This document shows, piece after piece, positions 1 to 64,000 of a DNA stretch of 64,000 nt; within the stretch, counting starts at the first letter, position 1, and the number at the start of each line of letters is the position of its first letter. The translations under genes were made by a program, and so were the position numbers. The stretch is taken from positions 1 to 64,000 of the forward strand of contig JAJEAC010000021.1 of NCBI GenBank assembly GCA_022824315.1. Reading direction: 5' to 3'. The notes beneath the pieces were generated by a model. It saw only the letters and a list, made by a program, of their open reading frames with translations. It was not told the origin of the DNA and did no database searches. This stretch comes from Silicimonas sp. (GTDB lineage: Bacteria > Pseudomonadota > Alphaproteobacteria > Rhodobacterales > Rhodobacteraceae).

Positions 1-453
1 TGATTGCGGAATAAATCAAGTGATCCTTGTTGAGTTGCTTCCCGTGTCGGCAGTCATGTGCAAGTTGGTCATGCTTGCCGACTTGTTCGCACACGAGGTC
101 CGGGATTGGTCGGCCATTGCCCGAAACCGAGCGTCGGCTGAAAGTCCAGCCTGAGGACAACTTTGTGGATAAGTACGGCATAACTTTCTGGTGACGGATC
201 GAAAACCGCAATGCTTGTCCCAAGTCGCGATTGACGCCAAGCACAGGTGCCATCGGACCCGGCCTCGGATCGTCGGCGCCTTCCGCCACGTGAGTCCCAT
301 GCAGAACCCTCACGGCCAAAGATTGTACAATTCCGCATGCATGGACCATCAAGCCTACCGGTCGCAGCGGTAATTTAAGCTGCTTAACTGCCGCGGATGC
401 CTATTTAAGCCAAACGGCTACTGCTTAATTGGCGCGCGCTGCATGGTGCGCGC
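1..453. other. intergenic region upstream of the Fic gene
   Basis: I see no convincing gene here; reading frames are short and none shows a known family. It holds an 18-base string (positions 5-22, tgcggaataaatcaagtg) that recurs exactly upstream of ssb, a perfect 10-base palindrome ATTGTACAAT at 322-331, and paired TTAAGC/GCTTAA sites just before the Fic start. Confidence 0.5.
375..428. promoter_or_regulatory. paired inverted repeats (TTAAGC/GCTTAA) upstream of fic, probable operator
   Basis: TTAAGC-T-GCTTAA at 375-387 is a perfect 13-base palindrome. A second pair of the same half-sites, TTAAGC (405-410) and GCTTAA (423-428), follows with 12 bases between. The block ends 26 bases before the ATG of the Fic gene at 454, which carries a C-terminal winged-helix-like segment. 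I infer autoregulation; it is not demonstrated. Confidence 0.45.
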
Positions 454-1641
454 ATGAACACGGACGTCGAACACCAAGGACCGGGGCGATTCGTCGAAAC
501 GGCTGTAGGTGGGGAAGCGGTACGTGCCTTTGTGCCGCCACCGTTGCCGCCGACGCATCCCATTGATCTTCAATCGATGATGGAACCGCTTGGCCTGGCA
601 GAGCGTGCCCTGGGTCGGCTTGACGGGATCATTACGCTCCTGCCACATCAGGAACTCTTTCTCCATTTGTACGTCCGCAAGGAGGCGGTTCTGTCGTCCC
701 AGATCGAAGGGACGCAATCGGCTCTCTCGGATCTTCTGCGTTTCGAGACCGAGGCGCAGGCCGGAGAACCCATTGATGACATTCGCGAGGTTTCAAACTA
801 CGTCGATGCGATGATGTACGGGCTGGAGCGATTGGAAGCCCTGCCTCTGTCACTCAGACTCATCAGGGACATGCACGCCAGACTTCTGCAAAGTGGTCGC
901 GGCGAGACCAAGGACCCTGGCCAGTTCCGACGCTCGCAGAACTGGATTGGGGGTACCAGGCCCGGAAACGCCCTGTTTGTGCCACCTCCGATAACCGAGA
1001 TGGATGCATGTCTTGGCGACCTCGAGCGATTTGTGCACGAAGAAACGTCACGGCTGCCAGCCTTGATCAAAGCCGGGCTTATCCATGTTCAATTTGAGAC
1101 AACCCATCCGGTCCTGAACGGAAATGGTCGGATAGGCCGACTGATTGTAACGTTGTTCCTCTGCACCGAGGGTGTATTGCGCGAACCGCTTCTCTACCTG
1201 AGCCTGTTCTTGAAGGCCAACCGCGCAGAATACTATCGACTGCTTCAGGAAGTCAGGGAGCAAGGTGCCTGGGAGGCGTGGCTGGAGTTCTTCTTGGCAG
1301 GTGTTGCCGAAACCGCCAACCAAGCCTTTGAAGCCGGAACGCGTATCGTCGAGCTCTTCAAGTCGGATCGGGACTTCATCACGCAAGAAAGCGTTCGAGC
1401 CGGTTCGGAACTGCGCATTCACGATCATTTTCAGCAGACCCCTTATTTGACTGCCAACCAGCTGGTAGAACGCACTGACCTATCGGCTCCGACAGTAAAC
1501 GCCGCACTCGCAGATCTGGAACGCCTTGGCATTGTCGACGAGGTCACTGGTCGGCGTCGCGGTCGCGTTTTCGGATATAGTCCTTACCTCGCAATCTTGA
1601 GCGAAGGTACCGAACCGCTCGCCAACGCCTTGTCAGCGTAG
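454..1641 (+). CDS. Fic family protein (adenylyltransferase-like) with C-terminal winged helix
   Basis: A 395-residue Fic-domain protein, expected to transfer AMP from ATP to a protein hydroxyl. The Fic motif is HPVLNGNGRIGR at residues 218-229, with the catalytic His218 and the GNGR anion-binding segment; the usual Phe/Asp positions are Val/Asn. An inhibitory-helix motif (S/T)xxxE(G/N) is visible near the N-terminus as S81-SQI-E85-G86, so this is a class II, self-inhibited Fic. After about residue 310 comes a helix-turn-helix-like segment (LTANQLVERTDLSAPTVNAA), common in stand-alone Fic proteins. No antitoxin-like gene adjoins it. Paired palindromes upstream suggest autoregulation. Target unknown. 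Confidence 0.9.
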   Translation: MNTDVEHQGPGRFVETAVGGEAVRAFVPPPLPPTHPIDLQSMMEPLGLAERALGRLDGIITLLPHQELFLHLYVRKEAVLSSQIEGTQSALSDLLRFETEAQAGEPIDDIREVSNYVDAMMYGLERLEALPLSLRLIRDMHARLLQSGRGETKDPGQFRRSQNWIGGTRPGNALFVPPPITEMDACLGDLERFVHEETSRLPALIKAGLIHVQFETTHPVLNGNGRIGRLIVTLFLCTEGVLREPLLYLSLFLKANRAEYYRLLQEVREQGAWEAWLEFFLAGVAETANQAFEAGTRIVELFKSDRDFITQESVRAGSELRIHDHFQQTPYLTANQLVERTDLSAPTVNAALADLERLGIVDEVTGRRRGRVFGYSPYLAILSEGTEPLANALSA

Positions 1642-1847
1642 GACGGAATGGATCGGTTGCAGACAGGTCCCAATAGGCTGTCCGAAAACTGGCATGAAGC
1701 GCCATCGGACACGAATGCAGGTTCGACTGCCATCTCGTGAAGGGGCGTCCCGTGTCCCGAACCTTTGCCCACGCCCGCGTCTCAGCCGCCGGCCAGGAAC
1801 CCGGAACCCGGTTTGGATCCAGGCTGCCTGATACTGCGCGACTACTC

Positions 1848-2561
1848 CTATGGGCCGCGTTCCGCCCGAAACCCCGTCGCCACAACGTATTTCTCTCGCG
1901 AATCGGCGCGGCTCGCCGGCGGCTTCATGTTGATGACCTTGCCAAATTTCCGCTTGAGCACGACCTGAAGGCTGGAATCGGCCCCGCCTGCCAATACCTT
2001 GGCGACAAAGGTTCCGCCTTCGTCGAGCACGTCGAAGGCAAGTTCGGCCGCCGCCTCGCAGAGCGCCATGATCCTCACGTGGTCGGTCTGCCTGTGTCCG
2101 GATGAATTCGCCGCCATGTCCGACATCACGACGTCGGCCTTGCCGTCGAGCCAGTCCCGGATGAGGTCATCCGCGCCATCGGACAGTAAGTCCAGCACGT
2201 GGATTTCCGCTCCCGGAACCGGGTCGACCTGCTTCAGGTCTATGCCGATGACTCGCCCGGCCGCCTTGCCGCGCTGCTCGCCGAGCGCATTCACGCGCCT
2301 TGCCGCGACCTGGCACCAGCCACCCGGGGCGGACCCGAGGTCCAGCACCCGCGCGCCAGGCGTCAGGAACCGGTGCTTGTCGTCGATTTCGATGAGCTTG
2401 TAGGCCGCCCGCCCCCGGTAGCCCTCGGCCTTCGCGCGGCGCACGTACGGGTCGTTCAGTTGCCGTTCAAGCCAGCGGGTGGAGGACAGCTTCCGTCGCC
2501 GTGCCGTTGTGACGCGCACTTTCAGGTCGCGTTCCGCTCGTCCGCTCGTCTGCCGTGCCAT
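1848..2561 (-). CDS. rlmE: 23S rRNA (uridine-2'-O)-methyltransferase RlmE
   Basis: RlmE (FtsJ/RrmJ) methylates the ribose of U2552 in the A loop of 23S rRNA late in 50S assembly. The 237-residue product shows the SAM-binding motif [11 protein letters not shown] and the catalytic K-D-K-E tetrad in context: Lys in RGRAAYKL, Asp in [11 protein letters not shown], Lys in FVAKVLAGG and Glu in [11 protein letters not shown]. The ATG at 2561 was preferred over an in-frame GTG nine bases upstream. The usual ppx/gppA-type neighbour of alphaproteobacteria is absent on both sides. Confidence 0.95.
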
Positions 2562-2727
2562 GGGCCTCACTGAACCAATGCGTGCCGGAATTGCAAGGCG
2601 CGGCGTTCGGAATGGCCGCCTGCCTCGGAATCCGCCGGTCGCCGATGCTTCGCGGAAGTTCGGTGCATTCTCATGCTGTGTTCGTGCAAACCGGCTAGTA
2701 AGTCCAGACGACGGGGAACCGTGTGGC

Positions 2728-3330
2728 TCAGACCTGTCCGAGCACTTCTCTCACGTAGCGCCGGGTTTCGCGGTACGGAGGAACTTCGCCAAATTTCCTC
2801 ACCGCGTTAGGTCCGGCATTATAGGCGGCAACCGCCAGCCGCCATGACCCGAAGACGCGAAACTGTTCGGACAGGTAGCGTGCGCCGCCCTCAAGGTTCT
2901 GAACCGGATCGCGGGGGTTGATGCCAAGAGACTTGGCGGTTGCAGGCATGAGCTGCGTCAATCCGATGGCGCCTCGGCTCGAACGGGCCTCCGCATCCCA
3001 TCTGGACTCTTTCATGATGAGCCGTAGGAACACGCCTTCCGGGATTTCGTAGCGCCACGCCAAATCGCAAGCGACATTCAGAAATTGCGGAGAATCCGCG
3101 ACGGGCTTCCGTCTCAGAGCCGTCACTTCCAAGGTCTCGGATGTGCATGCGTTCCGAAGTCTCGGTCGAAGCGAACTGATAAGCTTCGGAGCAACGGCAT
3201 CCAAAGTCGCAACCTCGCTTTGGGATAGCTCCGCCTTGCCCTCCGACACCGGCGTTTCCGCTGCGACGGGGCATGCCAAAGCCAGACACGAAAAAAGGAC
3301 TGCTTTACTTATGCAGGCAGGTCGATGCAA
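2728..3330 (-). CDS. lytic transglycosylase (SLT domain)
   Basis: A periplasmic lytic transglycosylase that would cleave the MurNAc-GlcNAc bond with 1,6-anhydro product. The C-terminal half has the SLT fold signature: catalytic Glu in [12 protein letters not shown], then [13 protein letters not shown] and [10 protein letters not shown] signal peptide ([18 protein letters not shown]) is present. I chose a TTG start at 3330 because it sits six bases after a GGGGGGA stretch and puts the signal peptide at the N-terminus; an in-frame ATG at 3405 has no ribosome-binding site and adds unlikely residues. About 200 residues. The SDR gene is divergent, starting 110 bases away. Confidence 0.85.
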
Positions 3331-3439
3331 GAAATCCCCCCAAGGGTTCCATGCCGTGAGGTCGCACCATAGCCTTGGGGCCTGAGACGGGCAACGGGTT
3401 GGCATTGACGATCGAAAATGCTGTGGCAAAAGGGTCACA

Positions 3440-4084
3440 ATGAACAAAGTCGCCATTGTAACCGGAGCCTCGCGCGGGCTTGGGGCCGCACTTGCCGAGG
3501 CGTTGGCCAAAGACCATCATGTCATAGCCATGGCACGAACGGCAGGCGGTCTCGAAGACCTTGATGACCGCATCCGGGCAGCCGGCGGAACCGCGACGCT
3601 CGTGCCCGTCGACCTGATCGATTCCGATGCCTGTGCGTCAGTGTGTCGCAGCATTCGGGAGCGATGGGGGCACGCCGATCTTTGGGTGCATGCGGCAATC
3701 CATGTCGCGCCACTGGCACCCGCCGCACATCTTGATCCCAAAGACCTGGCGAAGTCCCTAGCAACCAACGTCACTGCAACTGCCACGCTGATCGCTTGTG
3801 TGGCTCCGCTTCTCGAGGCCGCCGAAGGCGGCACGGCGGTTTTCTTCGACGATCCCCGTGCGGGCGAGCGGTTCTTCTCCGCATATGGCGCGACGAAGGC
3901 GGCCCAGGTCTCGATTGCCAGATGCTGGGCTGCGGAAACCGTGCGCACAGGGCCGCGCGTGATGATTCTCTCGCCACCGCCCATGCCGACCGCGACCCGG
4001 GCGAGGTTCTTCCCGGGCGAGAACAAGAGCGCCTTGACCTCGCCCGGTGCCGCTGCGCGCAGCATCCTGGCTGCCATCGGCTGA
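3440..4084 (+). CDS. SDR family NAD(P)-dependent oxidoreductase
   Basis: A 214-residue short-chain dehydrogenase/reductase. The cofactor motif TGASRGLG lies at residues 9-16 and the catalytic pair YGATK (YxxxK) near residue 155. An AIHVAP segment stands where the usual NNAG would be. Basic Arg residues after the first glycine motif suggest NADP(H). AAAGGG lies just before the ATG. The substrate cannot be told; the SurE gene is 197 bases downstream. Confidence 0.85.
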   Translation: MNKVAIVTGASRGLGAALAEALAKDHHVIAMARTAGGLEDLDDRIRAAGGTATLVPVDLIDSDACASVCRSIRERWGHADLWVHAAIHVAPLAPAAHLDPKDLAKSLATNVTATATLIACVAPLLEAAEGGTAVFFDDPRAGERFFSAYGATKAAQVSIARCWAAETVRTGPRVMILSPPPMPTATRARFFPGENKSALTSPGAAARSILAAIG

Positions 4085-4281
4085 CCCGTCGCATGAGTCG
4101 GCACTTGGCTCATCGAGGATCAGGGGTGACCGGTCGACACATGCCCTGGATGCGTGCTGTCCCGCCGCGCGGCAAGACCTCCTGTTGCAGGCTCGATCCT
4201 GCCGGGAGATTCGGGGGCTCATGGCCACATGGGCGACAGCCGCACCTTGTCCGGCGCGACGCGCTCCCCTAAAGCAGTCGC

Positions 4282-5070
4282 ATGCGCATTCTCATAACCA
4301 ATGACGACGGCATCAATGCACCTGGCCTCCGGGTCCTGGATGAAATCGCACGCAACATCGTTGGCGAAGACGGCGAGGTCTGGACCGTGGCACCTGCATT
4401 CGAGCAGTCAGGCGTCGGGCATTGCATCAGCTATACGCATCCCACGCTCCTGTCCGAGTTCGGCCCGCGATGCTACGCCGCCGAAGGGTCGCCGGCTGAT
4501 TGCGTGCTCGCGGGGCTTCACCAGGTGATGAGGGATGCGCCCCCCGATCTCGTGCTGTCCGGCGTCAACCGAGGCAACAACGCGGCCGAGAACGTCCTCT
4601 ATTCCGGTACCGTGGGGGCGGCCATCGAGGCGGCGCTGCAGGGGATTCCCGCGATCGCGCTCAGCCAGTTCTTCGGACCGGAAAGCGCCAATCTGCAAAG
4701 CCCGTTCGAAGCCGCTCTCGAACACGGGGCCGCGACCGTGCGTGCGCTCCTGAAGAACGGGATCTGGGAGGACGAATCCTATCGGGTCTTCTACAACGTC
4801 AACTTCCCGCCGAATTCCGCAGCCGCAGTCCGGGGCGTTCGCGTCACGACCCAAGGCTGGCGCGAGGGAACCAGATTCGGAATCGAGCCGCATCGTTCAC
4901 CGTCGGGCCGCATGTTCCTCTGGGTCAAGGGCGGCCCTCAGCACACGCCGACCGGGCCTGGAACGGATGTGGCCGCAAACCTTGACGGCTACATCTCGGT
5001 GACCCCGCTTCGCGCGGACCTGACGGCGCATGACGTGATCGAGACCCTGCGTGGCCGACTTGATTCATGA
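4282..5070 (+). CDS. surE: 5'/3'-nucleotidase SurE
   Basis: SurE is a metal-dependent nucleoside monophosphate phosphatase linked to stationary-phase survival. The 262 residues begin [15 protein letters not shown] with the metal-binding Asp-Asp pair, followed by [15 protein letters not shown] and YSGTVGAA, all family landmarks. Its stop overlaps the start of pcm by four bases (ATGA), the usual surE-pcm coupling. The upstream 197 bases hold no gene I recognise; the serS gene that often precedes surE in this group is absent. Confidence 0.96.
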
Positions 5071-5708
5071 CTCCCAAGGACGAGCAGCGCATGCAGTTCG
5101 TGTTTTCGCTCCGCCGGCACGGGGTGACGGATGCGCGTGTACTGGAAGCCATGGAGACGATTGACCGGGGGGACTTCGTAACAGGCATCTTTGCCGAACG
5201 AGCCTATGAGGACACGCCGCTTCCGATCGCGTGTGGCCAGACGATCAGCCAGCCGGCCATCGTGGGTCTCATGACGCAGGCGCTCGCCGTCGCCCCGCGC
5301 CACAAGGTGCTCGAGATCGGCACCGGATCGGGCTACCAGGCGGCCATTCTCAGTCTGCTGGCACGCCGGGTCTACACGGTCGACCGGCACGGGCGCCTGG
5401 TCCGGGAGGCGCGGGAGGTCTTCGAGCGCCTGGGACTTGCCAACATCACCGCAATCACCTCGGATGGATCCCGGGGATTTCCCGAACAGGCTCCGTTCGA
5501 CCGGATCATCGTGACCGCGGCCGCCGAGGATCCGCCAGGACCTCTCCTTGCCGAGTTGAAGACCGGCGGCATCATGGTCGTGCCCGTGGGCCGATCCGAC
5601 GCGGTGCAGGTCCTGATCAAGGTCACCCGAACCGAAACCGGGTTCGAGTACGACGAGCTCTTGCAGGTGCGATTCGTGCCGCTCATCGAGGGCATGGGCG
5701 ACGGCTAG
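5067..5708 (+). CDS. pcm: protein-L-isoaspartate O-methyltransferase
   Basis: Pcm methylates isoaspartyl residues in damaged proteins using SAM, starting their repair. The 213-residue product carries the SAM-binding motif [15 protein letters not shown], the PCMT signature around [13 protein letters not shown], and a VTAAAEDPP stretch. It is translationally coupled to surE (ATGA overlap). A strong hairpin with a T run follows 40 bases after the stop. Confidence 0.96.
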
Positions 5709-5750
5709 AACCGTACCTGGACCGGACGGCCCTCGCCGGCATCGGGCGAG

Positions 5751-5782
5751 AGGCGGCATCGGTGCGGCCGCCGCCTTTTTTT
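5751..5782 (+). terminator. rho-independent terminator after surE-pcm
   Basis: AGGCGGC at 5751-5757 pairs with GCCGCCT at 5770-5776, a perfect 7-bp stem, followed by a run of seven T (5776-5782). Confidence 0.8.
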
Positions 5783-5912
5783 GTTGGCGTGAATCGGGCA
5801 ATCAATGCTATGATGCGAACAGTGTCGCGGCGTTGAAGTACAGGCATGTGCGTCACGCGACATCGCCGACAGTCCGGAGATGGCTGCGGCATCAGGCATG
5901 AGGAGCAACTAC

Positions 5913-6884
5913 ATGACTCATTCGGCGTTTCCAATTCGGCTGGCTGTCCTGCTGTCCGGCTCCATGGCGCTTGCCGCCTGCGACGGTACTGATCCTCGTG
6001 ATTTCGATTACGACTTTCGAGGAGCGGCCGGGCAGTTGGACACGACAGACGCTGTGCGTGCTGCCATTGGTTCCGCACCGACGCCCGAAATCCGGAGCGA
6101 GAGCCTCTCGCAGCCGCGCCAAGCGCCGGCGTCCGCCACAGGTTCGGCAAGCGTCGTTGAACTCGCCGGTTCGGCGATAGAGAGGGCAGGCGGATCATCC
6201 GGAGAATCCCCGGCCTCGGTTCCTGTGCGCCATCAGGTGGAAGCCGGAGAGACCGTGTTCACGATCGCTCGGCACTATGGCGTGTCGGCCGATAGCATTT
6301 CCGAGAGGAACGAGCTTGGCCCCAACCCGGAGCTTCGGGTCGGTCAGTACCTGGTGATTCCGCCAGCGGACGCCGGGGCAATCGAGACCACGACAGTGGC
6401 AACGCCGGGCTCGGGATCCGAAACGCCGCTGCCGCCATCGGCTTCGAAGCCGCTGCCGGACACGACGGTTGTAGCGGCGGCGGCGACGTCGAGACCAGCA
6501 GGGCTTGACGACAAGCAAACGGCTGTTTCGGACAACGCCCGACTTAGGATGCCGGTCCAGGGCAGCATCGTGCGGCCGTTCCAGAAGGGGTCGAACGAAG
6601 GCATCGGGATATCGGCGGCGGCCGGCACGGCCGTTGTCGCTGCGGATGGCGGCACGGTCGCTGCGATCACGCGCGATACCGATCAAGTGCCGATCCTGGT
6701 CCTTCGGCACGAGGGCAGCCTGCTTACGGTGTATGCTGGACTGGACAATATCGCGGTGAAAAAGGGCGACAGGGTCAGGCGCGGCCAGAAAATCGCGGTC
6801 GTGCGCGACGCGAACCCTCCGTTCCTGCACTTCGAGGTGCGCGAGGGCTTCAACAGCGTGGACCCCGGCCCCTACCTGAACTAG
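5913..6884 (+). CDS. nlpD: NlpD-like murein hydrolase activator (LysM + M23) lipoprotein
   Basis: A 323-residue envelope lipoprotein. The N-terminus has a signal peptide ending in the lipobox LAAC. A LysM domain follows around residues 105-150 (VEAGETVFTIARHYGVSADSI), then a low-complexity linker, and an M23/LytM domain at the C-terminus. In the LytM part the usual zinc-binding HxxxD and HxH are not intact (HFEVREG remains), so like E. coli NlpD it is probably an amidase activator and not a peptidase. GAGGAG lies seven bases before the ATG at 5913, which decides that start. The position after surE-pcm is the classic nlpD location. Confidence 0.9.
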   Translation: MTHSAFPIRLAVLLSGSMALAACDGTDPRDFDYDFRGAAGQLDTTDAVRAAIGSAPTPEIRSESLSQPRQAPASATGSASVVELAGSAIERAGGSSGESPASVPVRHQVEAGETVFTIARHYGVSADSISERNELGPNPELRVGQYLVIPPADAGAIETTTVATPGSGSETPLPPSASKPLPDTTVVAAAATSRPAGLDDKQTAVSDNARLRMPVQGSIVRPFQKGSNEGIGISAAAGTAVVAADGGTVAAITRDTDQVPILVLRHEGSLLTVYAGLDNIAVKKGDRVRRGQKIAVVRDANPPFLHFEVREGFNSVDPGPYLN

Positions 6885-6940
6885 TACGGCCTTTTCTGTC
6901 TGGGAAGCGTCGTGCGCAGCGGTGTCCGTGGAGACTCCGG

Positions 6941-7483
6941 ATGGGGATGATAACCAAAGGGATATTGCGCAACCGCATGTTTGCGCTCGCCACAATCGCA
7001 GGGGCGATTGCGTTCTTTGTCTATGATCTCGTCTATGACGCACTCTTTGAAGATGCTTTTCCGTCCTACCACTTCTTTATTGAGTTGCTTGTCTTTATCG
7101 CCGTATCAGCGGCGCTATTGATTGGCATAAGTGATCTGGTTCGATTGCGCAGCAGGCTGTCTCGCGAAGAACAGCGCAACGACATGTTTTCCCGCGCTTT
7201 GGCACAAAGCATCGATCTGCAGATGGATGAATGGAAGATGACACCGAGCGAGAAGGAGGTCGCCTGGTTCATAATCAAGGGATACCGGTTTTCCGAGATT
7301 GCCCATGCGCGTGGAGTCAAGGCAACCACGTCGCGACTACAGGCTACATCGATCTATGCAAAGGCAGGAGTGAGTGGACGTTCCGAATTCGTGGCCGAGA
7401 TCATCCAAGCGCTGATGGAGTCCATTCCGGAAGATAACCGGTCCAAAGACATGACTTCGCCAACCGAGCCCGAATTGCATTGA
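6941..7483 (+). CDS. membrane-anchored LuxR-type HTH protein
   Basis: A 180-residue protein with two predicted membrane segments (about residues 14-35 and 45-65), a short linker (about 70-95) and a C-terminal LuxR-like helix-turn-helix (MTPSEKEVAWFIIKGYRFSEIAHARG, then KAGVSGRSEFVAEI). It would act as a transcription factor held at the inner membrane; no receiver or ligand domain is visible. It ends just where the frame of the next gene opens, so the two may be co-transcribed. Base composition is less GC-rich than the core genes. Confidence 0.75.
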   Translation: MGMITKGILRNRMFALATIAGAIAFFVYDLVYDALFEDAFPSYHFFIELLVFIAVSAALLIGISDLVRLRSRLSREEQRNDMFSRALAQSIDLQMDEWKMTPSEKEVAWFIIKGYRFSEIAHARGVKATTSRLQATSIYAKAGVSGRSEFVAEIIQALMESIPEDNRSKDMTSPTEPELH

Positions 7484-7566
7484 ATTCGAGAGGCCGTCCT
7501 TCGGAAGTCATCTGGTACTGCACTCGTCGGAAGGGCATAGCCCGTCGGAAAGGCTGGACACGAGGC

Positions 7567-9027
7567 ATGAATCTTGGCGAGTTGCGCCGACACATAAGGG
7601 CCTCGCCTGCCGAGAGTATTGAGGTCTGTGTTGCGTCCGATTTCCGAGTAGTGACCAGAAACCGATTACCGAAGGTGTTTTTCAATCGAGTTCGCGGTGT
7701 TGTCGGCCTGGAGATCGCGCTTGCTGACGCGGTCTCCCGGATTGCGCCAACGCAAATGATAGCGAACAACCTGGGATTTGATCGAGCTGTGGATCGGTTT
7801 CATGCCACCCAGGGAATTGCCGAAATTGGCTTTGCCACAAGGGGGACGGTGCGCGTCTTTTCTGCGGAGCAGTTTCTGCTTCAAGGTGGAGACAAGGACG
7901 AAGCGATCAAGTTGTTTCGCGGTTCGACCACTGTCGACGAATTGCCACCATCCAACGATGGCCACGCCATTGGCCTTGTGAATGGGATCGGGCATTGGAT
8001 GGTTCAAAACCAATCCAGTGACGGCCGCATTCCTTACAAGTATTGGCCAAGCAGAGGCATGGAATCTCCCGCCGACAACGCGATCCGAAACTTCCTTGCC
8101 TCCTGGTCACTTGCTCGGTTGGCGAAGCTCAGGAGAAGCACCAGTCTCGGCGAAGCGGCACGGCGCAATTTGCGCTGCAACCTGTCACGGTATTTCCAGC
8201 ATATCGGGAATGGTCGGGGCGCAATTGTTGAAGCCTCCGGCGCGAAACTCGGTGCCTCTGCGGTCGCCGGGCTGGCCATTCTCGAAACCCCTGACGGATA
8301 TGAGTTTCTTGAGGAACTGGGCATGCTGGCGGAAGGAATCAATTCGTTGGCGGACGAAGACTCGGGATTCCGCACGTTCTTCTTCCCTCGGGAACGCGAT
8401 GGCGACAATTGGAACTTCTATTCGGGAGAGGCCCTGTTGTTTTGGGCGGAAGCTGCGCGTCTGGGGATTCCTGGGGCACCTACACTGGCGAAATGCTCGA
8501 AGGCGTTCGAGCTTTGCCGTGCACGGCACTATAGGAAGAGAAACCCCGCATTTGTGCCGTGGCATACGCAGGCGTGCGCGTCGCTGTTCGCGCAGACCGG
8601 TCGCCGGGAATTCGCGGACTTTGCCCTTGAAATCAATGATTGGCTCATGCCGATGCAGCAATGGAACGGATTGCCGGCAGACATGCGGGGCCGGTTCTAC
8701 GATCCGGCACGTCCCGACTTTGGCCCTCCGCACGCCGCTTCGACCGGAGCATATGTGGAAGGACTTGCCGAAGCGGCAAGTCTTGCACGCACCGTGGGAG
8801 ACCAATCCCGCGCATCTTCGTTCGAACGCGCGACCCGTCGGGGATTGCGTTCTCTGAGACAACTGCAGTTCCGAGATTCGCGGGATGCGTTCTACGTCTC
8901 GAAGAAAGACCGCGTAATGGGCGCGCTCCGCACCGAGGTCTACGACAACGCGGTTCGCGTAGATTCCGCCGCCCACGCACTGATGGCGGCGATGAAGATT
9001 CTACATCCTGAAATCGGTGTCCCGTGA
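7567..9027 (+). CDS. alpha/alpha-toroid (six-hairpin-like) protein of unknown function
   Basis: About 486 residues from the ATG at 7567; the frame is open back to a TTG at 7480. I do not recognise a characterised family. The body is a series of helical repeats with aromatic/Gly turns (DGRIPYKYWPSRGMESPADN, NWNFYSGEALLFWAEA, AFVPWHTQACASLFAQTG, GPPHAASTGAYVEGLAEA), the style of six-hairpin glycosidase or epimerase folds (GlcNAc 2-epimerase-like, C5-epimerase-like). The N-terminal 120 residues look like a separate alpha/beta domain. No signal peptide. It follows the LuxR-type gene directly and faces the Asp/Asn hydroxylase gene. Confidence 0.6.
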   Translation: MNLGELRRHIRASPAESIEVCVASDFRVVTRNRLPKVFFNRVRGVVGLEIALADAVSRIAPTQMIANNLGFDRAVDRFHATQGIAEIGFATRGTVRVFSAEQFLLQGGDKDEAIKLFRGSTTVDELPPSNDGHAIGLVNGIGHWMVQNQSSDGRIPYKYWPSRGMESPADNAIRNFLASWSLARLAKLRRSTSLGEAARRNLRCNLSRYFQHIGNGRGAIVEASGAKLGASAVAGLAILETPDGYEFLEELGMLAEGINSLADEDSGFRTFFFPRERDGDNWNFYSGEALLFWAEAARLGIPGAPTLAKCSKAFELCRARHYRKRNPAFVPWHTQACASLFAQTGRREFADFALEINDWLMPMQQWNGLPADMRGRFYDPARPDFGPPHAASTGAYVEGLAEAASLARTVGDQSRASSFERATRRGLRSLRQLQFRDSRDAFYVSKKDRVMGALRTEVYDNAVRVDSAAHALMAAMKILHPEIGVP

Positions 9028-9093
9028 CAGGAGGTCGGCAGTTTCGATCATCGAAATTCGTGTTCGGCCCGAATGCGTAATGAAAACACGGGT

Positions 9094-9711
9094 TCAACAG
9101 AAACCGCTTTCGGCTTTGGTTGGCGTATCCGGCCGGTTGTCCAAAGGCAAGGTGAAGAATCCGCGTCCACAGGGTGGCAGGACATCAAAGATCAAGTGCA
9201 CGCGTGGCTTATCGGATTGATTCACCGCCCAGTGTCTTGCCTTGTTGTTGAAGACCCAGAGCTCACCTTCCCGCATCACGACTGTTTCGTCCTCAGTCGA
9301 GAGAGGACTGCCTTCCGGGCTTTTCAGGACCAGGTGGAACCGGTCCCTGATGCGATAGTAGTCACCAACGTCAATATGGGGAAAAACCTTGCATCCCGGC
9401 TGGAGCGCCACTAGGGTCGCGCGCCCAAGCTGACCTTCCATCGCGTCCGCAATCCGTTGGCAATATGCCAACGTACGGGAAAACTCCCGGGCAGCAGGTG
9501 CGACCCTGCTCTCATGAACATCATTTGCGTTGTTCGCGCCAGGTGGCAACGGCTTTTTTGCGGAGCGCAAGAAGATATTGCGAGTGTTCCGCTGGCACCG
9601 GATTTTGCGCTGGCGGCTTGTGTCCGCAAACCAAGTTTCTGGTGACACATCCAGTTCCGCTAGAATGGGCAGAGTGTCTTCGTTTTCGGAAATTCTGATG
9701 AAATGGGTCAT
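9094..9711 (-). CDS. aspartyl/asparaginyl beta-hydroxylase family protein
   Basis: A 205-residue non-heme Fe(II)/2-oxoglutarate oxygenase of the Asp/Asn beta-hydroxylase family. The iron-binding His and the 2-oxoglutarate site are visible as FPHIDVGDYYRIRDRFHLVL, followed by GELWVFNNKARHWAVN and RVHLIFD with the second His. Start at 9711 is set by a GGAGAGGGAGGG stretch upstream. Substrate unknown: members hydroxylate proteins or free small molecules. It converges with the toroid gene, 66 bases apart. Confidence 0.85.
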   Translation of the reverse strand: MTHFIRISENEDTLPILAELDVSPETWFADTSRQRKIRCQRNTRNIFLRSAKKPLPPGANNANDVHESRVAPAAREFSRTLAYCQRIADAMEGQLGRATLVALQPGCKVFPHIDVGDYYRIRDRFHLVLKSPEGSPLSTEDETVVMREGELWVFNNKARHWAVNQSDKPRVHLIFDVLPPCGRGFFTLPLDNRPDTPTKAESGFC

Positions 9712-9757
9712 GGATCTGCCCTCCCTCTCCTTTAAGGGCACGCATTCTGAAATTCAG

Positions 9758-10039
9758 CTATAGCTCTCCGCGAAAGTACTCGCGGCAAATCCGTGCCTGG
9801 GCCCGCATGATTCCGTAGTCGCTGAACATCTTTATGATTGGCGAGTCATCGGGAAGTCTCTCAATTTCATCTGCTGCCCGGTTCCGAAATTCGGAACTGT
9901 AATCAACAATTGCAGGGCAAACTTCAGAAGTCGTCGGCACGCAGGCTGTCAGCAAGATCATCGGAACTGCGAGCACGATTCTGCATCGCCTCAAGCATTT
10001 TGCGGCGCAACTCCTCAAGGCTTGAATCCCCGCCTCCAT
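9758..10039 (-). CDS. small lipoprotein overlapping the (Gly-Asp)n gene; o-spanin-like
   Basis: 93 residues from the ATG at 10039 (TTG at 10018 is an alternative). A basic N-terminus and hydrophobic stretch end in the lipobox LLTAC (Cys33), so the mature 61 residues would be anchored in a membrane. The mature part ([20 protein letters not shown], ending [12 protein letters not shown]) resembles short phage-type lysis lipoproteins I recall downstream of Rz-like genes, but that is memory and not a search. Its first 116 bases lie inside the 3' end of the (GD)n gene in another frame, the Rz/Rz1 style of overlap. No other phage genes are nearby. Confidence 0.6.
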
Positions 10040-10535
10040 CGCCGTCGCCATCGCCGTCGCCATCGCCGTCTCCGTCTCCGTCTCCGTCTCCGTCGCCGTC
10101 GCCATCGCCGTCTCCGTCGCCATCGCCGTCTCCGTCGCCATCGCCATCGCCATCGCCGTCTCCGTCTCCATCGCCGTCTCCGTCGCCATCGCCGTCTCCG
10201 TCTCCGTCGCCGTCTCCGTCGCCATCGCCGTCGCCATCGCCATCGCCATCGCCATCTCCGTCGCCATCGCCATCGCCGTCTCCGTCGCCGTCTCCGTCGC
10301 CGTCGCCATCGCCGTCTCCGTCTCCGTCGCCATCGCCGTCGCCATCTCCCCCACTTTGAGCGCGAGCCTCTTGAAAATACGGCACGATCTTCCAGCCCAG
10401 TAGTTGGAATCCGCTCAGCATTGGAAGCATCACGGCCAAAAGCGCACCACTCAGAAGAACGCGCAGGAACCGAATTGCGCGTGGCGCGAATTTCCTCCTT
10501 GCCTGATTTTGGCTTGGGAGAGTCTTGCGATCCAT
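9924..10535 (-). CDS. secreted or anchored protein with about 53 Gly-Asp dipeptides
   Basis: A 203-residue protein from the ATG at 10535 (GGAG eight bases upstream). It has a basic N-terminus, a hydrophobic signal/anchor segment at about residues 24-50 ([20 protein letters not shown]), a short linker ending ARAQSG, then about 108 residues of nearly pure Gly-Asp repeat, and a 33-residue helical tail ([20 protein letters not shown]). The repeat would be a long flexible polyanion, possibly Ca2+-binding; it is not an RTX nonapeptide. The tail's DNA also encodes the start of the lipoprotein gene in another frame. No function is known to me. Confidence 0.7.
10027..10350. repeat. hexanucleotide tandem repeat encoding (GD)n
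   Basis: About 53 copies of a 6-base unit, read on the minus strand as GAY GGM, with the third bases varying between GAC/GAT and GGA/GGC. The other strand is open in all frames (Ser-Pro or Arg-rich readings), a trivial consequence of the repeat. Confidence 0.9.
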
Positions 10536-10544
10536 TTTCACGAC

Positions 10545-10927
10545 TCCGTTTCCTCGGGAGTGCGCATCCTACCATGAGTGGCGCGTTCAAATGCTACTGG
10601 GCATTGGTATGATCGCTATCTTCGGTTTGTTATAAGATCTGCAGTCAATCACGCCCAATGCGACACGGTTCATCGTCACCACGTCCGATTTCGAACCCAC
10701 GATGCAGTCACGTGGCTGGCATGCACCATTTGGCAGCTTCACAGAGAATGCCCTGAGAATGCCCCGTCGACGATGCGTGCACAAGGAACCATGAAGCACT
10801 TGGGCGCACCGTCATCCGGACAACGGACGACATCTGCTTCCTTGCGTTTCCGGTTGCCCATCCCCAGCTAGAGTGGCTGCTGGAGGATTGATGCAGGCTG
10901 CCATCCAAGTGTCAGTGGCTGACACTC
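10545..10927. other. gene-free stretch upstream of the (GD)n gene
   Basis: I see no supported gene. It contains the promoter region of the (GD)n gene, which reads leftward, and the last part adjoins the decayed TnpB sequence. Confidence 0.4.
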
Positions 10928-11860
10928 GGCGTGCAAGGGATTTTCGAATTGTCTCGCCTGGATTTTTTCACGACGAGCGCAACGGTCGCGCCGCTGTCGG
11001 ACAGCAGCCCAAGTTGCCGTAGAGCGTGCGCAGCACTGTGCGGCGAACCGTTCATGTCCCCGCCGACGACGTTGCTGCCGCCCGAGACCACCTTCGGGCC
11101 TCCATGACTCCGGTCGACCGAGCCACCCCAAGATCACGCCCGCAGGCAATGGTCTTGATTGCAATTGCGAGCCGCTTGCCATTCTTGAGGCACATCCAAG
11201 CCAGCCTCCGCCGGAAGCGGCAGTGCGGCGGACCCAGCATCGAGCGCACGGTCCTTGTCCTGGTTCCGCGTGTCTCATTGGCAGCGCCCACATGTCCCTG
11301 GTTTCGAAGGGCGGAAGGACGGTCACGTCGAAGGCCTGCACGAGACTGCAGGCAACCCGTCTGTGGAGGTCGTCGACCAAGTCAAGGACGCGGACGGTGA
11401 TCCCGTCGATGCGATTCTGACAGTGGTACTTCCGGTTCCCGTGCCTCGCCGTCGCGCTCAGGCCGATCAGGTGTCAAGCCTGAGAAGGAGCGAGAACACC
11501 GCGTATGCTTGGAAGCCATCACCGTACCTGGCGGCACAGTTCAAACGATGAATTGCTCCACAGCGTGTTTCCGGCTTGGCCCATCCTGCCTGACGCCGTC
11601 TCCGCTCGCGCGCGCAACGCATTTGGAGGTGTCCTGTCTGGAAAGCAATGATGGTCTCGGGACTTCCGGCGGCACATGTCCTCCATTGCGAGATGATCCC
11701 GGCCATGCGGTTGGCGATGGCCTGAATCCGCTCAACATGTCCATCATGACCGGAACGCCGAACACGTCAATTTGATTGTCGAAGGCAAGAAACTGGTGCT
11801 GGCGTACCATTCGCGGTCCCTTGCCGCTCCGAACGAACGGTGCGCGCGGTCGCATGCTGC
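10928..11860 (-). pseudogene. decayed TnpB (IS200/IS605-type OMEGA nuclease) remnant
   Basis: Reading leftward, three frames together give TnpB-like pieces: a helical stretch leading into VDDLHRRVACSLVQAFDVTV and LPPFETRDM (about 11450-11290), then HCRFRRRLAWMCLKNGKRLA (about 11230-11170) where TnpB has its zinc-ribbon approach, and a possible GGDMNGSPHSAARALRQLGL near 11055-10995 where TnpB has its last RuvC Asp (DxNGARNILLRAL). An earlier piece FDNQIDVFGVPVMM near 11790 may be its mid-region. The zinc-finger cysteines are not preserved and frame changes interrupt the protein. I call it a dead copy; boundaries are rough. Confidence 0.5.
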
Positions 11861-11909
11861 AGGACGGCAGGAGTCCCGACCGGCGGCGCATTCCTTGCGC
11901 AGCACTCTA

Positions 11910-12935
11910 TTATCGGTTCGAGATCATGCCGGTGATTTCGTAGGTTCTAGCAAGAACAGGCGCAGCGACCTCGCGAGCGCGGGCCGCACCTTCGCCCAGG
12001 ATGCGGTCGATCTCGGCAAGATCACCCAGAAGGCGATTCATCTCGCTCGTGATCGGTGCCAGCGTCTCGACCGCAACCTCGGCGAGGTGCGGCTTGAACG
12101 TGCCCCATCCTTGGCCGGCGACGTCGGCCATCACCGCGTCCGGAGACCTCCCCGTCAGTCCGGCATAGATGTCGACCAGGTTGCGGGCTTCGGGCCGTTG
12201 CACCAACTCGCCGTAAGTCTCGGGCAGGGGCTCCGGGTCGGTTCGTGCCTTCCGGAATTTGAGCGCGATCGTGTCGGCATCGTCCGAAAGGTTGATCCGG
12301 CTCATGTCCGAGGCGTCGCTCTTTGACATTTTCTTCGTGCCGTCGCGCAGGCTCATCACCCGCGTGGCCGGCCCTTCGATCATCGGTTCGACAATCGGAA
12401 AGAAGTCCACCCCGTAGTCGTGGTTGAACTTGGCGGCGATGTCGCGCGTGAGTTCCAGATGCTGTTTCTGGTCCTCGCCCACGGGCACGTGGGTTGCGTG
12501 ATAGACAAGAATGTCTGCTGCCATGAGTGCTGGATAGGCGAAGAGGCCGAGCGAGGCGTTTTCCGCGTTCTTCCCGGCCTTGTCCTTCCACTGGGTCATG
12601 CGGCCCATCCATCCCATGCGCGCGACGCAATTGAAGATCCATGCCAATTGCGCGTGTTCAGGCGCCTGGCTCTGGTTGAACAGGATTGATCGTCGGGGAT
12701 CTATGCCGCATGCCATGAAGGCCGCCGCGGCCTCGCGCGTGTTCTGGAGCAGCTCTTCCGGCTTCTGCCAAGTGGTGATCGCATGCAGATCGACAAGGCA
12801 GTAAATGCACTCCAGCTTGCCGTCATCCTGTATGTCGACGAAGCGCTTGAGCGCCCCGAGATAGTTGCCGAGCGTCAATCCGCCGGACGGCTGGATTCCC
12901 GAAAACACGCGGGGGGTGTATGCTGGGGCCGGCAT
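11910..12935 (-). CDS. trpS: tryptophanyl-tRNA synthetase
   Basis: TrpRS charges tRNA-Trp. The 341-residue class I enzyme starts [20 protein letters not shown], where [10 protein letters not shown] is the HIGH-type motif; later come [13 protein letters not shown], the tryptophan/ATP-site region, and the KMSKS loop [10 protein letters not shown]. The reading frame stays open far upstream, but AGAGGA precedes the ATG at 12935 and homology begins there. It is divergent from the rhomboid-like gene, 75 bases away. Confidence 0.96.
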
Positions 12936-13010
12936 GTGGCTGCAATCCTCTGGATTTTCCTGCTCGCGGGCCTTACCGAGAGCTTGTTTCCCCGTCAAGA
13001 AAGGCAAGCG

Positions 13011-13697
13011 ATGCGAGACGATGGTTTGCAGCCGACTTTCAATGCCCTGCCACCGGCGGTCGCGGCGCTGGCGCTGGTGATTTTCCTTATCGAAGTGATT
13101 CTGGCGCTTGGAGCCCGGGGCGTCGTCGGCGGGCCCGCCGCCATTGGCTGGCGCACGGACGCGATTCGGGAATTTGCCTTCTATGGTCCGATTCTGGCCT
13201 GGATCATCGAGACCGGCAACTGGGCGCCCGAGCATCTCCGCCGGTTCGTCACCTATTCCTTCATACATCAGGGATTCGTCCACGCGACATTCGTGATCGT
13301 GTTCCTCCTGGCCATGGGGAAGCTCGTGGGTGAGGTGCTGGGCAACCTCGCTGTCCTTGTCCTGTTCTTCTGCTGCGGTGCATTTGGCGCCCTGATTTTT
13401 GCCGGCCTGACAAGTGACGAGTTTCCGCTGATCGGCGGCTTCCCGTCCGTCTACGGTCTGATCGGCGCCTACACCTTTCTCCTTTGGGTCGGGTTTGGCG
13501 CGACCGGGCAGAACCAGTACCGCGCCTTCACGCTGATTGGATTCCTGCTTGGAATCCAGCTTGGATTCGCGATCGTCTTCGGCGGGTCGAATGACTGGGT
13601 TGCCGATGCGGCTGGCTTTGCGCTGGGATTCGCGCTCGCTCCCGTGCTTGCACGCGGTGCGTTTCGCGGATTCCTGGACCGGATCAGGCGACGATAG
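13011..13697 (+). CDS. rhomboid-like membrane protein lacking catalytic residues
   Basis: A 228-residue, six-helix protein of the rhomboid superfamily. The HxGxxH-type loop in helix 2 is recognisable ([18 protein letters not shown]), as is the helix-4 GLIGA segment ([16 protein letters not shown]) and the helix-6 [11 protein letters not shown]. Against active rhomboids the oxyanion Asn is Val95, the GxSG serine falls on Phe144 and the helix-6 His is Asp199. It is therefore probably a pseudoprotease. The ATG at 13011 has AAAGG before it. It converges on murJ with 11 bases between. Confidence 0.75.
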
Positions 13698-13708
13698 CCG
13701 CCTGCCCT

Positions 13709-15280
13709 CTACCGCCGCATCGCGCTCCTGAGTTCCGCAACCGAAAACGCCCTGAGGGCAATGCCCGCAAAGCAATAGATCAAGAGCCCCAGGACGCAGA
13801 GCAGGGCAAGGCTGGCGATCGCCGCAAGCTCGCTCGTCGTCGCGACCGGGGCAAGAAGACGATCCAGGAACCAGAGTCCGGCGGCCATCACCGCCGTTGC
13901 AACAAGCATGCGTGGCACGCGCTTTTGGACCTGTGCGTCCAGTTGGGCAGCCCGACCCATGTCCCTCGCCCCAAAATGAAGCAAGGCCAGCATGAACCAT
14001 GCCGCAAGCGTCGTGCCGATGGCCGCGGCGATATATCCGATCAACGGCGCAAGCCCGATCGCCAGGACCGCATTGACCAGCATCGCGGCGGCGGCAAAGC
14101 GGAACGGGCGCCTCGTGTCCTGCCGCGCGAAATAGAGTGGCTGCAAGGCCTTTTGCAAAACGAAGGCCGGGAGGCCAAGGCCGTAGACCGCCGTGGCCAG
14201 CGCCGTGGCAGCCGTGTCGGCCGGCCCGAATGCTCCATGCTCGAAGAGCGCACGCACCATCGCTGCCGGGATGACCGCGAGCGCGGCGGCGGCGGGAATG
14301 GCAAGAGCCAAGGACATCTCAACTGCCCTCGAGAACGCAAACTGGCCGCCATCCGTGTCGTTGGCCGCCAGGCGACGCGAGAGATCCGGCAGAAGTACGA
14401 TCCCGATCGCGATGCCGACAACGCCGAGGGGAAGCTGGTAGAGCCGGTCCGCGAAGGACAGCCATACGATGGCCCCGTCAAAGTAGCTTGCCACCTGCCG
14501 ACCCACGAGGAGATTGATCTGCACGACGCCGCCCGCCAGCATGGCGGGCGCGGCAATCACGGCAAGCCGCTTCAGATCGGGGGTCCAGCGCGGCCAGCCG
14601 GGCCGAAGGCCGAAACCGGCCGTTCGTGCCGCCAACCAGACGAGGGCGAGTTGGGCGATGCCGGCCAGGACCACGCCGAACGCCAGAAGCGTGCCATGGC
14701 GTGCGCTGTCCGCGTCTCCGATCACGGAGCGTCCGTAGCCAAGCTCCGCAAGAATCAGCGCGCCGATCAGGACGATGTTCAGAAGCACTGGCGCCGCTGC
14801 CGCGGCGGCGAATTTTCCGCCCGCGTTCAGGACGCCGGAAAAGAGCGCGGCGAGCGAGATGAACACGAGATAGACAAACACGATCCGCCCAAGCGTAACG
14901 GCCGCGTCGAAGCGCATGTCGTTCGCGAATCCGCTGGCCATTGCAAGAACAAGCCACGGCATGAAGACCGTGCCGAGAACCGCGAAGACGATCAGGACCA
15001 GCATCAGCCCCGACAGGGCGTCCCGCGCGAAGCCGCGGGCATCCTCGCCGACCTCCAGCTTCTTTGCGAACATGGGCACGAAAGCCATGTTGAAGGCGCC
15101 TTCCGCAAAGAACCGGCGAAACATGTTGGGAAGGGTGAAGGCCACGAGGAATGCTTCCGCCACCGGGCCGCTTCCGAGCCACGCCGCGATCAGGATGTCG
15201 CGGGCAAAGCCGAGTATGCGCGACAGGAACGTCCATGCCCCCACCGTCACGGCACCGGATATCAGCCGAATGGCCGTCAT
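13709..15280 (-). CDS. murJ: lipid II flippase MurJ
   Basis: MurJ flips lipid II across the inner membrane for peptidoglycan synthesis. The 523-residue protein starts [20 protein letters not shown] and has the family's early motif [20 protein letters not shown] and FVPMF, with about 14 membrane helices. A longer form starting at 15310 is possible. It lies just downstream of glnD, 43 bases apart, the common alphaproteobacterial order. Confidence 0.95.
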
Positions 15281-15323
15281 GGAGTCGCCGCACCTCGATG
15301 CTTCCGCCATGTCGCGTCGAAGA

Positions 15324-18146
15324 TCATGGCGCGGCGGCCCGTTCGGCACCTGCCTCGATGGCGGCGCGGAGACGTGCTTCAAGCGTCCTTTGCTTAGACT
15401 TCGAATGGTATTTCAGGCCGAACATGTCCTTGACGTAGAATGTGTCGACGACCTGGGCGCCGTATGTCGCGATGACGGCACTTGCAATGTAGACATTCGA
15501 CTGCGCGAGCGCGTGTGCAAGGTCGTAGAGCAGCCCAGGACGGTCGCGCGTGTCGACTTCGATGATCGTGTAGATGTCCGAGCCTTCGTTGTCGAACAAG
15601 ATGGACGTTGGCACGCCGAAGGCGCGCTCCTTCATCTTCCGCCGGTCCCTGTTGACAAGAGATTCACGAGGCAAGGTCTCGCCCTTCAGCGTCTTTTTGA
15701 TCACGCCCCGCAGTCGCTGCATCTGGTCCGTCCCGTAAGGGCTTCCATCCCTGTCCTGAACCCAGAAGACGGCAGTCGCGTAGCCGTCGGAGGAGGTGTA
15801 GGTCCGCGCGTCGACAACATTCGCGCCTGCAAGGGCCAGCGCACCGGACAACCGGGCGAAGATGCCTGGATGGTCCGCGAGCGCAAAGCAGATTCGAGTC
15901 GCATCCCGCGCCTCGTCAGGCATCAGGTCGCTCCGGATTTCGCTGTCGCCGATACCCGAGAGCAAGCGCGCAAGCACGAGGTGCGCGTCATGCGGCAGAC
16001 CCTGCCAATAGGGGCCGTAGTGGCGGGAGGTCTCGTGCTGGAGGGCGTCTTCGTCCCAATCTGCCAGCGCTTCGCGAAGTGCGGACTTGGCCTCTGATTC
16101 CATGCTCCCGCGATTGATGGCCTCCATTCCGCGTTCGAGGGCATCGGTCGTCATCGCGTGAAGGTCGCGCAGCAGCTGCGCCTTCCAGTTGTTCCAGGTG
16201 CCCGGTCCCACGCCCCGGATGTCGCAGACCGTCAGCACGGTCAGCAGGTCGAGCCTTTCCCGGGATTGAACCGCCTTCGCAAAGTCGCGCACCGTGCGGG
16301 GCTCCGACAGGTCGCGCTTCTGGGCCACGTCAGACATCAGGAGATGGTAGCGGACAAGCCACTCGACCGTCTCAACCTCGGTCTCCGAGAGCCCGAACCG
16401 TCGCGCAGCCTTGCGGGCGATATGTGCTCCGAGGATCGCGTGATCCTGCTTGCGGCCCTTGCCGATGTCGTGCAGCAGGAGCGCCGTGTAGAGGACCTTC
16501 CTGTTGACGCCCCTTTCCAGGATGCCGCTCGCCACCGGCAGTTCCTCGACCAGTTCGCCGCGTTCGATTCCTGCCAGGTTCGAGATGCACTGGATGGTGT
16601 GCTCGTCCACCGTGTAGTGGTGGTACATGTTGAACTGCATCATCGCCACGATGGGCTCGAATTCAGGGACAAGTGCCGCGAGTACGCCGAGTTCGTTCAT
16701 GCGCCGCAGCGCTCTCTCGGGATTCCCGTGTTCAAGAAGCGTATCGAAGAAAATCCGGTTTGCCTCGGACGCCCGTCGCATTTCGTCGTCGATCAAGCCG
16801 AGATTTGCCGTGATCAGCCGCATGGCGTCCGGGTGGATCAGGTACCCGGTGCTCAGCGCTTCTTCGAAGATCCTCAGCAGGTTCAGCTTGTCCGCGAGGA
16901 AGGCGTGTTCATCGGCAATATCCAGGCGGTTGTGGCGCAGCTTGTACTGGTCGCCCACGCGCTTTCGGCGCTGGAAGAAGCTTGCGAGCGACGGCGCCTT
17001 CTTGACGTGCTTCGCTTCCAGCGCTGTCAGGAAGATGCGAGTGAGTTCCCCGACCACGGTGGCGTGGCGGAAGTAGTCCAGCATGAATCGCTCGACGGCG
17101 GGACGGTCTGCCCCGTCCTTGTAACCAAGCCGTTCCGCAAGCATTGGCTGGACGTCTATGGTCAACTGGTCCACTGCGCGTCCGGCAAGCACGTGGAGGT
17201 GGCACCGGACCGCCATGAGAAATGTCTCGGCCGCGCGGAACTTCTCGTATTCCTCGGCGCTCAGCAGACCTGTCCGTACCAGTTCTGCCGCATCCGATAC
17301 GCCGTGAATGTACTTCCCGATCCAGAAGAGCGTCTGGAGGTCCCTCAGGCCGCCCTTGCCCTCCTTTATGTTGGGTTCGATGATGTAGCGCCGACCACCG
17401 TGACGCCGATGACGGGAGTTGCGTTCCTCGAGCTTGGATTCAATGAAGTCAGAGACCGTCTTGCTGAAGAGTTCTTGTCTCAACCGAACCGACAGCTCGT
17501 CGGCCAAGGTCCTGTTGCCGACCAGGAAGCGATGTTCCAGAAGCGCCGTGCGGATCGTGTTGTCGTCGTGCCCTAGCCGGATGCATTCGGTTATGTTCCG
17601 TGTTGCATGCCCCACCTTCAGATGCAGGTCCCAGAGCACGTAGAGCATGCTTTCGATCAGGCTTTCGGCCCAAGGCGTGACTTTCCAAGGCATGAGGAAC
17701 AGAAGATCCACGTCCGAGTACGGCGCCATCTCGCCCCGGCCGTAGCCGCCGACGGCGAGAATCGCGATGCGTTCGCCGTCTGTCGGATTGGGGTTGGGGT
17801 GAAGCCAGGTCGACGTGACCTGAAAGGCGGTTTCAACCACGCCATCGGTGAGGTGTCGAAATGCATGTACCGTGTCGCGTGATGCGGACGGCTTTGCCTC
17901 CAGTGCTTCAGTGATGGTGGCGCGCCCGCTGCGGACCGCCTGTCCCAAGCGCTCGATTATCCGGCGTCGCATCCCGGTGCCGGGTCCGGGCGGCAGGCCA
18001 CCCACGTCTTCCGCGATTTTGGCCAGCACGGATGCGCCGTCATAAATCTGAACCGCGCTCAGACCCAGATCCGGAAAGGCAGGGCTGTCCGGGACCTGTG
18101 GGGGCTCAGAAGCCCGCGCTGCCAAAGCTTGTTGGGGCGGGGTCAA
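15324..18146 (-). CDS. glnD: bifunctional uridylyltransferase/uridylyl-removing enzyme GlnD
   Basis: GlnD senses glutamine and uridylylates or deuridylylates PII proteins, linking nitrogen status to glutamine synthetase. The 940 residues show the nucleotidyltransferase core near residues 130-155 (VGGYGRGEMAPYSDVDLLFL), the GlnE-like helical part, an HD phosphohydrolase domain near residue 560 (LLLHDIGKGRKQDH) and two C-terminal ACT domains near residues 755 and 860 (ADHPGIFARLSGALALAGAN; DTRDRPGLLYDLAHALAQSN). The start overlaps the end of the preceding lipoprotein gene by 41 bases. Long readings on the opposite strand are shadows. Confidence 0.97.
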   Translation of the reverse strand: MTPPQQALAARASEPPQVPDSPAFPDLGLSAVQIYDGASVLAKIAEDVGGLPPGPGTGMRRRIIERLGQAVRSGRATITEALEAKPSASRDTVHAFRHLTDGVVETAFQVTSTWLHPNPNPTDGERIAILAVGGYGRGEMAPYSDVDLLFLMPWKVTPWAESLIESMLYVLWDLHLKVGHATRNITECIRLGHDDNTIRTALLEHRFLVGNRTLADELSVRLRQELFSKTVSDFIESKLEERNSRHRRHGGRRYIIEPNIKEGKGGLRDLQTLFWIGKYIHGVSDAAELVRTGLLSAEEYEKFRAAETFLMAVRCHLHVLAGRAVDQLTIDVQPMLAERLGYKDGADRPAVERFMLDYFRHATVVGELTRIFLTALEAKHVKKAPSLASFFQRRKRVGDQYKLRHNRLDIADEHAFLADKLNLLRIFEEALSTGYLIHPDAMRLITANLGLIDDEMRRASEANRIFFDTLLEHGNPERALRRMNELGVLAALVPEFEPIVAMMQFNMYHHYTVDEHTIQCISNLAGIERGELVEELPVASGILERGVNRKVLYTALLLHDIGKGRKQDHAILGAHIARKAARRFGLSETEVETVEWLVRYHLLMSDVAQKRDLSEPRTVRDFAKAVQSRERLDLLTVLTVCDIRGVGPGTWNNWKAQLLRDLHAMTTDALERGMEAINRGSMESEAKSALREALADWDEDALQHETSRHYGPYWQGLPHDAHLVLARLLSGIGDSEIRSDLMPDEARDATRICFALADHPGIFARLSGALALAGANVVDARTYTSSDGYATAVFWVQDRDGSPYGTDQMQRLRGVIKKTLKGETLPRESLVNRDRRKMKERAFGVPTSILFDNEGSDIYTIIEVDTRDRPGLLYDLAHALAQSNVYIASAVIATYGAQVVDTFYVKDMFGLKYHSKSKQRTLEARLRAAIEAGAERAAAP

Positions 18147-19263
18147 TAACGATCACCTGGTTGTTCTCGACCTGCGCCACGGCAAGTCCGCGTTCATTCG
18201 TGCCGTTCGGCAGCAGGCGGAAGGGCCCGTTGACGCCGGCAAATCCAGCGGTCTGGGTTAAGGCGTCTCCTCGCAGGGCATTTCTGTTCCCTTGGGCGAC
18301 AAGCGCGCCGATTGCCGCGATGCCGTCATAGGCAAGGCTTGCGATCGGGTTGGGTTGCGTGCCGTAGGTTGCGGCATAGCGGCGGTTGAATTGCTGGGCC
18401 AGCACAGGTGCCGGGGTTGCGAACCAGGCCCCCTGAAGCCCCTTGAGGGAAAGGGCGCTCGACGGCACGTCGAGCCTCTGCAGGCCGATGAACTGCGCCG
18501 TGTCCCTGTCAATGCCGTACTCCGGCAACAACGCCGCCAGGAAGGGCAGTGCACCCGAATTGCCGGAGGTCACGAATATCGTGTCCGCGCCGCCTGCGAG
18601 GACGCTGCTTGCGATGCCGGGGATCGCGTCGACCACGCCCTGTTGCGAGAGGGCGAACGACTGCACGCCGAGCACGTTGGCGCCCGCTTCAAGTGCGGCC
18701 TGCTCGATCGCTTCGGCGCCCACGCGTTCCGCAGGATCGTCTGCGTGCACGATGAAGATGCCGCTCTTGCCTTGGCCGAGCGCGTAATCGACAAGCCGGT
18801 CGGCGGTGGTCTGGAACGTGTTGCCCAGGATGAAGACGTTTTCCCCCGCTACGGCTGGATTGTTTGAGAAGGTCAGGACATTGATGCCGCTGGCTGCCGC
18901 CACCGGGCCGACGGCGCGTGCGTTGTCGGCGAACAACGGTCCGAGAATGATCTTCGCACCGTCCTGGATCGCGAGTCGAGCGGCCACCGCGGCACCTTCG
19001 GGCGTGCCGAAGGTGTCGTACACCCGCAAACTGACCTCGATCGAGCCCAGGTCCTGCACCGCCATCAACGCGGAGTTTTCGAGCGATTGTGCCAGAATTG
19101 CGCCGTTCGGAGCGGTCTTTGGCACAAGCAGCGCGACCGGCACTTCCTCTTTGGGGTTGATCAGGGGCCCAATTGTCGACGTCGTGGGTTCGCATGCTGC
19201 AAGCACGGCAAGTGCGGTCATCCAGGTCAAGACCTTGCGACCAAGCGGCAAACGGGCAAGCAT
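18106..19263 (-). CDS. penicillin-binding protein activator (LpoA-like) lipoprotein
   Basis: A 385-residue lipoprotein: signal peptide with lipobox VLAAC near residue 24, then a type I periplasmic-binding-protein fold (VALLVPKTAPNGAILAQSLE, ILGPLFADNARAVGPVAAAS, SLAYDGIAAI). In Rhodobacterales such proteins sit divergently next to rsmI and are annotated as LpoA-type activators of penicillin-binding proteins; here too the divergent gene is rsmI. The N-terminal TPR part of true LpoA is missing, so the role in peptidoglycan synthesis is inferred. Confidence 0.85.
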   Translation of the reverse strand: MLARLPLGRKVLTWMTALAVLAACEPTTSTIGPLINPKEEVPVALLVPKTAPNGAILAQSLENSALMAVQDLGSIEVSLRVYDTFGTPEGAAVAARLAIQDGAKIILGPLFADNARAVGPVAAASGINVLTFSNNPAVAGENVFILGNTFQTTADRLVDYALGQGKSGIFIVHADDPAERVGAEAIEQAALEAGANVLGVQSFALSQQGVVDAIPGIASSVLAGGADTIFVTSGNSGALPFLAALLPEYGIDRDTAQFIGLQRLDVPSSALSLKGLQGAWFATPAPVLAQQFNRRYAATYGTQPNPIASLAYDGIAAIGALVAQGNRNALRGDALTQTAGFAGVNGPFRLLPNGTNERGLAVAQVENNQVIVIDPAPTSFGSAGF

Positions 19264-19295
19264 TGGATTCTCCTCGGACAGTTCGGTGCGACCCT

Positions 19296-20192
19296 ATGCA
19301 GAAACACGTCCCTAGTAAATCACGCAACGCGGCTGTGAGCAAAGCGTCCAGCGGCGACGCCTTGGATGCGGGCCTCCATTTGGTCTCCACACCGCTGGGG
19401 AATGCGCGCGACATCACGCTTCGGGCGCTTGATGTTCTCCGCGATGCCGATCTGCTGGTTGCCGAGGACACGCGAAGCCTGAGACGGCTCATGAACATCC
19501 ACGGGATCCCGCTCGCCGGGCGAACACTCATGGCATACCACGACCATAGCGGGGACCGGGACCGAATGGCGGTGCTTGAGGCGCTGAGGCAAAACGCGTC
19601 CGTGGCCTACGCCTCGGAGGCGGGCACGCCCCTCGTGGCCGACCCGGGATATGCCTTGGTGCGGGCGGTGATCGGGGATGGGCACCGGGTTCTGCCCGTG
19701 CCGGGTCCCTCCGCGTTGATCGCTGCCCTGACCGTGGCCGGTCTGCCATGCGACCGGTTTGCGTTTGCGGGGTTCCCGCCTTCGCAACGCGGGGCGCGAC
19801 GGCGGTTCCTGGAACGGCTCGCCGACATGCCTGGCACGCTCGTTCTCTATGAAAGCCCTCGCCGCACCGGCGCGACGTTGCGGGATGCAGCCGACGTGCT
19901 GGGGGCTGACCGACCTGCGGCCCTGTGTCGGGAACTCACCAAGAAATTTGAGGAAATTCGCAGGGATACCCTCGGAGCACTGACAGAATCCCTTTCCGAC
20001 ACGCCGCTCAAGGGCGAAATCGTGCTGCTGATCGGAGCGTGCGAAACGCCACCCGACCCGGCACAGGTAGAGCGGGCGCTGCGGGAGGCCCTGAAGACCC
20101 GAAAACTCCGTGACGCGGCAAGCGAGGTGGCCGCCCGGTTTGGCGTGTCGCGGCGTGACATCTACCAATTGGGACTCAAGATCGGCAATTGA
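19296..20192 (+). CDS. rsmI: 16S rRNA (cytidine(1402)-2'-O)-methyltransferase RsmI
   Basis: RsmI methylates the ribose of C1402 in 16S rRNA. The 298-residue product has the tetrapyrrole-methylase-type fold: LVSTPLGNARDITLRALDVL, AEDTRSLRRLMNIHGI, ASEAGTPLVADPGYALVRAV and YESPRRTGATL. The ATG at 19296 gives a short N-terminal extension before the conserved part. In related genomes yraN and gshB normally follow; here yraN is not found and gshB lies 3.8 kb away. Confidence 0.95.
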   Translation: MQKHVPSKSRNAAVSKASSGDALDAGLHLVSTPLGNARDITLRALDVLRDADLLVAEDTRSLRRLMNIHGIPLAGRTLMAYHDHSGDRDRMAVLEALRQNASVAYASEAGTPLVADPGYALVRAVIGDGHRVLPVPGPSALIAALTVAGLPCDRFAFAGFPPSQRGARRRFLERLADMPGTLVLYESPRRTGATLRDAADVLGADRPAALCRELTKKFEEIRRDTLGALTESLSDTPLKGEIVLLIGACETPPDPAQVERALREALKTRKLRDAASEVAARFGVSRRDIYQLGLKIGN

Positions 20193-20690
20193 CCTTTTGC
20201 CGTCTGGTTTCCCGGGCCAGTGGATCGCCGGTCTCGGTGTGCGCTGCACCTCATTCACCGGGTGACATTCCTGTCGTGACGTGACCGTGCGCGGCCGTGG
20301 CGCATGGATGCGGGTTGTCCGCGATATCATCGTACGCCTCGGCGTGCCGCAACGCCCGTGTTCGGTGGCGCGCAAGAACATCGGATCCGCCAGTCCCACC
20401 GATGGCAACCTGGCGCCGCGTCGCTCGCGCCCCAAGCCCCATGGGCACCCGGCAATCGTCCCGTGGGCGGCAGTTCAGTTCGCGTGCGAACCTGATGCTT
20501 GCCAACGTGCCGGTGGAATGTGGAAGAGCGTGCAGCCGCCGTCCGGAACGCAGGAGTGCCGCGAAATTACGTGAGAGACGGGCAAAGATCGATTTGCGGC
20601 GGGGGGTTCTGGCGGTATTGAGTGGAAGTGGTCGCGCCGCCTCGTCCCCGTACGCGTTCCGCCGGGGCGGGGATGTCAGGAGTTTCTGCG
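20193..20690. other. gene-free stretch between rsmI and the GH116 gene
   Basis: About 500 bases without a supported gene. I looked for a YraN (UPF0102) reading on the plus strand and found none. The minus strand is open for about 170 codons but shows no family I recognise. Confidence 0.4.
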
Positions 20691-23018
20691 ATGTTGCGCA
20701 ACGATCCGTTCGTCTTGCCTTCCGAGTCTCTGCGGCGTCCTGAGGGGCATGCACTGCCGTCTTCATCCGGAAAGATGAAACAGCTGTTCCAGCCGCTGAC
20801 CGCCACGGGCGTCCCCCTTGGCGGCATCGGAACCGGGGGAATGACCCGCGCTTCGGACGGTCGCTTCAGCAGGTGGACGATCAAGGGCGGGGGCGTGGCG
20901 AGGTTTGCGATGCCGTGCAACGGATTCCTGGTCCGCGTCCGACGGCAGGACGAGGGGCCTGCTGCCATCGCCCTGCAGCCGGAGCCCGAAAGCGGTGAAC
21001 TTGGGTCCTTCGAGTATGAGCGGGCGGCGCCCGCGTGGGGAGGCCTTTTTCCGTTCTCGTGGCACCGGCACGCACCGGTGCCAGGCGTCGAAGCGGAATG
21101 CCTCTCATTCTCTCCCGTCATTCCGCATGATCTGTCCTGCTCTATGCTTCCGGTCGCTCTCTTCAAATGGCGACTGACCAACACCGGGGAATCGGCCGCC
21201 GACGTCTCGCTCGCGTTCACCTTTGCCAACCTGAACGGATGGTTCGGTTCGTTTCACGAAGAGCGCCCGTCCAGGGTGGCGGCGGGCTGTTTCAACAGGC
21301 CGCTGGAACTCCCCGGAGGAACCGGGGTCATCCTGGACCGTCGTCGCACGGCGGATGAACCGGCGGAAGGCACGGGAGAGTGGGCCATTGCGGTATCCTC
21401 CGGCGAAGCCACTGTCTTCTCCCGCACGGTTTGCTTCGATGGCCGAGGCCATGGCGATGAATTCTGGGACGAGTTTCTCGAAACCGGCGACGCGCCGGAA
21501 CGCGGCAGCGGCTGGGTCACCGAGAGCGGGTTTCGCGAGACTCCGCCCGCACATCCGGCCGCCGCCGTTTCCGCGCGGGTATCCATGCGCCCTGGCGAAA
21601 GTCGCGAGATGCTGGCGACCCTTGCCTGGGACTTGCCGAGGATCTCGTTCGGACAGGGCCGGACATGGTTTCGCGGCTATACCGACGAATGGGGCCGAGA
21701 CGGTCGGAACGCGGAGCGAATCACGACGTTGGCCCATCGGTCCGCGCCGGACTGGGAGAGGCGAATTTCCGAATGGCACGAGCACGCTTGCAGTTTGCTT
21801 GGCAGCGCGCCGCATCGTGCCGGCGTGACGATCAACGAAAGCTATTTTCTCGTGGACGGCCTCACCGTACTGACTTCGGCTCATGGGTCGCCTGACGGAA
21901 GGCAGCATTTCGGAATCATCGAGTGCCACGACTATGCACTCTACAACACGCTCGATCTCTGGATTTACGCCGCGGAGGCGGTGGCACAGTTCTTTCCGGA
22001 ACTTGCCGCAAGTGTTGCAAGAGACTACGCGGAATTCCTGGTCCCTGGAGATCCGGGACGTCGACACCACGGTCAGGAGAAGAACCTGTTTCCGATCAAT
22101 CTGGACCGCGCCTGTCCGCACGATCTCGGCGGTCCGGGCGAGGATCCCTTTGTCACCCCGAATTCCTACACCTATCGCGACGGCACCCTTTGGAAGGACC
22201 TGAATTGCGACTTCGTCCTTTGCGCATATCGGGAAGGACGACACATGGATGCCGGCTGGCGGTCGCAACTCTTCCCGGCTGTTCGTGCCGCCATCGATCA
22301 TCTGCAGCAGTTTGATCGGGACGGGGACGGTCTGATCGAGAACGACGGCATCCCGGACCAGACATTCGACAACATCCCGATGACAGGGCCGTCAAGCTAT
22401 TGCGGCGGTCTCTGGATTGCAGCGCTCCTCGCTGCGGCAGAACTCGCCGAGGAGGCGGGTGACGCGAAACTTGCGGCGAACTGGAAGAACCAGGCTGACC
22501 GTGCAGCGGTCGCGTACAATGAACGGCTCTTCAACGGGAAGTGGTTTCGCGTCGACACGGACGGTCCCTTTTCTGAGGCGTGCTTCATAGAGCAACTCTT
22601 CGGTCCCTTCCTGGCGCGCCGCCTTGGCCTTGGCGACATCGTGCCACGAAGCAGCGCCGAAAGTGCGTTGAGGACAATTTACGAGCGAAATTTCCTCGAG
22701 GCAGGAGGTGGAGAGGGTGCCGTGTCTTTGACAGGTATCCCGGACGAAGCAATGGCCTTGCTCCCGCATCAGGAGGACACGAGCTTTCAGACGGCCGAAA
22801 TACAGCCGGGTTTCAATTTCAGCTACGCCGCTCAACTGGAAGCGTGGGACCTGTCGAGCGAAGCCGACGTGCTTCGGCGCGCCCTTTGCCGAGAGCTTCA
22901 CGAAAAGCGAAATTTGGTGTTTCAGACACCGGCCGCCTTTGACAGGGGCCGGCCGACCTGCCGAGCGGTTCTCAACATGCGGCCACTCGCAGCGTGGTGG
23001 ATCGCCGAGGCAATGTGA
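20691..23018 (+). CDS. GH116 (GBA2-type) beta-glucosidase/glucosylceramidase family protein
   Basis: A 775-residue glycoside hydrolase of family GH116. The N-terminal beta-sandwich starts with the signature TGVPLGGIGTGGM; the catalytic (alpha/alpha)6 barrel holds the nucleophile Glu411 in IIECHDYALYNTLDLWIY and the acid/base Asp556 in DGIPDQTFDNI. Late landmarks are EIQPGFNFSYAAQLEAWDL and MRPLAAWW. There is no signal peptide, so it works in the cytoplasm. Substrates in the family include glucosylceramide, beta-glucosides and beta-xylosides; which applies here is unknown. AGGAG eight bases before the ATG at 20691 sets the start. No transporter or other sugar gene is near. Confidence 0.88.
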   Translation: MLRNDPFVLPSESLRRPEGHALPSSSGKMKQLFQPLTATGVPLGGIGTGGMTRASDGRFSRWTIKGGGVARFAMPCNGFLVRVRRQDEGPAAIALQPEPESGELGSFEYERAAPAWGGLFPFSWHRHAPVPGVEAECLSFSPVIPHDLSCSMLPVALFKWRLTNTGESAADVSLAFTFANLNGWFGSFHEERPSRVAAGCFNRPLELPGGTGVILDRRRTADEPAEGTGEWAIAVSSGEATVFSRTVCFDGRGHGDEFWDEFLETGDAPERGSGWVTESGFRETPPAHPAAAVSARVSMRPGESREMLATLAWDLPRISFGQGRTWFRGYTDEWGRDGRNAERITTLAHRSAPDWERRISEWHEHACSLLGSAPHRAGVTINESYFLVDGLTVLTSAHGSPDGRQHFGIIECHDYALYNTLDLWIYAAEAVAQFFPELAASVARDYAEFLVPGDPGRRHHGQEKNLFPINLDRACPHDLGGPGEDPFVTPNSYTYRDGTLWKDLNCDFVLCAYREGRHMDAGWRSQLFPAVRAAIDHLQQFDRDGDGLIENDGIPDQTFDNIPMTGPSSYCGGLWIAALLAAAELAEEAGDAKLAANWKNQADRAAVAYNERLFNGKWFRVDTDGPFSEACFIEQLFGPFLARRLGLGDIVPRSSAESALRTIYERNFLEAGGGEGAVSLTGIPDEAMALLPHQEDTSFQTAEIQPGFNFSYAAQLEAWDLSSEADVLRRALCRELHEKRNLVFQTPAAFDRGRPTCRAVLNMRPLAAWWIAEAM

Positions 23019-23259
23019 CCGCGCTGTCGTGCCGTTGGACGAGTGTGGTCCGTTCCCGAATTCCGACTATGTCGCCTTAAAGGTCGACACTGTTCCAGAG
23101 GCTGCTGACGGGATGGGCAAATGTCCGGCTCCCGAAAGTGAGCATTTCCCGACCAAGATGGAGGACGATCCCCGTGCACTCCCTGCTGCGACCAGGACCA
23201 TCCTTGGCAAACCGCTTGAGATGCTTGAAATCCGCGCCGCTGCCGGATGCAGATGCCTT

Positions 23260-23351
23260 GACCTCAATGTTGACCAGGTGTCGTCCTTCCCGTTGAGATA
23301 AATGTTCAGTGATTTCTTGCTCACGTCGATTCCAGCGACTACGATGGTCAT
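23260..23351 (-). pseudogene. IS110-family transposase, N-terminal fragment
   Basis: The reading starts MTIVVAGIDVSKKSLNIYLN, the classic N-terminus of IS110 DEDD recombinases with the first catalytic Asp in GIDVSK. Similarity ends after about 26-30 residues; the following residues are unrelated and the catalytic RuvC/Ser parts are missing. The fragment is a dead remnant; the area upstream of its start (23352 onward) would be the non-coding left end of the element. Confidence 0.6.
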
Positions 23352-23511
23352 GCACTCCCGCTCCTATCCTCGCGATGATCCGGTTCTTGAACCCAGGCAT
23401 CCATTCAGGACCCGGGAGACGAACGGGAGGGCGGGCCGACCACGCTGCTCCACGGATCCGCTGATCCAAGGGAGTCTCGGTCCGACCCGTCCTGCGGGGC
23501 CTGGCTCCGCT

Positions 23512-23539
23512 CCGCCGCCGCCAGGCCTGGCGGCGGCGG
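23512..23539. repeat. 28-base perfect palindrome
   Basis: The left arm CCGCCGCCGCCAGG (23512-23525) is followed directly by its exact complement CCTGGCGGCGGCGG (23526-23539). As RNA it would form a very stable hairpin. It lies 160 bases upstream of the IS110 fragment start, where IS110-group elements carry their structured non-coding end. Confidence 0.85.
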
Positions 23540-23953
23540 TCCCGGCACAGGAATGAACCGGGGAGGCGGCGGCATGCAAGCGACGGGTTTTCCACAGGAA
23601 TCCGCATCCAACTAATCCACAGCCACCTTCCCTGTTCACTTTTGATTCTCCGATCATGCGAGGTTGCCAACGCAAACGCGTCTCGTATGTCCAGAACCGG
23701 AAACGAGCGAAGATGTGGCTGTGAAATGCCATTGCCTCGCCTCCCGTCGCCTGCCGGGGTCATTCCTGTAACGAGACAACCTTCGCCAGACGTCAACTCC
23801 GGGCGGCGGCAGCAGTCCATGGGGCCGTGCTGTGGAGAATGTTGGCCGGCAGGTGTCGGGAACATTCGACAGTACGGCATAGTGTGGCCAGCAGTTGCAT
23901 GACGCCATTGATGCCTGCTTCAGCTTGGGTCAGAAAGCTAGTGCGAGGTGTGC

Positions 23954-24889
23954 ATGAGAGTCGCGATACAGATGGATCCCATCGGCCCGATAGACATTGA
24001 GGCCGACTCGACGTTTCGGCTGGCGGAAGAGGCTCAGGCCCGGGGTGCGGAACTGTTCCACTATCATCCAGACAGCCTGTTCTGGGCGGAAGGGCAGGTT
24101 GCGGCGCACGGCTGGCCTCTGGAAGTGCGTCGTGTGAAGGGCGACCATTTCCGTCTTGGAGAGGAGACGGTAGCGCCGCTGGATACGTTCGACGTGATCT
24201 GGCTCCGCCAGGATCCGCCCTTCGACACGGGCTACATCACGACCACGCACCTGCTCGAACTGGTACCCAACACGCTCGTGGTCAACGACCCGTTCTGGGT
24301 GAGGAACTTTCCGGAGAAGCTGCTCGTTCTTCAGTTTCCCGATCTGACACCGCCGACGCTGATCGCGCGTCGCCTTGATGCAATTCGCGAATTTGCGGCA
24401 CGACACGGAGACATCATTCTCAAGCCGCTTTATGGCAATGGCGGTGCGGGGATATTCCACCTGACACGTGAAGACCGGAATCTTGCCTCGCTGCATGAAA
24501 TGTTCACTGCGGCATCGCGCGAGCCCCTGATTGCCCAGAGATTCCTGCCTGAAGTGACGAATGGCGACAAGCGCATCATCCTGGTCGACGGGGAGCCCGT
24601 GGGTGCAATCAACCGCATTCCGCCCGAAGGCGAGACACGCTCGAATCTCCATGTCGGTGGCCGGGCCCAAAAGGTCGGCCTGACCACGCGTGACCTCGAG
24701 ATATGTGAGTCCATCGGGCCCCTGCTTCGCGAGAAGGGGCAGGTCTTCGTGGGAATCGATGTCATTGGCGACTACCTGACGGAGATCAATGTCACTTCGC
24801 CCACCGGCATTCAGGAACTTGAGCGGTTCGACGGCATGAACGTCGCCGGCAGAATCTGGGACGCCATCGACGCGCGCCTCGCCAGTTAG
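23954..24889 (+). CDS. gshB: glutathione synthetase
   Basis: GshB joins gamma-glutamylcysteine and glycine with ATP. The 311 residues show the N-terminal domain start [20 protein letters not shown] and the ATP-grasp region: [49 protein letters not shown] and the metal-binding end [20 protein letters not shown]. Length is normal for the family. AGG lies six bases before the ATG at 23954. Confidence 0.96.
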
Positions 24890-25197
24890 GATCCGATCAG
24901 CCGGGGAGTGCGAACGGCACTGTCTCCATGCCGGTCTTGCCGGAATTCCGGCTGGGAGCAATTCACCGGATGCAGGGCATGGCCCTACACGTCCCCACTT
25001 GGCTGCCTCAACGATCCAGGCGGGTGGCGGGCATCGCTGCCGGAAGACGCCTGATCGTGGCCGACGTCACGGTCGCGGCACGGTTCGGCATGTCCTTGGG
25101 CAAGTGCGCGTGGACGCAGCCTGCACCGGATGCGCAAAGTCTTGCTCATTGCATTTTAGGAACTTAACACTTGTGACAACCCAAGGAGCGGCAAGAC
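24890..25197. other. intergenic region upstream of coaBC
   Basis: About 310 bases; no gene recognised. It should hold the promoter of the coaBC-dut-moeB-like operon. AAGGAG lies 11 bases before the coaBC start. Confidence 0.4.
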
Positions 25198-26394
25198 ATG
25201 CTGGACGGCAAGCGCGTTCTCCTGATCGTGGGTGGTGGAATCGCCGCCTACAAGTCGCTGGACCTGATCCGCCATGTCCGCAAGGCCGGTGGGGCGGTGA
25301 CACCGGTGCTGACGCGTGCGGCGACGGAATTCATCACGCCGCTCTCGGCTTCGGCTCTTGCGGGCGAGAAGGCCTATACCGATCTTTTCGACCTGACCGA
25401 CGAGGCCGAGATGGGCCATATAGAGCTGTCGCGCAGTGCAGACATCCTGGTCGTTGCACCTGCCACGGCCGATCTCGCCGCCAAGATGGCCGGCGGGCAT
25501 GCCGACGATCTGGCGTCAACGCTGTTGATGGCGACCGACACGCCGGTCCTGATCGCTCCGGCCATGAACATGCGCATGTGGCTTCACCCGGCAAACCAGC
25601 GAAACATGGCCTCGCTTGAGAGCGACGGCGTCGCCCGCGTCGGGCCGTCCGAAGGGGAAATGGCATGCGGCGAATACGGGCCCGGGCGCATGGCCGAACC
25701 CGACGAGATTGTTGACGCCATCGTAGCGCAGTTCGGTACCGGGGCGCTTTCAGGCAAACACGTAGTGGTCACGTCGGGCCCAACGCATGAACCCATCGAT
25801 CCCGTCCGGTACATTGCCAACCGTTCTTCCGGTGCCCAGGGGTCTGCGATTGCCGCAGCGCTTGCGGGACTTGGGGCAAGGGTCACGTTCGTGACCGGCC
25901 CGGCCTCCGTGCCGCCGCCGAGGGGCGTCGCCGTGGTACGAGTCGAGACGGCGCGGCAGATGCTTGACGCCGTCAAGGCTGCACTTCCCGCCGATGCAGC
26001 CGTGTTCGCGGCGGCGGTGGCGGATTGGCACGTGGAAGCGGAGTCCGGGACCAAGATCAAGAAGCGGGGCTCCAACACGGGCCTTAATCTCAGTCTGGCC
26101 GAAAACCCGGACATCCTGGCGACGGTATCGCGCATGCGCAAGGATCGCCCGGGGCTGGTCGTGGGCTTTGCCGCGGAGACCGACGACGTGATCGGAAACG
26201 CCAAGGCGAAGTTCAGGCGCAAACGGTGCGACTGGATCGTTGCCAATGACGTTTCGCCGGCGACGGGCATCATGGGCGGTGACGAGAACGCGGTGACCGT
26301 CATTGATCGGGCGGGCGAGGAAGCCTGGCCTCGTGCATCGAAGGAGCATGTGGCCCGCAGACTTGCGCAGCGGATTGCCGACGCACTTTCATGA
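25198..26394 (+). CDS. coaBC: bifunctional phosphopantothenoylcysteine decarboxylase/phosphopantothenate-cysteine ligase
   Basis: CoaBC makes 4'-phosphopantetheine from phosphopantothenate, cysteine and CTP in coenzyme A synthesis. The 398 residues start with the flavin-binding CoaC half ([20 protein letters not shown]), with PAMNMRMW and the catalytic Cys in [14 protein letters not shown]. The CoaB half begins near residue 185 ([20 protein letters not shown]) and includes [13 protein letters not shown] and GFAAETDD. Its last four bases overlap the dut start (ATGA). Confidence 0.96.
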
Positions 26395-26855
26395 AAGCCG
26401 AGATTGCCATGTCCTGGGCCGAAGGCGCGGATCGAAGTCTCCCGCTTCCGGCCTACGAATCCCCCGGTGCGGCCGGTGCCGACCTTCGGGCGAACCTGCC
26501 GCAAGCGGACCGCCCGGGTATCGAGCTTGCGCCAGGGGAGCGCCGGCTGGTCCCTACCGGCCTGCATGTCGGGATACCTGACGGATTCGAGATGCAGATC
26601 CGTCCACGTTCGGGCCTTGCACTGAAGGAAGGGCTGAGCCTGGCGAACGCACCCGGCACGATTGACAGCGACTACAGGGGTCCCCTTGGCGTCATATTGA
26701 TCAACCTCGGTGCCGACCCGGTGATCGTCGAGCATGGCCAGCGCATTGCCCAGGCCGTCTTGACGCCCGTGATACAGGCCAGCTTCGAAGTCGTCGAATC
26801 GCTTCCGGACACGGTACGGGGTGCGGACGGATTCGGCTCGACAGGGCGCGACTGA
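26391..26855 (+). CDS. dut: deoxyuridine 5'-triphosphate nucleotidohydrolase
   Basis: dUTPase hydrolyses dUTP to dUMP, keeping uracil out of DNA and feeding thymidylate synthesis; the window also carries thyX. All five motifs of the trimeric family are seen in the 154 residues: [40 protein letters not shown] and the C-terminal [10 protein letters not shown]. Overlaps the preceding coaBC stop and the next start, so the three genes form one operon. Confidence 0.97.
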
Positions 26856-27883
26856 TGGTGCCGGTCCTTGCCTTGGCCGTGGCGCTCTGGTTCGCGGGGC
26901 GGCTCTTCCATGTTCCTGCGCGCGTACGTCTCATTCTGATTGCGGTTCTCTACCTCGCGGTGCTTTCGATGCAGCTTGTGCTTCCTGCGGGCAATTCACT
27001 GCGCGAAGCGACCGGCGGATCGGCGAGTGCGTGGATTATGGTCGGAGCAGTGGCAGCGGTCGTCTGGGGATACTTGCGCGTCTTGCGCCACCTAAGGGAG
27101 CGTGTTCGCCCGGAAAACCGGACCGAGGCGGGTTCCAGTGCTTCGACCAATGAAATTGAGCGAAACGCACGTCACATTGCCCTTCGCGAGATCGGGGGGA
27201 CCGGACAGAGGCGATTGAAGGGCGCGCGTGTTCTGGTGGTAGGCGCGGGCGGCCTGGGCGCGCCGGTCCTTCAATACCTGGCGGCTGCCGGCGTCGGCAC
27301 CATCGGCGTCATCGATGGCGACGTGGTCGAGAATTCGAATCTCCAGCGCCAGGTAATCCATTCAGATGCGCGAATCGGCATGCCCAAGGTGTTTTCGGCA
27401 CAGAAGGCGATGGTCGACCAGAATCCCTTCGTCAGCATCCGCCCCTATAACCGGCGGCTGACACGCGAGATCGCTGCCGATCTCTTCGCGGACTATGATC
27501 TGGTCCTTGACGGCACGGATGACGTGGACACCCGTTATCTGGTCAACGAATTTGCCGTGAAGGGAAGGATCCCATTGATTTCCGGCGCCATAGCCCAATG
27601 GGAAGGTCAAGTCAGCGTTTTTGATCCCGCGCGCGGAGGACCTTGTTATGCATGCGTTTTCCCAGAACCTGCGGCACCTGGATTGGCGCCGAGCTGTGCG
27701 GAAGCTGGCGTTCTTGGACCCTTGCCCGGCGTTCTGGGCACGATGATGGCGGTCGAGGCGATCAAGGTGATTTCCGGGGCGGGCGAGACGCTGAGGGGCA
27801 GCCTGCTCATATACGACGCGCTCTACGGGGACACCCGAAGCATCAAGCTCTCGAGGCGTCCGGATTGCGCGGTTTGCGGCTGA
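26855..27883 (+). CDS. HesA/MoeB/ThiF family adenylyltransferase with N-terminal membrane segments
   Basis: A 342-residue E1-like enzyme that would adenylate the C-terminal Gly-Gly of a sulfur-carrier protein such as MoaD or ThiS. After about 85 residues holding two hydrophobic helices (near 3-15 and 26-46, another near 60-76) comes the MoeB-like part: VLVVGAGGLGAPVLQYLAAA, DGDVVENSNLQRQVIH, the catalytic Asp in LVLDGTDDVDTRYLVN, and two Cys pairs, CYAC and CAVC, for zinc. There is no rhodanese domain. The start overlaps the dut stop by one base. The N-terminal membrane part is unusual for MoeB. Confidence 0.85.
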   Translation: MVPVLALAVALWFAGRLFHVPARVRLILIAVLYLAVLSMQLVLPAGNSLREATGGSASAWIMVGAVAAVVWGYLRVLRHLRERVRPENRTEAGSSASTNEIERNARHIALREIGGTGQRRLKGARVLVVGAGGLGAPVLQYLAAAGVGTIGVIDGDVVENSNLQRQVIHSDARIGMPKVFSAQKAMVDQNPFVSIRPYNRRLTREIAADLFADYDLVLDGTDDVDTRYLVNEFAVKGRIPLISGAIAQWEGQVSVFDPARGGPCYACVFPEPAAPGLAPSCAEAGVLGPLPGVLGTMMAVEAIKVISGAGETLRGSLLIYDALYGDTRSIKLSRRPDCAVCG

Positions 27884-27972
27884 AATTCCGGGTTGAACGT
27901 GTGCGCAACAGCCTTCTTCTCAAGACGCGAACTTGGTGCTAAGGTCCTTCCTTAAGGGCAATTCGAGCTGAA

Positions 27973-28455
27973 ATGACACAGAAAATGAGCGTCCAAGGCG
28001 ACAGGCAACGCCCGCTCAGGCTTTCCAACGGCGGCAAACGAGGGGTTCGAACCCAGTTTGGTGCATTGTGCTGGCGGCGACGCGGCGACGAAATACAGGT
28101 GCTTCTTGTGACGTCACGGCGCCGGAAGCGGTGGATCATTCCGAAGGGCTGGCCACAGGATCACGTCACGCCGATGAAGACCGCCGTGACGGAAGCGTGG
28201 GAAGAGGCCGGCGTAGAGGGCAAGGCAAAGGCGACATGCCTCGGAATCTTCAGCTACAACAAGATCGTCTCGGCGAATCAGGTCGCACCCTGCGTGGTCG
28301 CCATCTTCCCCATGCGCGTCAAGAAACTGCGCTCGGACTTCCCCGAAGCATCCCAGCGGAAGCGGAAGTGGTTTTCGCTGGCCAAGGCGGCAACGCAAGT
28401 GAGCGAACCCGAACTGGCGGCGATCATAAAGCGCTTCGATCCCGCGAACGTGTGA
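27973..28455 (+). CDS. Nudix hydrolase (diphosphoinositol/diadenosine polyphosphate type)
   Basis: A 160-residue Nudix protein. The box reads GWPQDHVTPMKTAVTEAWEE followed by AGV: the EExG part is intact, but the first conserved Glu and the Arg of REUxEE are not in place, as in a subgroup resembling the DIPP/APF6 type. It is expected to hydrolyse a nucleoside diphosphate linked to X, with substrate unknown. A DUF1178 gene on the same strand lies beyond the IscB insertion and may once have been its direct neighbour. Confidence 0.8.
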   Translation: MTQKMSVQGDRQRPLRLSNGGKRGVRTQFGALCWRRRGDEIQVLLVTSRRRKRWIIPKGWPQDHVTPMKTAVTEAWEEAGVEGKAKATCLGIFSYNKIVSANQVAPCVVAIFPMRVKKLRSDFPEASQRKRKWFSLAKAATQVSEPELAAIIKRFDPANV

Positions 28456-28539
28456 TCGGGCTCTTGCATTGCCAATCGTGCCCGGCAAGCGTAGCAAGAT
28501 TGACGCGGTAAGAAGATTCCGCCAGCGACCCCTCCCTGA

Positions 28540-28812
28540 AGGGAAGGGCTTGAGGGGCGGACGCCCCGAGGGCCCATGCTGACCAGCACGAGAAAGGGGA
28601 CGATCATCCGATCTGCCTTGCACCATACGTTCAAGACCGACCCTGGGATGCTTCCTCAGTTCCAGGCACTCGAAGGTTCGCCTGCAGACACGCCGGGTCA
28701 GGCACGAAACGGGGTGAATCCAGACGCGGATGTGCAAGATGTGCGAGCGGAGCCCGGCTCCGGCCGGCGTCACCGGAGAAGCTCGCGCGACTCCGAGAGC
28801 GGCGTAAGCCGC
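28540..28812 (+). ncRNA. probable omega RNA of the IscB locus
   Basis: IscB guide RNAs are encoded just 5' of, and partly overlapping, the nuclease gene. This stretch has dense complementarity: GGGGCG/CGCCCC near 28554-28570, CGAA/TTCG near 28672, CCGG repeats around 28760-28775 and a GTAA-capped hairpin GCGGC-GTAA-GCCGC at 28799-28812 directly at the coding start. The guide would sit at the 5' end. Boundaries are guesses; no covariance model was run. Confidence 0.4.
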
Positions 28813-30174
28813 GTCTTCGTCCTCGACAGGCGGGGCGACCCGCTGATGCCGTGCCATCCGGCGCGGGCGAGGACGCTTCTGAAGAAGGGGCGCGCCGTCG
28901 CGGCGAGCCTCCGTCCCTTCAGCATACGGCTCCGGGACAGGACCGGAGGGGGGACGCAGCCCCTGGACCTGAAGATGGACCCGGGGTCGAGGACGACGGG
29001 CATGGCGCTCGTCCGGAATGACGGCGAGGTCCTGTCCCTTGCCGAGATTGGGCACAGGGGAGAGCGGGTCCGGAAGTCGATGCCGCAACGGGCCAATTAT
29101 CGGCGGCGGCGGCGCTCGGCGAACCTGAGATACCGGAAGGAGCGGTTCCTGAACCGGCGTTCCGGGAGACGGCTCCCGTCCTCGCTGCAGTCGCGGGTGG
29201 ACAACGTGCTGTCCTGGACGGAACGGTTCAGGAGACTTGCGCCGGTGACCGGGATCCGGTGCGAGACGGTGCGCTTCGACACGCAGGCGCCGGAGAGTCC
29301 CGGCATCGAGGGCGCGGAGTACCAGCAGGGAACGCTCGCCGGGTACGAGGTCCGGGCGTATCTGCTCGAGAAATGGGGACGCAAATGCGCCTACTGCGGC
29401 TCCGCGGGGACGCCGCTCCAGATTGATCACGTGCGACCGAAGGCCCGGGGCGGGTCCGACCGGGTCTCCAACCTGACGCTCGCCTGCCCCTCCTGCAACC
29501 GGGCCAAGGGATCGCGGACGGTGGAGAGCTTCCTGGCCAGGCGGCCCGGACGGCTGCGCCGAGGTCTCGACGGGGCCAAGGCGCCGCTTCGCGACGCCTC
29601 CGCGGTCAACGCCTCCGGCCGCGTCCTGTTCGAGGGGCTGGAGCGGACCGGCCTTCCCGTCTCCGGCCACTCTGGAGGGCGGACGAAGTTCAACCGGGCG
29701 CGGCTGGGGATCCCCAAGTCGCACGCGCTCGACGCGGCCTGCGTGGGGGAGACGCCCGCGCTGAAGGGCTGGGACCAGCCCGTGCTCGGGATCAGGGCCA
29801 TGGGCCGGGGATCGTACTCGCGCACGCGTGCGGACCGGTCCGGCTTCCCGGTCGGCTACCTGATGGCGGGGAAGTCCGTCCGGGGCTTCCGGACGGGGGA
29901 CATCGTGTGCGCGGTCGTTCCGTCGGGCAGGAAGCGGGGCGTCCATTCGGGCCGCGTCGCGGTTCGGGCCTCGGGATCGTTCAACGTCCAGACGGCCGGC
30001 GGCACCGTCTTGGGCGATTCCCACCGGCATTGCCGCATCGTCCAGCGCGGCGACGGGTACGGATACCGCCTCGACACGACACGGCAGAAGGAGACGGCGA
30101 CGATGCACGGAACACGAGACCCCGCATTCCTCCACGCCCTGAAGGACGGGGTTTCCTGCGGGGTGGACAGATGA
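28741..30174 (+). CDS. iscB: IscB, RuvC-HNH OMEGA nuclease
   Basis: IscB is the RNA-guided ancestor of Cas9, made by IS200/IS605-superfamily elements. All parts are present: the PLMP domain (RVFVLDRRGDPLMPCHPARA), RuvC-I with Asp in LDLKMDPGSRTTGMALV, an Arg-rich bridge helix (RANYRRRRRSANLRYRKERF), RuvC-II with Glu in CETVRFDTQ followed by EYQQGTLAGYEVRAYLLEKW, the HNH domain (CAYCGSAGTPLQIDHVRPKA, then NLTLACPSCNRAKG) and RuvC-III (GIPKSHALDAACVG), then a C-terminal target-interaction domain. The chain appears intact. I used the nearest start (GTG) before the PLMP domain; the frame is open to 28576. The stop overlaps the next ATG by three bases. No TnpA gene is near. Confidence 0.9.
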   Translation: MRAEPGSGRRHRRSSRDSESGVSRVFVLDRRGDPLMPCHPARARTLLKKGRAVAASLRPFSIRLRDRTGGGTQPLDLKMDPGSRTTGMALVRNDGEVLSLAEIGHRGERVRKSMPQRANYRRRRRSANLRYRKERFLNRRSGRRLPSSLQSRVDNVLSWTERFRRLAPVTGIRCETVRFDTQAPESPGIEGAEYQQGTLAGYEVRAYLLEKWGRKCAYCGSAGTPLQIDHVRPKARGGSDRVSNLTLACPSCNRAKGSRTVESFLARRPGRLRRGLDGAKAPLRDASAVNASGRVLFEGLERTGLPVSGHSGGRTKFNRARLGIPKSHALDAACVGETPALKGWDQPVLGIRAMGRGSYSRTRADRSGFPVGYLMAGKSVRGFRTGDIVCAVVPSGRKRGVHSGRVAVRASGSFNVQTAGGTVLGDSHRHCRIVQRGDGYGYRLDTTRQKETATMHGTRDPAFLHALKDGVSCGVDR

Positions 30175-30623
30175 TCCGGTTCGCGCTCAAATGCGCCAAT
30201 GGCCACGGCTTCGAGAGCTGGTTTGCCTCGAGCGAGAAGTTCACGGAACTCGTGTCGGCTGGTCATGTGACATGTCCAGAATGTGACAGTACCAGCGTCT
30301 CCAAGGAGCTGATGGCGCCGCCGGTGCGTTCCTCCCGCAAGAGGGCAGCCAAGGGAGAGGCACGTGACGATACGTCGAAATCCATGGCGACGGCGACTGA
30401 CCCTGAAATTGCCGACGCGATCCGCAAGTTGAAGGCGCATGTCGAGGAGAATTCGGACTATGTAGGCGATCGTTTCGTGAAGGAAGCGCGTGCGATGCAT
30501 GAGGGCACGGTGCCGCAACGGTCGATTCACGGAGAGGCGCGTTCAGACGAGGCCCGGAAACTGATCGAGGACGGAGTGCCGGCACTGCCCTTGCCGTTCA
30601 TCCCGAGACAGAAGACCAACTGA
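30171..30623 (+). CDS. DUF1178 family protein
   Basis: A 150-residue protein with the DUF1178 signature: MIRFALKCANGHGFESWFAS with CxxGH, and CPECDSTSVSKELMAPPV with a second Cys pair, so it probably binds zinc. The C-terminal half is charged and helical (FVKEARAMHEGTVPQRSIHG). The function is not known in the family. The ATG lies inside the IscB stop, so this gene now depends on transcription or translation through iscB. Confidence 0.88.
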   Translation: MIRFALKCANGHGFESWFASSEKFTELVSAGHVTCPECDSTSVSKELMAPPVRSSRKRAAKGEARDDTSKSMATATDPEIADAIRKLKAHVEENSDYVGDRFVKEARAMHEGTVPQRSIHGEARSDEARKLIEDGVPALPLPFIPRQKTN

Positions 30624-30669
30624 AGCCGGTGATGCACGAGTGATTGGGCTCGACTGAAGGCGCGTCCGT

Positions 30670-31275
30670 TCAGTCGGACGGTCGGGTCATTTCAAAGAGT
30701 GCCGTAATGCGCGCATAGTCCCGATAGCCCAACCTGGCCAGCGGCTCGTATTTCAGGATGTCGAAGCGTCCGTCAGACAGGCAGTCGTCGCGCAGGTGGA
30801 TGCCCGTCACCTCGCCAAGCACCATGCAGTTCGCTTCGCCCCTGAGTCGGGCGATTTCCGTAAGCCGGCACTCCAGCGCGGCCGGAGCACCTTCGACCCG
30901 AGAGCATGGAATCGTCTTGCAAGGTGCACGGGCCAGCCCGGCGTGCTCAAACTCGTCCACGTCCTTGCCGTAGTCGCCCGAGGTGACGTTCATCGGGTTC
31001 CGCATCGCGTATTCCACGATGTTGACGCAGAAGGCGCCTGTCCGGCGGATGTTGGAGACACTGTCCTTGGAGTCTTCTTGATCGGACTTTGCGCCACTTG
31101 AGGCAAACATCACCTGGGGAGGTTCGTCGGCCACGGCATTGAAGAACGAGTAGGGAGCGATGTTCTCCGTACCGTCCACGTCCCGCGACGAAATCCAGCC
31201 AACAGGTCGCGGCGTCACGATTGCCTTGAAGGGGTTGCGGGGAAGTCCGTGGCCATCCTCGGGTCTGTAGAACAT
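30670..31275 (-). CDS. flavin reductase family protein (FMN-binding split barrel)
   Basis: A 201-residue protein of the flavin reductase-like family (DIM6/NTAB type): FKAIVTPRPVGWISSRDVDG, the FMN-binding NIAPYSFFNAVADEPPQVMF, and GAFCVNIVEYAMRN. It would bind FMN and reduce or use flavins; the physiological partner is unknown. AGGCAGG precedes the ATG at 31275. It is divergent from the GNAT gene. Confidence 0.88.
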   Translation of the reverse strand: MFYRPEDGHGLPRNPFKAIVTPRPVGWISSRDVDGTENIAPYSFFNAVADEPPQVMFASSGAKSDQEDSKDSVSNIRRTGAFCVNIVEYAMRNPMNVTSGDYGKDVDEFEHAGLARAPCKTIPCSRVEGAPAALECRLTEIARLRGEANCMVLGEVTGIHLRDDCLSDGRFDILKYEPLARLGYRDYARITALFEMTRPSD

Positions 31276-31351
31276 GAACCTGCCTCTTAATTTGTGCACC
31301 GCCTAACGCATGTGTTACGGGCGCTCCACAACGAATTGCCGGGGTCGGGCG

Positions 31352-31888
31352 GTGCAGCTCAGCGTGGAAACGGAAGAGGATTGGTGGGAGGTCGAGACCC
31401 TATTCGATCTCAGCTTTGCGCCGGGACGCGAGGCCCTTTCGTCGTACCGTTTGCGCGACAGCACGGATCCCGTGCGCGATCTTTGCCTTACGGCGCGTGA
31501 CGAGGACGGCATGCTTGGCGGTGCGATTCGGTTCTGGCCGGTAAGGGTGGGCGGAACGCCGGCCCTGCTTCTTGGGCCCGTCGCCGTGCATCCGACGAGG
31601 CAGGGCGAAGGCGTGGGCGGGCTTCTGATCGAGGAGGCCCTCGCGAATGCCGCGCACTGGGAACGGGTGATGCTTGTAGGAGATGCGCCTTACTATGGTC
31701 GTTTCGGGTTCAAGCCGCTTGTCGGCGTGAGAATGCCGCCGCCGACGAATCCAGAGCGCGTCCTTGGCAGGGAACTGGTCGCACGGGCCTGGAGCGGCGT
31801 GAAGGGCGACGTGACGCCTTGGGACCAGGGCCTTCCGCCACTCTTGCACGGGATGGTCCAGAGGCCGAAGTCGGCAGGATCGCCTTGA
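31352..31888 (+). CDS. GNAT family N-acetyltransferase
   Basis: A GNAT acetyltransferase, about 178 residues from a GTG at 31352; an upstream ATG at 31310 would add residues that do not look native. The acetyl-CoA-binding core is LLLGPVAVHPTRQGEGVGGL, with the Q/RxxGxG/A loop. Late Y-YGRFGF (APYYGRFGFKPLVGVRMPP) is typical of the YhbS-like predicted acetyltransferases. The substrate is unknown. Confidence 0.8.
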   Translation: MQLSVETEEDWWEVETLFDLSFAPGREALSSYRLRDSTDPVRDLCLTARDEDGMLGGAIRFWPVRVGGTPALLLGPVAVHPTRQGEGVGGLLIEEALANAAHWERVMLVGDAPYYGRFGFKPLVGVRMPPPTNPERVLGRELVARAWSGVKGDVTPWDQGLPPLLHGMVQRPKSAGSP

Positions 31889-31970
31889 GCGTGTCGATTG
31901 ACCGACCTCGGATTGTCGCTCAGTCTTGCCCGATGCGGCATGCTTCAGGCGATCGTCAACGACAACGCGC

Positions 31971-33191
<1,221 letters not shown>

Positions 33192-33249
33192 CTAGGGCGC
33201 AGACGTGATAGAGGGTGACTGCGCGGGTCACAAGCGGATTGAGGACATC

Positions 33250-33654
33250 ATGGAAGACAACGGCGGGAAGAACTGGTTTGCGGAGGACGCTGCGACTTTC
33301 GGCGACAGGCTTGCCGCGGCACGGAATGCCCAAGGCTTGACGCAAAAGGCGCTCGCCCGTCGTCTCGGTGTCTCCCTAAAGACCATGGAGGGTTGGGAGA
33401 ACGACATACGTGAGCCGCGCGCAAACAGGATCCAGATGCTGGCGGGCGTGCTGGATGTCTCGATTCCCTGGCTGCTGACAGGTGAGGGCCAGGGCGTGGG
33501 CTCGCAACCCGAGGCAGGTTCGGTACGAATGAGCGAGCTCTTGCACGAAATGCGAATACTCAGGGCCGAGATGCAGCGTTCCGTCGCGCGGCTCGGCGTC
33601 CTCGAGAAGCGCTTGGGTCAAGCTGCCGACGAGGCGAATGAACGAGAATCCTGA
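33250..33654 (+). CDS. XRE family helix-turn-helix regulator
   Basis: A 134-residue DNA-binding protein. The HTH is residues about 17-70: FGDRLAAARNAQGLTQKALA, RRLGVSLKTMEGWENDIREP, ending IPWLLTGEG. The C-terminal half is a probable coiled coil (SELLHEMRILRAEMQRSVAR). GAGG lies before the ATG at 33250. Its end overlaps sdhE by 17 bases, the same order as in other Rhodobacterales. Confidence 0.85.
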   Translation: MEDNGGKNWFAEDAATFGDRLAAARNAQGLTQKALARRLGVSLKTMEGWENDIREPRANRIQMLAGVLDVSIPWLLTGEGQGVGSQPEAGSVRMSELLHEMRILRAEMQRSVARLGVLEKRLGQAADEANERES

Positions 33655-33901
33655 CACTCGGTTTCGCCGGTTGGGCATGCGTTCCTGGCGACGCGGCACC
33701 AGGGAAATGGACCTGGTTCTGGGTCGGTTCTGGGATGAAGCGGGCAAGGCGCTCGACGCATCCGAACTCGATCTCTATGAAGACCTGCTTTGCGAGAGCG
33801 ATCAGGACCTGTACGCGTGGGTCAGCGGGAAGGGGAAGCCTCCCGAGCGCTTCGTCTGCCTGATCACACGCATCAAGGCTCACGGGACGGCGTCCGGGTG
33901 A
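33638..33901 (+). CDS. sdhE: FAD assembly factor SdhE
   Basis: SdhE helps attach FAD covalently to succinate dehydrogenase SdhA. The 87 residues carry the hallmark RRGTREMDLVLGRF (RGxxE motif), ELDLYEDLLCESDQDLYAW and the final VCLITRIKA. The gene overlaps the XRE gene by 17 bases. The mfd gene that often follows is absent. Confidence 0.92.
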   Translation: MNENPDTRFRRLGMRSWRRGTREMDLVLGRFWDEAGKALDASELDLYEDLLCESDQDLYAWVSGKGKPPERFVCLITRIKAHGTASG

Positions 33902-34138
33902 CCTCGCGCGCAAGAATCGGACTTGGGCAAGCGTTCTCGGCCTGCAATCAATCGGACGACATGACGTCCGGTGGAACGTACGGACGAATCAAGCTGATGC
34001 CAGGAGCAACGAACCTGTTGCCATGACGGGGCGGCCGGGCGGGTTCGCATTCAATCTCGGCCACTGGTGTGGAGGCGCTCCTTGCTTCGCGGATTCTTCG
34101 CAGGAAGATCCTTGGCAGTGCGAAGCCGGAGCGTCCGA

Positions 34139-34567
34139 TCACCAGTGCCCGGTATTCTCCATGCTCGCCCACGGCTCGGCGGGGGGCAGGTGCTCGCCTC
34201 GCTGAAGCAACTCGACCGAGACATTGTCGGGCGAGCGGACGAAGGCCATGTGACCGTCACGTGGAGGACGGTTGATCGTTACGCCGTTGTCCATCAGGTG
34301 CTGGCATGTCGCGTAGATGTCATCGACGCGGTAGGCGAGATGCCCGAAATGCCTGCTGTCCGAGGGGAGCCCGTCATCGCCATCCCAGTTGCAGGTGAGT
34401 TCGACATCCGCGTTTTCCTGTCCGGGAGGCGACAGGAACACCAGCGTGAACCGTCCGGTTTCGTTTTCGATCCGCCGCGTTTCCTCGAGGCCCAGAAGCT
34501 CGTAGAAGGCCTTGGACGTCTCGAGATCCTTCACGCGCACCATCGTGTGCAGGTATTCGATTCCCAT
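34139..34567 (-). CDS. gloA: lactoylglutathione lyase (glyoxalase I)
   Basis: GloA converts the methylglyoxal-glutathione hemithioacetal to S-lactoylglutathione. In 142 residues the four metal ligands lie in place: His in YLHTMVRV, Glu in ADVELTCNW, His in FGHLAYRVDD and Glu in NVSVELLQR, the usual H-E-H-E. AAGGAG precedes the ATG at 34567. The gshB gene elsewhere in the window supplies its cofactor. Confidence 0.92.
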   Translation of the reverse strand: MGIEYLHTMVRVKDLETSKAFYELLGLEETRRIENETGRFTLVFLSPPGQENADVELTCNWDGDDGLPSDSRHFGHLAYRVDDIYATCQHLMDNGVTINRPPRDGHMAFVRSPDNVSVELLQRGEHLPPAEPWASMENTGHW

Positions 34568-34811
34568 GCGAGTCACTCCTTTCAAATTCCGGGCAGCCTA
34601 TCGCATTGTCAGGCGTGCTCAACACTGAACCGCCGAAGCACGTGCCTTTGTGCAATCGTGGCGTGTCCAGAACGGATCCCCCGCGCGTTCAAAGCGCTTT
34701 CTGGCAGGAATCTGCGGAAATTCTCTTCGATCCCTTCATATGGTGTTGTGATGGGGTGAGACCCCACTATGCTGTGGTCGGCCGTTGAGTCGATTGAAGC
34801 GAAGAGAGAGC

Positions 34812-35723
34812 ATGGCAGAGGACGCAATCCAGGACCCCGAAACGGAAATCGCCGAAATGCGGGCGGCGAAGCAGTCGACACGGCGCGTGACGGCACCTGG
34901 GATGGAGGATCATCTCTACACGATCCACCCGGTTTTGGACCACGGGTTTGTTCGGGTCATCGACTACATGGGTGACGACGCTGCGATCACCCAGGCAGCT
35001 CGCGTGAGCTACGGAAAGGGCACGAAATCGGTGTCCAATGATGAAGGCCTGATCCGCTACCTGATGCGCCATTCCCATTCGACCCCCTTCGAGATGTGCG
35101 AGATCAAGCTGCACGTGAAGCTGCCCGTGTTCGTCGCGCGCCAGTGGATCCGCCACCGCACCGCCAACGTGAACGAGTATTCGGCGCGCTATTCGATTCT
35201 GGATCGCGAGTTCTACATCCCGAGCATGGACGATCTTGCCGCGCAATCCACCGTCAACAGCCAAGGCCGCGGCGAGGCGCTGTCGGGAGAGGAGGCGGCC
35301 CGCGTCTTGGAAATCCTGAAGACCGATTCCACGCGTTGCTACGACCACTATGAGCAAATGATTTCCCAGGATGGTCAGATGGGGCTGGCCAGGGAGCTTG
35401 CGCGCATGAACCTGCCCGCCAACGTGTATACCCAGTGGTACTGGAAGACGGACTTGCACAACCTCTTCCATTTTCTGCGGTTGAGGGCGGATGCCCACGC
35501 GCAGTACGAAATTCGCGTATACGCGGAACAACTCTGCAAGCTGGTCGCCGATTGGGTTCCGTTCGCCTACAGGGCGTTCAAGGACTATCGACTGGGAGGT
35601 GCGGCACTTTCGGCATCGGCCCTCGACTGCGTCCGCAGGATGCTGGCCGGCGAGGACGTGACGCAAGAGGCATCCGGCATGTCAAAGGGCGAGTGGAGGG
35701 AATTCCAAGGCCTTATTCGCTGA
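34812..35723 (+). CDS. thyX: FAD-dependent thymidylate synthase
   Basis: ThyX makes dTMP from dUMP with methylenetetrahydrofolate, FAD and NADPH; it replaces ThyA. The 303 residues contain the ThyX motif [15 protein letters not shown] (RHRxxSxxxxSxR type, here with Ala at the first Ser) and the neighbouring FVARQWI, plus [20 protein letters not shown] and FHFLRLR. The ATG at 34812 has AGAGAG before it. The partner enzyme dut is at 26.4 kb. Confidence 0.95.
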
Positions 35724-36042
35724 TTGCCTGGGGTTGACAGCGGCCCGCGATACGTTCGTCCGGGTCTTGCCGCCTTCACTGTCGCTTTGCGATTGGCGCC
35801 GTCCGTCCGCCGGTCCGGTCGTGCGCATCACCGCGCCGCGTGTCCCTGGCAATCGCGTTTGCACCCTATGTCCGCAGGCATTGGCCAACGGCGAAATTCC
35901 GGAAGGTAGGCAAGCAAACTTGTGCGCTGCACAGCCCCCGTGCGCGTGCAATGTGCAGACAACCATCCGGAACAATCATGAATCCGCCGGATGCTTGCGC
36001 AGCGGCGGATTCATGAACACAGGCAGTTTCAATCCTGGATCG
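35724..36042. other. intergenic region between thyX and the cold-shock gene
   Basis: About 320 bases where the two genes converge. No gene is recognised; it holds a perfect 14-bp inverted repeat near the cold-shock gene end (see separate entry). Confidence 0.5.
35976..36016. terminator. 14-bp perfect inverted repeat between thyX and cspA ends
   Basis: TCATGAATCCGCCG at 35976-35989 and its exact complement at 36003-36016 flank a 13-base loop. It lies 27 bases past the cold-shock gene stop and 250 past thyX, so a two-way terminator or mRNA end-stabiliser is likely. There is no T run. Confidence 0.55.
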
Positions 36043-36249
36043 TCAGATGGCCTTCAGATCGTCCGCCATCTGGCGGCCGTCACGGCCTTCGGCCAGTTCG
36101 TATTCGACTTTCTGATTGTCGCTCAATCCGGTCAATCCGGCCTTTTGCACGGCAGAGACATGAACGAACACGTCCTTTCCGCCTTCGTCGGGCGCGATGA
36201 ACCCGTAGCCTTTGTGGGTATTGAACCACTTCACGGTTCCAGTAGGCAT
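36043..36249 (-). CDS. cold-shock protein (CspA family)
   Basis: A 68-residue single-domain cold-shock RNA chaperone. RNP1 (KGYGFIAP) and RNP2 (VFVHVSAV) are both present, and GTVKWFN opens the fold. It acts on single-stranded RNA to keep it unfolded. A palindrome GCCCGGAA-T-TTCCGGGC sits at 36273-36289 in its 5' leader, possibly a control hairpin. It is most likely a constitutive or cold-inducible paralogue. Confidence 0.95.
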   Translation of the reverse strand: MPTGTVKWFNTHKGYGFIAPDEGGKDVFVHVSAVQKAGLTGLSDNQKVEYELAEGRDGRQMADDLKAI

Positions 36250-36272
36250 GGTAGTTTTCCTTTGGTCTTTTC

Positions 36273-36289
36273 GCCCGGAATTTCCGGGC
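36273..36289 (-). promoter_or_regulatory. palindrome in the 5' leader of the cold-shock gene
   Basis: GCCCGGAA-T-TTCCGGGC, 24 bases before the start codon of the cold-shock gene. Csp leaders often fold with temperature; this arm could pair in the mRNA. Inference only. Confidence 0.35.
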
Positions 36290-36425
36290 CAGTCTAGGAG
36301 CAGCAAAAAAGACCAAGACGAATGCCAAAGTAAGGCAAACGACTTGACGTCCGATGCTGGCTGGAGTCTGAGGCAAATTCCAAAAAACACAAGCGAAACC
36401 TTGAAGGACCGGGAGACGATCAAAA

Positions 36426-36776
36426 ATGCCTGTGCTTTATGGGTTGAAGAATTGCAGCACGTGCCGGTCGGCAATCCAGGAACTGAAGGCTGCAGGAAAG
36501 GACGTGACTCTCGTGGACGTCCGCGAAAGCCAGTTGGATTTCGACCTGATTGACCGGTTCCTTCGAGAGTTTGGCGACGCGCTCGTGAATCGTCGCTCGA
36601 CCACCTGGCGCAATCTGCCCGAATCCAAACGTCAGGGAACGCCAGGCGACCTGATTGCCAAGCATCCCTCGCTCATGAAGCGCCCCGTCATCGTCGATGG
36701 CGAACTGGTCACGCTTGGATGGCATGCCGCGGCCAGAGCGCGGCATCTCGGCGAATGGGCCCGGTCGCCAGATTGA
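36426..36776 (+). CDS. ArsC/Spx family (YffB-like) protein
   Basis: A 116-residue thioredoxin-fold protein of the ArsC/Spx group. The CxxC is at residues 10-13 (NCSTCRSAIQEL), and KRPVIVDGELVTLGWH is the family's cis-Pro region. Most like YffB/ArsC-like proteins of proteobacteria, which act as glutathione-dependent thiol reductases of unclear substrate; arsenate reduction is not implied by the context. No ars genes are near. Confidence 0.8.
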   Translation: MPVLYGLKNCSTCRSAIQELKAAGKDVTLVDVRESQLDFDLIDRFLREFGDALVNRRSTTWRNLPESKRQGTPGDLIAKHPSLMKRPVIVDGELVTLGWHAAARARHLGEWARSPD

Positions 36777-36791
36777 TTGTCCGGTTTCGTT

Positions 36792-37343
36792 CTACCTGTT
36801 TCGATCAAAGGCCGCGTCGAGCAATCGGTCGACTGAAATCGGCCCGCCGCCCCGGAAGAGCAGGTAGAGAAGCAGGAAGACCCAGAAGGCGCGCTGATCG
36901 AGAATGACCGCGTCCGAGAGTCGGTCAAACCAAGCACCGGTCTCTCCGCCATGTCCGAATATGTCCGTGAGACTCTGAACCGCGACGAAGCCGATCATGC
37001 CGAGCGCGGCGGCACGGGTGAACAAGCCGATGACCACGAGGCACGGAAGCACGAATTCCGCCCAGGTTCCGGCAAGGATCACAAGTTGCTGGAAGATCGT
37101 TGCGCTGGTGACGTCGTAGCCCACGGCTTCGGCTTCCTTCGGGAAGATCTGGGCAAAGGCATTGAAGCTCGGCGATACAAGATTGATCAGGCCTTCGGGA
37201 ATCTTGGTGAGCGCGGAGTTCAGGTAGTAGACAAGCAGGACCGCAGCAAAAATGAAACGCGCAAGCGTTGTCAGGACCGGCGTGGCTGCCGGTTCGATCA
37301 GCGCAAGCAGCCGGTCCGGCAGCAGCAGGATATTTCTGGTCAT
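36792..37343 (-). CDS. DoxX family membrane protein of the bufferin-type operon
   Basis: A 183-residue, four-helix DoxX protein (LARFIFAAVLLVYYLNSALT, GTWAEFVLPCLVVIGLFTRA, and a C-terminal FLLLYLLFRGGG). DoxX-like proteins are the usual fourth member of DUF2282/DUF692 operons. It is five bases from the end of the HvfC/BufC-type gene, so co-translated. Role unknown; a redox or lipid-quinone role is possible. Confidence 0.85.
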   Translation of the reverse strand: MTRNILLLPDRLLALIEPAATPVLTTLARFIFAAVLLVYYLNSALTKIPEGLINLVSPSFNAFAQIFPKEAEAVGYDVTSATIFQQLVILAGTWAEFVLPCLVVIGLFTRAAALGMIGFVAVQSLTDIFGHGGETGAWFDRLSDAVILDQRAFWVFLLLYLLFRGGGPISVDRLLDAAFDRNR

Positions 37344-37348
37344 GAAAG

Positions 37349-38098
37349 CTATCCTCCAATTTCGACAATGGTCTTCATTTCGACCAAGAGGGTGAGCACC
37401 ACCGGCAAGTCAAAGTCCCAGGATGCCTCTGATGCCTTGTCCATTGCATCCCCGAATGTCGCACCCGTCAAGAGCGCGTTGATGAATTCCGCCCCTCCTG
37501 AGGGCAGAAGCCCGGGAACCGGATCCATGTCCGGTCGGGCGATCAGCACGTCTTCGGCGGCCATTTCCGGACTTTTTGCGCCTTCCTCGACGTTGAACCG
37601 CCAGATGGAGAAGATCGGCCAGGGTGACCGCACCTGCCGCAAGGCGGGGGCAAGTTGCACGCGGGAGCCGATCAATGCCTCGGGAGGCAGTGCCTCGAGT
37701 TCTGCAGGGTTGATCGGGTCTGCGTCGGCCGCGTGGTAGCTTTCCCGGATGGCAAGTTCGAGCCGGGCGATGTCCGGCAGGTAGCCGGTTTGCCTCGTGG
37801 GTTCGAAATCGGCCAGAAACGAAGGCAATTCGGCCCCGAAATGCATCATCAGCGGCGAGTGCGGCGGATGACGGCGCAGATACGCAGCGGCAAGCACCTT
37901 GAAATTGTCGTGCCCGACCAGTTTGCGGATGACCGGAAAGCCCACCTCGAGCGCCTCGGTCAGCGAGACCGAGACGTTGTTGCGATACACGTCGAATCGG
38001 CGCCCGGCCGGTCGGCCCATGCCGTCGCTCAGGCCATCTGGGCGTGCGGCCTCCGGATCCAGAAGCGCGTGCCGAAAGCTGGTCTGGTTGACCCTCAT
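37349..38098 (-). CDS. HvfC/BufC-type partner protein (DUF2063)
   Basis: A 249-residue protein that pairs with MNIO (DUF692) enzymes in RiPP-like operons. Landmarks: [29 protein letters not shown] and [16 protein letters not shown], plus [20 protein letters not shown]. The partner is thought to deliver or recognise the precursor. Four-base ATGA overlap with the MNIO gene. Confidence 0.88.
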
Positions 38099-38955
38099 GC
38101 GGTCGCAGCTTCAAGTACCTTGGCGGCACGGCAGGCTTCAGCCTTTAGGACCGGCCATTCGGGGACATCGTTATCCCATTCTATGAGACTGGGCTTGGGG
38201 CCGGACTTCCGGATCGTGTAGTCGAACAGTGACCACACGGGGTCCGCGACCTCGCGGCCATGATTGTCAATCAGCAGGGGCGCGCCATGGTCGTCTTCAT
38301 CGTCGTCATGTCCACCGAGGTGAATTTCTCCGACCAGTTCGACGGGGAACGCGTCGATATACGAAATCGGATCAGTGCCAAGATTCGTGGCGCTGACAAA
38401 GACGTTGTTCACGTCGAGCAGGAGCCCGCAACCGGTTCGCCTGGCGACCTCGCGAAGGAAGTCGGTTTCGGTCAGAGTGGACTCCTCGAACGCGAGATAG
38501 GACGAAGGATTTTCCAGCAACATGCGTCGCCCGACGACGTTCTGGACTTCGTCGACATGCTCGGCGACGCGGGCGAGGGTGGCCTCGGTGTAGGGCAGGG
38601 GCAGCAGGTCGTTGAGAAACGCGGAGTCGTGGGTGGACCACGCGAGATGTTCCGAAAAGCTCGCCGGATCAAGCCAGCCGACAAGGTGCTTGAGCCGTGC
38701 AAGGTGCTCGGAATCCAGCGGACCTTCGCCGCCGATCGAGAGGCCGACGCCATGCACTGAAAACGCGAAGCGCTCGGCGAGATGCCTGAGCTGGGCGATG
38801 GGTCGCCCGCCGTCGCCCATGTAGTTTTCGGCGTGAATCTCCAGCCAGGCAACCGGCCCGGCATCGTCCACTATCTCGGTGAAGTGCTGTGGCTTGTAGC
38901 CGACCCCTGGCGCATCGGGCAGGCGGGAAGACCTGTGTGTGGTGGCATCCAGCAT
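38095..38955 (-). CDS. MNIO (DUF692) family oxidase, BufB-type
   Basis: A 286-residue multinuclear non-heme iron-dependent oxidase (TIM barrel), the family that converts cysteine in peptides (as MbnB and HvfB do). Metal-site signatures: [68 protein letters not shown] and [15 protein letters not shown]. With its neighbours, the substrate is expected to be the DUF2282 peptide, where Cys would become thiooxazole for copper binding (known for bufferins; inferred here). Confidence 0.9.
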
Positions 38956-39018
38956 TGACGGAGTCCGGACGTTGCGGCGTCTCCAACACGGCAGGAGACG
39001 CCGCCAGATTCCAGGGCC

Positions 39019-39324
39019 TTAGCTCGGCAAGTCGCGCTCGATCGGCTCGAGCGAACCCATGCGTGGCGTGCCGTCGGCCATGGCAGGCAACTCGATCTCG
39101 GTGCAGGTGCCCGTGTCGACAAGCGTCCAGGCATTGCCTTGGTAGTCGACTGTGGACGTGCCGGAGCAGGTCGTGCCCGGACCAGCTGCACAGTCGTTCT
39201 GGCCGGCCAGCGAGACGCCGTAGCACTTTTCCTTTGTCTGGGCTTGCGCGGGCACAGCCAGTGACGCAGCCAACGCGGTTGCAACAGCGCCAGCGGCCGC
39301 CAGGGTCTTGGTCGTTTTCGACAT
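39019..39324 (-). CDS. bufferin-type DUF2282 precursor peptide (BufA-like)
   Basis: A 101-residue exported peptide: signal peptide [20 protein letters not shown] to about residue 29 (VPAQA), then a core with four cysteines ([42 protein letters not shown]). The first and last Cys flank the central two, which in described bufferins are the modified ones. AGGAC lies before the ATG at 39324. The downstream MNIO and BufC-type genes, then DoxX, complete the operon. Confidence 0.88.
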
Positions 39325-39471
39325 TTGAATGTCCTCATACAGTTGAGATTTCGTCGTTGAGTCGACCCGGGCATTCAAGACGGGATTGGATCGGACTTCC
39401 ATTCACGGCTGCGTGTGCTGACAGTGTTGTCAAAAACTGAAATATCGCACGCCTTCGGCCACCAGAGGCAC

Positions 39472-41454
39472 CTATGCCGCACATTCTTCGGGGCGCACCC
39501 GTTCGTCCCCTCGGAGATCTGGCGGGAGAGCCTCGGATGCAAGTTCCCGGACCGCATCGGCGAGCGCACGGGTCTCGGTAGCCTTGCTGCCAAGCCTCCT
39601 GACGCTCACGGACCCTTCGTCCACTTCGCGGCGACCAACCGCCAGGATCACCGGCACCTTGCCGATCGAATGCTCCCGAACCTTGTAGCTGATCTTCTCG
39701 TTCCGGATGTCGAGTTCCGCGCGAACGCCAGCGCTCACAAGTTCAGCGACTATCTTGGCGGCATGCTCGTTCGCGTCCGACGTGATCGAGGCTACTACGA
39801 CCTGACGCGGCGCCAGCCAGAATGGAAGTCGGCCTTCGCTGCTCTCGATCAGGATGCCAATGAAGCGTTCAAATGATCCGAGCGCGGCACGGTGCAGCAT
39901 GACGGGACGGTGCTTGGCTCCATCCTCGCCCACATAGGTGGCATTCAGTCGTTCAGGCAGTACGAAGTCGACCTGATGGGTTCCGCACTGCCAGTCGCGC
40001 CCGATCGCGTCGGTCAGGACGAATTCCAGCTTTGGTCCATAGAATGCGCCCTCGCCCGGGTTCAGTTCGGGTTCGATTCCGGCTGCCCTTGTTGCATGCA
40101 GCAAGGCTTTCTCCGCCTTGTCCCATGTCTCGTCCGCGCCCGCGCGCACGGCCGGGCGGTCGGCGAATTTCACCTTGAACTCGGGAAACCCGAGATCGGA
40201 ATAGATGTTGGACAGGAAGTCGATGTAGCGAGCCGTCTCGCTTTCGATCTGGTCCTCGAGGCAGAAGATGTGCGCGTCATCCTGGGTGAACCCGCGTACC
40301 CGCATGATGCCGTGCAGGGCACCGGACGGCTCGTAGCGGCTGCAGGATCCAAATTCCGCGATGCGCAGGGGGAGGTCCCGGTAGGACTTGATGCCCTGGT
40401 TGAATATCTGCACGTGACAAGGGCAGTTCATCGGCTTCAGCGCGTTCACCGCCTTCTCGCGGGCATGCTCCTCGTCCACTTCGAGCGTGAAGATGTGTTC
40501 CTGGAACTTATCCCAGTGGCCGCTTTCTTCCCACAGCTTTCGGGCTACGATCTGCGGGGTGTTCACTTCCACGTATCCGCCCGCGTGCTGGCGGCGGCGC
40601 ATGTAGTCCTGCAGGGTCGTGTAGATGGTCCAGCCGTTCGGATGCCAGAAGACCTGGCCGGGCGCTTCCTCCTGCATGTGGAAGAGGTGCATTTCGCGCC
40701 CGATCCTCCGGTGGTCGCGCTTCGCGGCCTCCTCGAGCATGTGCATGTGCTGCTTCAGGCCATCACGGTTCTTGAAGGCGACCCCGTAGATGCGCTGAAG
40801 CATCTCGCGATTGCTGTCACCCCGCCAGTATGCGCCGGCAATGCTGGTCAGCCGGAAGGCGTCTGCAGGCAGCTGGCCGGTGTGCTGCAGATGCGGACCG
40901 CGACAGAGATCCTGCCATTCGCCGTGCCAGTACATGCGGATTGGTTCCGAACCGGGTATCGCGTCAACCAGTTCCAATTTGTAGGGTTCGTCATTGTCAC
41001 GATAGTGTTGAAGCGCACGCTCTCGGTCCCAGACCTCGGTGTGAACCGGGTCACGGGCGTTGATGATTTCCTTCATCTTGGCCTCAATCTTGCCCAGGTC
41101 TTCCGGCGAAAAGTGGTCTTCCCGGTCAAAGTCGTAATACCAGCCGTACTCGATGACCGGCCCGATGGTGACCTTCACGTCGGGCCAGATTTCCTGAACC
41201 GCACGCGCCATGACATGTGCAAAGTCGTGCCTGATGAGTTCGAGCGCCTGCTCGTCGTCCTGCATGGTGTGGATGCTGATGGCCGAATCCGATTCTATCG
41301 GCCAAGCCAGATCCCAATGTGCGCCGTTCACGGTGGCGCTGATTGCCTTCTTGCCAAGCGAGACCGAGATGTCCGCCGCCACCCCGTGCGGGGTTATGCC
41401 CGCCTCGTAGTCACGCGAATTGCCATCAGGAAAGGTAAGGGAAATCTGGGCCAT
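39472..41454 (-). CDS. thrS: threonyl-tRNA synthetase
   Basis: ThrRS charges tRNA-Thr and edits serine. The 660 residues contain a TGS domain (1-60), the editing domain ([10 protein letters not shown] zinc site), and the class II core: [54 protein letters not shown], and [16 protein letters not shown]; then the anticodon-binding domain ([15 protein letters not shown]). The ATG at 41454 is 33 bases inside the longest open frame, as conservation begins there. Opposite-strand frames are shadows. Confidence 0.97.
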
Positions 41455-41774
41455 CGGCCTCGTGCTCCTCGTCGGTCTGGCGCCCACGGAACGCCCGGTT
41501 GCGGGTTATTTGGAGCGCAGATGGCGCGGAAGCTTGATGATGTCAACGTCGATTGCGCAAATTCTCGTGGATTGGGACGAAATTGCACAATTGGCACGCT
41601 CAAGAATTTGGCATGCCGATGAAGCCGTCCCCGGCACCGAAATCCGGCAGTGACATGCCGTCGCCAATGGCTGCACGCATCGGCACACCGGCTTCAAGGC
41701 CTTCTCTCGACATCCACGTGCATGGACTGCGCTCCGTCGTGCGTTCCCGGTGATGCCGTCTGGCATGCCGACCA
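41455..41774. other. intergenic region upstream of thrS
   Basis: About 320 bases between thrS and tcuB (both on the minus strand). I see no gene; it should hold the thrS promoter. Confidence 0.4.
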
Positions 41775-42836
41775 TCATGGCTTGCGGTCCGCGTTCTTGA
41801 TCAATGCCGCCAGCCTGTAGAATCCGTGAACCATCTTTGAATACGGGGCCAGCAGGAAGAACGTGAGGACCGTTCCGAGATGAAAAGGAAGCAGCCATTC
41901 AACTGCGGCGCTGCCCGTGGCGGCATACAGGGCAAGGCCCGTGGCACTGACGGTGAAGAGCAGCAGCACGAAGGCCATTTCTCCGCCCCATGTCCTCGGT
42001 GAGCCGAGTTCCGGGTCGGCCTTGGTCTTGAGCCAGGCCAGACCGGCCGTGCCCGCGCAAAGCAGGATGCCGCCCGGCAGTCCGAAGAGCTTGGGCAAGC
42101 TGACGAGTCCGTACGGCGCCTCCAGCCCGAAGCCATAGTGCAGGACCGTGCCGCTGGCGGTGGACGCGAAGCAAAGCAGGAACCCGTAGAGGGTCGCCTG
42201 GTGCAAATGCCTTCGAGCATTGGAGTATCGGTCTTCGTCTTCGAAATTGCAGCCGTCGCCATGGCCGCCGGACAGATCCTGCATTGATCCGACGGCACGG
42301 CAAGCGTTCCAGACCGCCCGCGGGCGCAGCGTGCCGCCGTCCACGAATCGCCAGTAGCGCAGGAGCGAGATGGCGACCGCGAAGAGGGGAAAGACGAAGG
42401 CAGGCGTGAAGATTGCAACCATCAGCCCATGTGACATGATCGCATAGAATCCCTCGCCTCCTTCGGGCTTCAAGGCTGACGCCGTCCAGAAGAGCGCGGC
42501 GAAGGCCAGTGCAAGCCCTGCCGCCACCGCCACGCCCGCCCGGTCGAAGAGAACTGCCAGCCCGCGCGGCCAGGCGAAGGCTTTCCAGCTTTCGTGCCGC
42601 AGTTCGGACAGCGCCCCGGGCAGGTTCAAGGCGAATTCGTGCGGCTCGGTGTATTGGCAGGCATAGTAGCAGCCCCGGCAGTTGTGGCAGAGACTGGCGA
42701 ATTGCGTCAGGTCGCCGTCCTGGAAATCCCTCTTGCTGAACATTGCCGGGAAGACCGAGCAGTAGCCCTCGCAATACCGGCAGGCATTGCAGATGTCGGC
42801 TTGGCGACGTGCCTCCGAAAGGGATTCATCGAACAT
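41775..42836 (-). CDS. tcuB: tricarballylate utilization protein TcuB
   Basis: TcuB passes electrons from the flavin of TcuA, so that tricarballylate can be oxidised to cis-aconitate. The 353 residues start MFDESLSEARRQADICNACR; the N-terminal part has Cys-rich iron-sulfur motifs (CNACRYCEGYC, CHNCRGCYYACQY), followed by six membrane helices with conserved His (e.g. FAFVLL regions, LLPFHLGTVLTFFLLAPYSK). It overlaps tcuA by 11 bases. The usual regulator tcuR and transporter tcuC are not in the window. Confidence 0.92.
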   Translation of the reverse strand: MFDESLSEARRQADICNACRYCEGYCSVFPAMFSKRDFQDGDLTQFASLCHNCRGCYYACQYTEPHEFALNLPGALSELRHESWKAFAWPRGLAVLFDRAGVAVAAGLALAFAALFWTASALKPEGGEGFYAIMSHGLMVAIFTPAFVFPLFAVAISLLRYWRFVDGGTLRPRAVWNACRAVGSMQDLSGGHGDGCNFEDEDRYSNARRHLHQATLYGFLLCFASTASGTVLHYGFGLEAPYGLVSLPKLFGLPGGILLCAGTAGLAWLKTKADPELGSPRTWGGEMAFVLLLFTVSATGLALYAATGSAAVEWLLPFHLGTVLTFFLLAPYSKMVHGFYRLAALIKNADRKP

Positions 42837-44220
42837 GGGCGGATGCACCTTCTCCTGCGAGCCGGCCAAAGACCGTGCCTATGGTCATGCCAAATCCCGC
42901 CAGATAGCCTTGGCCCAAGATCGAACCCGCCATGATCTCTCCGGCCGCCCACAGGTTCTGGACCGGCCCGCTTGGGCCTTGCACTTGCGCTGTCTTGTCG
43001 ACCTTGAGGCCGAGATACGTGAAGGTCACGCCCGGGCGCAACTCGTAGCCGAAAAACGGGGGCGCGGTGATCGGCCGGGCCCAGTTCGTCTTCGCCGGAT
43101 CGAGTCCGACCGTAGCAAGCCCGTCAAGTTCGTTCGGGTGAAACGATCCGTCCACGCAGGCTGCATTGAATTGTTCGACGGTCCGACGGAGGGCTTCGAC
43201 CGGCAGCCGCAATTTCCGAGCCAATTCATCGATCGTACCGGCCTCGACCGGCGGGAACACTGACGGCATGAAGAGGTCACGAGACCTTGCATCGATGATC
43301 GCGTAACCCACCTGATCGGGCTGGGCGGCCACCAGGCGACCCCAGATTGCATAGCGCTTGGGCCATACGTCCTCGCCCTCGTCGTAGAACCGTCTCCCGT
43401 CCTTGTTCACGACGATCGAGAACGGCACGCAATCCAGCCGCGTCACGATGCCGCCATCGAATTTGGGCGCGCGGCCGTCGATGGCCACGGCATGACATTG
43501 GGTAGGGTCGCCGACGCTTTCGATGCCCTGATCCAACAGGTCGCGCAGCACTTCACCCCGGTTGTAGGGCGTGCCTCGAATCAGGAAGTTTCTCGCGGCT
43601 TCGCCCCAGGCCCGCGCAAGCCAGTCGATGTCCGCCTCGAACCCGCCTGAGGCGACGACCACCGCACCGGGTTCGAGCAAGACGTCCTGTCCGTCCATTG
43701 TCGCATGCACTTCGGAGACCCGGTCGGTCAGAGCCAGATGCTTCACTTCCGAATCATAAGCGACTTTGACTCCGAGCCGCTCCGCGGTACGGTAGTAGGC
43801 GTTTACCAGCGCCTTGCCGCCGCCCAGGAAGAAGGCGTTGGTACGGCTGAGCGAAAGCGTGCCCGAGAGTGAGGGCTGGAATCTCACGCCGTGCGCCTCC
43901 ATCCAGAGATGGCAGTCCTCGGAGCGCCGAATCACCATTCGGGCCAGCGCCTCGTCCGTCTTGCCGCCCGTGACCTGCATCAAGTCGTTGAAGTACTCGT
44001 CCTCGCCATAGGCATCGGTGAGTTGCCCAAGCGGTCCGGCATGCATGCAGCGGAAGTTTCGGGTGTGCCGGGAGTTTCCGCCTCGGTACGGCATCGGTGC
44101 GCGTTCAAGGAGCAGCACCGACGCACCTGCCTCCCGCGCAGAGATGGAAGCGCAGAGCGCTGCATTTCCGCCGCCGACAACCAGAACGTCAGGTGATCTC
44201 GTGATCTTCCGCAAGGTCAT
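42826..44220 (-). CDS. tcuA: FAD-dependent tricarballylate dehydrogenase TcuA
   Basis: TcuA oxidises tricarballylate to cis-aconitate. The 464-residue flavoprotein starts MTLRKITRSPDVLVVGGGNA with the GxGxxG motif, then LLERAPMPYRGGNSRHTRNF and ASGGFEADIDWLARAWGEAA; the C-terminal AAGEIMAGSILGQGYLAGFG closes the FAD fold. ATG at 44220 fits the family's N-terminus. Confidence 0.93.
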   Translation of the reverse strand: MTLRKITRSPDVLVVGGGNAALCASISAREAGASVLLLERAPMPYRGGNSRHTRNFRCMHAGPLGQLTDAYGEDEYFNDLMQVTGGKTDEALARMVIRRSEDCHLWMEAHGVRFQPSLSGTLSLSRTNAFFLGGGKALVNAYYRTAERLGVKVAYDSEVKHLALTDRVSEVHATMDGQDVLLEPGAVVVASGGFEADIDWLARAWGEAARNFLIRGTPYNRGEVLRDLLDQGIESVGDPTQCHAVAIDGRAPKFDGGIVTRLDCVPFSIVVNKDGRRFYDEGEDVWPKRYAIWGRLVAAQPDQVGYAIIDARSRDLFMPSVFPPVEAGTIDELARKLRLPVEALRRTVEQFNAACVDGSFHPNELDGLATVGLDPAKTNWARPITAPPFFGYELRPGVTFTYLGLKVDKTAQVQGPSGPVQNLWAAGEIMAGSILGQGYLAGFGMTIGTVFGRLAGEGASAHVR

Positions 44221-44643
44221 TGCATGGCCGCACCTACATGACTCGACCGATGGTCGCCAGACATGCAGCGCGACAACGCAGATGCATGTCGACAACACTG
44301 AATTCGGCGCATGCGTGGAGTCTGGACCACATCACCAGTCTTCCGCGGCAAGCACGGTTCACGGAGATGCCCGCACCTTGGCGTCAGCGTCTTTCCGGAA
44401 GGTCGCAGGCCCGCTCGGCCCTGCAAAGGTGGCGCTGAAGGAGCGGGCATGGCAGGGCGGGATGCCAGAGCGGGCAATGTCGGTGCGCAAACGGCGAGGT
44501 TTGGAGGCGCCGGAAGAGTGCACGATTGGAATTTCACGTTGCCCGCCCCACGACAGTTCAGAATAATGCGCATGCCGCGGCTCAATTCGTAACGGCAACA
44601 AGGCAGGCTGCCATTCGTTCCGGCCAACAAGGGGTGCACTTCA
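44221..44643. other. divergent intergenic region between tcuA and the alpha/beta hydrolase
   Basis: About 420 bases with open readings on both strands but no family I recognise. The promoters of tcuAB (left) and the hydrolase (right) should be here. Confidence 0.4.
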
Positions 44644-45429
44644 ATGACACGCTTCTTCCTGCACGACGGGCGACGGCTGGCATACAGCCAGATCGAAGGT
44701 GCAGGCCCGGGTGTCGTGTTTCTGGGCGGGTTCCGCTCGGACAAGGAGGGCACGAAGGCGCTCGACCTTGAACAATGGGCGCAAGACTCTGGCCGCGCCT
44801 TTCTCAGGTTCGACTATTCGGGTCACGGGGGCTCATCGGGTGACTTTCTTGAGGGCACGATTGGCGACTGGGCCGAAGACGCCGCGGCCATAGTCAACGT
44901 CCTTACCGAAGGGCCGCAGGTTCTTGTCGGGTCATCCATGGGCGGCTGGATTTCGCTTCTCTTGGCGCGCAGGATGCCCGAGAGGATCGCCGGTCTCGTC
45001 ATGATAGCCGCGGCTCCGGACTTCACGGAAGACGGGTATTGGACCGAGTTCGATGATGATCAGAAATCGACTCTTGAAGCCGAGGGCCAAATTGCACTGC
45101 CGTCCGACTACTCGGACGAGCCCTACATTATTACGAGGCGCCTGATCGAGGACGGGCGCCGCAACCTGGTGTTGCGTGACCCGCTTCCATTGCCGTTTCC
45201 AGTGAGGTTCCTGCAGGGCACCGCGGACGAGGCGGTCTCGACATCGGCCGCGCTTCGGCTGCTTGAACATGCTGACGGCCCTGACATGCGCCTGACGCTG
45301 GTCAAGGGCGCCGACCACCGGTTTTCCGATCCTACATGCCTTGCGCTCATTCGCGAGGCCGTCGAAGAGATGTTGCCACTTCGGTCGATTTGCTTCGAAG
45401 CGCATCTTCAAAGCCGGAGGAAGGAATAG
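44644..45429 (+). CDS. alpha/beta hydrolase (ABHD10-like)
   Basis: A 261-residue serine hydrolase. The nucleophile elbow is VLVGSSMGGWISLLLA (GxSxG), the oxyanion strand starts VVFLGGFRSDKEGTKA, and the likely His is in KGADHRF. LRFDYSGHGGSSGDF is typical of the ABHD10-type group. The substrate is unknown. No partner genes. Confidence 0.85.
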   Translation: MTRFFLHDGRRLAYSQIEGAGPGVVFLGGFRSDKEGTKALDLEQWAQDSGRAFLRFDYSGHGGSSGDFLEGTIGDWAEDAAAIVNVLTEGPQVLVGSSMGGWISLLLARRMPERIAGLVMIAAAPDFTEDGYWTEFDDDQKSTLEAEGQIALPSDYSDEPYIITRRLIEDGRRNLVLRDPLPLPFPVRFLQGTADEAVSTSAALRLLEHADGPDMRLTLVKGADHRFSDPTCLALIREAVEEMLPLRSICFEAHLQSRRKE

Positions 45430-45633
45430 GGAGTGTTGACTCCTGTCGATCCAGAGTTACAGGGAGATCTTGCTGCAAAGTCGATGTCATGTCGGAGGAG
45501 CAGCGAAGGTTTCAGGCCTAACCATCGACAAGTGAGGGAGCCCGTCGCGGTCCTGTTTGCGCGGGTGGTAGAGTTGGGTTTGGAAATTGGCAACCAACTT
45601 GAATTCGGCGTGAGTGAACGTCGGTAAGCACTG

Positions 45634-46002
45634 ATGATTAGGTGGATGCGTTACTTCGCAAATCCGGCGCACAAGGTTGAAACGACAGAGGCGGGACCGC
45701 CTGCCTGGCGGCCGGACAAGACGCCTTGCCCGGAAGGGATGACTCTCGATGAACGCGCTGAACTATTGCGGGATTCGATTGCCGAGCACCCGGAATCACC
45801 GACATCCAGACGTTTCGCGGTACGCCGCAACGGGTCGGGGCTTGCATTTTTTGCTGCTCAGATGACACGGATCGTGGACGGCGAGACGGAGTATCATGGT
45901 TATCCGACGGATTACGTCCCGGGCAAGATTCTGCGGCACTTCAGGGACAATGGGACCATTACACAGCCGGAATACAAAAAGTTGGTAAAGAGGCTTGGAT
46001 GA
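45634..46002 (+). CDS. small protein of unknown function paired with the IrrE-like gene
   Basis: A 122-residue protein I cannot place. It has a basic N-terminus, a central RRNGSGLAFFAAQMTRIVDG beta-like part, and a C-terminal segment (YHGYPTDYVPGKILRHFRDN, ITQPEYKKLVKRLG) of the type seen in small gene partners. Its stop overlaps the start of the following gene by four bases (ATGA), so the two are translated together. Base composition is lower in GC than around it. Confidence 0.65.
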   Translation: MIRWMRYFANPAHKVETTEAGPPAWRPDKTPCPEGMTLDERAELLRDSIAEHPESPTSRRFAVRRNGSGLAFFAAQMTRIVDGETEYHGYPTDYVPGKILRHFRDNGTITQPEYKKLVKRLG

Positions 46003-47489
46003 CGATGCTGATCGGAAACCGAAAGAGTCTTGCAGTCGGCCTCGAGCCATTGGAACCGTCTTGGGAACGCAGATTTCGTCCAGAGTGCGCTGCGTGGGCT
46101 AGGTTTTCATTGTGGATCGACGGAGAGAACATCTGCCGCAATCTCCTGGATGGATCGGATTCCGTGCGCGACGGCGTCAATGTACCGCTTGCACCGATTG
46201 CGGACTGGCTCGTGCGATCCTGGACATTTCTTGAATTTGAGGAACGTCCCAAGTGTTTTCCCTTACATTTTTCCGTTCGCGACACCATTAACCGCTGGGG
46301 TGATGCGCCAGCTCCCGACGAGCTCAGCGAAGACGACTGGTTCGACGCACGCGAACATTGGTGGTCGCGGCATTTTCTCTCGGCCGGGGCGGACGGAGCG
46401 TACTTGCCGAATCTATCCTTGATCCGGGGTGATGATCGGCTCTTCATGGAATGGGCGCCTACTGCGCTGGCTGGTTCATCAGCGCCTAGATTCCTCTCTG
46501 CAGAGGGTCGCCATGTCGTTGGCTGGACGGAAGGGGAAGAAATTCTTGCTCAATTTGTATCCTACGTTGCGCGTTGGCTCCGAGATAGCGAGGTCGCGGA
46601 TGCATACCCATGGGCTTGCCAGGAAGATCCGCTGCGTGAGGTAGGGCCGACGTTGTCTGAAAAATTGCAGGCGTACACCGGGATCGCTGCGGACGCCCTT
46701 CTTGAACGTACGGACTCCGACGACGACGCCGATTTGTGCGACAAGCTCGGACTGTCGGGGGGCGGAACGGATCCAGGTGGAAGCGTGGTCACTCAAGTGC
46801 TGCGAGACCTCCCGCCTGGGATTTCTGACACAGTATGGGAGCAAGTCTGGCGTCTTGGGGACGAAACTCGAACTGTTACAGGATTCGTTGAAGAACTGCG
46901 AAGCTTGGCGTTCGACGCTATGCGCCCCGCTTCTGGTCCCGAAACCTCCGGCTACCTCGCCGCGCGGGGCCTTCGAAGTCGCGTCGGTCTCAAAGGCCAG
47001 CCGATAGGTTTTGTAGAAGAGCAGTTGGAGGAGTTTGGGATCAGGCTAATCGATTCGGGTGCAGAGTGCACTCAAGAGCGTATGCTCGCCGGGTCGCGAC
47101 GAGGATGCGGTGCAGTCGCCATCATCAATCGCACTCCTCGAACCTCCACCCCATGGGGCAAGAGATTCGAGGCGATTCGAGCATTAGGCCACCTTCTCAT
47201 GGATCCGTATCGGGAAGACACACTTGGGGTCGCATCGACAGCATTCGCTCAACCTTGGGCGCGGCGCAGAGCTGGGGCTTTCACCGCGGAATTTCTTCTG
47301 CCCAGCGAAACACTGCAAGAGGAGGCCCATTCTTTAGATTCCTATGCCGAAACCGGGAGGTTCGAGTTTCTGCTTGATCGGTACGGGGTTGGGGCACGGA
47401 CCGCAGCCTATCACCTTTGGAACCATGGGTTCCTCTCAAGTGCCCGGATCCGAGATGACCTGATCGATCAGTTCTCAAGCGGACGATAA
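45999..47489 (+). CDS. protein with a degenerate C-terminal ImmA/IrrE-type metallopeptidase domain
   Basis: 496 residues. The last 170 look like ImmA/IrrE: GCGAVAIINRTPRTSTPWGK, the helix where HExxH is expected reads FEAIRALGHLLMDPY (first His and Glu are Arg/Ala), then FTAEFLLPSETLQEEA and a C-terminal RYGVGARTAAYHLWNHGF. The zinc site is thus broken and it is likely a non-enzymatic member. The N-terminal 300 residues (WARFSLWIDGENICRNLL, DDRLFMEWAPTALAG) form an unidentified domain. Four-base overlap with the preceding gene marks a two-gene unit; a defence or toxin-antitoxin role is only a guess. Confidence 0.7.
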   Translation: MTMLIGNRKSLAVGLEPLEPSWERRFRPECAAWARFSLWIDGENICRNLLDGSDSVRDGVNVPLAPIADWLVRSWTFLEFEERPKCFPLHFSVRDTINRWGDAPAPDELSEDDWFDAREHWWSRHFLSAGADGAYLPNLSLIRGDDRLFMEWAPTALAGSSAPRFLSAEGRHVVGWTEGEEILAQFVSYVARWLRDSEVADAYPWACQEDPLREVGPTLSEKLQAYTGIAADALLERTDSDDDADLCDKLGLSGGGTDPGGSVVTQVLRDLPPGISDTVWEQVWRLGDETRTVTGFVEELRSLAFDAMRPASGPETSGYLAARGLRSRVGLKGQPIGFVEEQLEEFGIRLIDSGAECTQERMLAGSRRGCGAVAIINRTPRTSTPWGKRFEAIRALGHLLMDPYREDTLGVASTAFAQPWARRRAGAFTAEFLLPSETLQEEAHSLDSYAETGRFEFLLDRYGVGARTAAYHLWNHGFLSSARIRDDLIDQFSSGR

Positions 47490-48259
47490 TGCCAGGAGAG
47501 ATGTCGAAGTTCATTTCGAATGGACGCCGTTGCGCGGCGACAGATCATTGCGCAACGGCTCGTGCAGGTCTTGCGTGGTCGCAAGCAATTGCGCTCTGCT
47601 GAGGAGAAGATCGAAGTTGTTCAATTCCCACGATGATGCGTGCAGGGAACTGCCCGCTCCAATTGCGCAAATGCGGGAGTCGAGTCCGCATTGATTGGTC
47701 TCGTTCTTGAGCGCATACCGAAGGAGCATCCGCAAGGTGCATTGCGCAGGAGAGCGACGATCATCGCAAATCCGGAACAGTTTCAGAATGCCTCGCATTG
47801 GAAGAACTTGCCAGGCACAATCAGTTTGGATCGCGGAAGACGTGACCTCGCAGGACTTGGTGTCGCGCTAGTTCGTGGAGGCAGGTGCCAGTCACACGTC
47901 GGGCGCGGGATGTGTCCTCAACGGGCAGGCATGAGACCGGCTCTGAGACTGACCAGCATTCGGCAATCGGTTGTGCACAGTGGTCGGGAAGCTGCAATTG
48001 GCGCTGGTCGACAGATCAACGAGACGGTCCCAGCCTTCGTGCAGGCCAAAGTTGCCGACGACAGCATTGGGACCTGCCGACATACCGGCGACATTTTCAA
48101 GACCGTGGGTCGAATGAAGGTGCATGGTCTCCTGATAGGACCGCTCGACAACTTCCGGGCGCACCGGTCTTTCGATCTGATGGGAAAGCTTGCACTTGCC
48201 GTCATTTCCGTCATCCACAAGGCGGCGGCAAGATCGCGGTACACGCCCTCAGTGCGTCC
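47490..48259. other. gene-free stretch between the IrrE-like unit and pccR
   Basis: About 770 bases. The only long readings (plus 47640-48278, minus 47511-47798 and 47892-48244) show no known family and overlap each other, so I treat them as non-coding or decayed. A 10-bp inverted repeat lies at its left edge. Confidence 0.45.
47526..47559. terminator. 10-bp perfect inverted repeat after the IrrE-like gene
   Basis: GCCGTTGCGC at 47526-47535 and GCGCAACGGC at 47550-47559 are exact complements with a 14-base loop, 37 bases beyond the stop codon. No T run follows; it could end transcription or mark an element edge. Confidence 0.5.
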
Positions 48260-49654
48260 CTATCCTGCCACCTCGTAGGGCAGTGTCTGACGCCGATTGT
48301 GGTTGATGATCAGTTCGCTCTCCAGCGGCGGAACCGAGCGTTGGTGGCAATTCCGGCGTTCGCAAATCCGGCAGGATATTCCGATCGGTTCGAAGTTCTC
48401 GACGTCAGAAAGATCGAGGCCTTCGGAATAGACGATTTCGCGCGCGTGACTGATCTCGCAGCCAAGCGCGATCGCGAAGCGGCGGACCGGCGCACGGAAC
48501 GCTGCCCCGGGCGCGGAGATTTCCCGGGCCAGGCAGAGATACCGGATTCCGTCCGGTGTCTCGGCAAGCTGTCTCAAGAACCGTCCTGGAGTCTCGAAGG
48601 CGCGATGCACGTTCCAGAGCGGGCAGGCGCCGCCATAACGCGCGAACTGAAGCGGAGTGGCGGAATGGCGCTTCGTGATCGTGCCAGCCTGATCGACCCG
48701 GACAAAGAAGAACGGCACGCCCTTGGCCCCCGGCCGCTGCAAGGTTGAAAGGCGGTGAGCGACCTGCTCGAGTGACGCTCCGAAACGCTGCGCGAGACGA
48801 TCGAGGTCGCAGCGCGTGTCGCGGGCAGCGGCCAGGAAAATCCGGTAGGGCATGAGCGCAGCACCGGCGAAATAGTTTGCCAACCCGATCTTGGCGATCT
48901 TGCGCGCCGTCTCGGTCTGGAACCGCGCCAGATCCAGCGTAGCCTCGATGAGATCGTCATGTGCCTCCAGCGCGATCTGGTGCAATGCTTGGAACCGCCG
49001 GGTTGAATCGGACGGCAGCGGCGAAAGCCAGAGTGTCCGCGTCTTCGGATCAAAGCGTCGGATTTCCTCGTTGTCCTCTGAGTCCCGGATCTGGATGCCA
49101 AGCTTCCTGCACGCCCTCTCCACGGCCTGGACCGCAGTTCCTGTCCCCGTGAATCGTTCCGCTGTCCGGTCGACAGCATCGATGTAGTTGTCGCAATAGT
49201 GGAAGAAGTCTCGAACCTCGTCCCAAGGCGACGCTCCGTGGCGAACGCCGTCCTGGCCGAGCGCCGCATCAAGCGAAGCGAGGCGCTCGTTTGCCTGGGC
49301 ATGAGCCCGGTGGAGCATGAGAAAGGCCCGGGCGACGAGCGGAGCATTCGATGCCACGAGCCGCAGGTCGGCTTGGGGTGGCACCGCTTCCCTGAACACC
49401 GGATCCGCTAGCGCCTCGCGCAGGTCGGCGACCATTCGTTCACCTTCGCCCAAGGCCAGTTCCCTGACGTCGAAGTCGAACTCCTTGACCAGCGACAGGA
49501 TCACGGACGAGGAAACTGGCCGATGGTTATTTTCCATCTGGTTGAGATAGGGAAGCGAAATGCCTAGCCTGTGGGCAAAGGCCTTCTGGGTCAATCCCAG
49601 CCTTGTGCGCGTTTCGCGGAGCTTTGCACCCGCGTATGGCTTCGAGGCGGACAT
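48260..49654 (-). CDS. pccR: propionyl-CoA regulator PccR (short-chain fatty acyl, ScfR family)
   Basis: A 464-residue regulator of the ScfR family (XRE-type HTH plus DUF2083 effector domain). The HTH is at residues about 8-60 (GAKLRETRTRLGLTQKAFAH, RLGISLPYLNQMENNHRPVS). The C-terminal part has the Cys motif CRICERRNC of the family. In Rhodobacter sphaeroides, PccR activates pccB from tandem TTTGCAAA-like sites; sites of that kind lie directly upstream of this gene and of pccB. The gene is near pccB but on the other strand. ATG at 49654 preferred over TTG at 49681, which falls in the operator. Confidence 0.9.
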   Translation of the reverse strand: MSASKPYAGAKLRETRTRLGLTQKAFAHRLGISLPYLNQMENNHRPVSSSVILSLVKEFDFDVRELALGEGERMVADLREALADPVFREAVPPQADLRLVASNAPLVARAFLMLHRAHAQANERLASLDAALGQDGVRHGASPWDEVRDFFHYCDNYIDAVDRTAERFTGTGTAVQAVERACRKLGIQIRDSEDNEEIRRFDPKTRTLWLSPLPSDSTRRFQALHQIALEAHDDLIEATLDLARFQTETARKIAKIGLANYFAGAALMPYRIFLAAARDTRCDLDRLAQRFGASLEQVAHRLSTLQRPGAKGVPFFFVRVDQAGTITKRHSATPLQFARYGGACPLWNVHRAFETPGRFLRQLAETPDGIRYLCLAREISAPGAAFRAPVRRFAIALGCEISHAREIVYSEGLDLSDVENFEPIGISCRICERRNCHQRSVPPLESELIINHNRRQTLPYEVAG

Positions 49655-49674
49655 GTCGGCAGCCCAGTTGAAAA

Positions 49675-49704
49675 TCTGCAAACATGGTTTCGCAAATTCG
49701 CAAA
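49675..49704. promoter_or_regulatory. PccR-type operator upstream of pccR
   Basis: Three TTTGCAAA-like octamers: TCTGCAAA at 49675-49682 and the direct pair TTCGCAAA at 49689-49696 and TTCGCAAA at 49697-49704, 8-base period. Same architecture as at pccB. It lies 21-50 bases from the pccR start and suggests autoregulation. Confidence 0.65.
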
Positions 49705-49708
49705 TTAT

Positions 49709-50932
49709 TCAAGATGCAGCGGAATTGAGTTGCCGTTCTCGCCAGGACACGTACTGGATCGATGCGAGGCCGAGGAGCACGGACGCCAGCATCACGGCCA
49801 GCAGCGGAGCGCTGCTGGTGCTGTCCTGGACCAGGATTCCAGCAAACACTGACAGCGCGGCACCTCCACCGATCATGAACGCGCCGCCAATACCCGCGGC
49901 GCTGCCCGCCAAATGTGGGCGCACAGACAGCATTCCGGCGCTTCCATTCGGAATGACCATGCCGTTGCCGACTCCGATCAAGGGACCGAACCCGAAGAAG
50001 ACGAAGGGCGAATCGAGGCCGAGAACCGTGAGCGTGATTGCGATTCCTAGACCGGACGCGGTGATGATCGCTCCGTTCCGGATCATTCGGTTGATGCCGA
50101 GCCGAACCGACAGGCGGCCCGAGAGGTAGTTGCCGAACGCATAGCCGATGGCCGGAGCACCGAGGCACATGCCCGTCCAGAACGGAGAAAGCCCGTACAG
50201 CGTCGAAGCGACATACGGCGCTCCGCCAAGGAAGGCGAAGAAGGACCCGCTCGCAAACGCAGCCGCGAAGGCGTAGCCCCAGAATCGACGCGAAGAAAGG
50301 AGTTCGGGATAGTCTCTGGCCTGCTTCCCGAAGCTGACACCACCGCCGCTTGTGGTCTCGCCGAGGTCGAACAGGCACAAGACCAGCACCGCAATGCAGG
50401 AGACCGTCGTGAACACGAATACCGAGCGCCATCCGAATGCCTGATCCAACATGCCGCCGATCGAAGGTGCAACCATTGGTGCCAGGGCCATTCCCATCGT
50501 GACATACCCGATCTTCGACGCGGCCTGGTCTTGTGCATACAGGTCCCGGACGATTGCGCGCGACAGCACGATCCCGACGGCAGCGGTACATTGCAGCATG
50601 CGGAAAGTGAGCAGCATTTCGATCGATTGTGCCAATGCACAACCGATTGATGCCGCCGCGAACATTGCGAACCCAACAAGCGTGACGATCCTGCGGCCGT
50701 AGCGGTCGCTGATTGGCCCGATCACCAACTGCATCACCGCGGTTGCGGCAAGGAATCCGGATACCGTGAACTGCATGATTTCGTAGCGAGTGCCGAGATC
50801 CTGCGTCATCTGCGGCATCGACGGCAGGATGATGCTCATGCTCAGCGCGCTCAGGCCGGACATCAGAACAAGTGTCAGAATGTGAGGAGGAGTCGTTCGG
50901 TCAAGGAACCGAACCCCTGCGTCGTATCTCAT
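49709..50932 (-). CDS. Bcr/CflA family multidrug efflux MFS transporter
   Basis: A 407-residue major facilitator with 12 helices. Bcr/CflA signs: [20 protein letters not shown], the loop-2/3 motif [16 protein letters not shown], and [20 protein letters not shown]. It would export drugs or amino-acid-like compounds by proton antiport. It shares its upstream region with pccB, where PccR-type octamers lie, and ends 54 bases from the pccR start; its tie to propionate metabolism is only positional. Confidence 0.88.
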
Positions 50933-50981
50933 GCGGCGTCGTTTAGACGACGGGTTCGGGCCTGTCCATCGCGACCTCGAC

Positions 50982-51028
50982 TTTGCAGTTTTGCAAACTT
51001 TATTTCGACGGGTTTGCAGAACTTGCAG
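50982..51028. promoter_or_regulatory. PccR-type operator upstream of pccB
   Basis: Two direct pairs of octamers with an 8-base period: TTTGCAGT (50982-50989) TTTGCAAA (50990-50997), and TTTGCAGA (51013-51020) ACTTGCAG (51021-51028). They resemble the TTTGCAAA repeats bound by PccR in Rhodobacter sphaeroides. They lie 74-120 bases before the pccB start and also near the start of the divergent transporter gene. Confidence 0.7.
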
Positions 51029-51101
51029 CTATTCAACGTTTTGCTTCCCGGACGTGTCCCAAGACGCTACTCAGGTGAAGCACCGTCTGCAGGAGGCATG
51101 C

Positions 51102-52634
51102 ATGTCAGACATTCTCGATGAACTCACGCAGCGCCGGGCCGACGCCGTTGCCGGCGGCGGCAAGGACCGGGTCGCGGCGCATCATGCCAAGGGGAAGCTG
51201 ACGGCGCGCGAAAGGGTGGAATTGTTGATGGACGAGGGCTCGTTCGAAGAACTCGACATGTTCGTCACGCATCGAACGACTGATTTCGGGATGGATCGCA
51301 CAAGGCCCGCCGGCGACGGCGTCGTCACGGGATGGGGGACGATCAACGGCCGCATGGCCTATGTCTTCAGCCAGGATTTCACGGTCTTCGGAGGATCGCT
51401 TTCCGAAACCCATGCCCAGAAAATATGCAAGATCATGGACATGGCGATTCAGAACGGGGCGCCGATCATCGGCCTGAACGATTCGGGGGGCGCGCGCATC
51501 CAGGAAGGCGTTGCCTCGCTTGCGGGATATGCCGAAGTGTTTCAGCGCAACGTCCTGGCGAGCGGCGTGGTGCCTCAGGTCAGCGTCATCATGGGACCTT
51601 GCGCGGGCGGCGCGGTTTACTCACCGGCGATGACCGACTTCATCTTCATGGTCGAGGACAGTTCCTACATGTTCGTCACCGGCCCGGACGTCGTGAAGAC
51701 CGTCACGAACGAGGTGGTGACGGCGGAAGATCTTGGCGGCGCCTCGACGCACACGAAGAAGAGTTCGGTGGCTGATGGCGCGTTTCACGACGATGTCGAG
51801 GCGCTGGCCGAGATTCGGCGCTTCTTCGACTTCCTGCCCTTGAACAACCGCGACAAAGTGCCGTCCCGACCGTTCTTCGATGATCCGGCGCGCATCGAGG
51901 AGAGCCTCGATACGCTGGCCCCGGAGAATCCAAATCAGCCCTACGACATGAAGGAACTGATTTTCAAAGTGGCCGACGAAGGCGATTTTTTCGAGATACA
52001 GGCGGATTTCGCGGCCAACATCATCACTGGCTTCATTCGGCTTGAGGGGCGAACCGTGGGTGTCGTTGCCAACCAGCCATTGGTGCTGGCGGGCGTTCTC
52101 GACATTGACAGTTCACGCAAGGCCGCCAGGTTCGTTCGGTTCTGCGATGCCTTCGAAATCCCGATTCTGACCTTCGTGGACGTTCCGGGCTTTCTGCCGG
52201 GAACGGCCCAGGAATACGGCGGCGTGATCAAGCACGGGGCCAAGCTGCTTTTCGCCTACGGCGAGGCGACCGTGCCCAAGGTCACGGTGATCACCCGCAA
52301 GGCTTATGGCGGCGCCTATGTCGTCATGGCGTCAAAGCACCTGCGCGGAGACTTCAACTATGCTTGGCCGACCGCACAAGTCGCTGTCATGGGCGCGAAG
52401 GGGGCGACCGAAATACTCTATCGCTCCGAGTTGAAAGACGCAGACAAGATTGCGGCCCGCACGGAGGAGTACGAGCGGAACTTCGCAAATCCGTTCCGGG
52501 CGGCCGAGCGTGGCTTCGTTGATGAGGTCATCATGCCGCACTCCACACGCCGTCGCGTTTGCCGCGCCTTTGCCACCTTGAGGACGAAGAGTCTCCACAA
52601 CCCGTGGAAAAAGCACGACAACATTCCGCTTTGA
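51102..52634 (+). CDS. pccB: propionyl-CoA carboxylase beta subunit
   Basis: PccB is the carboxyltransferase half that makes methylmalonyl-CoA from propionyl-CoA, CO2 and ATP with PccA. The 510 residues begin [20 protein letters not shown] and have the crotonase-fold elements [57 protein letters not shown], and [26 protein letters not shown] precedes the ATG at 51102 by six bases. It is the first gene of a unit that leads to pccA. Confidence 0.97.
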
Positions 52635-52874
52635 GGCGCGAAACGGCATGCAGCTTTCTTGCCACATATTCGCCGAATTCGATGCGCAGCAACTAAGGTC
52701 TGGAATCTCTGTGCCAAAATGCGCTAATCAGGAATTGTCCTTCAAGGCGTGGTGCCCGTATCCGGGGTTTCGCCGTCGGGACGAAGTTGGCACTTCGGAG
52801 GGATTTCCGGATGTGGTGGCTAAAACAACTGGCCGATTTGCTGATGCGGCCTTGACGGATCGAAGGAGACAGCC

Positions 52875-53006
52875 ATGTCGTTCTCAGTCAAAACTCTTCT
52901 TGCACTTTGCTTGTTCACCTTGGTCGCTGCATGCGCCCAAGAGGAAGAATCCATGGAAATGGATATGGGCATGGTCATGGAAGAAGAGCCAATGTCGAAG
53001 ATGTAA
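52875..53006 (+). CDS. Met-rich micro-lipoprotein in the pcc operon
   Basis: A 43-residue protein: MSFSVKTLLALCLFTLVAAC, with lipobox VAAC (Cys20), then a 24-residue mature peptide with seven Met (AQEEESMEMDMGMVMEEEP, MSKM). AAGGAG lies eight bases before the ATG at 52875. It is the first gene after pccB. A 10-bp hairpin follows. The function is unknown; clustered Met with Glu suggests metal (perhaps copper) binding, which is inference. Confidence 0.7.
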   Translation: MSFSVKTLLALCLFTLVAACAQEEESMEMDMGMVMEEEPMSKM

Positions 53007-53016
53007 GACTCTTCCC

Positions 53017-53043
53017 CGGCCGGGCGCAATCGACGCCCGGCCG
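53017..53043 (+). terminator. strong hairpin after the Met-rich lipoprotein gene
   Basis: CGGCCGGGCG (53017-53026) and CGCCCGGCCG (53034-53043) form a perfect 10-bp stem with a 7-base loop, 11 bases after the stop. There is no T run, so it may attenuate the transcript and not end it. Confidence 0.6.
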
Positions 53044-53069
53044 TTGGCCCTGCCGACAGAGGCCGGGCC

Positions 53070-53429
53070 ATGTTGAAGCACAAGGGCTTCCCTGGCCGCC
53101 AGCGCGGCACCGATTTCCAATTCACGATCCGGCGCGCGAACCCTGACGGGGCGACACCACTTGTCGCCCGTGAGCGCTTTGCCGACCGCAAGCCCGCCGA
53201 CCGTGCTGCTGACGCCGCGTTCGTGGCGTGTCTCTGGGCCCGCTTCGGTCGGGACCCTTTCGTGCGCGGCAACCTGGATGCAGGGCGGCTTTCCTGGCTC
53301 TTCGGGCGCGAGGTGGTTCCCGCCGAAGATCCGTTTGATCCTGCAAGCTACAAGAGCACGCTCGTCATTGACGTAGAGCGTGCTCGGGTCTCCTTTCCTG
53401 AAGCCTTCGGTGGACGCAGCCTGCCATGA
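53070..53429 (+). CDS. small conserved protein of the pcc operon
   Basis: A 119-residue protein with no named domain that I know. Notable parts: GFPGRQRGTDFQFTIRRANP, ADAAFVACLWARFGRDPFVR and LSWLFGREVVPAEDPFDPAS. Similar genes of unknown function, as I recall, stand between pccB and pccA in Rhodobacteraceae. GAGG lies seven bases before the ATG. No signal peptide. Confidence 0.6.
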   Translation: MLKHKGFPGRQRGTDFQFTIRRANPDGATPLVARERFADRKPADRAADAAFVACLWARFGRDPFVRGNLDAGRLSWLFGREVVPAEDPFDPASYKSTLVIDVERARVSFPEAFGGRSLP

Positions 53430-53561
53430 CTTGTCGCGGCAATGACACTTCGGGCGCCGGATGTGCTGTTCCCCTCGCGCAAGGCCACAAGGACATTGTC
53501 CGTTCAGGGCAAGTGCGCCTGCAACCAAAGGGGGGCGTGGCCCCCAACACGTGCGGGGGGC

Positions 53562-53762
53562 ATGACCATGCGCAGATTCCTGCCAGTCTGTGCGCTCGCA
53601 GCCACTCTGGGACCAGGGGCATGTGACGATGAAACGGATGTCGAGAGGTCTGTCGTCGGTGGGCTCGCAGGATGTATCGCGGAGGACATCAACGACAAGG
53701 GCAACTGCGCCGAGACCGCCGCAGCGGGTGCCGCTGCAAGCGCGTTGGCCAACGACGTTTGA
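53562..53762 (+). CDS. small predicted lipoprotein before pccA
   Basis: A 66-residue protein: MTMRRFLPVCALAATLGPGA ends in a lipobox-like GPGAC (Cys21), then CDDETDVERSVVGGLAGCIA and a Gly/Ala-rich end. GTGCGGGGGG lies upstream. Its place, 114 bases before pccA, and the glycine-zipper style tail fit a small envelope lipoprotein. Function unknown. Confidence 0.55.
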   Translation: MTMRRFLPVCALAATLGPGACDDETDVERSVVGGLAGCIAEDINDKGNCAETAAAGAAASALANDV

Positions 53763-53876
53763 AGCAATCGGCGGACGCAGGTCCGCATCTAGGCGGCACG
53801 AGAAAGGCTGCCCCGGCGACCAGCCGGTGCACCCCTGCTTGTCCAGGGATCGAACCCGACCGGAGGGAGAGTTGAC

Positions 53877-55877
53877 ATGTTCAGCAAGATCTTGATCGCA
53901 AACCGTGGCGAAATCGCGTGCCGCGTCATCAAGACGGCGCGCAGGATGGGAATCTCCACGGTCGCCATCCATTCCGAAGCCGACAGTGCAGCGCTGCATG
54001 TCCGGATGGCGGACGAGGCGGTGAACGTCGGCCCCCCGGCGGCAAGCGAGTCTTACATCAACATCGAACGGGTCATGGACGCGATTCGCCAGACGGGTGC
54101 GGAAGCTGTGCACCCGGGTTACGGGTTCCTCTCGGAGAACCCCAAGTTCGCGGACGCGCTCGATGCGGCCGGCGTCACGTTCATCGGCCCGCCCAAGCCC
54201 GCCATCGAGGCGATGGGCGACAAGATCACGTCCAAGAAGGTGGCTCAGGATGCGGGTGTTTCCACCGTCCCTGGTTACATGGGGCTCATCGAGAGCGCGG
54301 ACGAGGCGGTGCGAATCAGTGAAGAGATCGGCTACCCCGTGATGATCAAGGCAAGCGCGGGCGGAGGCGGCAAGGGCATGCGGATTGCCTGGAATGGCGA
54401 CGAGGCGCGCGAGGGTTTCCAGTCATCGAGGAACGAGGCGGCCTCGAGCTTTGGCGACGACCGCATCTTCATCGAGAAGTTCGTCACCGAGCCACGACAT
54501 ATCGAGATACAGGTGCTGGCGGATTCGTTCGGCAACACGATCTACCTGAATGAACGCGAATGCTCGATCCAGCGCCGCAACCAGAAGGTTGTCGAGGAGG
54601 CTCCGTCCCCGTTTCTGGATGACGCCACGCGAAAGGCCATGGGCGAACAGGCCTGCGCGCTAGCGGCCGCCGTGGGATATGCAAGTGCAGGAACGGTCGA
54701 GTTCATCGTCGACGACGAGAGGAATTTCTTTTTCCTTGAAATGAACACCCGGCTCCAGGTCGAGCATCCCGTGACCGAACTGATCACGGGCGTTGATCTG
54801 GTCGAGCAGATGATTCGCGTGGCCGCCGGCGAGAAGCTGGAAATGTCCCAGTCGGACATCGGAATCAACGGTTGGGCGATCGAAAGCCGGCTCTATGCCG
54901 AAGATCCCTACCGTGGTTTCCTGCCGTCGATCGGACGCCTGACGCGGTACCGTCCCCCGGCGGAGATCGCGGGCGAGTCCGCTGCGGTTCGAAACGATAC
55001 GGGCGTGTTCGAGGGCGGCGAGATATCGATGCACTATGACCCGATGATCGCCAAGCTCTGCACCTGGGCGCCCGACCGAGAATCGGCCCTGATGGAAATG
55101 AGGCAGGCGCTCGACGCGTTTGAACTGGAAGGCATTGGCCACAATATCCCCTTCCTTTCCGCGGTCATGGATCATCCGAGGTTTGTCGCAGGCGACATGA
55201 CGACGGCGTTCATTGCTGAGGAATTCCCGGACGGGTTCGACGGCGTGGAACTGGACACGGCAACTCTTCGGCGAATCGTCGCCGCGTCTGCAGCAATGCA
55301 CCGCGTGGCGGAAATTCGTCGAACCCGGATCTCGGGACGCATGGACAACCATGCACGTCACGTGGGCCGCGACTGGGTGATTTCGCTGCAGGGCGTGTCG
55401 GTTCCTGTCAGGATCAAGGCAGATCACGAGGGTGCAGATGTACGGTTCGAGGACGAACAGGTGATGCGTGTCGAAAGCGATTGGCTTCCCGGCCAGCAGC
55501 TTGCAAGGCTGGCCGTGGATGGCGAAATCCTCATTCTCAAGGTCGAAAGCCGCAGCCAGGGGTTTCGGATCCGGTATCGTGGAGCCGACCTGATGGTGAC
55601 GCTGAGAACTCCGCGTCAGGACGAACTGGCGGCACGGATGCCGGAGAAGACGCCGCCAGACACTTCGAGGCTTTTGCTTTGCCCGATGCCCGGACTAATC
55701 GTGAAAATCGACGTGGAGGAAGGGCAGGAGGTCCAGGAAGGCCAGGCCCTTTGCACGATTGAAGCCATGAAGATGGAGAACATCCTTCGTGCCGAGAGAA
55801 AGGGCGTCGTGGCCAGGGTCAATGTCGGCGAAGGCGACAGCCTGGCGGTTGACGATGTCATTCTGGAGTTTGAATGA
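53877..55877 (+). CDS. pccA: propionyl-CoA carboxylase alpha subunit (biotin carboxylase/BCCP)
   Basis: PccA carries biotin and its ATP-dependent carboxylation. The 666 residues begin MFSKILIANRGEIACRVIKT; the ATP-grasp glycine loop is KASAGGGGKGMRIA, and ECSIQRRNQKVVEEAPS and EMNTRLQVEHPVTELITGVD follow. The C-terminal biotinyl domain has AMKMEN with biotinyl Lys632. GGAGGG precedes the ATG. It follows pccB by 1.2 kb with three small genes between. Confidence 0.97.
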   Translation: MFSKILIANRGEIACRVIKTARRMGISTVAIHSEADSAALHVRMADEAVNVGPPAASESYINIERVMDAIRQTGAEAVHPGYGFLSENPKFADALDAAGVTFIGPPKPAIEAMGDKITSKKVAQDAGVSTVPGYMGLIESADEAVRISEEIGYPVMIKASAGGGGKGMRIAWNGDEAREGFQSSRNEAASSFGDDRIFIEKFVTEPRHIEIQVLADSFGNTIYLNERECSIQRRNQKVVEEAPSPFLDDATRKAMGEQACALAAAVGYASAGTVEFIVDDERNFFFLEMNTRLQVEHPVTELITGVDLVEQMIRVAAGEKLEMSQSDIGINGWAIESRLYAEDPYRGFLPSIGRLTRYRPPAEIAGESAAVRNDTGVFEGGEISMHYDPMIAKLCTWAPDRESALMEMRQALDAFELEGIGHNIPFLSAVMDHPRFVAGDMTTAFIAEEFPDGFDGVELDTATLRRIVAASAAMHRVAEIRRTRISGRMDNHARHVGRDWVISLQGVSVPVRIKADHEGADVRFEDEQVMRVESDWLPGQQLARLAVDGEILILKVESRSQGFRIRYRGADLMVTLRTPRQDELAARMPEKTPPDTSRLLLCPMPGLIVKIDVEEGQEVQEGQALCTIEAMKMENILRAERKGVVARVNVGEGDSLAVDDVILEFE

Positions 55878-55980
55878 TGAGACCTGAACGCCAGCGCCCG
55901 ACCAGGACCTCGGTCCAAAGAGCGCACCATGTCGAATCCCTCCGCATGCCCGTTCGTGCGGAACCGGTCAGCGCCTCGGG

Positions 55981-56469
55981 TCAGCCGCCATCGAGGGCGT
56001 CACGCAGTTCCTGCTTGCGGATTGGGAGGTTGTCTATGGAGCGCGTAATCTCGCGCACGTCGCGCGGGAACGGTTTCCTCAGGATGACGCGACCGTCCTT
56101 GCTGATGACGATCAGCATGAATCCGCGCGGGCGGAACTCGCGGCGGATGTCGGTGCCGTCGCCGGGCGCCGAATCGGCGATCAGGACGACATCTCGTTTC
56201 ACGAGCTCCTCGATGCGCGCGGCGAGAAGTTCCATCTGCGTGCGGAAGGCCGGATCCTGCGGCGCATCCGAAAAGACGATCAATGGCCGCGCGACCCACT
56301 TGAACCTGTCCAGATCGATGTCCTGCGCCTCGAAGACGGTAGACGGATGGGCCTGCCATGCGGTCACGGCCGAGTCTGCCGATTCGTCGGCATCCGTCGC
56401 CGCTACCGCGCACGGCGCAAGGCTTGCCAGCAGAACTGCAAGAAAGGCCGGTGTGATGCGTGATGTCAT
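55981..56469 (-). CDS. DUF4174 domain protein, exported
   Basis: A 162-residue protein with signal peptide (MTSRITPAFLAVLLASLAPC...), then a DUF4174 fold (RPLIVFSDAPQDPAFRTQME, GFMLIVISKDGRVILRKPFP). It resembles a thioredoxin-like or YbjP-type domain without Cys pair. It is inside the propionate module but on the opposite strand. Function unknown. Confidence 0.8.
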   Translation of the reverse strand: MTSRITPAFLAVLLASLAPCAVAATDADESADSAVTAWQAHPSTVFEAQDIDLDRFKWVARPLIVFSDAPQDPAFRTQMELLAARIEELVKRDVVLIADSAPGDGTDIRREFRPRGFMLIVISKDGRVILRKPFPRDVREITRSIDNLPIRKQELRDALDGG

Positions 56470-56553
56470 GCCACCTCCATATGCCTCGAATATATGTCGA
56501 ATTCGCAGGAATCGAAGGGGTCTTGAGGAAACCTGGCCAAACGGGGGTCCGAG

Positions 56554-58671
56554 ATGAACGACTGGAAGGAACTTGCCGGCAAGGAGCTTCGCGGCAGAAG
56601 TGTCGAGGAAATGGAGCGCGAGACGCTGGAGGGCATTCGCATAAAGCCGCTCTACACGGTCGAGGATGCCGAGGGTCTCTCCCATATGGAAGGCCTGCCC
56701 GGGTTTCCTCCATTCACGCGGGGCGTGAGGGCAACCATGTATGCAGGCCGGCCATGGACCATCAGGCAGTATGCCGGGTTCTCGACCGCGGAGGAGAGCA
56801 ATGCATTCTATCGGCGCAACCTTGCGGCTGGGCAGCAGGGTGTCAGCGTCGCGTTCGATCTGGCCACGCACCGTGGATATGACAGCGATCACCCGCGCGT
56901 CCTGGGTGACGTCGGCAAGGCCGGGGTCGCGATCGACAGTGTCGAAGACATGAAGATCCTCTTTGACGGCATTCCGCTGGATCAGGTCAGCGTGTCAATG
57001 ACAATGAATGGTGCCGTGATTCCCGTGCTGGCGAACTTTATCGTGACGGGCGAAGAGCAGGGGCACGAGAAGTCGGTGCTTGCCGGCACGATTCAGAACG
57101 ACATCCTGAAAGAGTTCATGGTGCGGAACACCTATGTCTATCCGCCTGAGCCTTCGATGCGGATCGTCGGCGACATCATCCAGTATGCTTCCGACTACAT
57201 GCCGAAGTTCAACTCGATCTCGATTTCCGGCTATCACATGCAGGAGGCGGGTGCGAACCTCGTGCAGGAACTCGCCTACACGCTTGCGAACGGGCGCGAG
57301 TACTGCCGTGCGGCAATCGCGCGCGGCATGGACGTGGACACGTTCGCCGGGCGGCTCAGCTTCTTTTTTGCCATTGGCATGAATTTCTTCATGGAGGCCG
57401 CCAAGCTCCGTGCCGCCAGGCTGCTGTGGAGTCGCGTCATGGACGAGTTCGAGCCGCGCAATCCGCGCTCCAGGATGTTGCGGACGCACTGCCAGACCTC
57501 GGGCGTGAGCCTTCAGGAACAGGATCCCTACAATAACGTGATACGGACGGCCTATGAGGCAATGAGCGCGGTTCTTGGCGGAACGCAGTCCCTGCACACG
57601 AACGCGCTCGACGAGGCGATTGCGCTGCCGACCGATTTCTCCGCAAGGATCGCGAGGAACACGCAGTTGATCCTGCAGGAGGAGACCGGAATTGCGGATG
57701 TCGTCGATCCGTTGGCCGGGTCGTACTATGTGGAGGCCCTCACCGCACAGTTGGCCGAGAAGGCTTGGGAGCTCATGGAGGAGATCGAGGAATTGGGCGG
57801 CATGACCAAGGCGGTTGCCACGGGCATGCCGAAGCTGCGAATCGAGGAAACCGCGGCAAGGCGCCAGGCGATGATCGACCGTGGCGACGAGGTGATCGTC
57901 GGGGTCAACAAGTACGGGACGGCGGAAAGGGACGAGATCGACATTCTCGAAATCGACAACGAGGAGGTGCGCAAGGCTCAGGTCGCGCGACTCGAAAAGG
58001 TGCGGGACACCCGTGATCCGGTCGCCTGCGAGGCGGCACTTGCAGAACTGGGAAGGGCCGCGCACGAGGACGGAAACCTGCTTCTCGCCGCGGTCGAGGC
58101 GGCTCGCGCACGGGCCACAGTGGGAGAGATCAGCATGGCGATGGAAAAGGTGTTCGGTCGCCATCGGGCCGAGATCAGGACGCTTGCGGGAGTGTACGGG
58201 GCGGCCTACGAGGGCGACGAAGGATTTGAAGCGATCCAGAGAGAAGTGGAATTGTTCGAGGAGGACGAGGGACGTCGCCCGCGCATGCTGGTCGTCAAGC
58301 TGGGCCAGGATGGCCATGACCGGGGGGCGAAGGTGATTGCCACGGCCTTTGCGGACATCGGGTTCGACGTGGACGTCGGGCCATTGTTCCAGACACCGGA
58401 AGAGGCAGCGCAGGACGCGGTCGACAACGATGTCCATGTGGTGGGAATTTCCTCTCAAGCGGCTGGCCACAAGACGCTCGCGCCCAGGTTGATTGACGCT
58501 CTCAACAAGAGGGATGCGGGGGACATACTGGTGATCTGCGGTGGCGTGATTCCGCAGCAGGACTACGGATTTCTCAAGGACGCAGGCGTCAAGGCCGTGT
58601 TCGGGCCCGGCACGAACATTCCAGCTGCCGCGTCCGACATTGTCCGGTTGATTCGCGAGGCGCGATGCTAG
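56554..58671 (+). CDS. scpA: methylmalonyl-CoA mutase
   Basis: The mutase converts (R)-methylmalonyl-CoA to succinyl-CoA with adenosylcobalamin, ending the propionate route. The 705 residues begin [20 protein letters not shown]; the TIM barrel has [20 protein letters not shown] and [20 protein letters not shown]. The cobalamin domain near residue 580 has the DxHxxG motif in [20 protein letters not shown]. It is a single full-length chain; the epimerase and MeaB are not in the window. Opposite-strand readings are shadows. Confidence 0.97.
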
Positions 58672-58795
58672 CGCCACGATCGTCTTGACTCATGGGGGCT
58701 GAACCTGGCGGAGACCGTCGGTCGGCTGGCGCAAGCCGAGTGCGCATGAGGCAATTTGCGCTTGCAGAGGCGCTCCGCATCCGCATCTTTCCACC

Positions 58796-59422
58796 ATGAA
58801 GTTCTCTTTGGAACTCGACCACTTGGCGGTTGTCTGCCGTTCGGTCGAGGAGGGTGTGGCGTCTGTTGAGGGCACGCTTGGAGTCGAAATGTCACCGGGC
58901 GGCAAGCACGCCGCCATGGGAACGCACAACGCGCTCGTCTCGCTTGGGCCCGATGTGTATCTTGAGGTCATTTCCGTAGATCCGGCGGCTTCGCGGCCAG
59001 GTCGCAACCGCTGGTTCAATCTCGACAATCATGCCGGGCCACCGCAGATTGGAAACTGGATCTGCCGCACGGACGACCTCGCGGGGGCGCTCCGTGCCGC
59101 TCCTGAAGGGACGGGAACGCCCATGGCCCTTGCCCGCGGGGAGCTTGCCTGGCGCATGGCCGTGAACGAGACCGGGACGCTTCCGTTTGACGGCGCGATG
59201 CCTGCCCTCATCCAGTGGAATACGGATGCTCATCCATGCAAGATCCTGCCCGACGTCGGCTTGAGACTCCAGTCCCTGGATGTGGTCCATCCTGAAGCGT
59301 CCGGTCTGTTGGATGTCTTCCCGGTACTGAAGACGCTCGGTTCCGTCACGATTCGGCAGGGATCCAGAAAGCGCCTTGTCGCGCGGATTTCGACACCAGA
59401 CGGGGTTCGGGTGCTCCAATGA
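58796..59422 (+). CDS. VOC/glyoxalase-like domain protein
   Basis: A 208-residue protein with a glyoxalase-like (PF13468-type) fold: [40 protein letters not shown] and [20 protein letters not shown]. Metal ligands could be His in DHLAV and Glu in YLEVISV. Substrate unknown. Its stop overlaps the GNAT gene start. Confidence 0.8.
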
Positions 59423-59910
59423 TGATCCGGCCAGCGGTCGAAGGCGATGCCGGACGGCTTGCGGAGATCCATAATCCGGTCATCCGGGATACGGCGATCA
59501 CCTTTAATTCGAGGGAGCGTAGCGAGGACGAAATGCGAATCGCCGTTCGTGACCTTCCTTGCTTCCTCGTCGCGGAGGATGGCGGGCGGGTGATGGGATT
59601 TGCATATTACGATCAGTTCAGGAAGGGGCCTGGATACGCGCGCACTGTCGAACACACCATCGTCATTTCCGAGGAGGGACGGGGCCAAGGCATGGGACGT
59701 GCATTGATGGATGCAATCGAGGGACATGCGCGCAACGCCGGCATTGGGTCGATGTGGGCGGGCGTGAGCGGCGAGAACCCGTCCGGAGTGACATTCCACG
59801 CGAGTCTCGGTTTCGAGGAAGTCGCGCGACTGCCCAATGTCGGATACAAGTTCGGCCGCTGGATGGATCTGGTGCTCTTGCGCAAGTGCCTTGACGAGGC
59901 CTGCCGCTGA
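59419..59910 (+). CDS. GNAT N-acetyltransferase (phosphinothricin acetyltransferase-like)
   Basis: A 163-residue acetyltransferase. [20 protein letters not shown] and the acetyl-CoA loop EEGRGQGMGRALMDAI match the Pat/YwnH group; GVTFHASLGFEEVARLPNVG with YKFGRWMD closes the fold. Such enzymes acetylate phosphinothricin or methionine sulfoximine-like amines. Overlaps the previous gene by four bases (ATGA), so both are in one unit. Confidence 0.85.
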   Translation: MMIRPAVEGDAGRLAEIHNPVIRDTAITFNSRERSEDEMRIAVRDLPCFLVAEDGGRVMGFAYYDQFRKGPGYARTVEHTIVISEEGRGQGMGRALMDAIEGHARNAGIGSMWAGVSGENPSGVTFHASLGFEEVARLPNVGYKFGRWMDLVLLRKCLDEACR

Positions 59911-60342
59911 TGGGCTGACCTTGGCCCAGGTCCGAACTTGCCGAGGCTTGGCCGCCGATTGGGTAGGGAGGCGGGACGGAAGCCGACACCTGAACAATGG
60001 CCAAGCGGGGTCGCTCGCAACGCAAGCAATGCCTGCTGCATGATCAGGAAATCAACGCAGTATTTCGCACATATGGACCGCGCAAATGAAATTATTCTTG
60101 CTTTGTTCCCATGATTCGGGTATGTGTGCCGCGACGCGCGGAACGGACGAAATCCAAGTCGGTTCCGCACGTTGATTGACGTTTGCGTGATCGGCTTCGT
60201 GCCATGCACGTCTCAGGGCAAATTGGGCCGTTTTCGGGCGGCGGGCACGGAAGTTGCGCCCGCTGCGGAATAAATCAAGTGTTAACCTCTGCCGCGCGCG
60301 TGTATTGTCGCGCGAAGGCAAGATTCGATTGGGGGAAGTTTC
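59911..60342. other. intergenic region upstream of ssb
   Basis: About 430 bases without a gene I recognise; uvrA, which often stands divergently at ssb, is not here. Its last 80 bases hold the repeated 18-mer (60264-60281) and a small CGCGCG/CGCGCG hairpin at 60295-60314, both before the ssb start. Confidence 0.5.
60264..60281. repeat. 18-base string shared with the left edge of the window
   Basis: TGCGGAATAAATCAAGTG occurs here and at 5-22 in the same orientation. By base count such a match is not expected by chance in 64 kb. It lies 62 bases before the ssb start, so it may be a promoter element or part of a dispersed repeat. Confidence 0.55.
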
Positions 60343-60810
60343 ATGGCAGGTTCGGTGAATAAGGTCATTCTGATTGGCAACTTGGGTCAGGATCCGGAAG
60401 TGCGCACATTCCAAGACGGTGGCAAGGTCTGCAATCTGCGTATCGCGACATCCGAGACGTGGAAGGATCGCAACACGGGAGAGCGCAGAGAGCGTACGCA
60501 ATGGCATTCAGTCGTGCTTCGCAACGAAGGAACAATCCGTTTCGCTGAACAGTACCTCGCCAAAGGTGCGAAGGTTTATGTCGAGGGACAGCTCGAGACT
60601 AGGAAATGGCAGGATCAATCCGGAAACGACCGCTACACGACGGAGATCGTGGTACGGCCGTACAGTGGTGAACTGACGAGCCTAAGCGGCCGGGGCGAGC
60701 GAGGAAGTGCGGGCGGCCCGTACGATGATGCCGGCGCGGGCCCGCCGCCAGCGGACGACGGTGGCCGGTACTCGGCAAGCCAGGATCTTGACGACGAAAT
60801 CCCGTTCTAG
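60343..60810 (+). CDS. ssb: single-stranded DNA-binding protein
   Basis: A 155-residue SSB. The OB-fold fills the first 110 residues ([51 protein letters not shown]), followed by a Gly-rich linker and the acidic tip DDEIPF that recruits partner proteins. GGGGGAAG lies before the ATG. Confidence 0.96.
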
Positions 60811-61056
60811 GAGGGCGGGAAGTTTGATGGGTTGAATTGACCGGCTCCAGTCCGGACGGACGACGCGGCAAGTTGCGAAGTCTTGGAAAACGGCCTCGTC
60901 TGCGCCCTCCGCAAGCTGCGACATACTTCGGTACAGTTCCTGCTTCAGGACATCGCGTTTTGTCGGGTGCGCCCTGCGCCTCGGGTTCGGAATTTGCCTG
61001 ACGATGTCTGTGTCGCCAGATGCGCATGGAATGCGCGCTCCAAATTAGGTGACATC

Positions 61057-61971
61057 TCACGAATGGGTGTGTCGGAGCTCCGGGTGCATGGAGTTTTCCA
61101 GGAGATTCTCGGACTGATGCAGCACGTGCTCGGCCTGTCCCACGATCAAGGGATCCGGAAGGCCCACCACCTTCGTGTCCTTTCCCGGGTACTCGAGGCT
61201 GCTCAGGAAATGCTGCATGCAAGCGATCCTGGCCCTTTTCTTGTCGTTCGACTTTATGATCGTCCACGGCGCATCGGCCGTGTCCGTATAGAAGAACATG
61301 GCTTCCTTGGCCTCGGTGTAGGAGCTCCACTTGCCCAGGCTGGCACGGTCGACCGGTGACAGCTTCCAACGTTTCAACGGATCGGACTCACGAGAGTCGA
61401 AGCGGTTCTTTTGCTCATCCCGGGATACCGAAAACCAGTACTTGTAGAGCCGGATCCCCGACCGGACGAGCATTCGTTCCAGTTCCGGGGCCTCGCGCAT
61501 GAATTCAAGATACTCGTTCGGAGAACAAAACCCCATGACACGTTCCACGCCGGCGCGGTTGTACCAGGACCGGTCATAGAACACCATTTCGCCAGCCGTC
61601 GGCAGGTGCTCGATATACCGCTGGAAGAACCACTGCCCCTTTTCGGTGTTCGTAGGCTTGTTCAATGCGACGACCCGTGCGGTTCGAGGATTGAGATGCT
61701 CCATGAATCGCTTGATCGTGCCGCCCTTGCCGGCGGCATCCCGACCTTCGAAGAGCAGGACGAACTTTTGTCCGGTCTCCTGTGCCCAGATCTGGACCTT
61801 CAACAGCTCGGCCTGCAATTTTGCCTTGTGCCCCTCGTAAGCACGGCGGGACAGCCGATCAGAATATGGGTACTTTCCACGCTCGAACGCGTCGCGGCTT
61901 TCCTCGATTGGATTCGGTGTGGAACTTCCTGCGCCTTTCCCGTCCACTGTCTTGGCGGAGTTGGTAGCCAT
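61057..61971 (-). CDS. ppk2: polyphosphate kinase 2
   Basis: PPK2 phosphorylates nucleoside diphosphates (or AMP) with polyphosphate. The 304-residue enzyme has Walker A FEGRDAAGKGGTIKRFMEHL, KGQWFFQRYIEHLPTAGEMV, the Walker B region FYDRSWYNRAGVERVMGFC, and DPLKRWKLSPVD in the lid area. The class (ADP or AMP as substrate) cannot be told from sequence alone; the length of one domain favours class I or III. Confidence 0.95.
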   Translation of the reverse strand: MATNSAKTVDGKGAGSSTPNPIEESRDAFERGKYPYSDRLSRRAYEGHKAKLQAELLKVQIWAQETGQKFVLLFEGRDAAGKGGTIKRFMEHLNPRTARVVALNKPTNTEKGQWFFQRYIEHLPTAGEMVFYDRSWYNRAGVERVMGFCSPNEYLEFMREAPELERMLVRSGIRLYKYWFSVSRDEQKNRFDSRESDPLKRWKLSPVDRASLGKWSSYTEAKEAMFFYTDTADAPWTIIKSNDKKRARIACMQHFLSSLEYPGKDTKVVGLPDPLIVGQAEHVLHQSENLLENSMHPELRHTHS

Positions 61972-62276
61972 GAGATGTCTCCTGTGCAGCCCGATTGAGG
62001 CGTGCGCGTGCTGCAGATCGAATCAACGGAGGTGGTGCGGTTCGTGACCTGTCAGCCTGGGTTCGATCTCAGAATTGCAAAGAACGCGGCACTGCAAGCG
62101 TCTGCACCGCATAGCCTATGGCCGCCATGACGTCCACAAATTCTTGTTGGGCGGGGACCGCCGGGTCTGCAGTTTCAGACCGGTGTGAAGCGGGACAGGC
62201 CACCGCTTCCCGTGCCGCAACAGGCCAAGAAGCTTGTCTCAAGGATTGAGAACCCGTTCCCAGACTCATCGGCGCC
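61972..62276. other. intergenic region between ppk2 and gap
   Basis: About 305 bases, no gene recognised. The minus-strand reading 62069-62269 shows no family. Confidence 0.4.
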
Positions 62277-63281
62277 TCACTTGATCAGCATTCCCATGGC
62301 CACAGCAGTGTCGCACATGCGGTTCGAGAATCCCCACTCGTTGTCATACCACGTGAGAATTCGCACCATGTTGCCGTCAATGACCTTGGTCTGATCCATG
62401 TGAAAGATCGACGAATGCGGGTCGTGGTTGAAGTCGTTCGACACCAACGGCTCGTCCGTGTAGCCGAGAACGCCATTCAACGCTCCGTCGGCTGCTTCGC
62501 GGATCGCGGCATTCACCTCGCCGGCATTCGTGGCGCGGGACGCCTCGAACACGAGATCGACAACCGAGACATTGGGTGTCGGAACCCGGATTGCGACGCC
62601 GTCAAGCTTGCCGTTGAGCTCGGGCAGGACCAGGCCGACGGCCTTGGCCGCTCCCGTCGAGGTCGGGATCATGTTCAGTGCTGCAGCCCTCGCCCGGTAG
62701 AGGTCCTTGTGCATCGTATCAAGCGTCGGCTGATCGCCCGTATAGGAGTGGATCGTGGTCATGAATCCCTTGGAGATGCCGATCGAATCGTTCAGGACCT
62801 TGGCAACCGGTGACAGGCAGTTCGTCGTGCAGGACGCATTGGACACCACGATGTCGCCTGCGGTCAGGGAGTCGTGGTTGACCCCAAAGACAATTGTCTT
62901 GTCGACATTCGTCGCCGGGGCCGACACCAGCACACGAGACGATCCGTTCGTCAGATGCGCCTCGCATTTTTCCTTCGACGTGAAGATGCCGGTGCACTCC
63001 AGCACGACGTCGACATGCTGCCAAGGCAGCTCGGACGGATCGCGGATTGCCGTGACGGCTATGGGACCGCGGCCCACGTCGATCATGGAGTCTCCGCTTT
63101 TGACTTCGACCGGAAACCGTCCATGCACCGAGTCGTACCTGAGCAGGTGCGCGTTGGTTTCGACCGGCCCCAGATCGTTGACCGCCACGACCTCGATGTC
63201 GGTTCTCCCGCTTTCGATGACGGCGCGCAGGACGTTGCGTCCGATACGGCCAAATCCGTTGATTGCCACTCTTACAGCCAA
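62277..63281 (-). CDS. gap: glyceraldehyde-3-phosphate dehydrogenase
   Basis: GAPDH oxidises glyceraldehyde 3-phosphate with NAD(P) and phosphate. The 334 residues begin with the Rossmann motif [20 protein letters not shown]; the catalytic Cys is in [17 protein letters not shown], and [20 protein letters not shown] and [12 protein letters not shown] follow. The start is a TTG at 63281, in frame with the conserved N-terminus, with GAGGAG seven bases before it; longer ATG starts upstream add unrelated residues. Confidence 0.94.
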
Positions 63282-63602
63282 GTCGTTCTCCTCTCGTGAT
63301 GCGATCATGCATGTGCGGACCATGCCATGGAAATCGAGGTCCCGGGAACGCCGCGCCGAAACTGCCGGATCGTCGCGGCGGGTACGGTATTGGCAGTTCG
63401 TCCGGCAACGGAGCGATCCGGCTGGTCCGTGCGCACCTTATGGCAAGAAGTCATGCGCTGCAAAAGGGGGCAACGGTTCAGGACATCAGCAGGAACGCCT
63501 GCAGCGGCTAACAGTGTTTCGCTACAGCAGGTGGCACCTGGGGTGCAGGGATTGTGTCGTTGGAACCAACCTCGTCCGACTGCCGGGCGCCATCGGGCAG
63601 GA
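63282..63602. other. intergenic region between gap and mrp
   Basis: About 320 bases; no gene recognised. The gap promoter should be here. Confidence 0.4.
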
Positions 63603-64000
63603 TCACCCCATTCCTCCGTCGATCATTCGTCGTGCAAGGCGAAGATAGGCCTCGGCAACCGGTCCGCCCTTCAGCACCACCGGCGTGCCTTCGTCGCCGG
63701 ATACTCGCACATCGAGGGAGAGGGGAATTTCTCCAAGGAACGGCACGCCGAGCGCCTCGGCTTCCGCCTTGGCGCCCCCGTGGCCAAAGAGATGGTTCTC
63801 GTGACCGCAGCTCGGGCAAACATAGGTTGACATGTTTTCGATCAGTCCCAGGACCGGAGCCTTGAGGGTTCGAAACATGTCGACCGCCTTGCGCACGTCC
63901 AGCAGCGCGACATCCTGCGGGGTCGAAACCACGATGCACCCCGTGACCTGTGTCCGCTGGCAAAGCGTCAATTGGACGTCGCCCGTGCCCGGCGGCAAGT
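63603..64000 (-). CDS. Mrp/ApbC family iron-sulfur carrier ATPase, C-terminal part (cut by window edge)
   Basis: The 5' end lies beyond position 64000. The visible 132 residues match the end of Mrp/NBP35-type P-loop ATPases that carry iron-sulfur clusters: VSTPQDVALLDVRKAVDMFR, GLIENMSTYVCPSCGHENHL with the CxxC that holds the cluster, and FLGEIPLSLDVRVSGDEGTP. The P-loop is off the window. Confidence 0.92.
   Translation of the reverse strand, partial: LPPGTGDVQLTLCQRTQVTGCIVVSTPQDVALLDVRKAVDMFRTLKAPVLGLIENMSTYVCPSCGHENHLFGHGGAKAEAEALGVPFLGEIPLSLDVRVSGDEGTPVVLKGGPVAEAYLRLARRMIDGGMG

What the first reader, a model, noticed from the sequence alone, without database searches (positions are those of the whole stretch)
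28540..30174. Intact IscB with a candidate omega RNA inside a housekeeping gene pair
IscB keeps all catalytic motifs (RuvC D-E-D-type set, HNH H-N-H) in one open frame and starts next to a structured stretch with a GTAA-capped hairpin at the coding start. It lies between a Nudix gene and a DUF1178 gene with the IscB stop inside the DUF1178 ATG, so the insertion exactly preserved the downstream start. No TnpA is near, so it is non-autonomous or domesticated.
Basis: partly seen in the sequence, partly recalled or inferred. Interest (0 to 1): 0.6.

Follow-up and report, generated by a model that had tools for sequence, protein, structure and literature searches.

The report
RNA-guided mobile element at start codons
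This is an intact mobile DNA element with its own RNA-guided cutting enzyme (IscB, a relative of Cas9), wedged exactly between a gene's ribosome-binding site and its start codon; its relatives sit directly before the start codons of dozens of genes in this group of bacteria.

Summary
The element is 28521-30170 (1650 bp): an omega RNA (Rfam HEARO, 69 bits, E 1e-13, below Rfam's curated 83) extended by a GNRA hairpin at 28799-28812, an intact IscB (NCBIfam IscB, 393 bits, cut-off 175) and a right-end hairpin. Seven genus relatives have the empty DUF1178 junction. ATGA (30171-30174) is DUF1178 start, overlaps the IscB stop and is the putative TAM. It is one of a family. A right-end model without ATGA gave 87 matches in 8 genus genomes (capped scoring). 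Of the 82 best, 71 are followed by ATGA; they fall into 46 sites, 40 with ATGA, and 35 of those open an ORF that I count as a gene (crude null 27%, P about 2e-15). Of 30 HEARO loci in the genus, 20 lack IscB; several are inherited at orthologous sites before transporter-protein genes. No Y1 TnpA was found in this genome. So it is a genuine, probably active IscB element, absent from this site in the relatives examined and not domesticated. IscB-less copies mostly drift like the DNA around them, so I do not claim a regulatory role. The surprise is start-codon lodging in a lineage with almost no visible TnpA.

The parts
28521..30170 (+). whole IscB/omega-RNA element, 1650 bp, inserted without target duplication between ...AAGATTCC and ATGATCC
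   Evidence: empty junction in 7 genus relatives, L091-L096 and L098
28505..28520 (+). presumed guide: host sequence just left of the element, read into the 5' end of the omega RNA; holds the displaced Shine-Dalgarno (here AAGAAGA at 28510-28516; relatives AAGGAGA 3 of 7, AGGGAGA 2, AAGGAGG 1, AAGGGGG 1)
   Evidence: position relative to HEARO 5' end and relatives; guide length is inferred
28521..28812 (+). omega RNA scaffold: HEARO match 28521-28758 plus GNRA hairpin 28799-28812
28741..30174 (+). IscB coding sequence from the GTG shared with three homologues (longest ORF 28576-30174; conserved protein from 28816)
30105..30170 (+). right end (RE): hairpin region shared by the copies, here also the last IscB codons; ends GGGGTGGACAG with some anti-Shine-Dalgarno pairing
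30171..30174 (+). ATGA: putative TAM, DUF1178 start codon, overlapping the IscB stop TGA
30171..30623 (+). DUF1178 gene, host gene at the insertion site
   Evidence: PF06676 E 1.7e-51
27973..28455 (+). NUDIX gene upstream, host
   Evidence: PF00293 E 3e-08

Best explanation
It is an intact IscB/omega-RNA (HEARO-type, ISC) mobile element that inserted between the Shine-Dalgarno sequence and the start codon of the DUF1178 gene. Shown by sequence: exact ends, no target duplication, ATGA at the right border, an omega RNA fold, an IscB with its catalytic motifs, a multi-copy family in the genus whose right ends mostly abut the ATGA of a gene start, and IscB-less copies that keep the RNA and are inherited at orthologous sites. 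Inferred from known IscB biology: transcription runs into the left end, so the RNA carries the last 13-16 host bases as its guide. IscB with this RNA cuts any copy of the site that still reads [guide]ATGA, meaning an allele without the element, and so drives or retains the element, while the occupied site is safe because the guide is no longer followed by ATGA. One IscB could use the RNAs of the IscB-less copies in trans. DUF1178 is probably translated by reinitiation after IscB (TGA/ATG overlap) and/or from the GGGGTGG sequence of the right end.
For: IscB family. Omega RNA. Exact empty sites at three loci: DUF1178, 7 relatives; sugar-binding-protein gene, G003 and G007; 3-hydroxyacyl-CoA dehydrogenase gene, G000, G004, G005 and G006, left flank identical over 20/20 to the filled alleles of G001 and G007. 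Family and ATGA rule. 82 RE matches: 71 ATGA, 46 distinct sites, 40 with ATGA, 35 of 40 opening an ORF counted as a gene. Of 34 such ORFs besides DUF1178, 32 hit Pfam at E <= 1e-3, 30 of them above the curated cut-off. Left flanks are more Shine-Dalgarno-like than random 20-mers (p 7e-4, n=23, one per site).
Against: HEARO score is under Rfam's curated cut-off in every copy. No expression or cleavage data. The window's 16-base guide has 2 mismatches to six relatives' empty sites and 3 to the seventh, so it may no longer cut them well. Not every site has a Shine-Dalgarno in the left flank (for example imuB, L055, L068), and a quarter of random 20-mers pair as well as the median flank. No Y1 TnpA in the genome, so how the element moved is open; MAG assemblies can lose repeats. 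The REs that trained the model all came from ATGA-bordered copies; 23 of the 24 are among the 82, and of the other 59, 48 are ATGA. The gene-start count was labelled by hand.
Confidence: 0.82

Rival explanations
1. Domesticated regulator: the element and its IscB-less relatives act as a 5' leader or guide-RNA switch for the downstream genes, much as nuclease-dead TnpB (TldR) regulates genes.
For: IscB-less copies are inherited at orthologous sites upstream of five different solute-binding-protein genes. In the sugar-binding group 20/20 bases of the left flank are identical across four species. Omega-RNA pairs are 95% kept in 19 IscB-less copies, 12 pairs changed on both sides, 0/500 shuffles. 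Within three orthologous groups paired columns vary less than unpaired ones (17/118 v 29/133, 24/118 v 42/133, 43/118 v 62/133). Two groups vary far less than third codon positions (2 v 18%, 4 v 14%).
Against: The window copy is absent from relatives and its IscB is not nuclease-dead by motif. In the four other groups the element varies 16, 27, 15 and 39% against 25, 29, 10 and 40% at third codon positions of the gene. Within groups, keeping of pairs is not clearly above a null (p 0.09, 0.71, 0.03). The guide drifts in the peptide-binding group.
Confidence: 0.1
2. Start-codon bias by survival: insertions fall on any ATGA, but those at gene starts persist, because the gene then depends on the right end for translation while other relics are deleted.
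For: Several start-codon copies are old and inherited.
Against: The bias is also seen in the presumably younger iscB-type copies of G001 and G007, many of which break contigs: of 18 picked by a right-end motif (mean right-end identity 88%, range 70-100%), 17 are followed by ATGA and 15 precede a gene start (exceptions L167, L168, L181). Their youth is inferred, not dated.
Confidence: 0.25
3. Dead relic: IscB or its RNA has lost function and the frame is open by chance in G+C-rich DNA.
For: Another copy in the same genome (C92) has stops and deletions; the displaced Shine-Dalgarno has changed.
Against: 452 residues without a stop, catalytic positions shared with three homologues at 72-78% identity, strong family scores.
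Confidence: 0.08

Closest known systems
IscB (NCBIfam NF040563; OgeuIscB, OrufIscB, TbaIscB solved structures)
   Same: PLMP region, RuvC split by arginine-rich stretch and HNH, catalytic residues, C-terminal region; omega RNA directly upstream in the same direction
   Different: 452-477 aa; putative TAM ATGA, not the NTAAA and NWRGNA-type motifs in passages of PMC13180657
HEARO RNA element (Rfam RF02033)
   Same: full-length match 1-211 of 211; RNA plus HNH ORF as one mobile unit; ATGA or GTGA at the right border, as I recall from Weinberg 2009 (paper not held)
   Different: 69 bits, under the curated 83; a GNRA hairpin 3' of the Rfam model; 20 of 30 HEARO loci tabulated in the genus have lost the ORF, 3 have it, 7 are unresolved
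Standalone omega RNAs (recalled from Altae-Tran 2021; paper not held)
   Same: omega RNAs without a neighbouring IscB in a genome that holds an IscB elsewhere
   Different: here they are flanked by both element ends, sit at gene starts and are inherited between species, also in genomes (G004-G006) where only partial IscB matches were found
TldR, nuclease-dead TnpB regulators (PMC13418256, search listing and start of abstract only)
   Same: exapted guide RNA controlling host genes is the analogy considered
   Different: no nuclease-dead protein here, and selection on the IscB-less RNAs is weak or unproven

Membership tests
IscB | curated family score | tested here: met
   NF040563 393.5 bits, cut-off 175
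IscB | RuvC and HNH catalytic residues present | tested here: met
   alignments to PDB IscBs and three homologues; residue roles recalled
IscB | RNA-guided DNA cleavage | not testable with these tools
   needs biochemistry
HEARO / omega RNA | covariance-model match at the curated score | tested here: inconclusive
   E 1.3e-13 genome-wide and full model length, but 69.2 bits is below the gathering 83
HEARO / omega RNA | conserved pairing with compensatory changes | tested here: met
   59 pairs, 13 with both sides changed in 21 copies; 19 IscB-less copies: 12 pairs
HEARO / omega RNA | ATGA or GTGA at the 3' border (recalled) | tested here: met
   71 ATGA and 2 GTGA of 82
IS200/IS605-like mobile element | precise insertion without target duplication | tested here: met
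   three loci with empty alleles
IS200/IS605-like mobile element | Y1 TnpA transposase in the element or genome | tested here: not met
   0 in G000; 2 of 8 genus genomes (G002, G003) have short matches that reach Pfam's cut-off; HEARO nucleases are said to be seldom next to TnpA (PMC9755519, passages)
TldR-like domesticated regulator | nuclease-dead effector | tested here: not met
   IscB motifs intact
TldR-like domesticated regulator | selection on the standalone RNA | tested here: inconclusive
   element variation near third-position rate in four groups, lower in two; pair-keeping p 0.09, 0.71, 0.03, paired columns vary less

The most novel reading that the evidence does not exclude
A start-codon specialist: because each guide is copied from a Shine-Dalgarno region and the TAM is ATGA, every guide-plus-TAM resembles many other gene starts. 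IscB, fed by a pool of standalone omega RNAs, may cut and help the element colonise new translation starts without TnpA, so that RNA guidance and not a transposase sets where the family goes.
Probability: 0.1. Interest if true: 0.85.

Novelty: new member of a known kind. Interest (0 to 1): 0.48.

Why it matters
IscB is the likely ancestor of Cas9, and how TnpA-less IscB elements spread is, as far as I know, open. Here is a genus-wide set of dozens of insertions, some apparently young, some shared, with exact empty alleles at three sites, most at one functional position: right before a start codon. That makes target choice, use of omega RNAs in trans and the cost to host translation directly testable. 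For the window itself the finding is a normal, well-preserved IscB element.

Tried and rejected
Leader peptide: the frame ending in the TGA of ATGA is open through many IscB-less copies, but substitutions show no codon-position bias, so it is not coding. Regulon of binding-protein genes: the orthologous copies are real, but they mostly evolve like flanking DNA and pair-keeping within groups is weak. Homing with co-conversion of flanks: in 8 species pairs identity is flat or follows the flanks, pointing to vertical inheritance. Generality outside the genus: I gave 37 of the 69 viral-contig loci (duplicates and short or distant ones left out) plus 7 loci; one ran off its contig. Of 43 distinct IscBs, 10 have the stop overlapping a possible start with an ORF of 60 aa or more, two of the ten being Boseongicola; without a control this is inconclusive. 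Candidates: L123 Verrucomicrobiota ATGA; L127 Planomonospora, GTGA just after a CTGAAGG hairpin. MFE z-score is uninformative in this G+C-rich DNA. Literature: the listings showed nothing on IscB at start codons that I could see; the two key papers (Weinberg 2009, Altae-Tran 2021) are not held, so I cannot say that it is unpublished.

Full report
1. Observation. The IscB frame, its two neighbours and the stop/start overlap are as described. IscB scores 393.5 bits against NF040563 (cut-off 175) and aligns to solved IscBs over the RuvC and HNH motifs. Three homologues from the genus share the catalytic positions at 72-78% identity. A default Rfam scan is empty, but a scan of the 2 kb region finds HEARO, full model length, 28521-28758, 69.2 bits, E 2.3e-13; genome-wide E 1.3e-13. 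It is below Rfam's curated 83 bits; so are all HEARO matches in the genus. The GTAA hairpin (28799-28812) lies beyond the Rfam model; 11 of 22 other copies scanned, IscB-less ones included, keep it fully paired at the same offset with GTAA, GTGA or GCAA loops, and 11 do not. It probably belongs to the RNA.

2. Ends. Seven genus relatives (L091-L096, L098) have an uninterrupted junction that reads straight into ATGATCCGG. In six the nudix sequence lies upstream in the aligned stretch; in L092, one of two DUF1178 copies of G006, only about 80 bases next to the gene match. The element is therefore exactly 28521-30170, with no duplication and no lost base, and separates the Shine-Dalgarno sequence from the start codon. 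The window reads AAGAAGA where relatives read AAGGAGA (3 of 7), AGGGAGA (2), AAGGAGG (1) or AAGGGGG (1); over 16 bases the window flank has 2 mismatches to six relatives and 3 to one. Two further sites show empty alleles: the sugar-binding-protein gene in G003 and G007, and the 3-hydroxyacyl-CoA dehydrogenase gene in G000, G004, G005 and G006, with a left flank identical over 20 bases to the filled alleles of G001 and G007. A fifth empty allele, in G002, has 3 mismatches and ATGG instead of ATGA.

3. A family. In its own genome the element has relatives on more than ten other contigs. All eight genus genomes have HEARO matches. Public records of three of them are named Boseongicola sp.. Of 30 HEARO loci that I tabulated, 20 have a right end 355-450 bases away and so no IscB, 3 are IscB-sized, 7 are unresolved. 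Full-length IscB occurs in G000, G001, G003 and G007; G004, G005, G006 and the 65%-complete G002 gave only partial matches. In the wider family HEARO is rare: 4 of 248 genomes drawn, 3 of 247 genera (stricter filters). Y1 TnpA is absent from G000; G002 and G003 have short matches at or above Pfam's cut-off.

4. The start-codon rule. A right-end model built without ATGA (24 copies) gives 87 matches at E <= 0.01 in eight genomes; only 150 of 2306-3718 first-look candidates per genome were scored, so this is a lower bound, and one training copy (L067, also before an ATGA that opens a 387-codon frame) is missing from it. I fetched the 82 at E <= 1e-3. The next four bases are ATGA in 71, GTGA in 2, other in 9; one of the nine (L225) is a match cut short that, read on, also reaches ATGA. 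The training copies were all ATGA-bordered; leaving out the 23 of them among the 82, 48 of 59 are ATGA. Grouped by hand into orthologous sites there are 46 sites, 40 with ATGA, and in 35 of 40 the ATGA opens an ORF I count as a gene. Of 34 checked, 32 hit Pfam, 30 above the curated cut-off; L187 and L201 hit nothing; DUF1178 is the 35th. Not starts: L167, L168, L195 (contig edge), the L199 group and the weak L236. The hisE site (8 of 8 genomes) has only the right end and no recognised omega RNA and may be an ancient remnant; leaving it out gives 34 of 39. In the window, 428 ATGA occur on both strands, of which a crude gene call makes 12-18 gene starts and 48 intergenic. Even if only starts and intergenic sites tolerate insertion the chance rate is about 27% and P about 2e-15.

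5. What the copies do. IscB-less copies keep the RNA fold: 95% of cells paired and 12 pairs changed on both sides in 19 copies. Within three orthologous groups paired columns vary less than unpaired ones, but keeping of pairs is at best weakly above a null (p 0.09, 0.71, 0.03). In four groups the element varies 16, 27, 15 and 39% against 25, 29, 10 and 40% at third codon positions of the gene behind it; in two it varies much less (2 v 18%, 4 v 14%), unexplained. Identity across element and flanks is flat or follows the flanks in 8 species pairs. I read them as inherited insertions that still fold, not as proven regulators. Left flanks (n=23) pair with the anti-Shine-Dalgarno better than random (p 7e-4), but a few do not pair at all; right ends of the binding-protein type hardly pair, iscB-type right ends do somewhat (window dG -6.6). 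How the genes without a nearby Shine-Dalgarno are translated is open.

6. Mechanism. By established IscB biology (recalled; 13-15 nt effective guides for OrufIscB from passages of PMC13180657) the guide would be the host sequence left of the element and the TAM the ATGA to its right. An allele without the element is then the target. TnpB has been reported to act as a gene drive of this kind in plasmids (PMC11870625, passages). The dehydrogenase site is the cleanest case: the guide of G001 and G007 matches the empty alleles of four relatives over 20 bases followed by ATGA. None of this was tested at the bench.

7. Verdict. A genuine, probably active, IscB/HEARO element of a known kind. Of more interest is the genus-wide family at start codons without a visible transposase. 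Whether this border rule is general for HEARO could not be settled here.

Noticed in passing
L010/L048/L049/L059, L011/L046/L051-L053/L063, L047/L056, L017/L054/L197/L208/L215, L012/L060/L177: IscB-less copies of one right-end type precede five different ABC or TAXI-type solute-binding-protein genes, inherited across species; why this gene class is unexplained.
   Followed up: partly
L211, L212, L217, L219, L222, L223, L230, L233: A right-end-like hairpin directly before hisE (ATGA) in all 8 genus genomes, without a recognised omega RNA upstream.
   Followed up: partly
L164, L178, L185, L187 (G007) and L166, L172, L180, L181 (G001): iscB-type right ends at or near contig edges, four of G007 at the same offset (121-186): likely recent multi-copy spread that breaks the assemblies, in genomes without a Y1 TnpA match.
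   Followed up: partly
L012/L060/L177 and L044/L045: Element and 60 bases of left flank nearly identical between species although the downstream gene differs at 14-18% of third codon positions.
   Followed up: partly
L321 (G002), dehydrogenase gene: An empty allele whose start reads ATGG instead of ATGA, so it lacks the putative TAM.
   Followed up: no
L226, L232, L235: An apparently orthologous element in three genomes followed by GTGA or GTAA and no long ORF.
   Followed up: no
L250 (G021, another genus of the family): A lone HEARO match followed, as read by eye, by a decayed IscB-like sequence.
   Followed up: no
L120, L121, 12 bases before the conserved IscB start: In two relatives the GNRA loop of the terminal RNA hairpin reads GTGA and holds an in-frame GTG, a possible IscB start codon inside the RNA.
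   Followed up: no
L127:4604-4671: Planomonospora IscB fragment followed by a CTGAAGG hairpin and then GTGA opening a 246-aa ORF: a similar border layout in another phylum.
   Followed up: partly

Follow-up and report, generated by a model that had tools for sequence, protein, structure and literature searches.

A mobile two-gene cassette in Silicimonas sp. pairs a predicted CdiA-CT-like toxin with a putative antidote fused to an M78 domain

What function could be served by two overlapping genes of Silicimonas sp., one small and one large, when the large one ends in an ImmA/IrrE domain that has lost the HExxH motif of its active site? We addressed this question for the pair orfA-orfB in a stretch of 64,000 nucleotides (assembly GCA_022824315.1, contig JAJEAC010000021.1, positions 1 to 64,000), referred to here as the window. 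The features considered are as follows.

45634..46002, plus strand: orfA, predicted CdiA-CT-like toxin, 122 aa; the true start is probably 45646 (118 aa), because relatives begin at MRYF
45892..45903, plus strand: YHGY of the HGYP motif (orfA H88, G89), the most conserved motif, with a candidate catalytic His
45999..47489, plus strand: orfB, predicted antidote, a CdiI-like domain and an M78 domain fused, 496 aa
45999..46628, plus strand: orfB residues 1-210, CdiI-like immunity domain, from the Foldseek/VIA fold match and hhalign
46926..47486, plus strand: orfB residues 310-496, ImmA/IrrE (M78) domain, from Pfam and a fold match
47178..47192, plus strand: RALGH replacing HExxH in orfB, from an alignment of family members
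45374..48227, no strand assigned: accessory insertion carrying orfA-orfB, from the empty site in congeners; edges approximate

Both reading frames were confirmed, as was the ATGA overlap in which the genes share 4 bases, and the description of a two-gene unit with four-base coupling given in an earlier note on this DNA therefore stands. That note also placed the pair in a low-GC pocket flanked by 770 bases of non-coding DNA, which is correct in part. The dip in GC exists but is mild (57-58% compared with ~62%), with lower kilobases elsewhere in the window, and the 770 bases lie downstream, whereas only ~200 non-coding bases lie upstream. The pair is single copy, with no second one in the genome.

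The pair lies within ~2.85 kb (45374-48227) that is absent from 7 of 7 other genomes of the genus. The flanks of this insertion, a hydrolase gene on the left and scfR on the right, adjoin each other in all seven congeners, where the flanking blocks are ~15-85 bp apart in six and ~360 bp apart in one, and the insertion alters how the hydrolase reading frame ends. The orfA-orfB pair was not found in these congeners, whose matches were to the M78 part only, and neither a transposase nor a target duplication was recognised at the insertion edges. One congener, G1112 (L069), carries a different ~360-bp sequence at the junction and has 48003-48228 in common with the window, indicating that the junction has changed more than once. 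The scfR-type regulator (48260-49681, minus strand) also has an M78 domain, together with HTH and ScfRs C-terminal domains; since scfR also occurs where the site is empty, its M78 domain seems to be a positional coincidence.

The closest relatives of the pair are in two Defluviicoccus MAGs, one gammaproteobacterial MAG and one spirochaete MAG. DNA similarity to the Defluviicoccus and gammaproteobacterial copies is 74-77% and extends from at or just before orfA to the end of orfB, while the spirochaete copy is similar over part of the cassette only. Because the DNA similarity is confined to orfA and orfB, the pair moves as one cassette. Together with the empty site, this supports the view that orfA-orfB is a mobile accessory cassette, as the earlier note had proposed, and not a unit held in a fixed housekeeping context in all relatives. 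Plasmids, phages and viral contigs searched with the window protein gave no match, nor did phages searched with a type-B relative.

To find relatives more widely, we searched sampled genomes and, in a single scan, ~85,000 species genomes. This yielded 48 relatives, mostly on MAG contigs, in eight phyla: Pseudomonadota, Spirochaetota, Planctomycetota, Acidobacteriota, Actinomycetota, Myxococcota, Rhodothermota and Thermodesulfobacteriota. In 46 of the 48, the large gene is directly preceded by an orfA homologue, which is broken or incomplete in a few of them; most of these pairs overlap by 4 bases or 1 base or are separated by only a few bases. With the same partner adjoining in so many relatives, the pairing of orfA and orfB cannot be put down to chance. 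A further set of more distant relatives, found on plasmids and chromosomes, again has a small gene followed by a large one. The overlapping genes, their mobility and their sporadic occurrence across eight phyla fit the layout of a type II toxin-antitoxin system, and co-transcription is predicted. On an Allorhizobium plasmid (L039:5723-10446) the pair is followed by two further small-plus-large overlapping hypothetical gene pairs, which are perhaps a tandem of similar modules, and the orfA profile also detected a small-plus-large pair that is more divergent and keeps HELAH intact (L137:1303-3231).

Searches of orfA against Pfam, NCBIfam, PADLOC and PHROGs gave no match beyond a sub-threshold SHOCT at its C-terminus, and no HTH match was found. 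In a genome search, the orfA family profile matched the extreme C-termini of a 4110-aa ORF (E 5.5e-15) and a 2452-aa ORF (E 3.4e-13), both of CdiA type, the longer of which has a PT-VENN pre-toxin domain. The AlphaFold model of orfA (mean pLDDT 83) matched 5T87, a CdiA toxin from Cupriavidus taiwanensis, with Z 7.0 over 72 of 74 residues, the next row reaching 3.5. A Z of 7 for a predicted model is not decisive by itself; 5T87 was also the sole PDB sequence match of the family profile, a weak one (E 0.2). H88 and G89 are invariant in 40 members, and orfA, CdiA-CT toxins and 5T87-like toxins have R60 and the HG of HGYP in common, H13 nearly always being shared as well. Taking the profile matches and the model together, we place orfA with the CdiA C-terminal toxins and predict that it is toxic. 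Weak fold matches to CdiA-CT EC3006, BrnT, RelE and HigB2 (Z 2.1-2.9) suggest a RelE/BECR-type RNase fold, and RNase activity would be in keeping with this. The gene is under purifying selection, with dN/dS of 0.07-0.16 against its closest relatives. We considered whether the 5T87 type is the same pair and rejected this, as searches with the 5T87 sequence lead to Rhs-type toxins whose immunity protein, of ~107 aa, is a different one; the 5T87 type is thus a cousin of the orfA toxin.

The N-terminal part of orfB had been described as a large unknown domain, and Pfam gave no match over its first 300 residues. This description no longer holds, as the domain is recognisably CdiI-like. The gene directly after the 4110- and 2452-aa CdiA toxins, their CdiI, aligned with it in hhalign at 90.4% (E 1.4e-6, with a CdiI profile built from three sequences), compared with 0.1% for unrelated controls. 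Residues 3-190 matched CdiI of Burkholderia dolosa (5FFP) with a Foldseek probability of 1.00, and VIA gave Z 9.7 over 142 of 155 residues, with Whirly and PUR folds at ~6. 5FFP was not retrieved by PDB sequence searches, whether with the N-terminal profile or with CdiI sequences, and the link to this structure therefore rests on fold. One CdiA-CT/CdiI pair has the same ATGA overlap as orfA-orfB. By these homologies, orfA and orfB are related to the two genes of a CDI toxin-immunity pair, whose order they also share. In E. coli genomes the CdiA-CT/CdiI pair has no close copy, and a Duffyella plasmid (L140:2956-3450) has an orphan CdiI homologue beside which no toxin could be recognised.

The likeness to CDI pairs (5T87, 5FFP) thus covers the toxin and immunity domains, their order, their overlap or adjacency and the candidate active-site residues. 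In CDI, however, the toxin is part of a large exported CdiA and the immunity protein is not fused to an M78 domain, whereas orfA has only 118-122 aa and no carrier, and orfB carries the fusion. Since both genes are homologous to a CdiA-CT/CdiI pair, and stand-alone polymorphic-toxin cassettes are on record (PMC3482391), the locus might instead be an orphan cassette of this kind, a spare module kept in reserve to recombine into an exported CDI or Rhs protein, and not an intracellular toxin-antitoxin system. We consider this unlikely: the window contains no ORF of at least 1000 aa that could be the CdiA carrier, the M78 fusion and the pairing are kept in eight phyla, Actinomycetota and Planctomycetota among them, and plasmid and chromosomal sites vary. 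CDI-like toxin-antidote pairs outside large exoproteins, as here, have been described as CRCT/CRCA modules in Rickettsia and others, with one type modelled on 5T87 (PMC9111745). The antidotes in that description have ~140 aa and are not said to carry an M78 fusion, in contrast to the 496 aa of the M78-fused orfB.

The C-terminal part of orfB matched Pfam Peptidase_M78 over residues 386-472 (E 1.1e-5, above the curated cut-off). By fold, residues 305-496 matched CapP (Z 12.6) and IrrE (Z 9.8), and in a viral structure library the high-probability rows were IrrE-type matches only. In the alignment, R394-A-L-G-H398 occupies the HE[LF]xH position, and the Glu that is the third ligand is replaced by Arg, so that both the ImmA/IrrE assignment and the RALGH reading were upheld. 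The earlier note took the enzyme part to be dead, which is borne out for the window clade but not for the system. The window copy has R-[AG]-L-G-H with Arg, as do the three nearest relatives in the alignment, L076, L078 and L079 (RGLGH), and the altered motif is common to relatives down to 57% identity; HE[LF]xH and the third Glu are kept in 39 of 43 aligned members. As most relatives keep HExxH, the dead active site is a trait of a clade and not of the system. The plasmid-type set also has a dead active site, and in a quick tree a single branch (support 92) lies between all members with a dead site and all those with an intact one. By this quick method, HExxH need not have been lost separately in the window clade and in the plasmid-type clade. 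The M78 part has dN/dS of 0.12-0.13 against the two closest intact ORFs, values that are approximate with dS near 1 or above, and within the window clade its constraint equals that of the rest of orfB. Judged by its sequence, the M78 domain of this clade is dead as a protease but is not decaying.

An ImmA/M78 antitoxin beside a variable small toxin is also the arrangement of RosmerTA (RmrT/RmrA; PMC10440598), and PADLOC RmrA models match orfB residues 319-486 (E 2.4e-7). The RosmerTA antitoxin typically has an intact HExxH and often an N-terminal HTH, whereas the window clade has RALGH, and orfB has no HTH in a Pfam scan and a CdiI-like domain instead. With HTH and HExxH missing, we rejected a direct RosmerTA assignment. 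COG2856-Xre pairs and fusions (PMC2701414), ImmA, IrrE and CapP likewise have the M78 domain and the mobile two-gene layout, but their Xre-type HTH was not found in orfA-orfB, where the M78 protein has a CdiA-CT-like partner. M78 proteins usually act on an adjoining repressor (PMC2701414), and a second alternative is accordingly a regulatory pair like ImmA-ImmR or IrrE-DdrO, in which orfA would act as a small regulator and the M78 protein would bind or cleave it, with no toxin involved. The weak SHOCT match is in favour of such a role. Given that orfA has no HTH match and is homologous to CdiA toxin C-termini, that the protease is dead in the window copy and that the CdiI-like domain would be left without a role, we regard this alternative as quite improbable.

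Sequence and model comparisons together make orfA-orfB a relative of CDI toxin-immunity pairs that stands alone and has its immunity protein fused to an M78 domain. It belongs in neither CDI nor RosmerTA, lacking the exported carrier that defines the former and the HTH and HExxH typical of the latter. The statement that this is no recognised system holds in part: both genes relate to the CdiA-CT/CdiI pair, but we found no description of a CdiI-M78 fusion in the literature, which was incompletely covered. Current annotation misses the module, as beyond the M78 match there is no specific Pfam, NCBIfam, PADLOC or PHROGs family.

Loci in which one gene is broken or missing are unevenly divided between the two genes. 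The toxin gene is lost or not intact in six, with orfB open (in one with an internal in-frame deletion), and orfB is truncated or frameshifted in two, both of which retain the whole N-terminal domain. In one of these two loci the HGYP of the toxin has changed to HGCP, and two further loci have both genes broken. Three rows of this integrity count are scripting artefacts: L076, through a stop that lies upstream of the start, L100, through a spurious second hit, and L084, through too short a search range. In these small numbers, mostly from MAGs, the pattern fits an antidote function of the orfB N-terminal domain. In Cupriavidus pampae (L113:7390-8501) the large gene is cut to ~222 aa, leaving the immunity-like domain alone, and the toxin gene is intact. 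That the window copy is itself a decaying remnant without function, its protease dead because the module is being lost, is very improbable, for although the active site is lost, the pair is single copy in the genome and several relatives are broken, both ORFs are complete, the altered motif recurs in relatives down to 57% identity, and orfA, orfB and the M78 part all have dN/dS values well below 1.

We propose that the cassette is most likely a toxin-antitoxin module. The specific reading, to which we assign a probability of about 0.75, is a mobile two-gene toxin-antidote cassette with orfA as the toxin, residues 1-210 of orfB as the antidote and the M78 domain in a regulatory role. In this model, the CdiI-like domain would bind the toxin and neutralise it, and the gene overlap would couple antidote production to toxin production. 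We speculate that in most relatives the M78 domain, by its appearance an intact metallopeptidase, could gate the toxin by cleaving either the antidote or some other protein. In the window clade, with catalysis lost yet the domain conserved, it is most likely a structural, sensing or binding domain.

The earlier note had suggested a mobile defence or toxin-antitoxin module and a survey of neighbourhoods for defence islands. The 46 of 48 pairings and the CDI homology favour the toxin-antitoxin side. Some relatives do adjoin phosphorothioation, DISARM-like, DndC-like or TmtA genes. Of 20 large neighbours scanned one at a time, however, 15 gave no defence-model match, and the association with defence islands is only modest. 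A role of the cassette in phage defence is possible.

More tentatively, the family may be a widespread unnamed class of toxin-antitoxin, perhaps defence, systems in which a CDI-type immunity domain is joined to a metallopeptidase of ImmA type whose proteolytic activity gates the toxin, with one lineage having swapped gating for a dead sensing domain. The module occurs in at least eight phyla yet has been overlooked by annotation, and it joins two fields that are usually separate, delivered CDI pairs on the one hand and intracellular ImmA-type toxin-antitoxin and phage-defence systems on the other. As one architecture occurs naturally with either an intact or a dead M78 domain, the role of the ImmA domain in antitoxins becomes directly testable.
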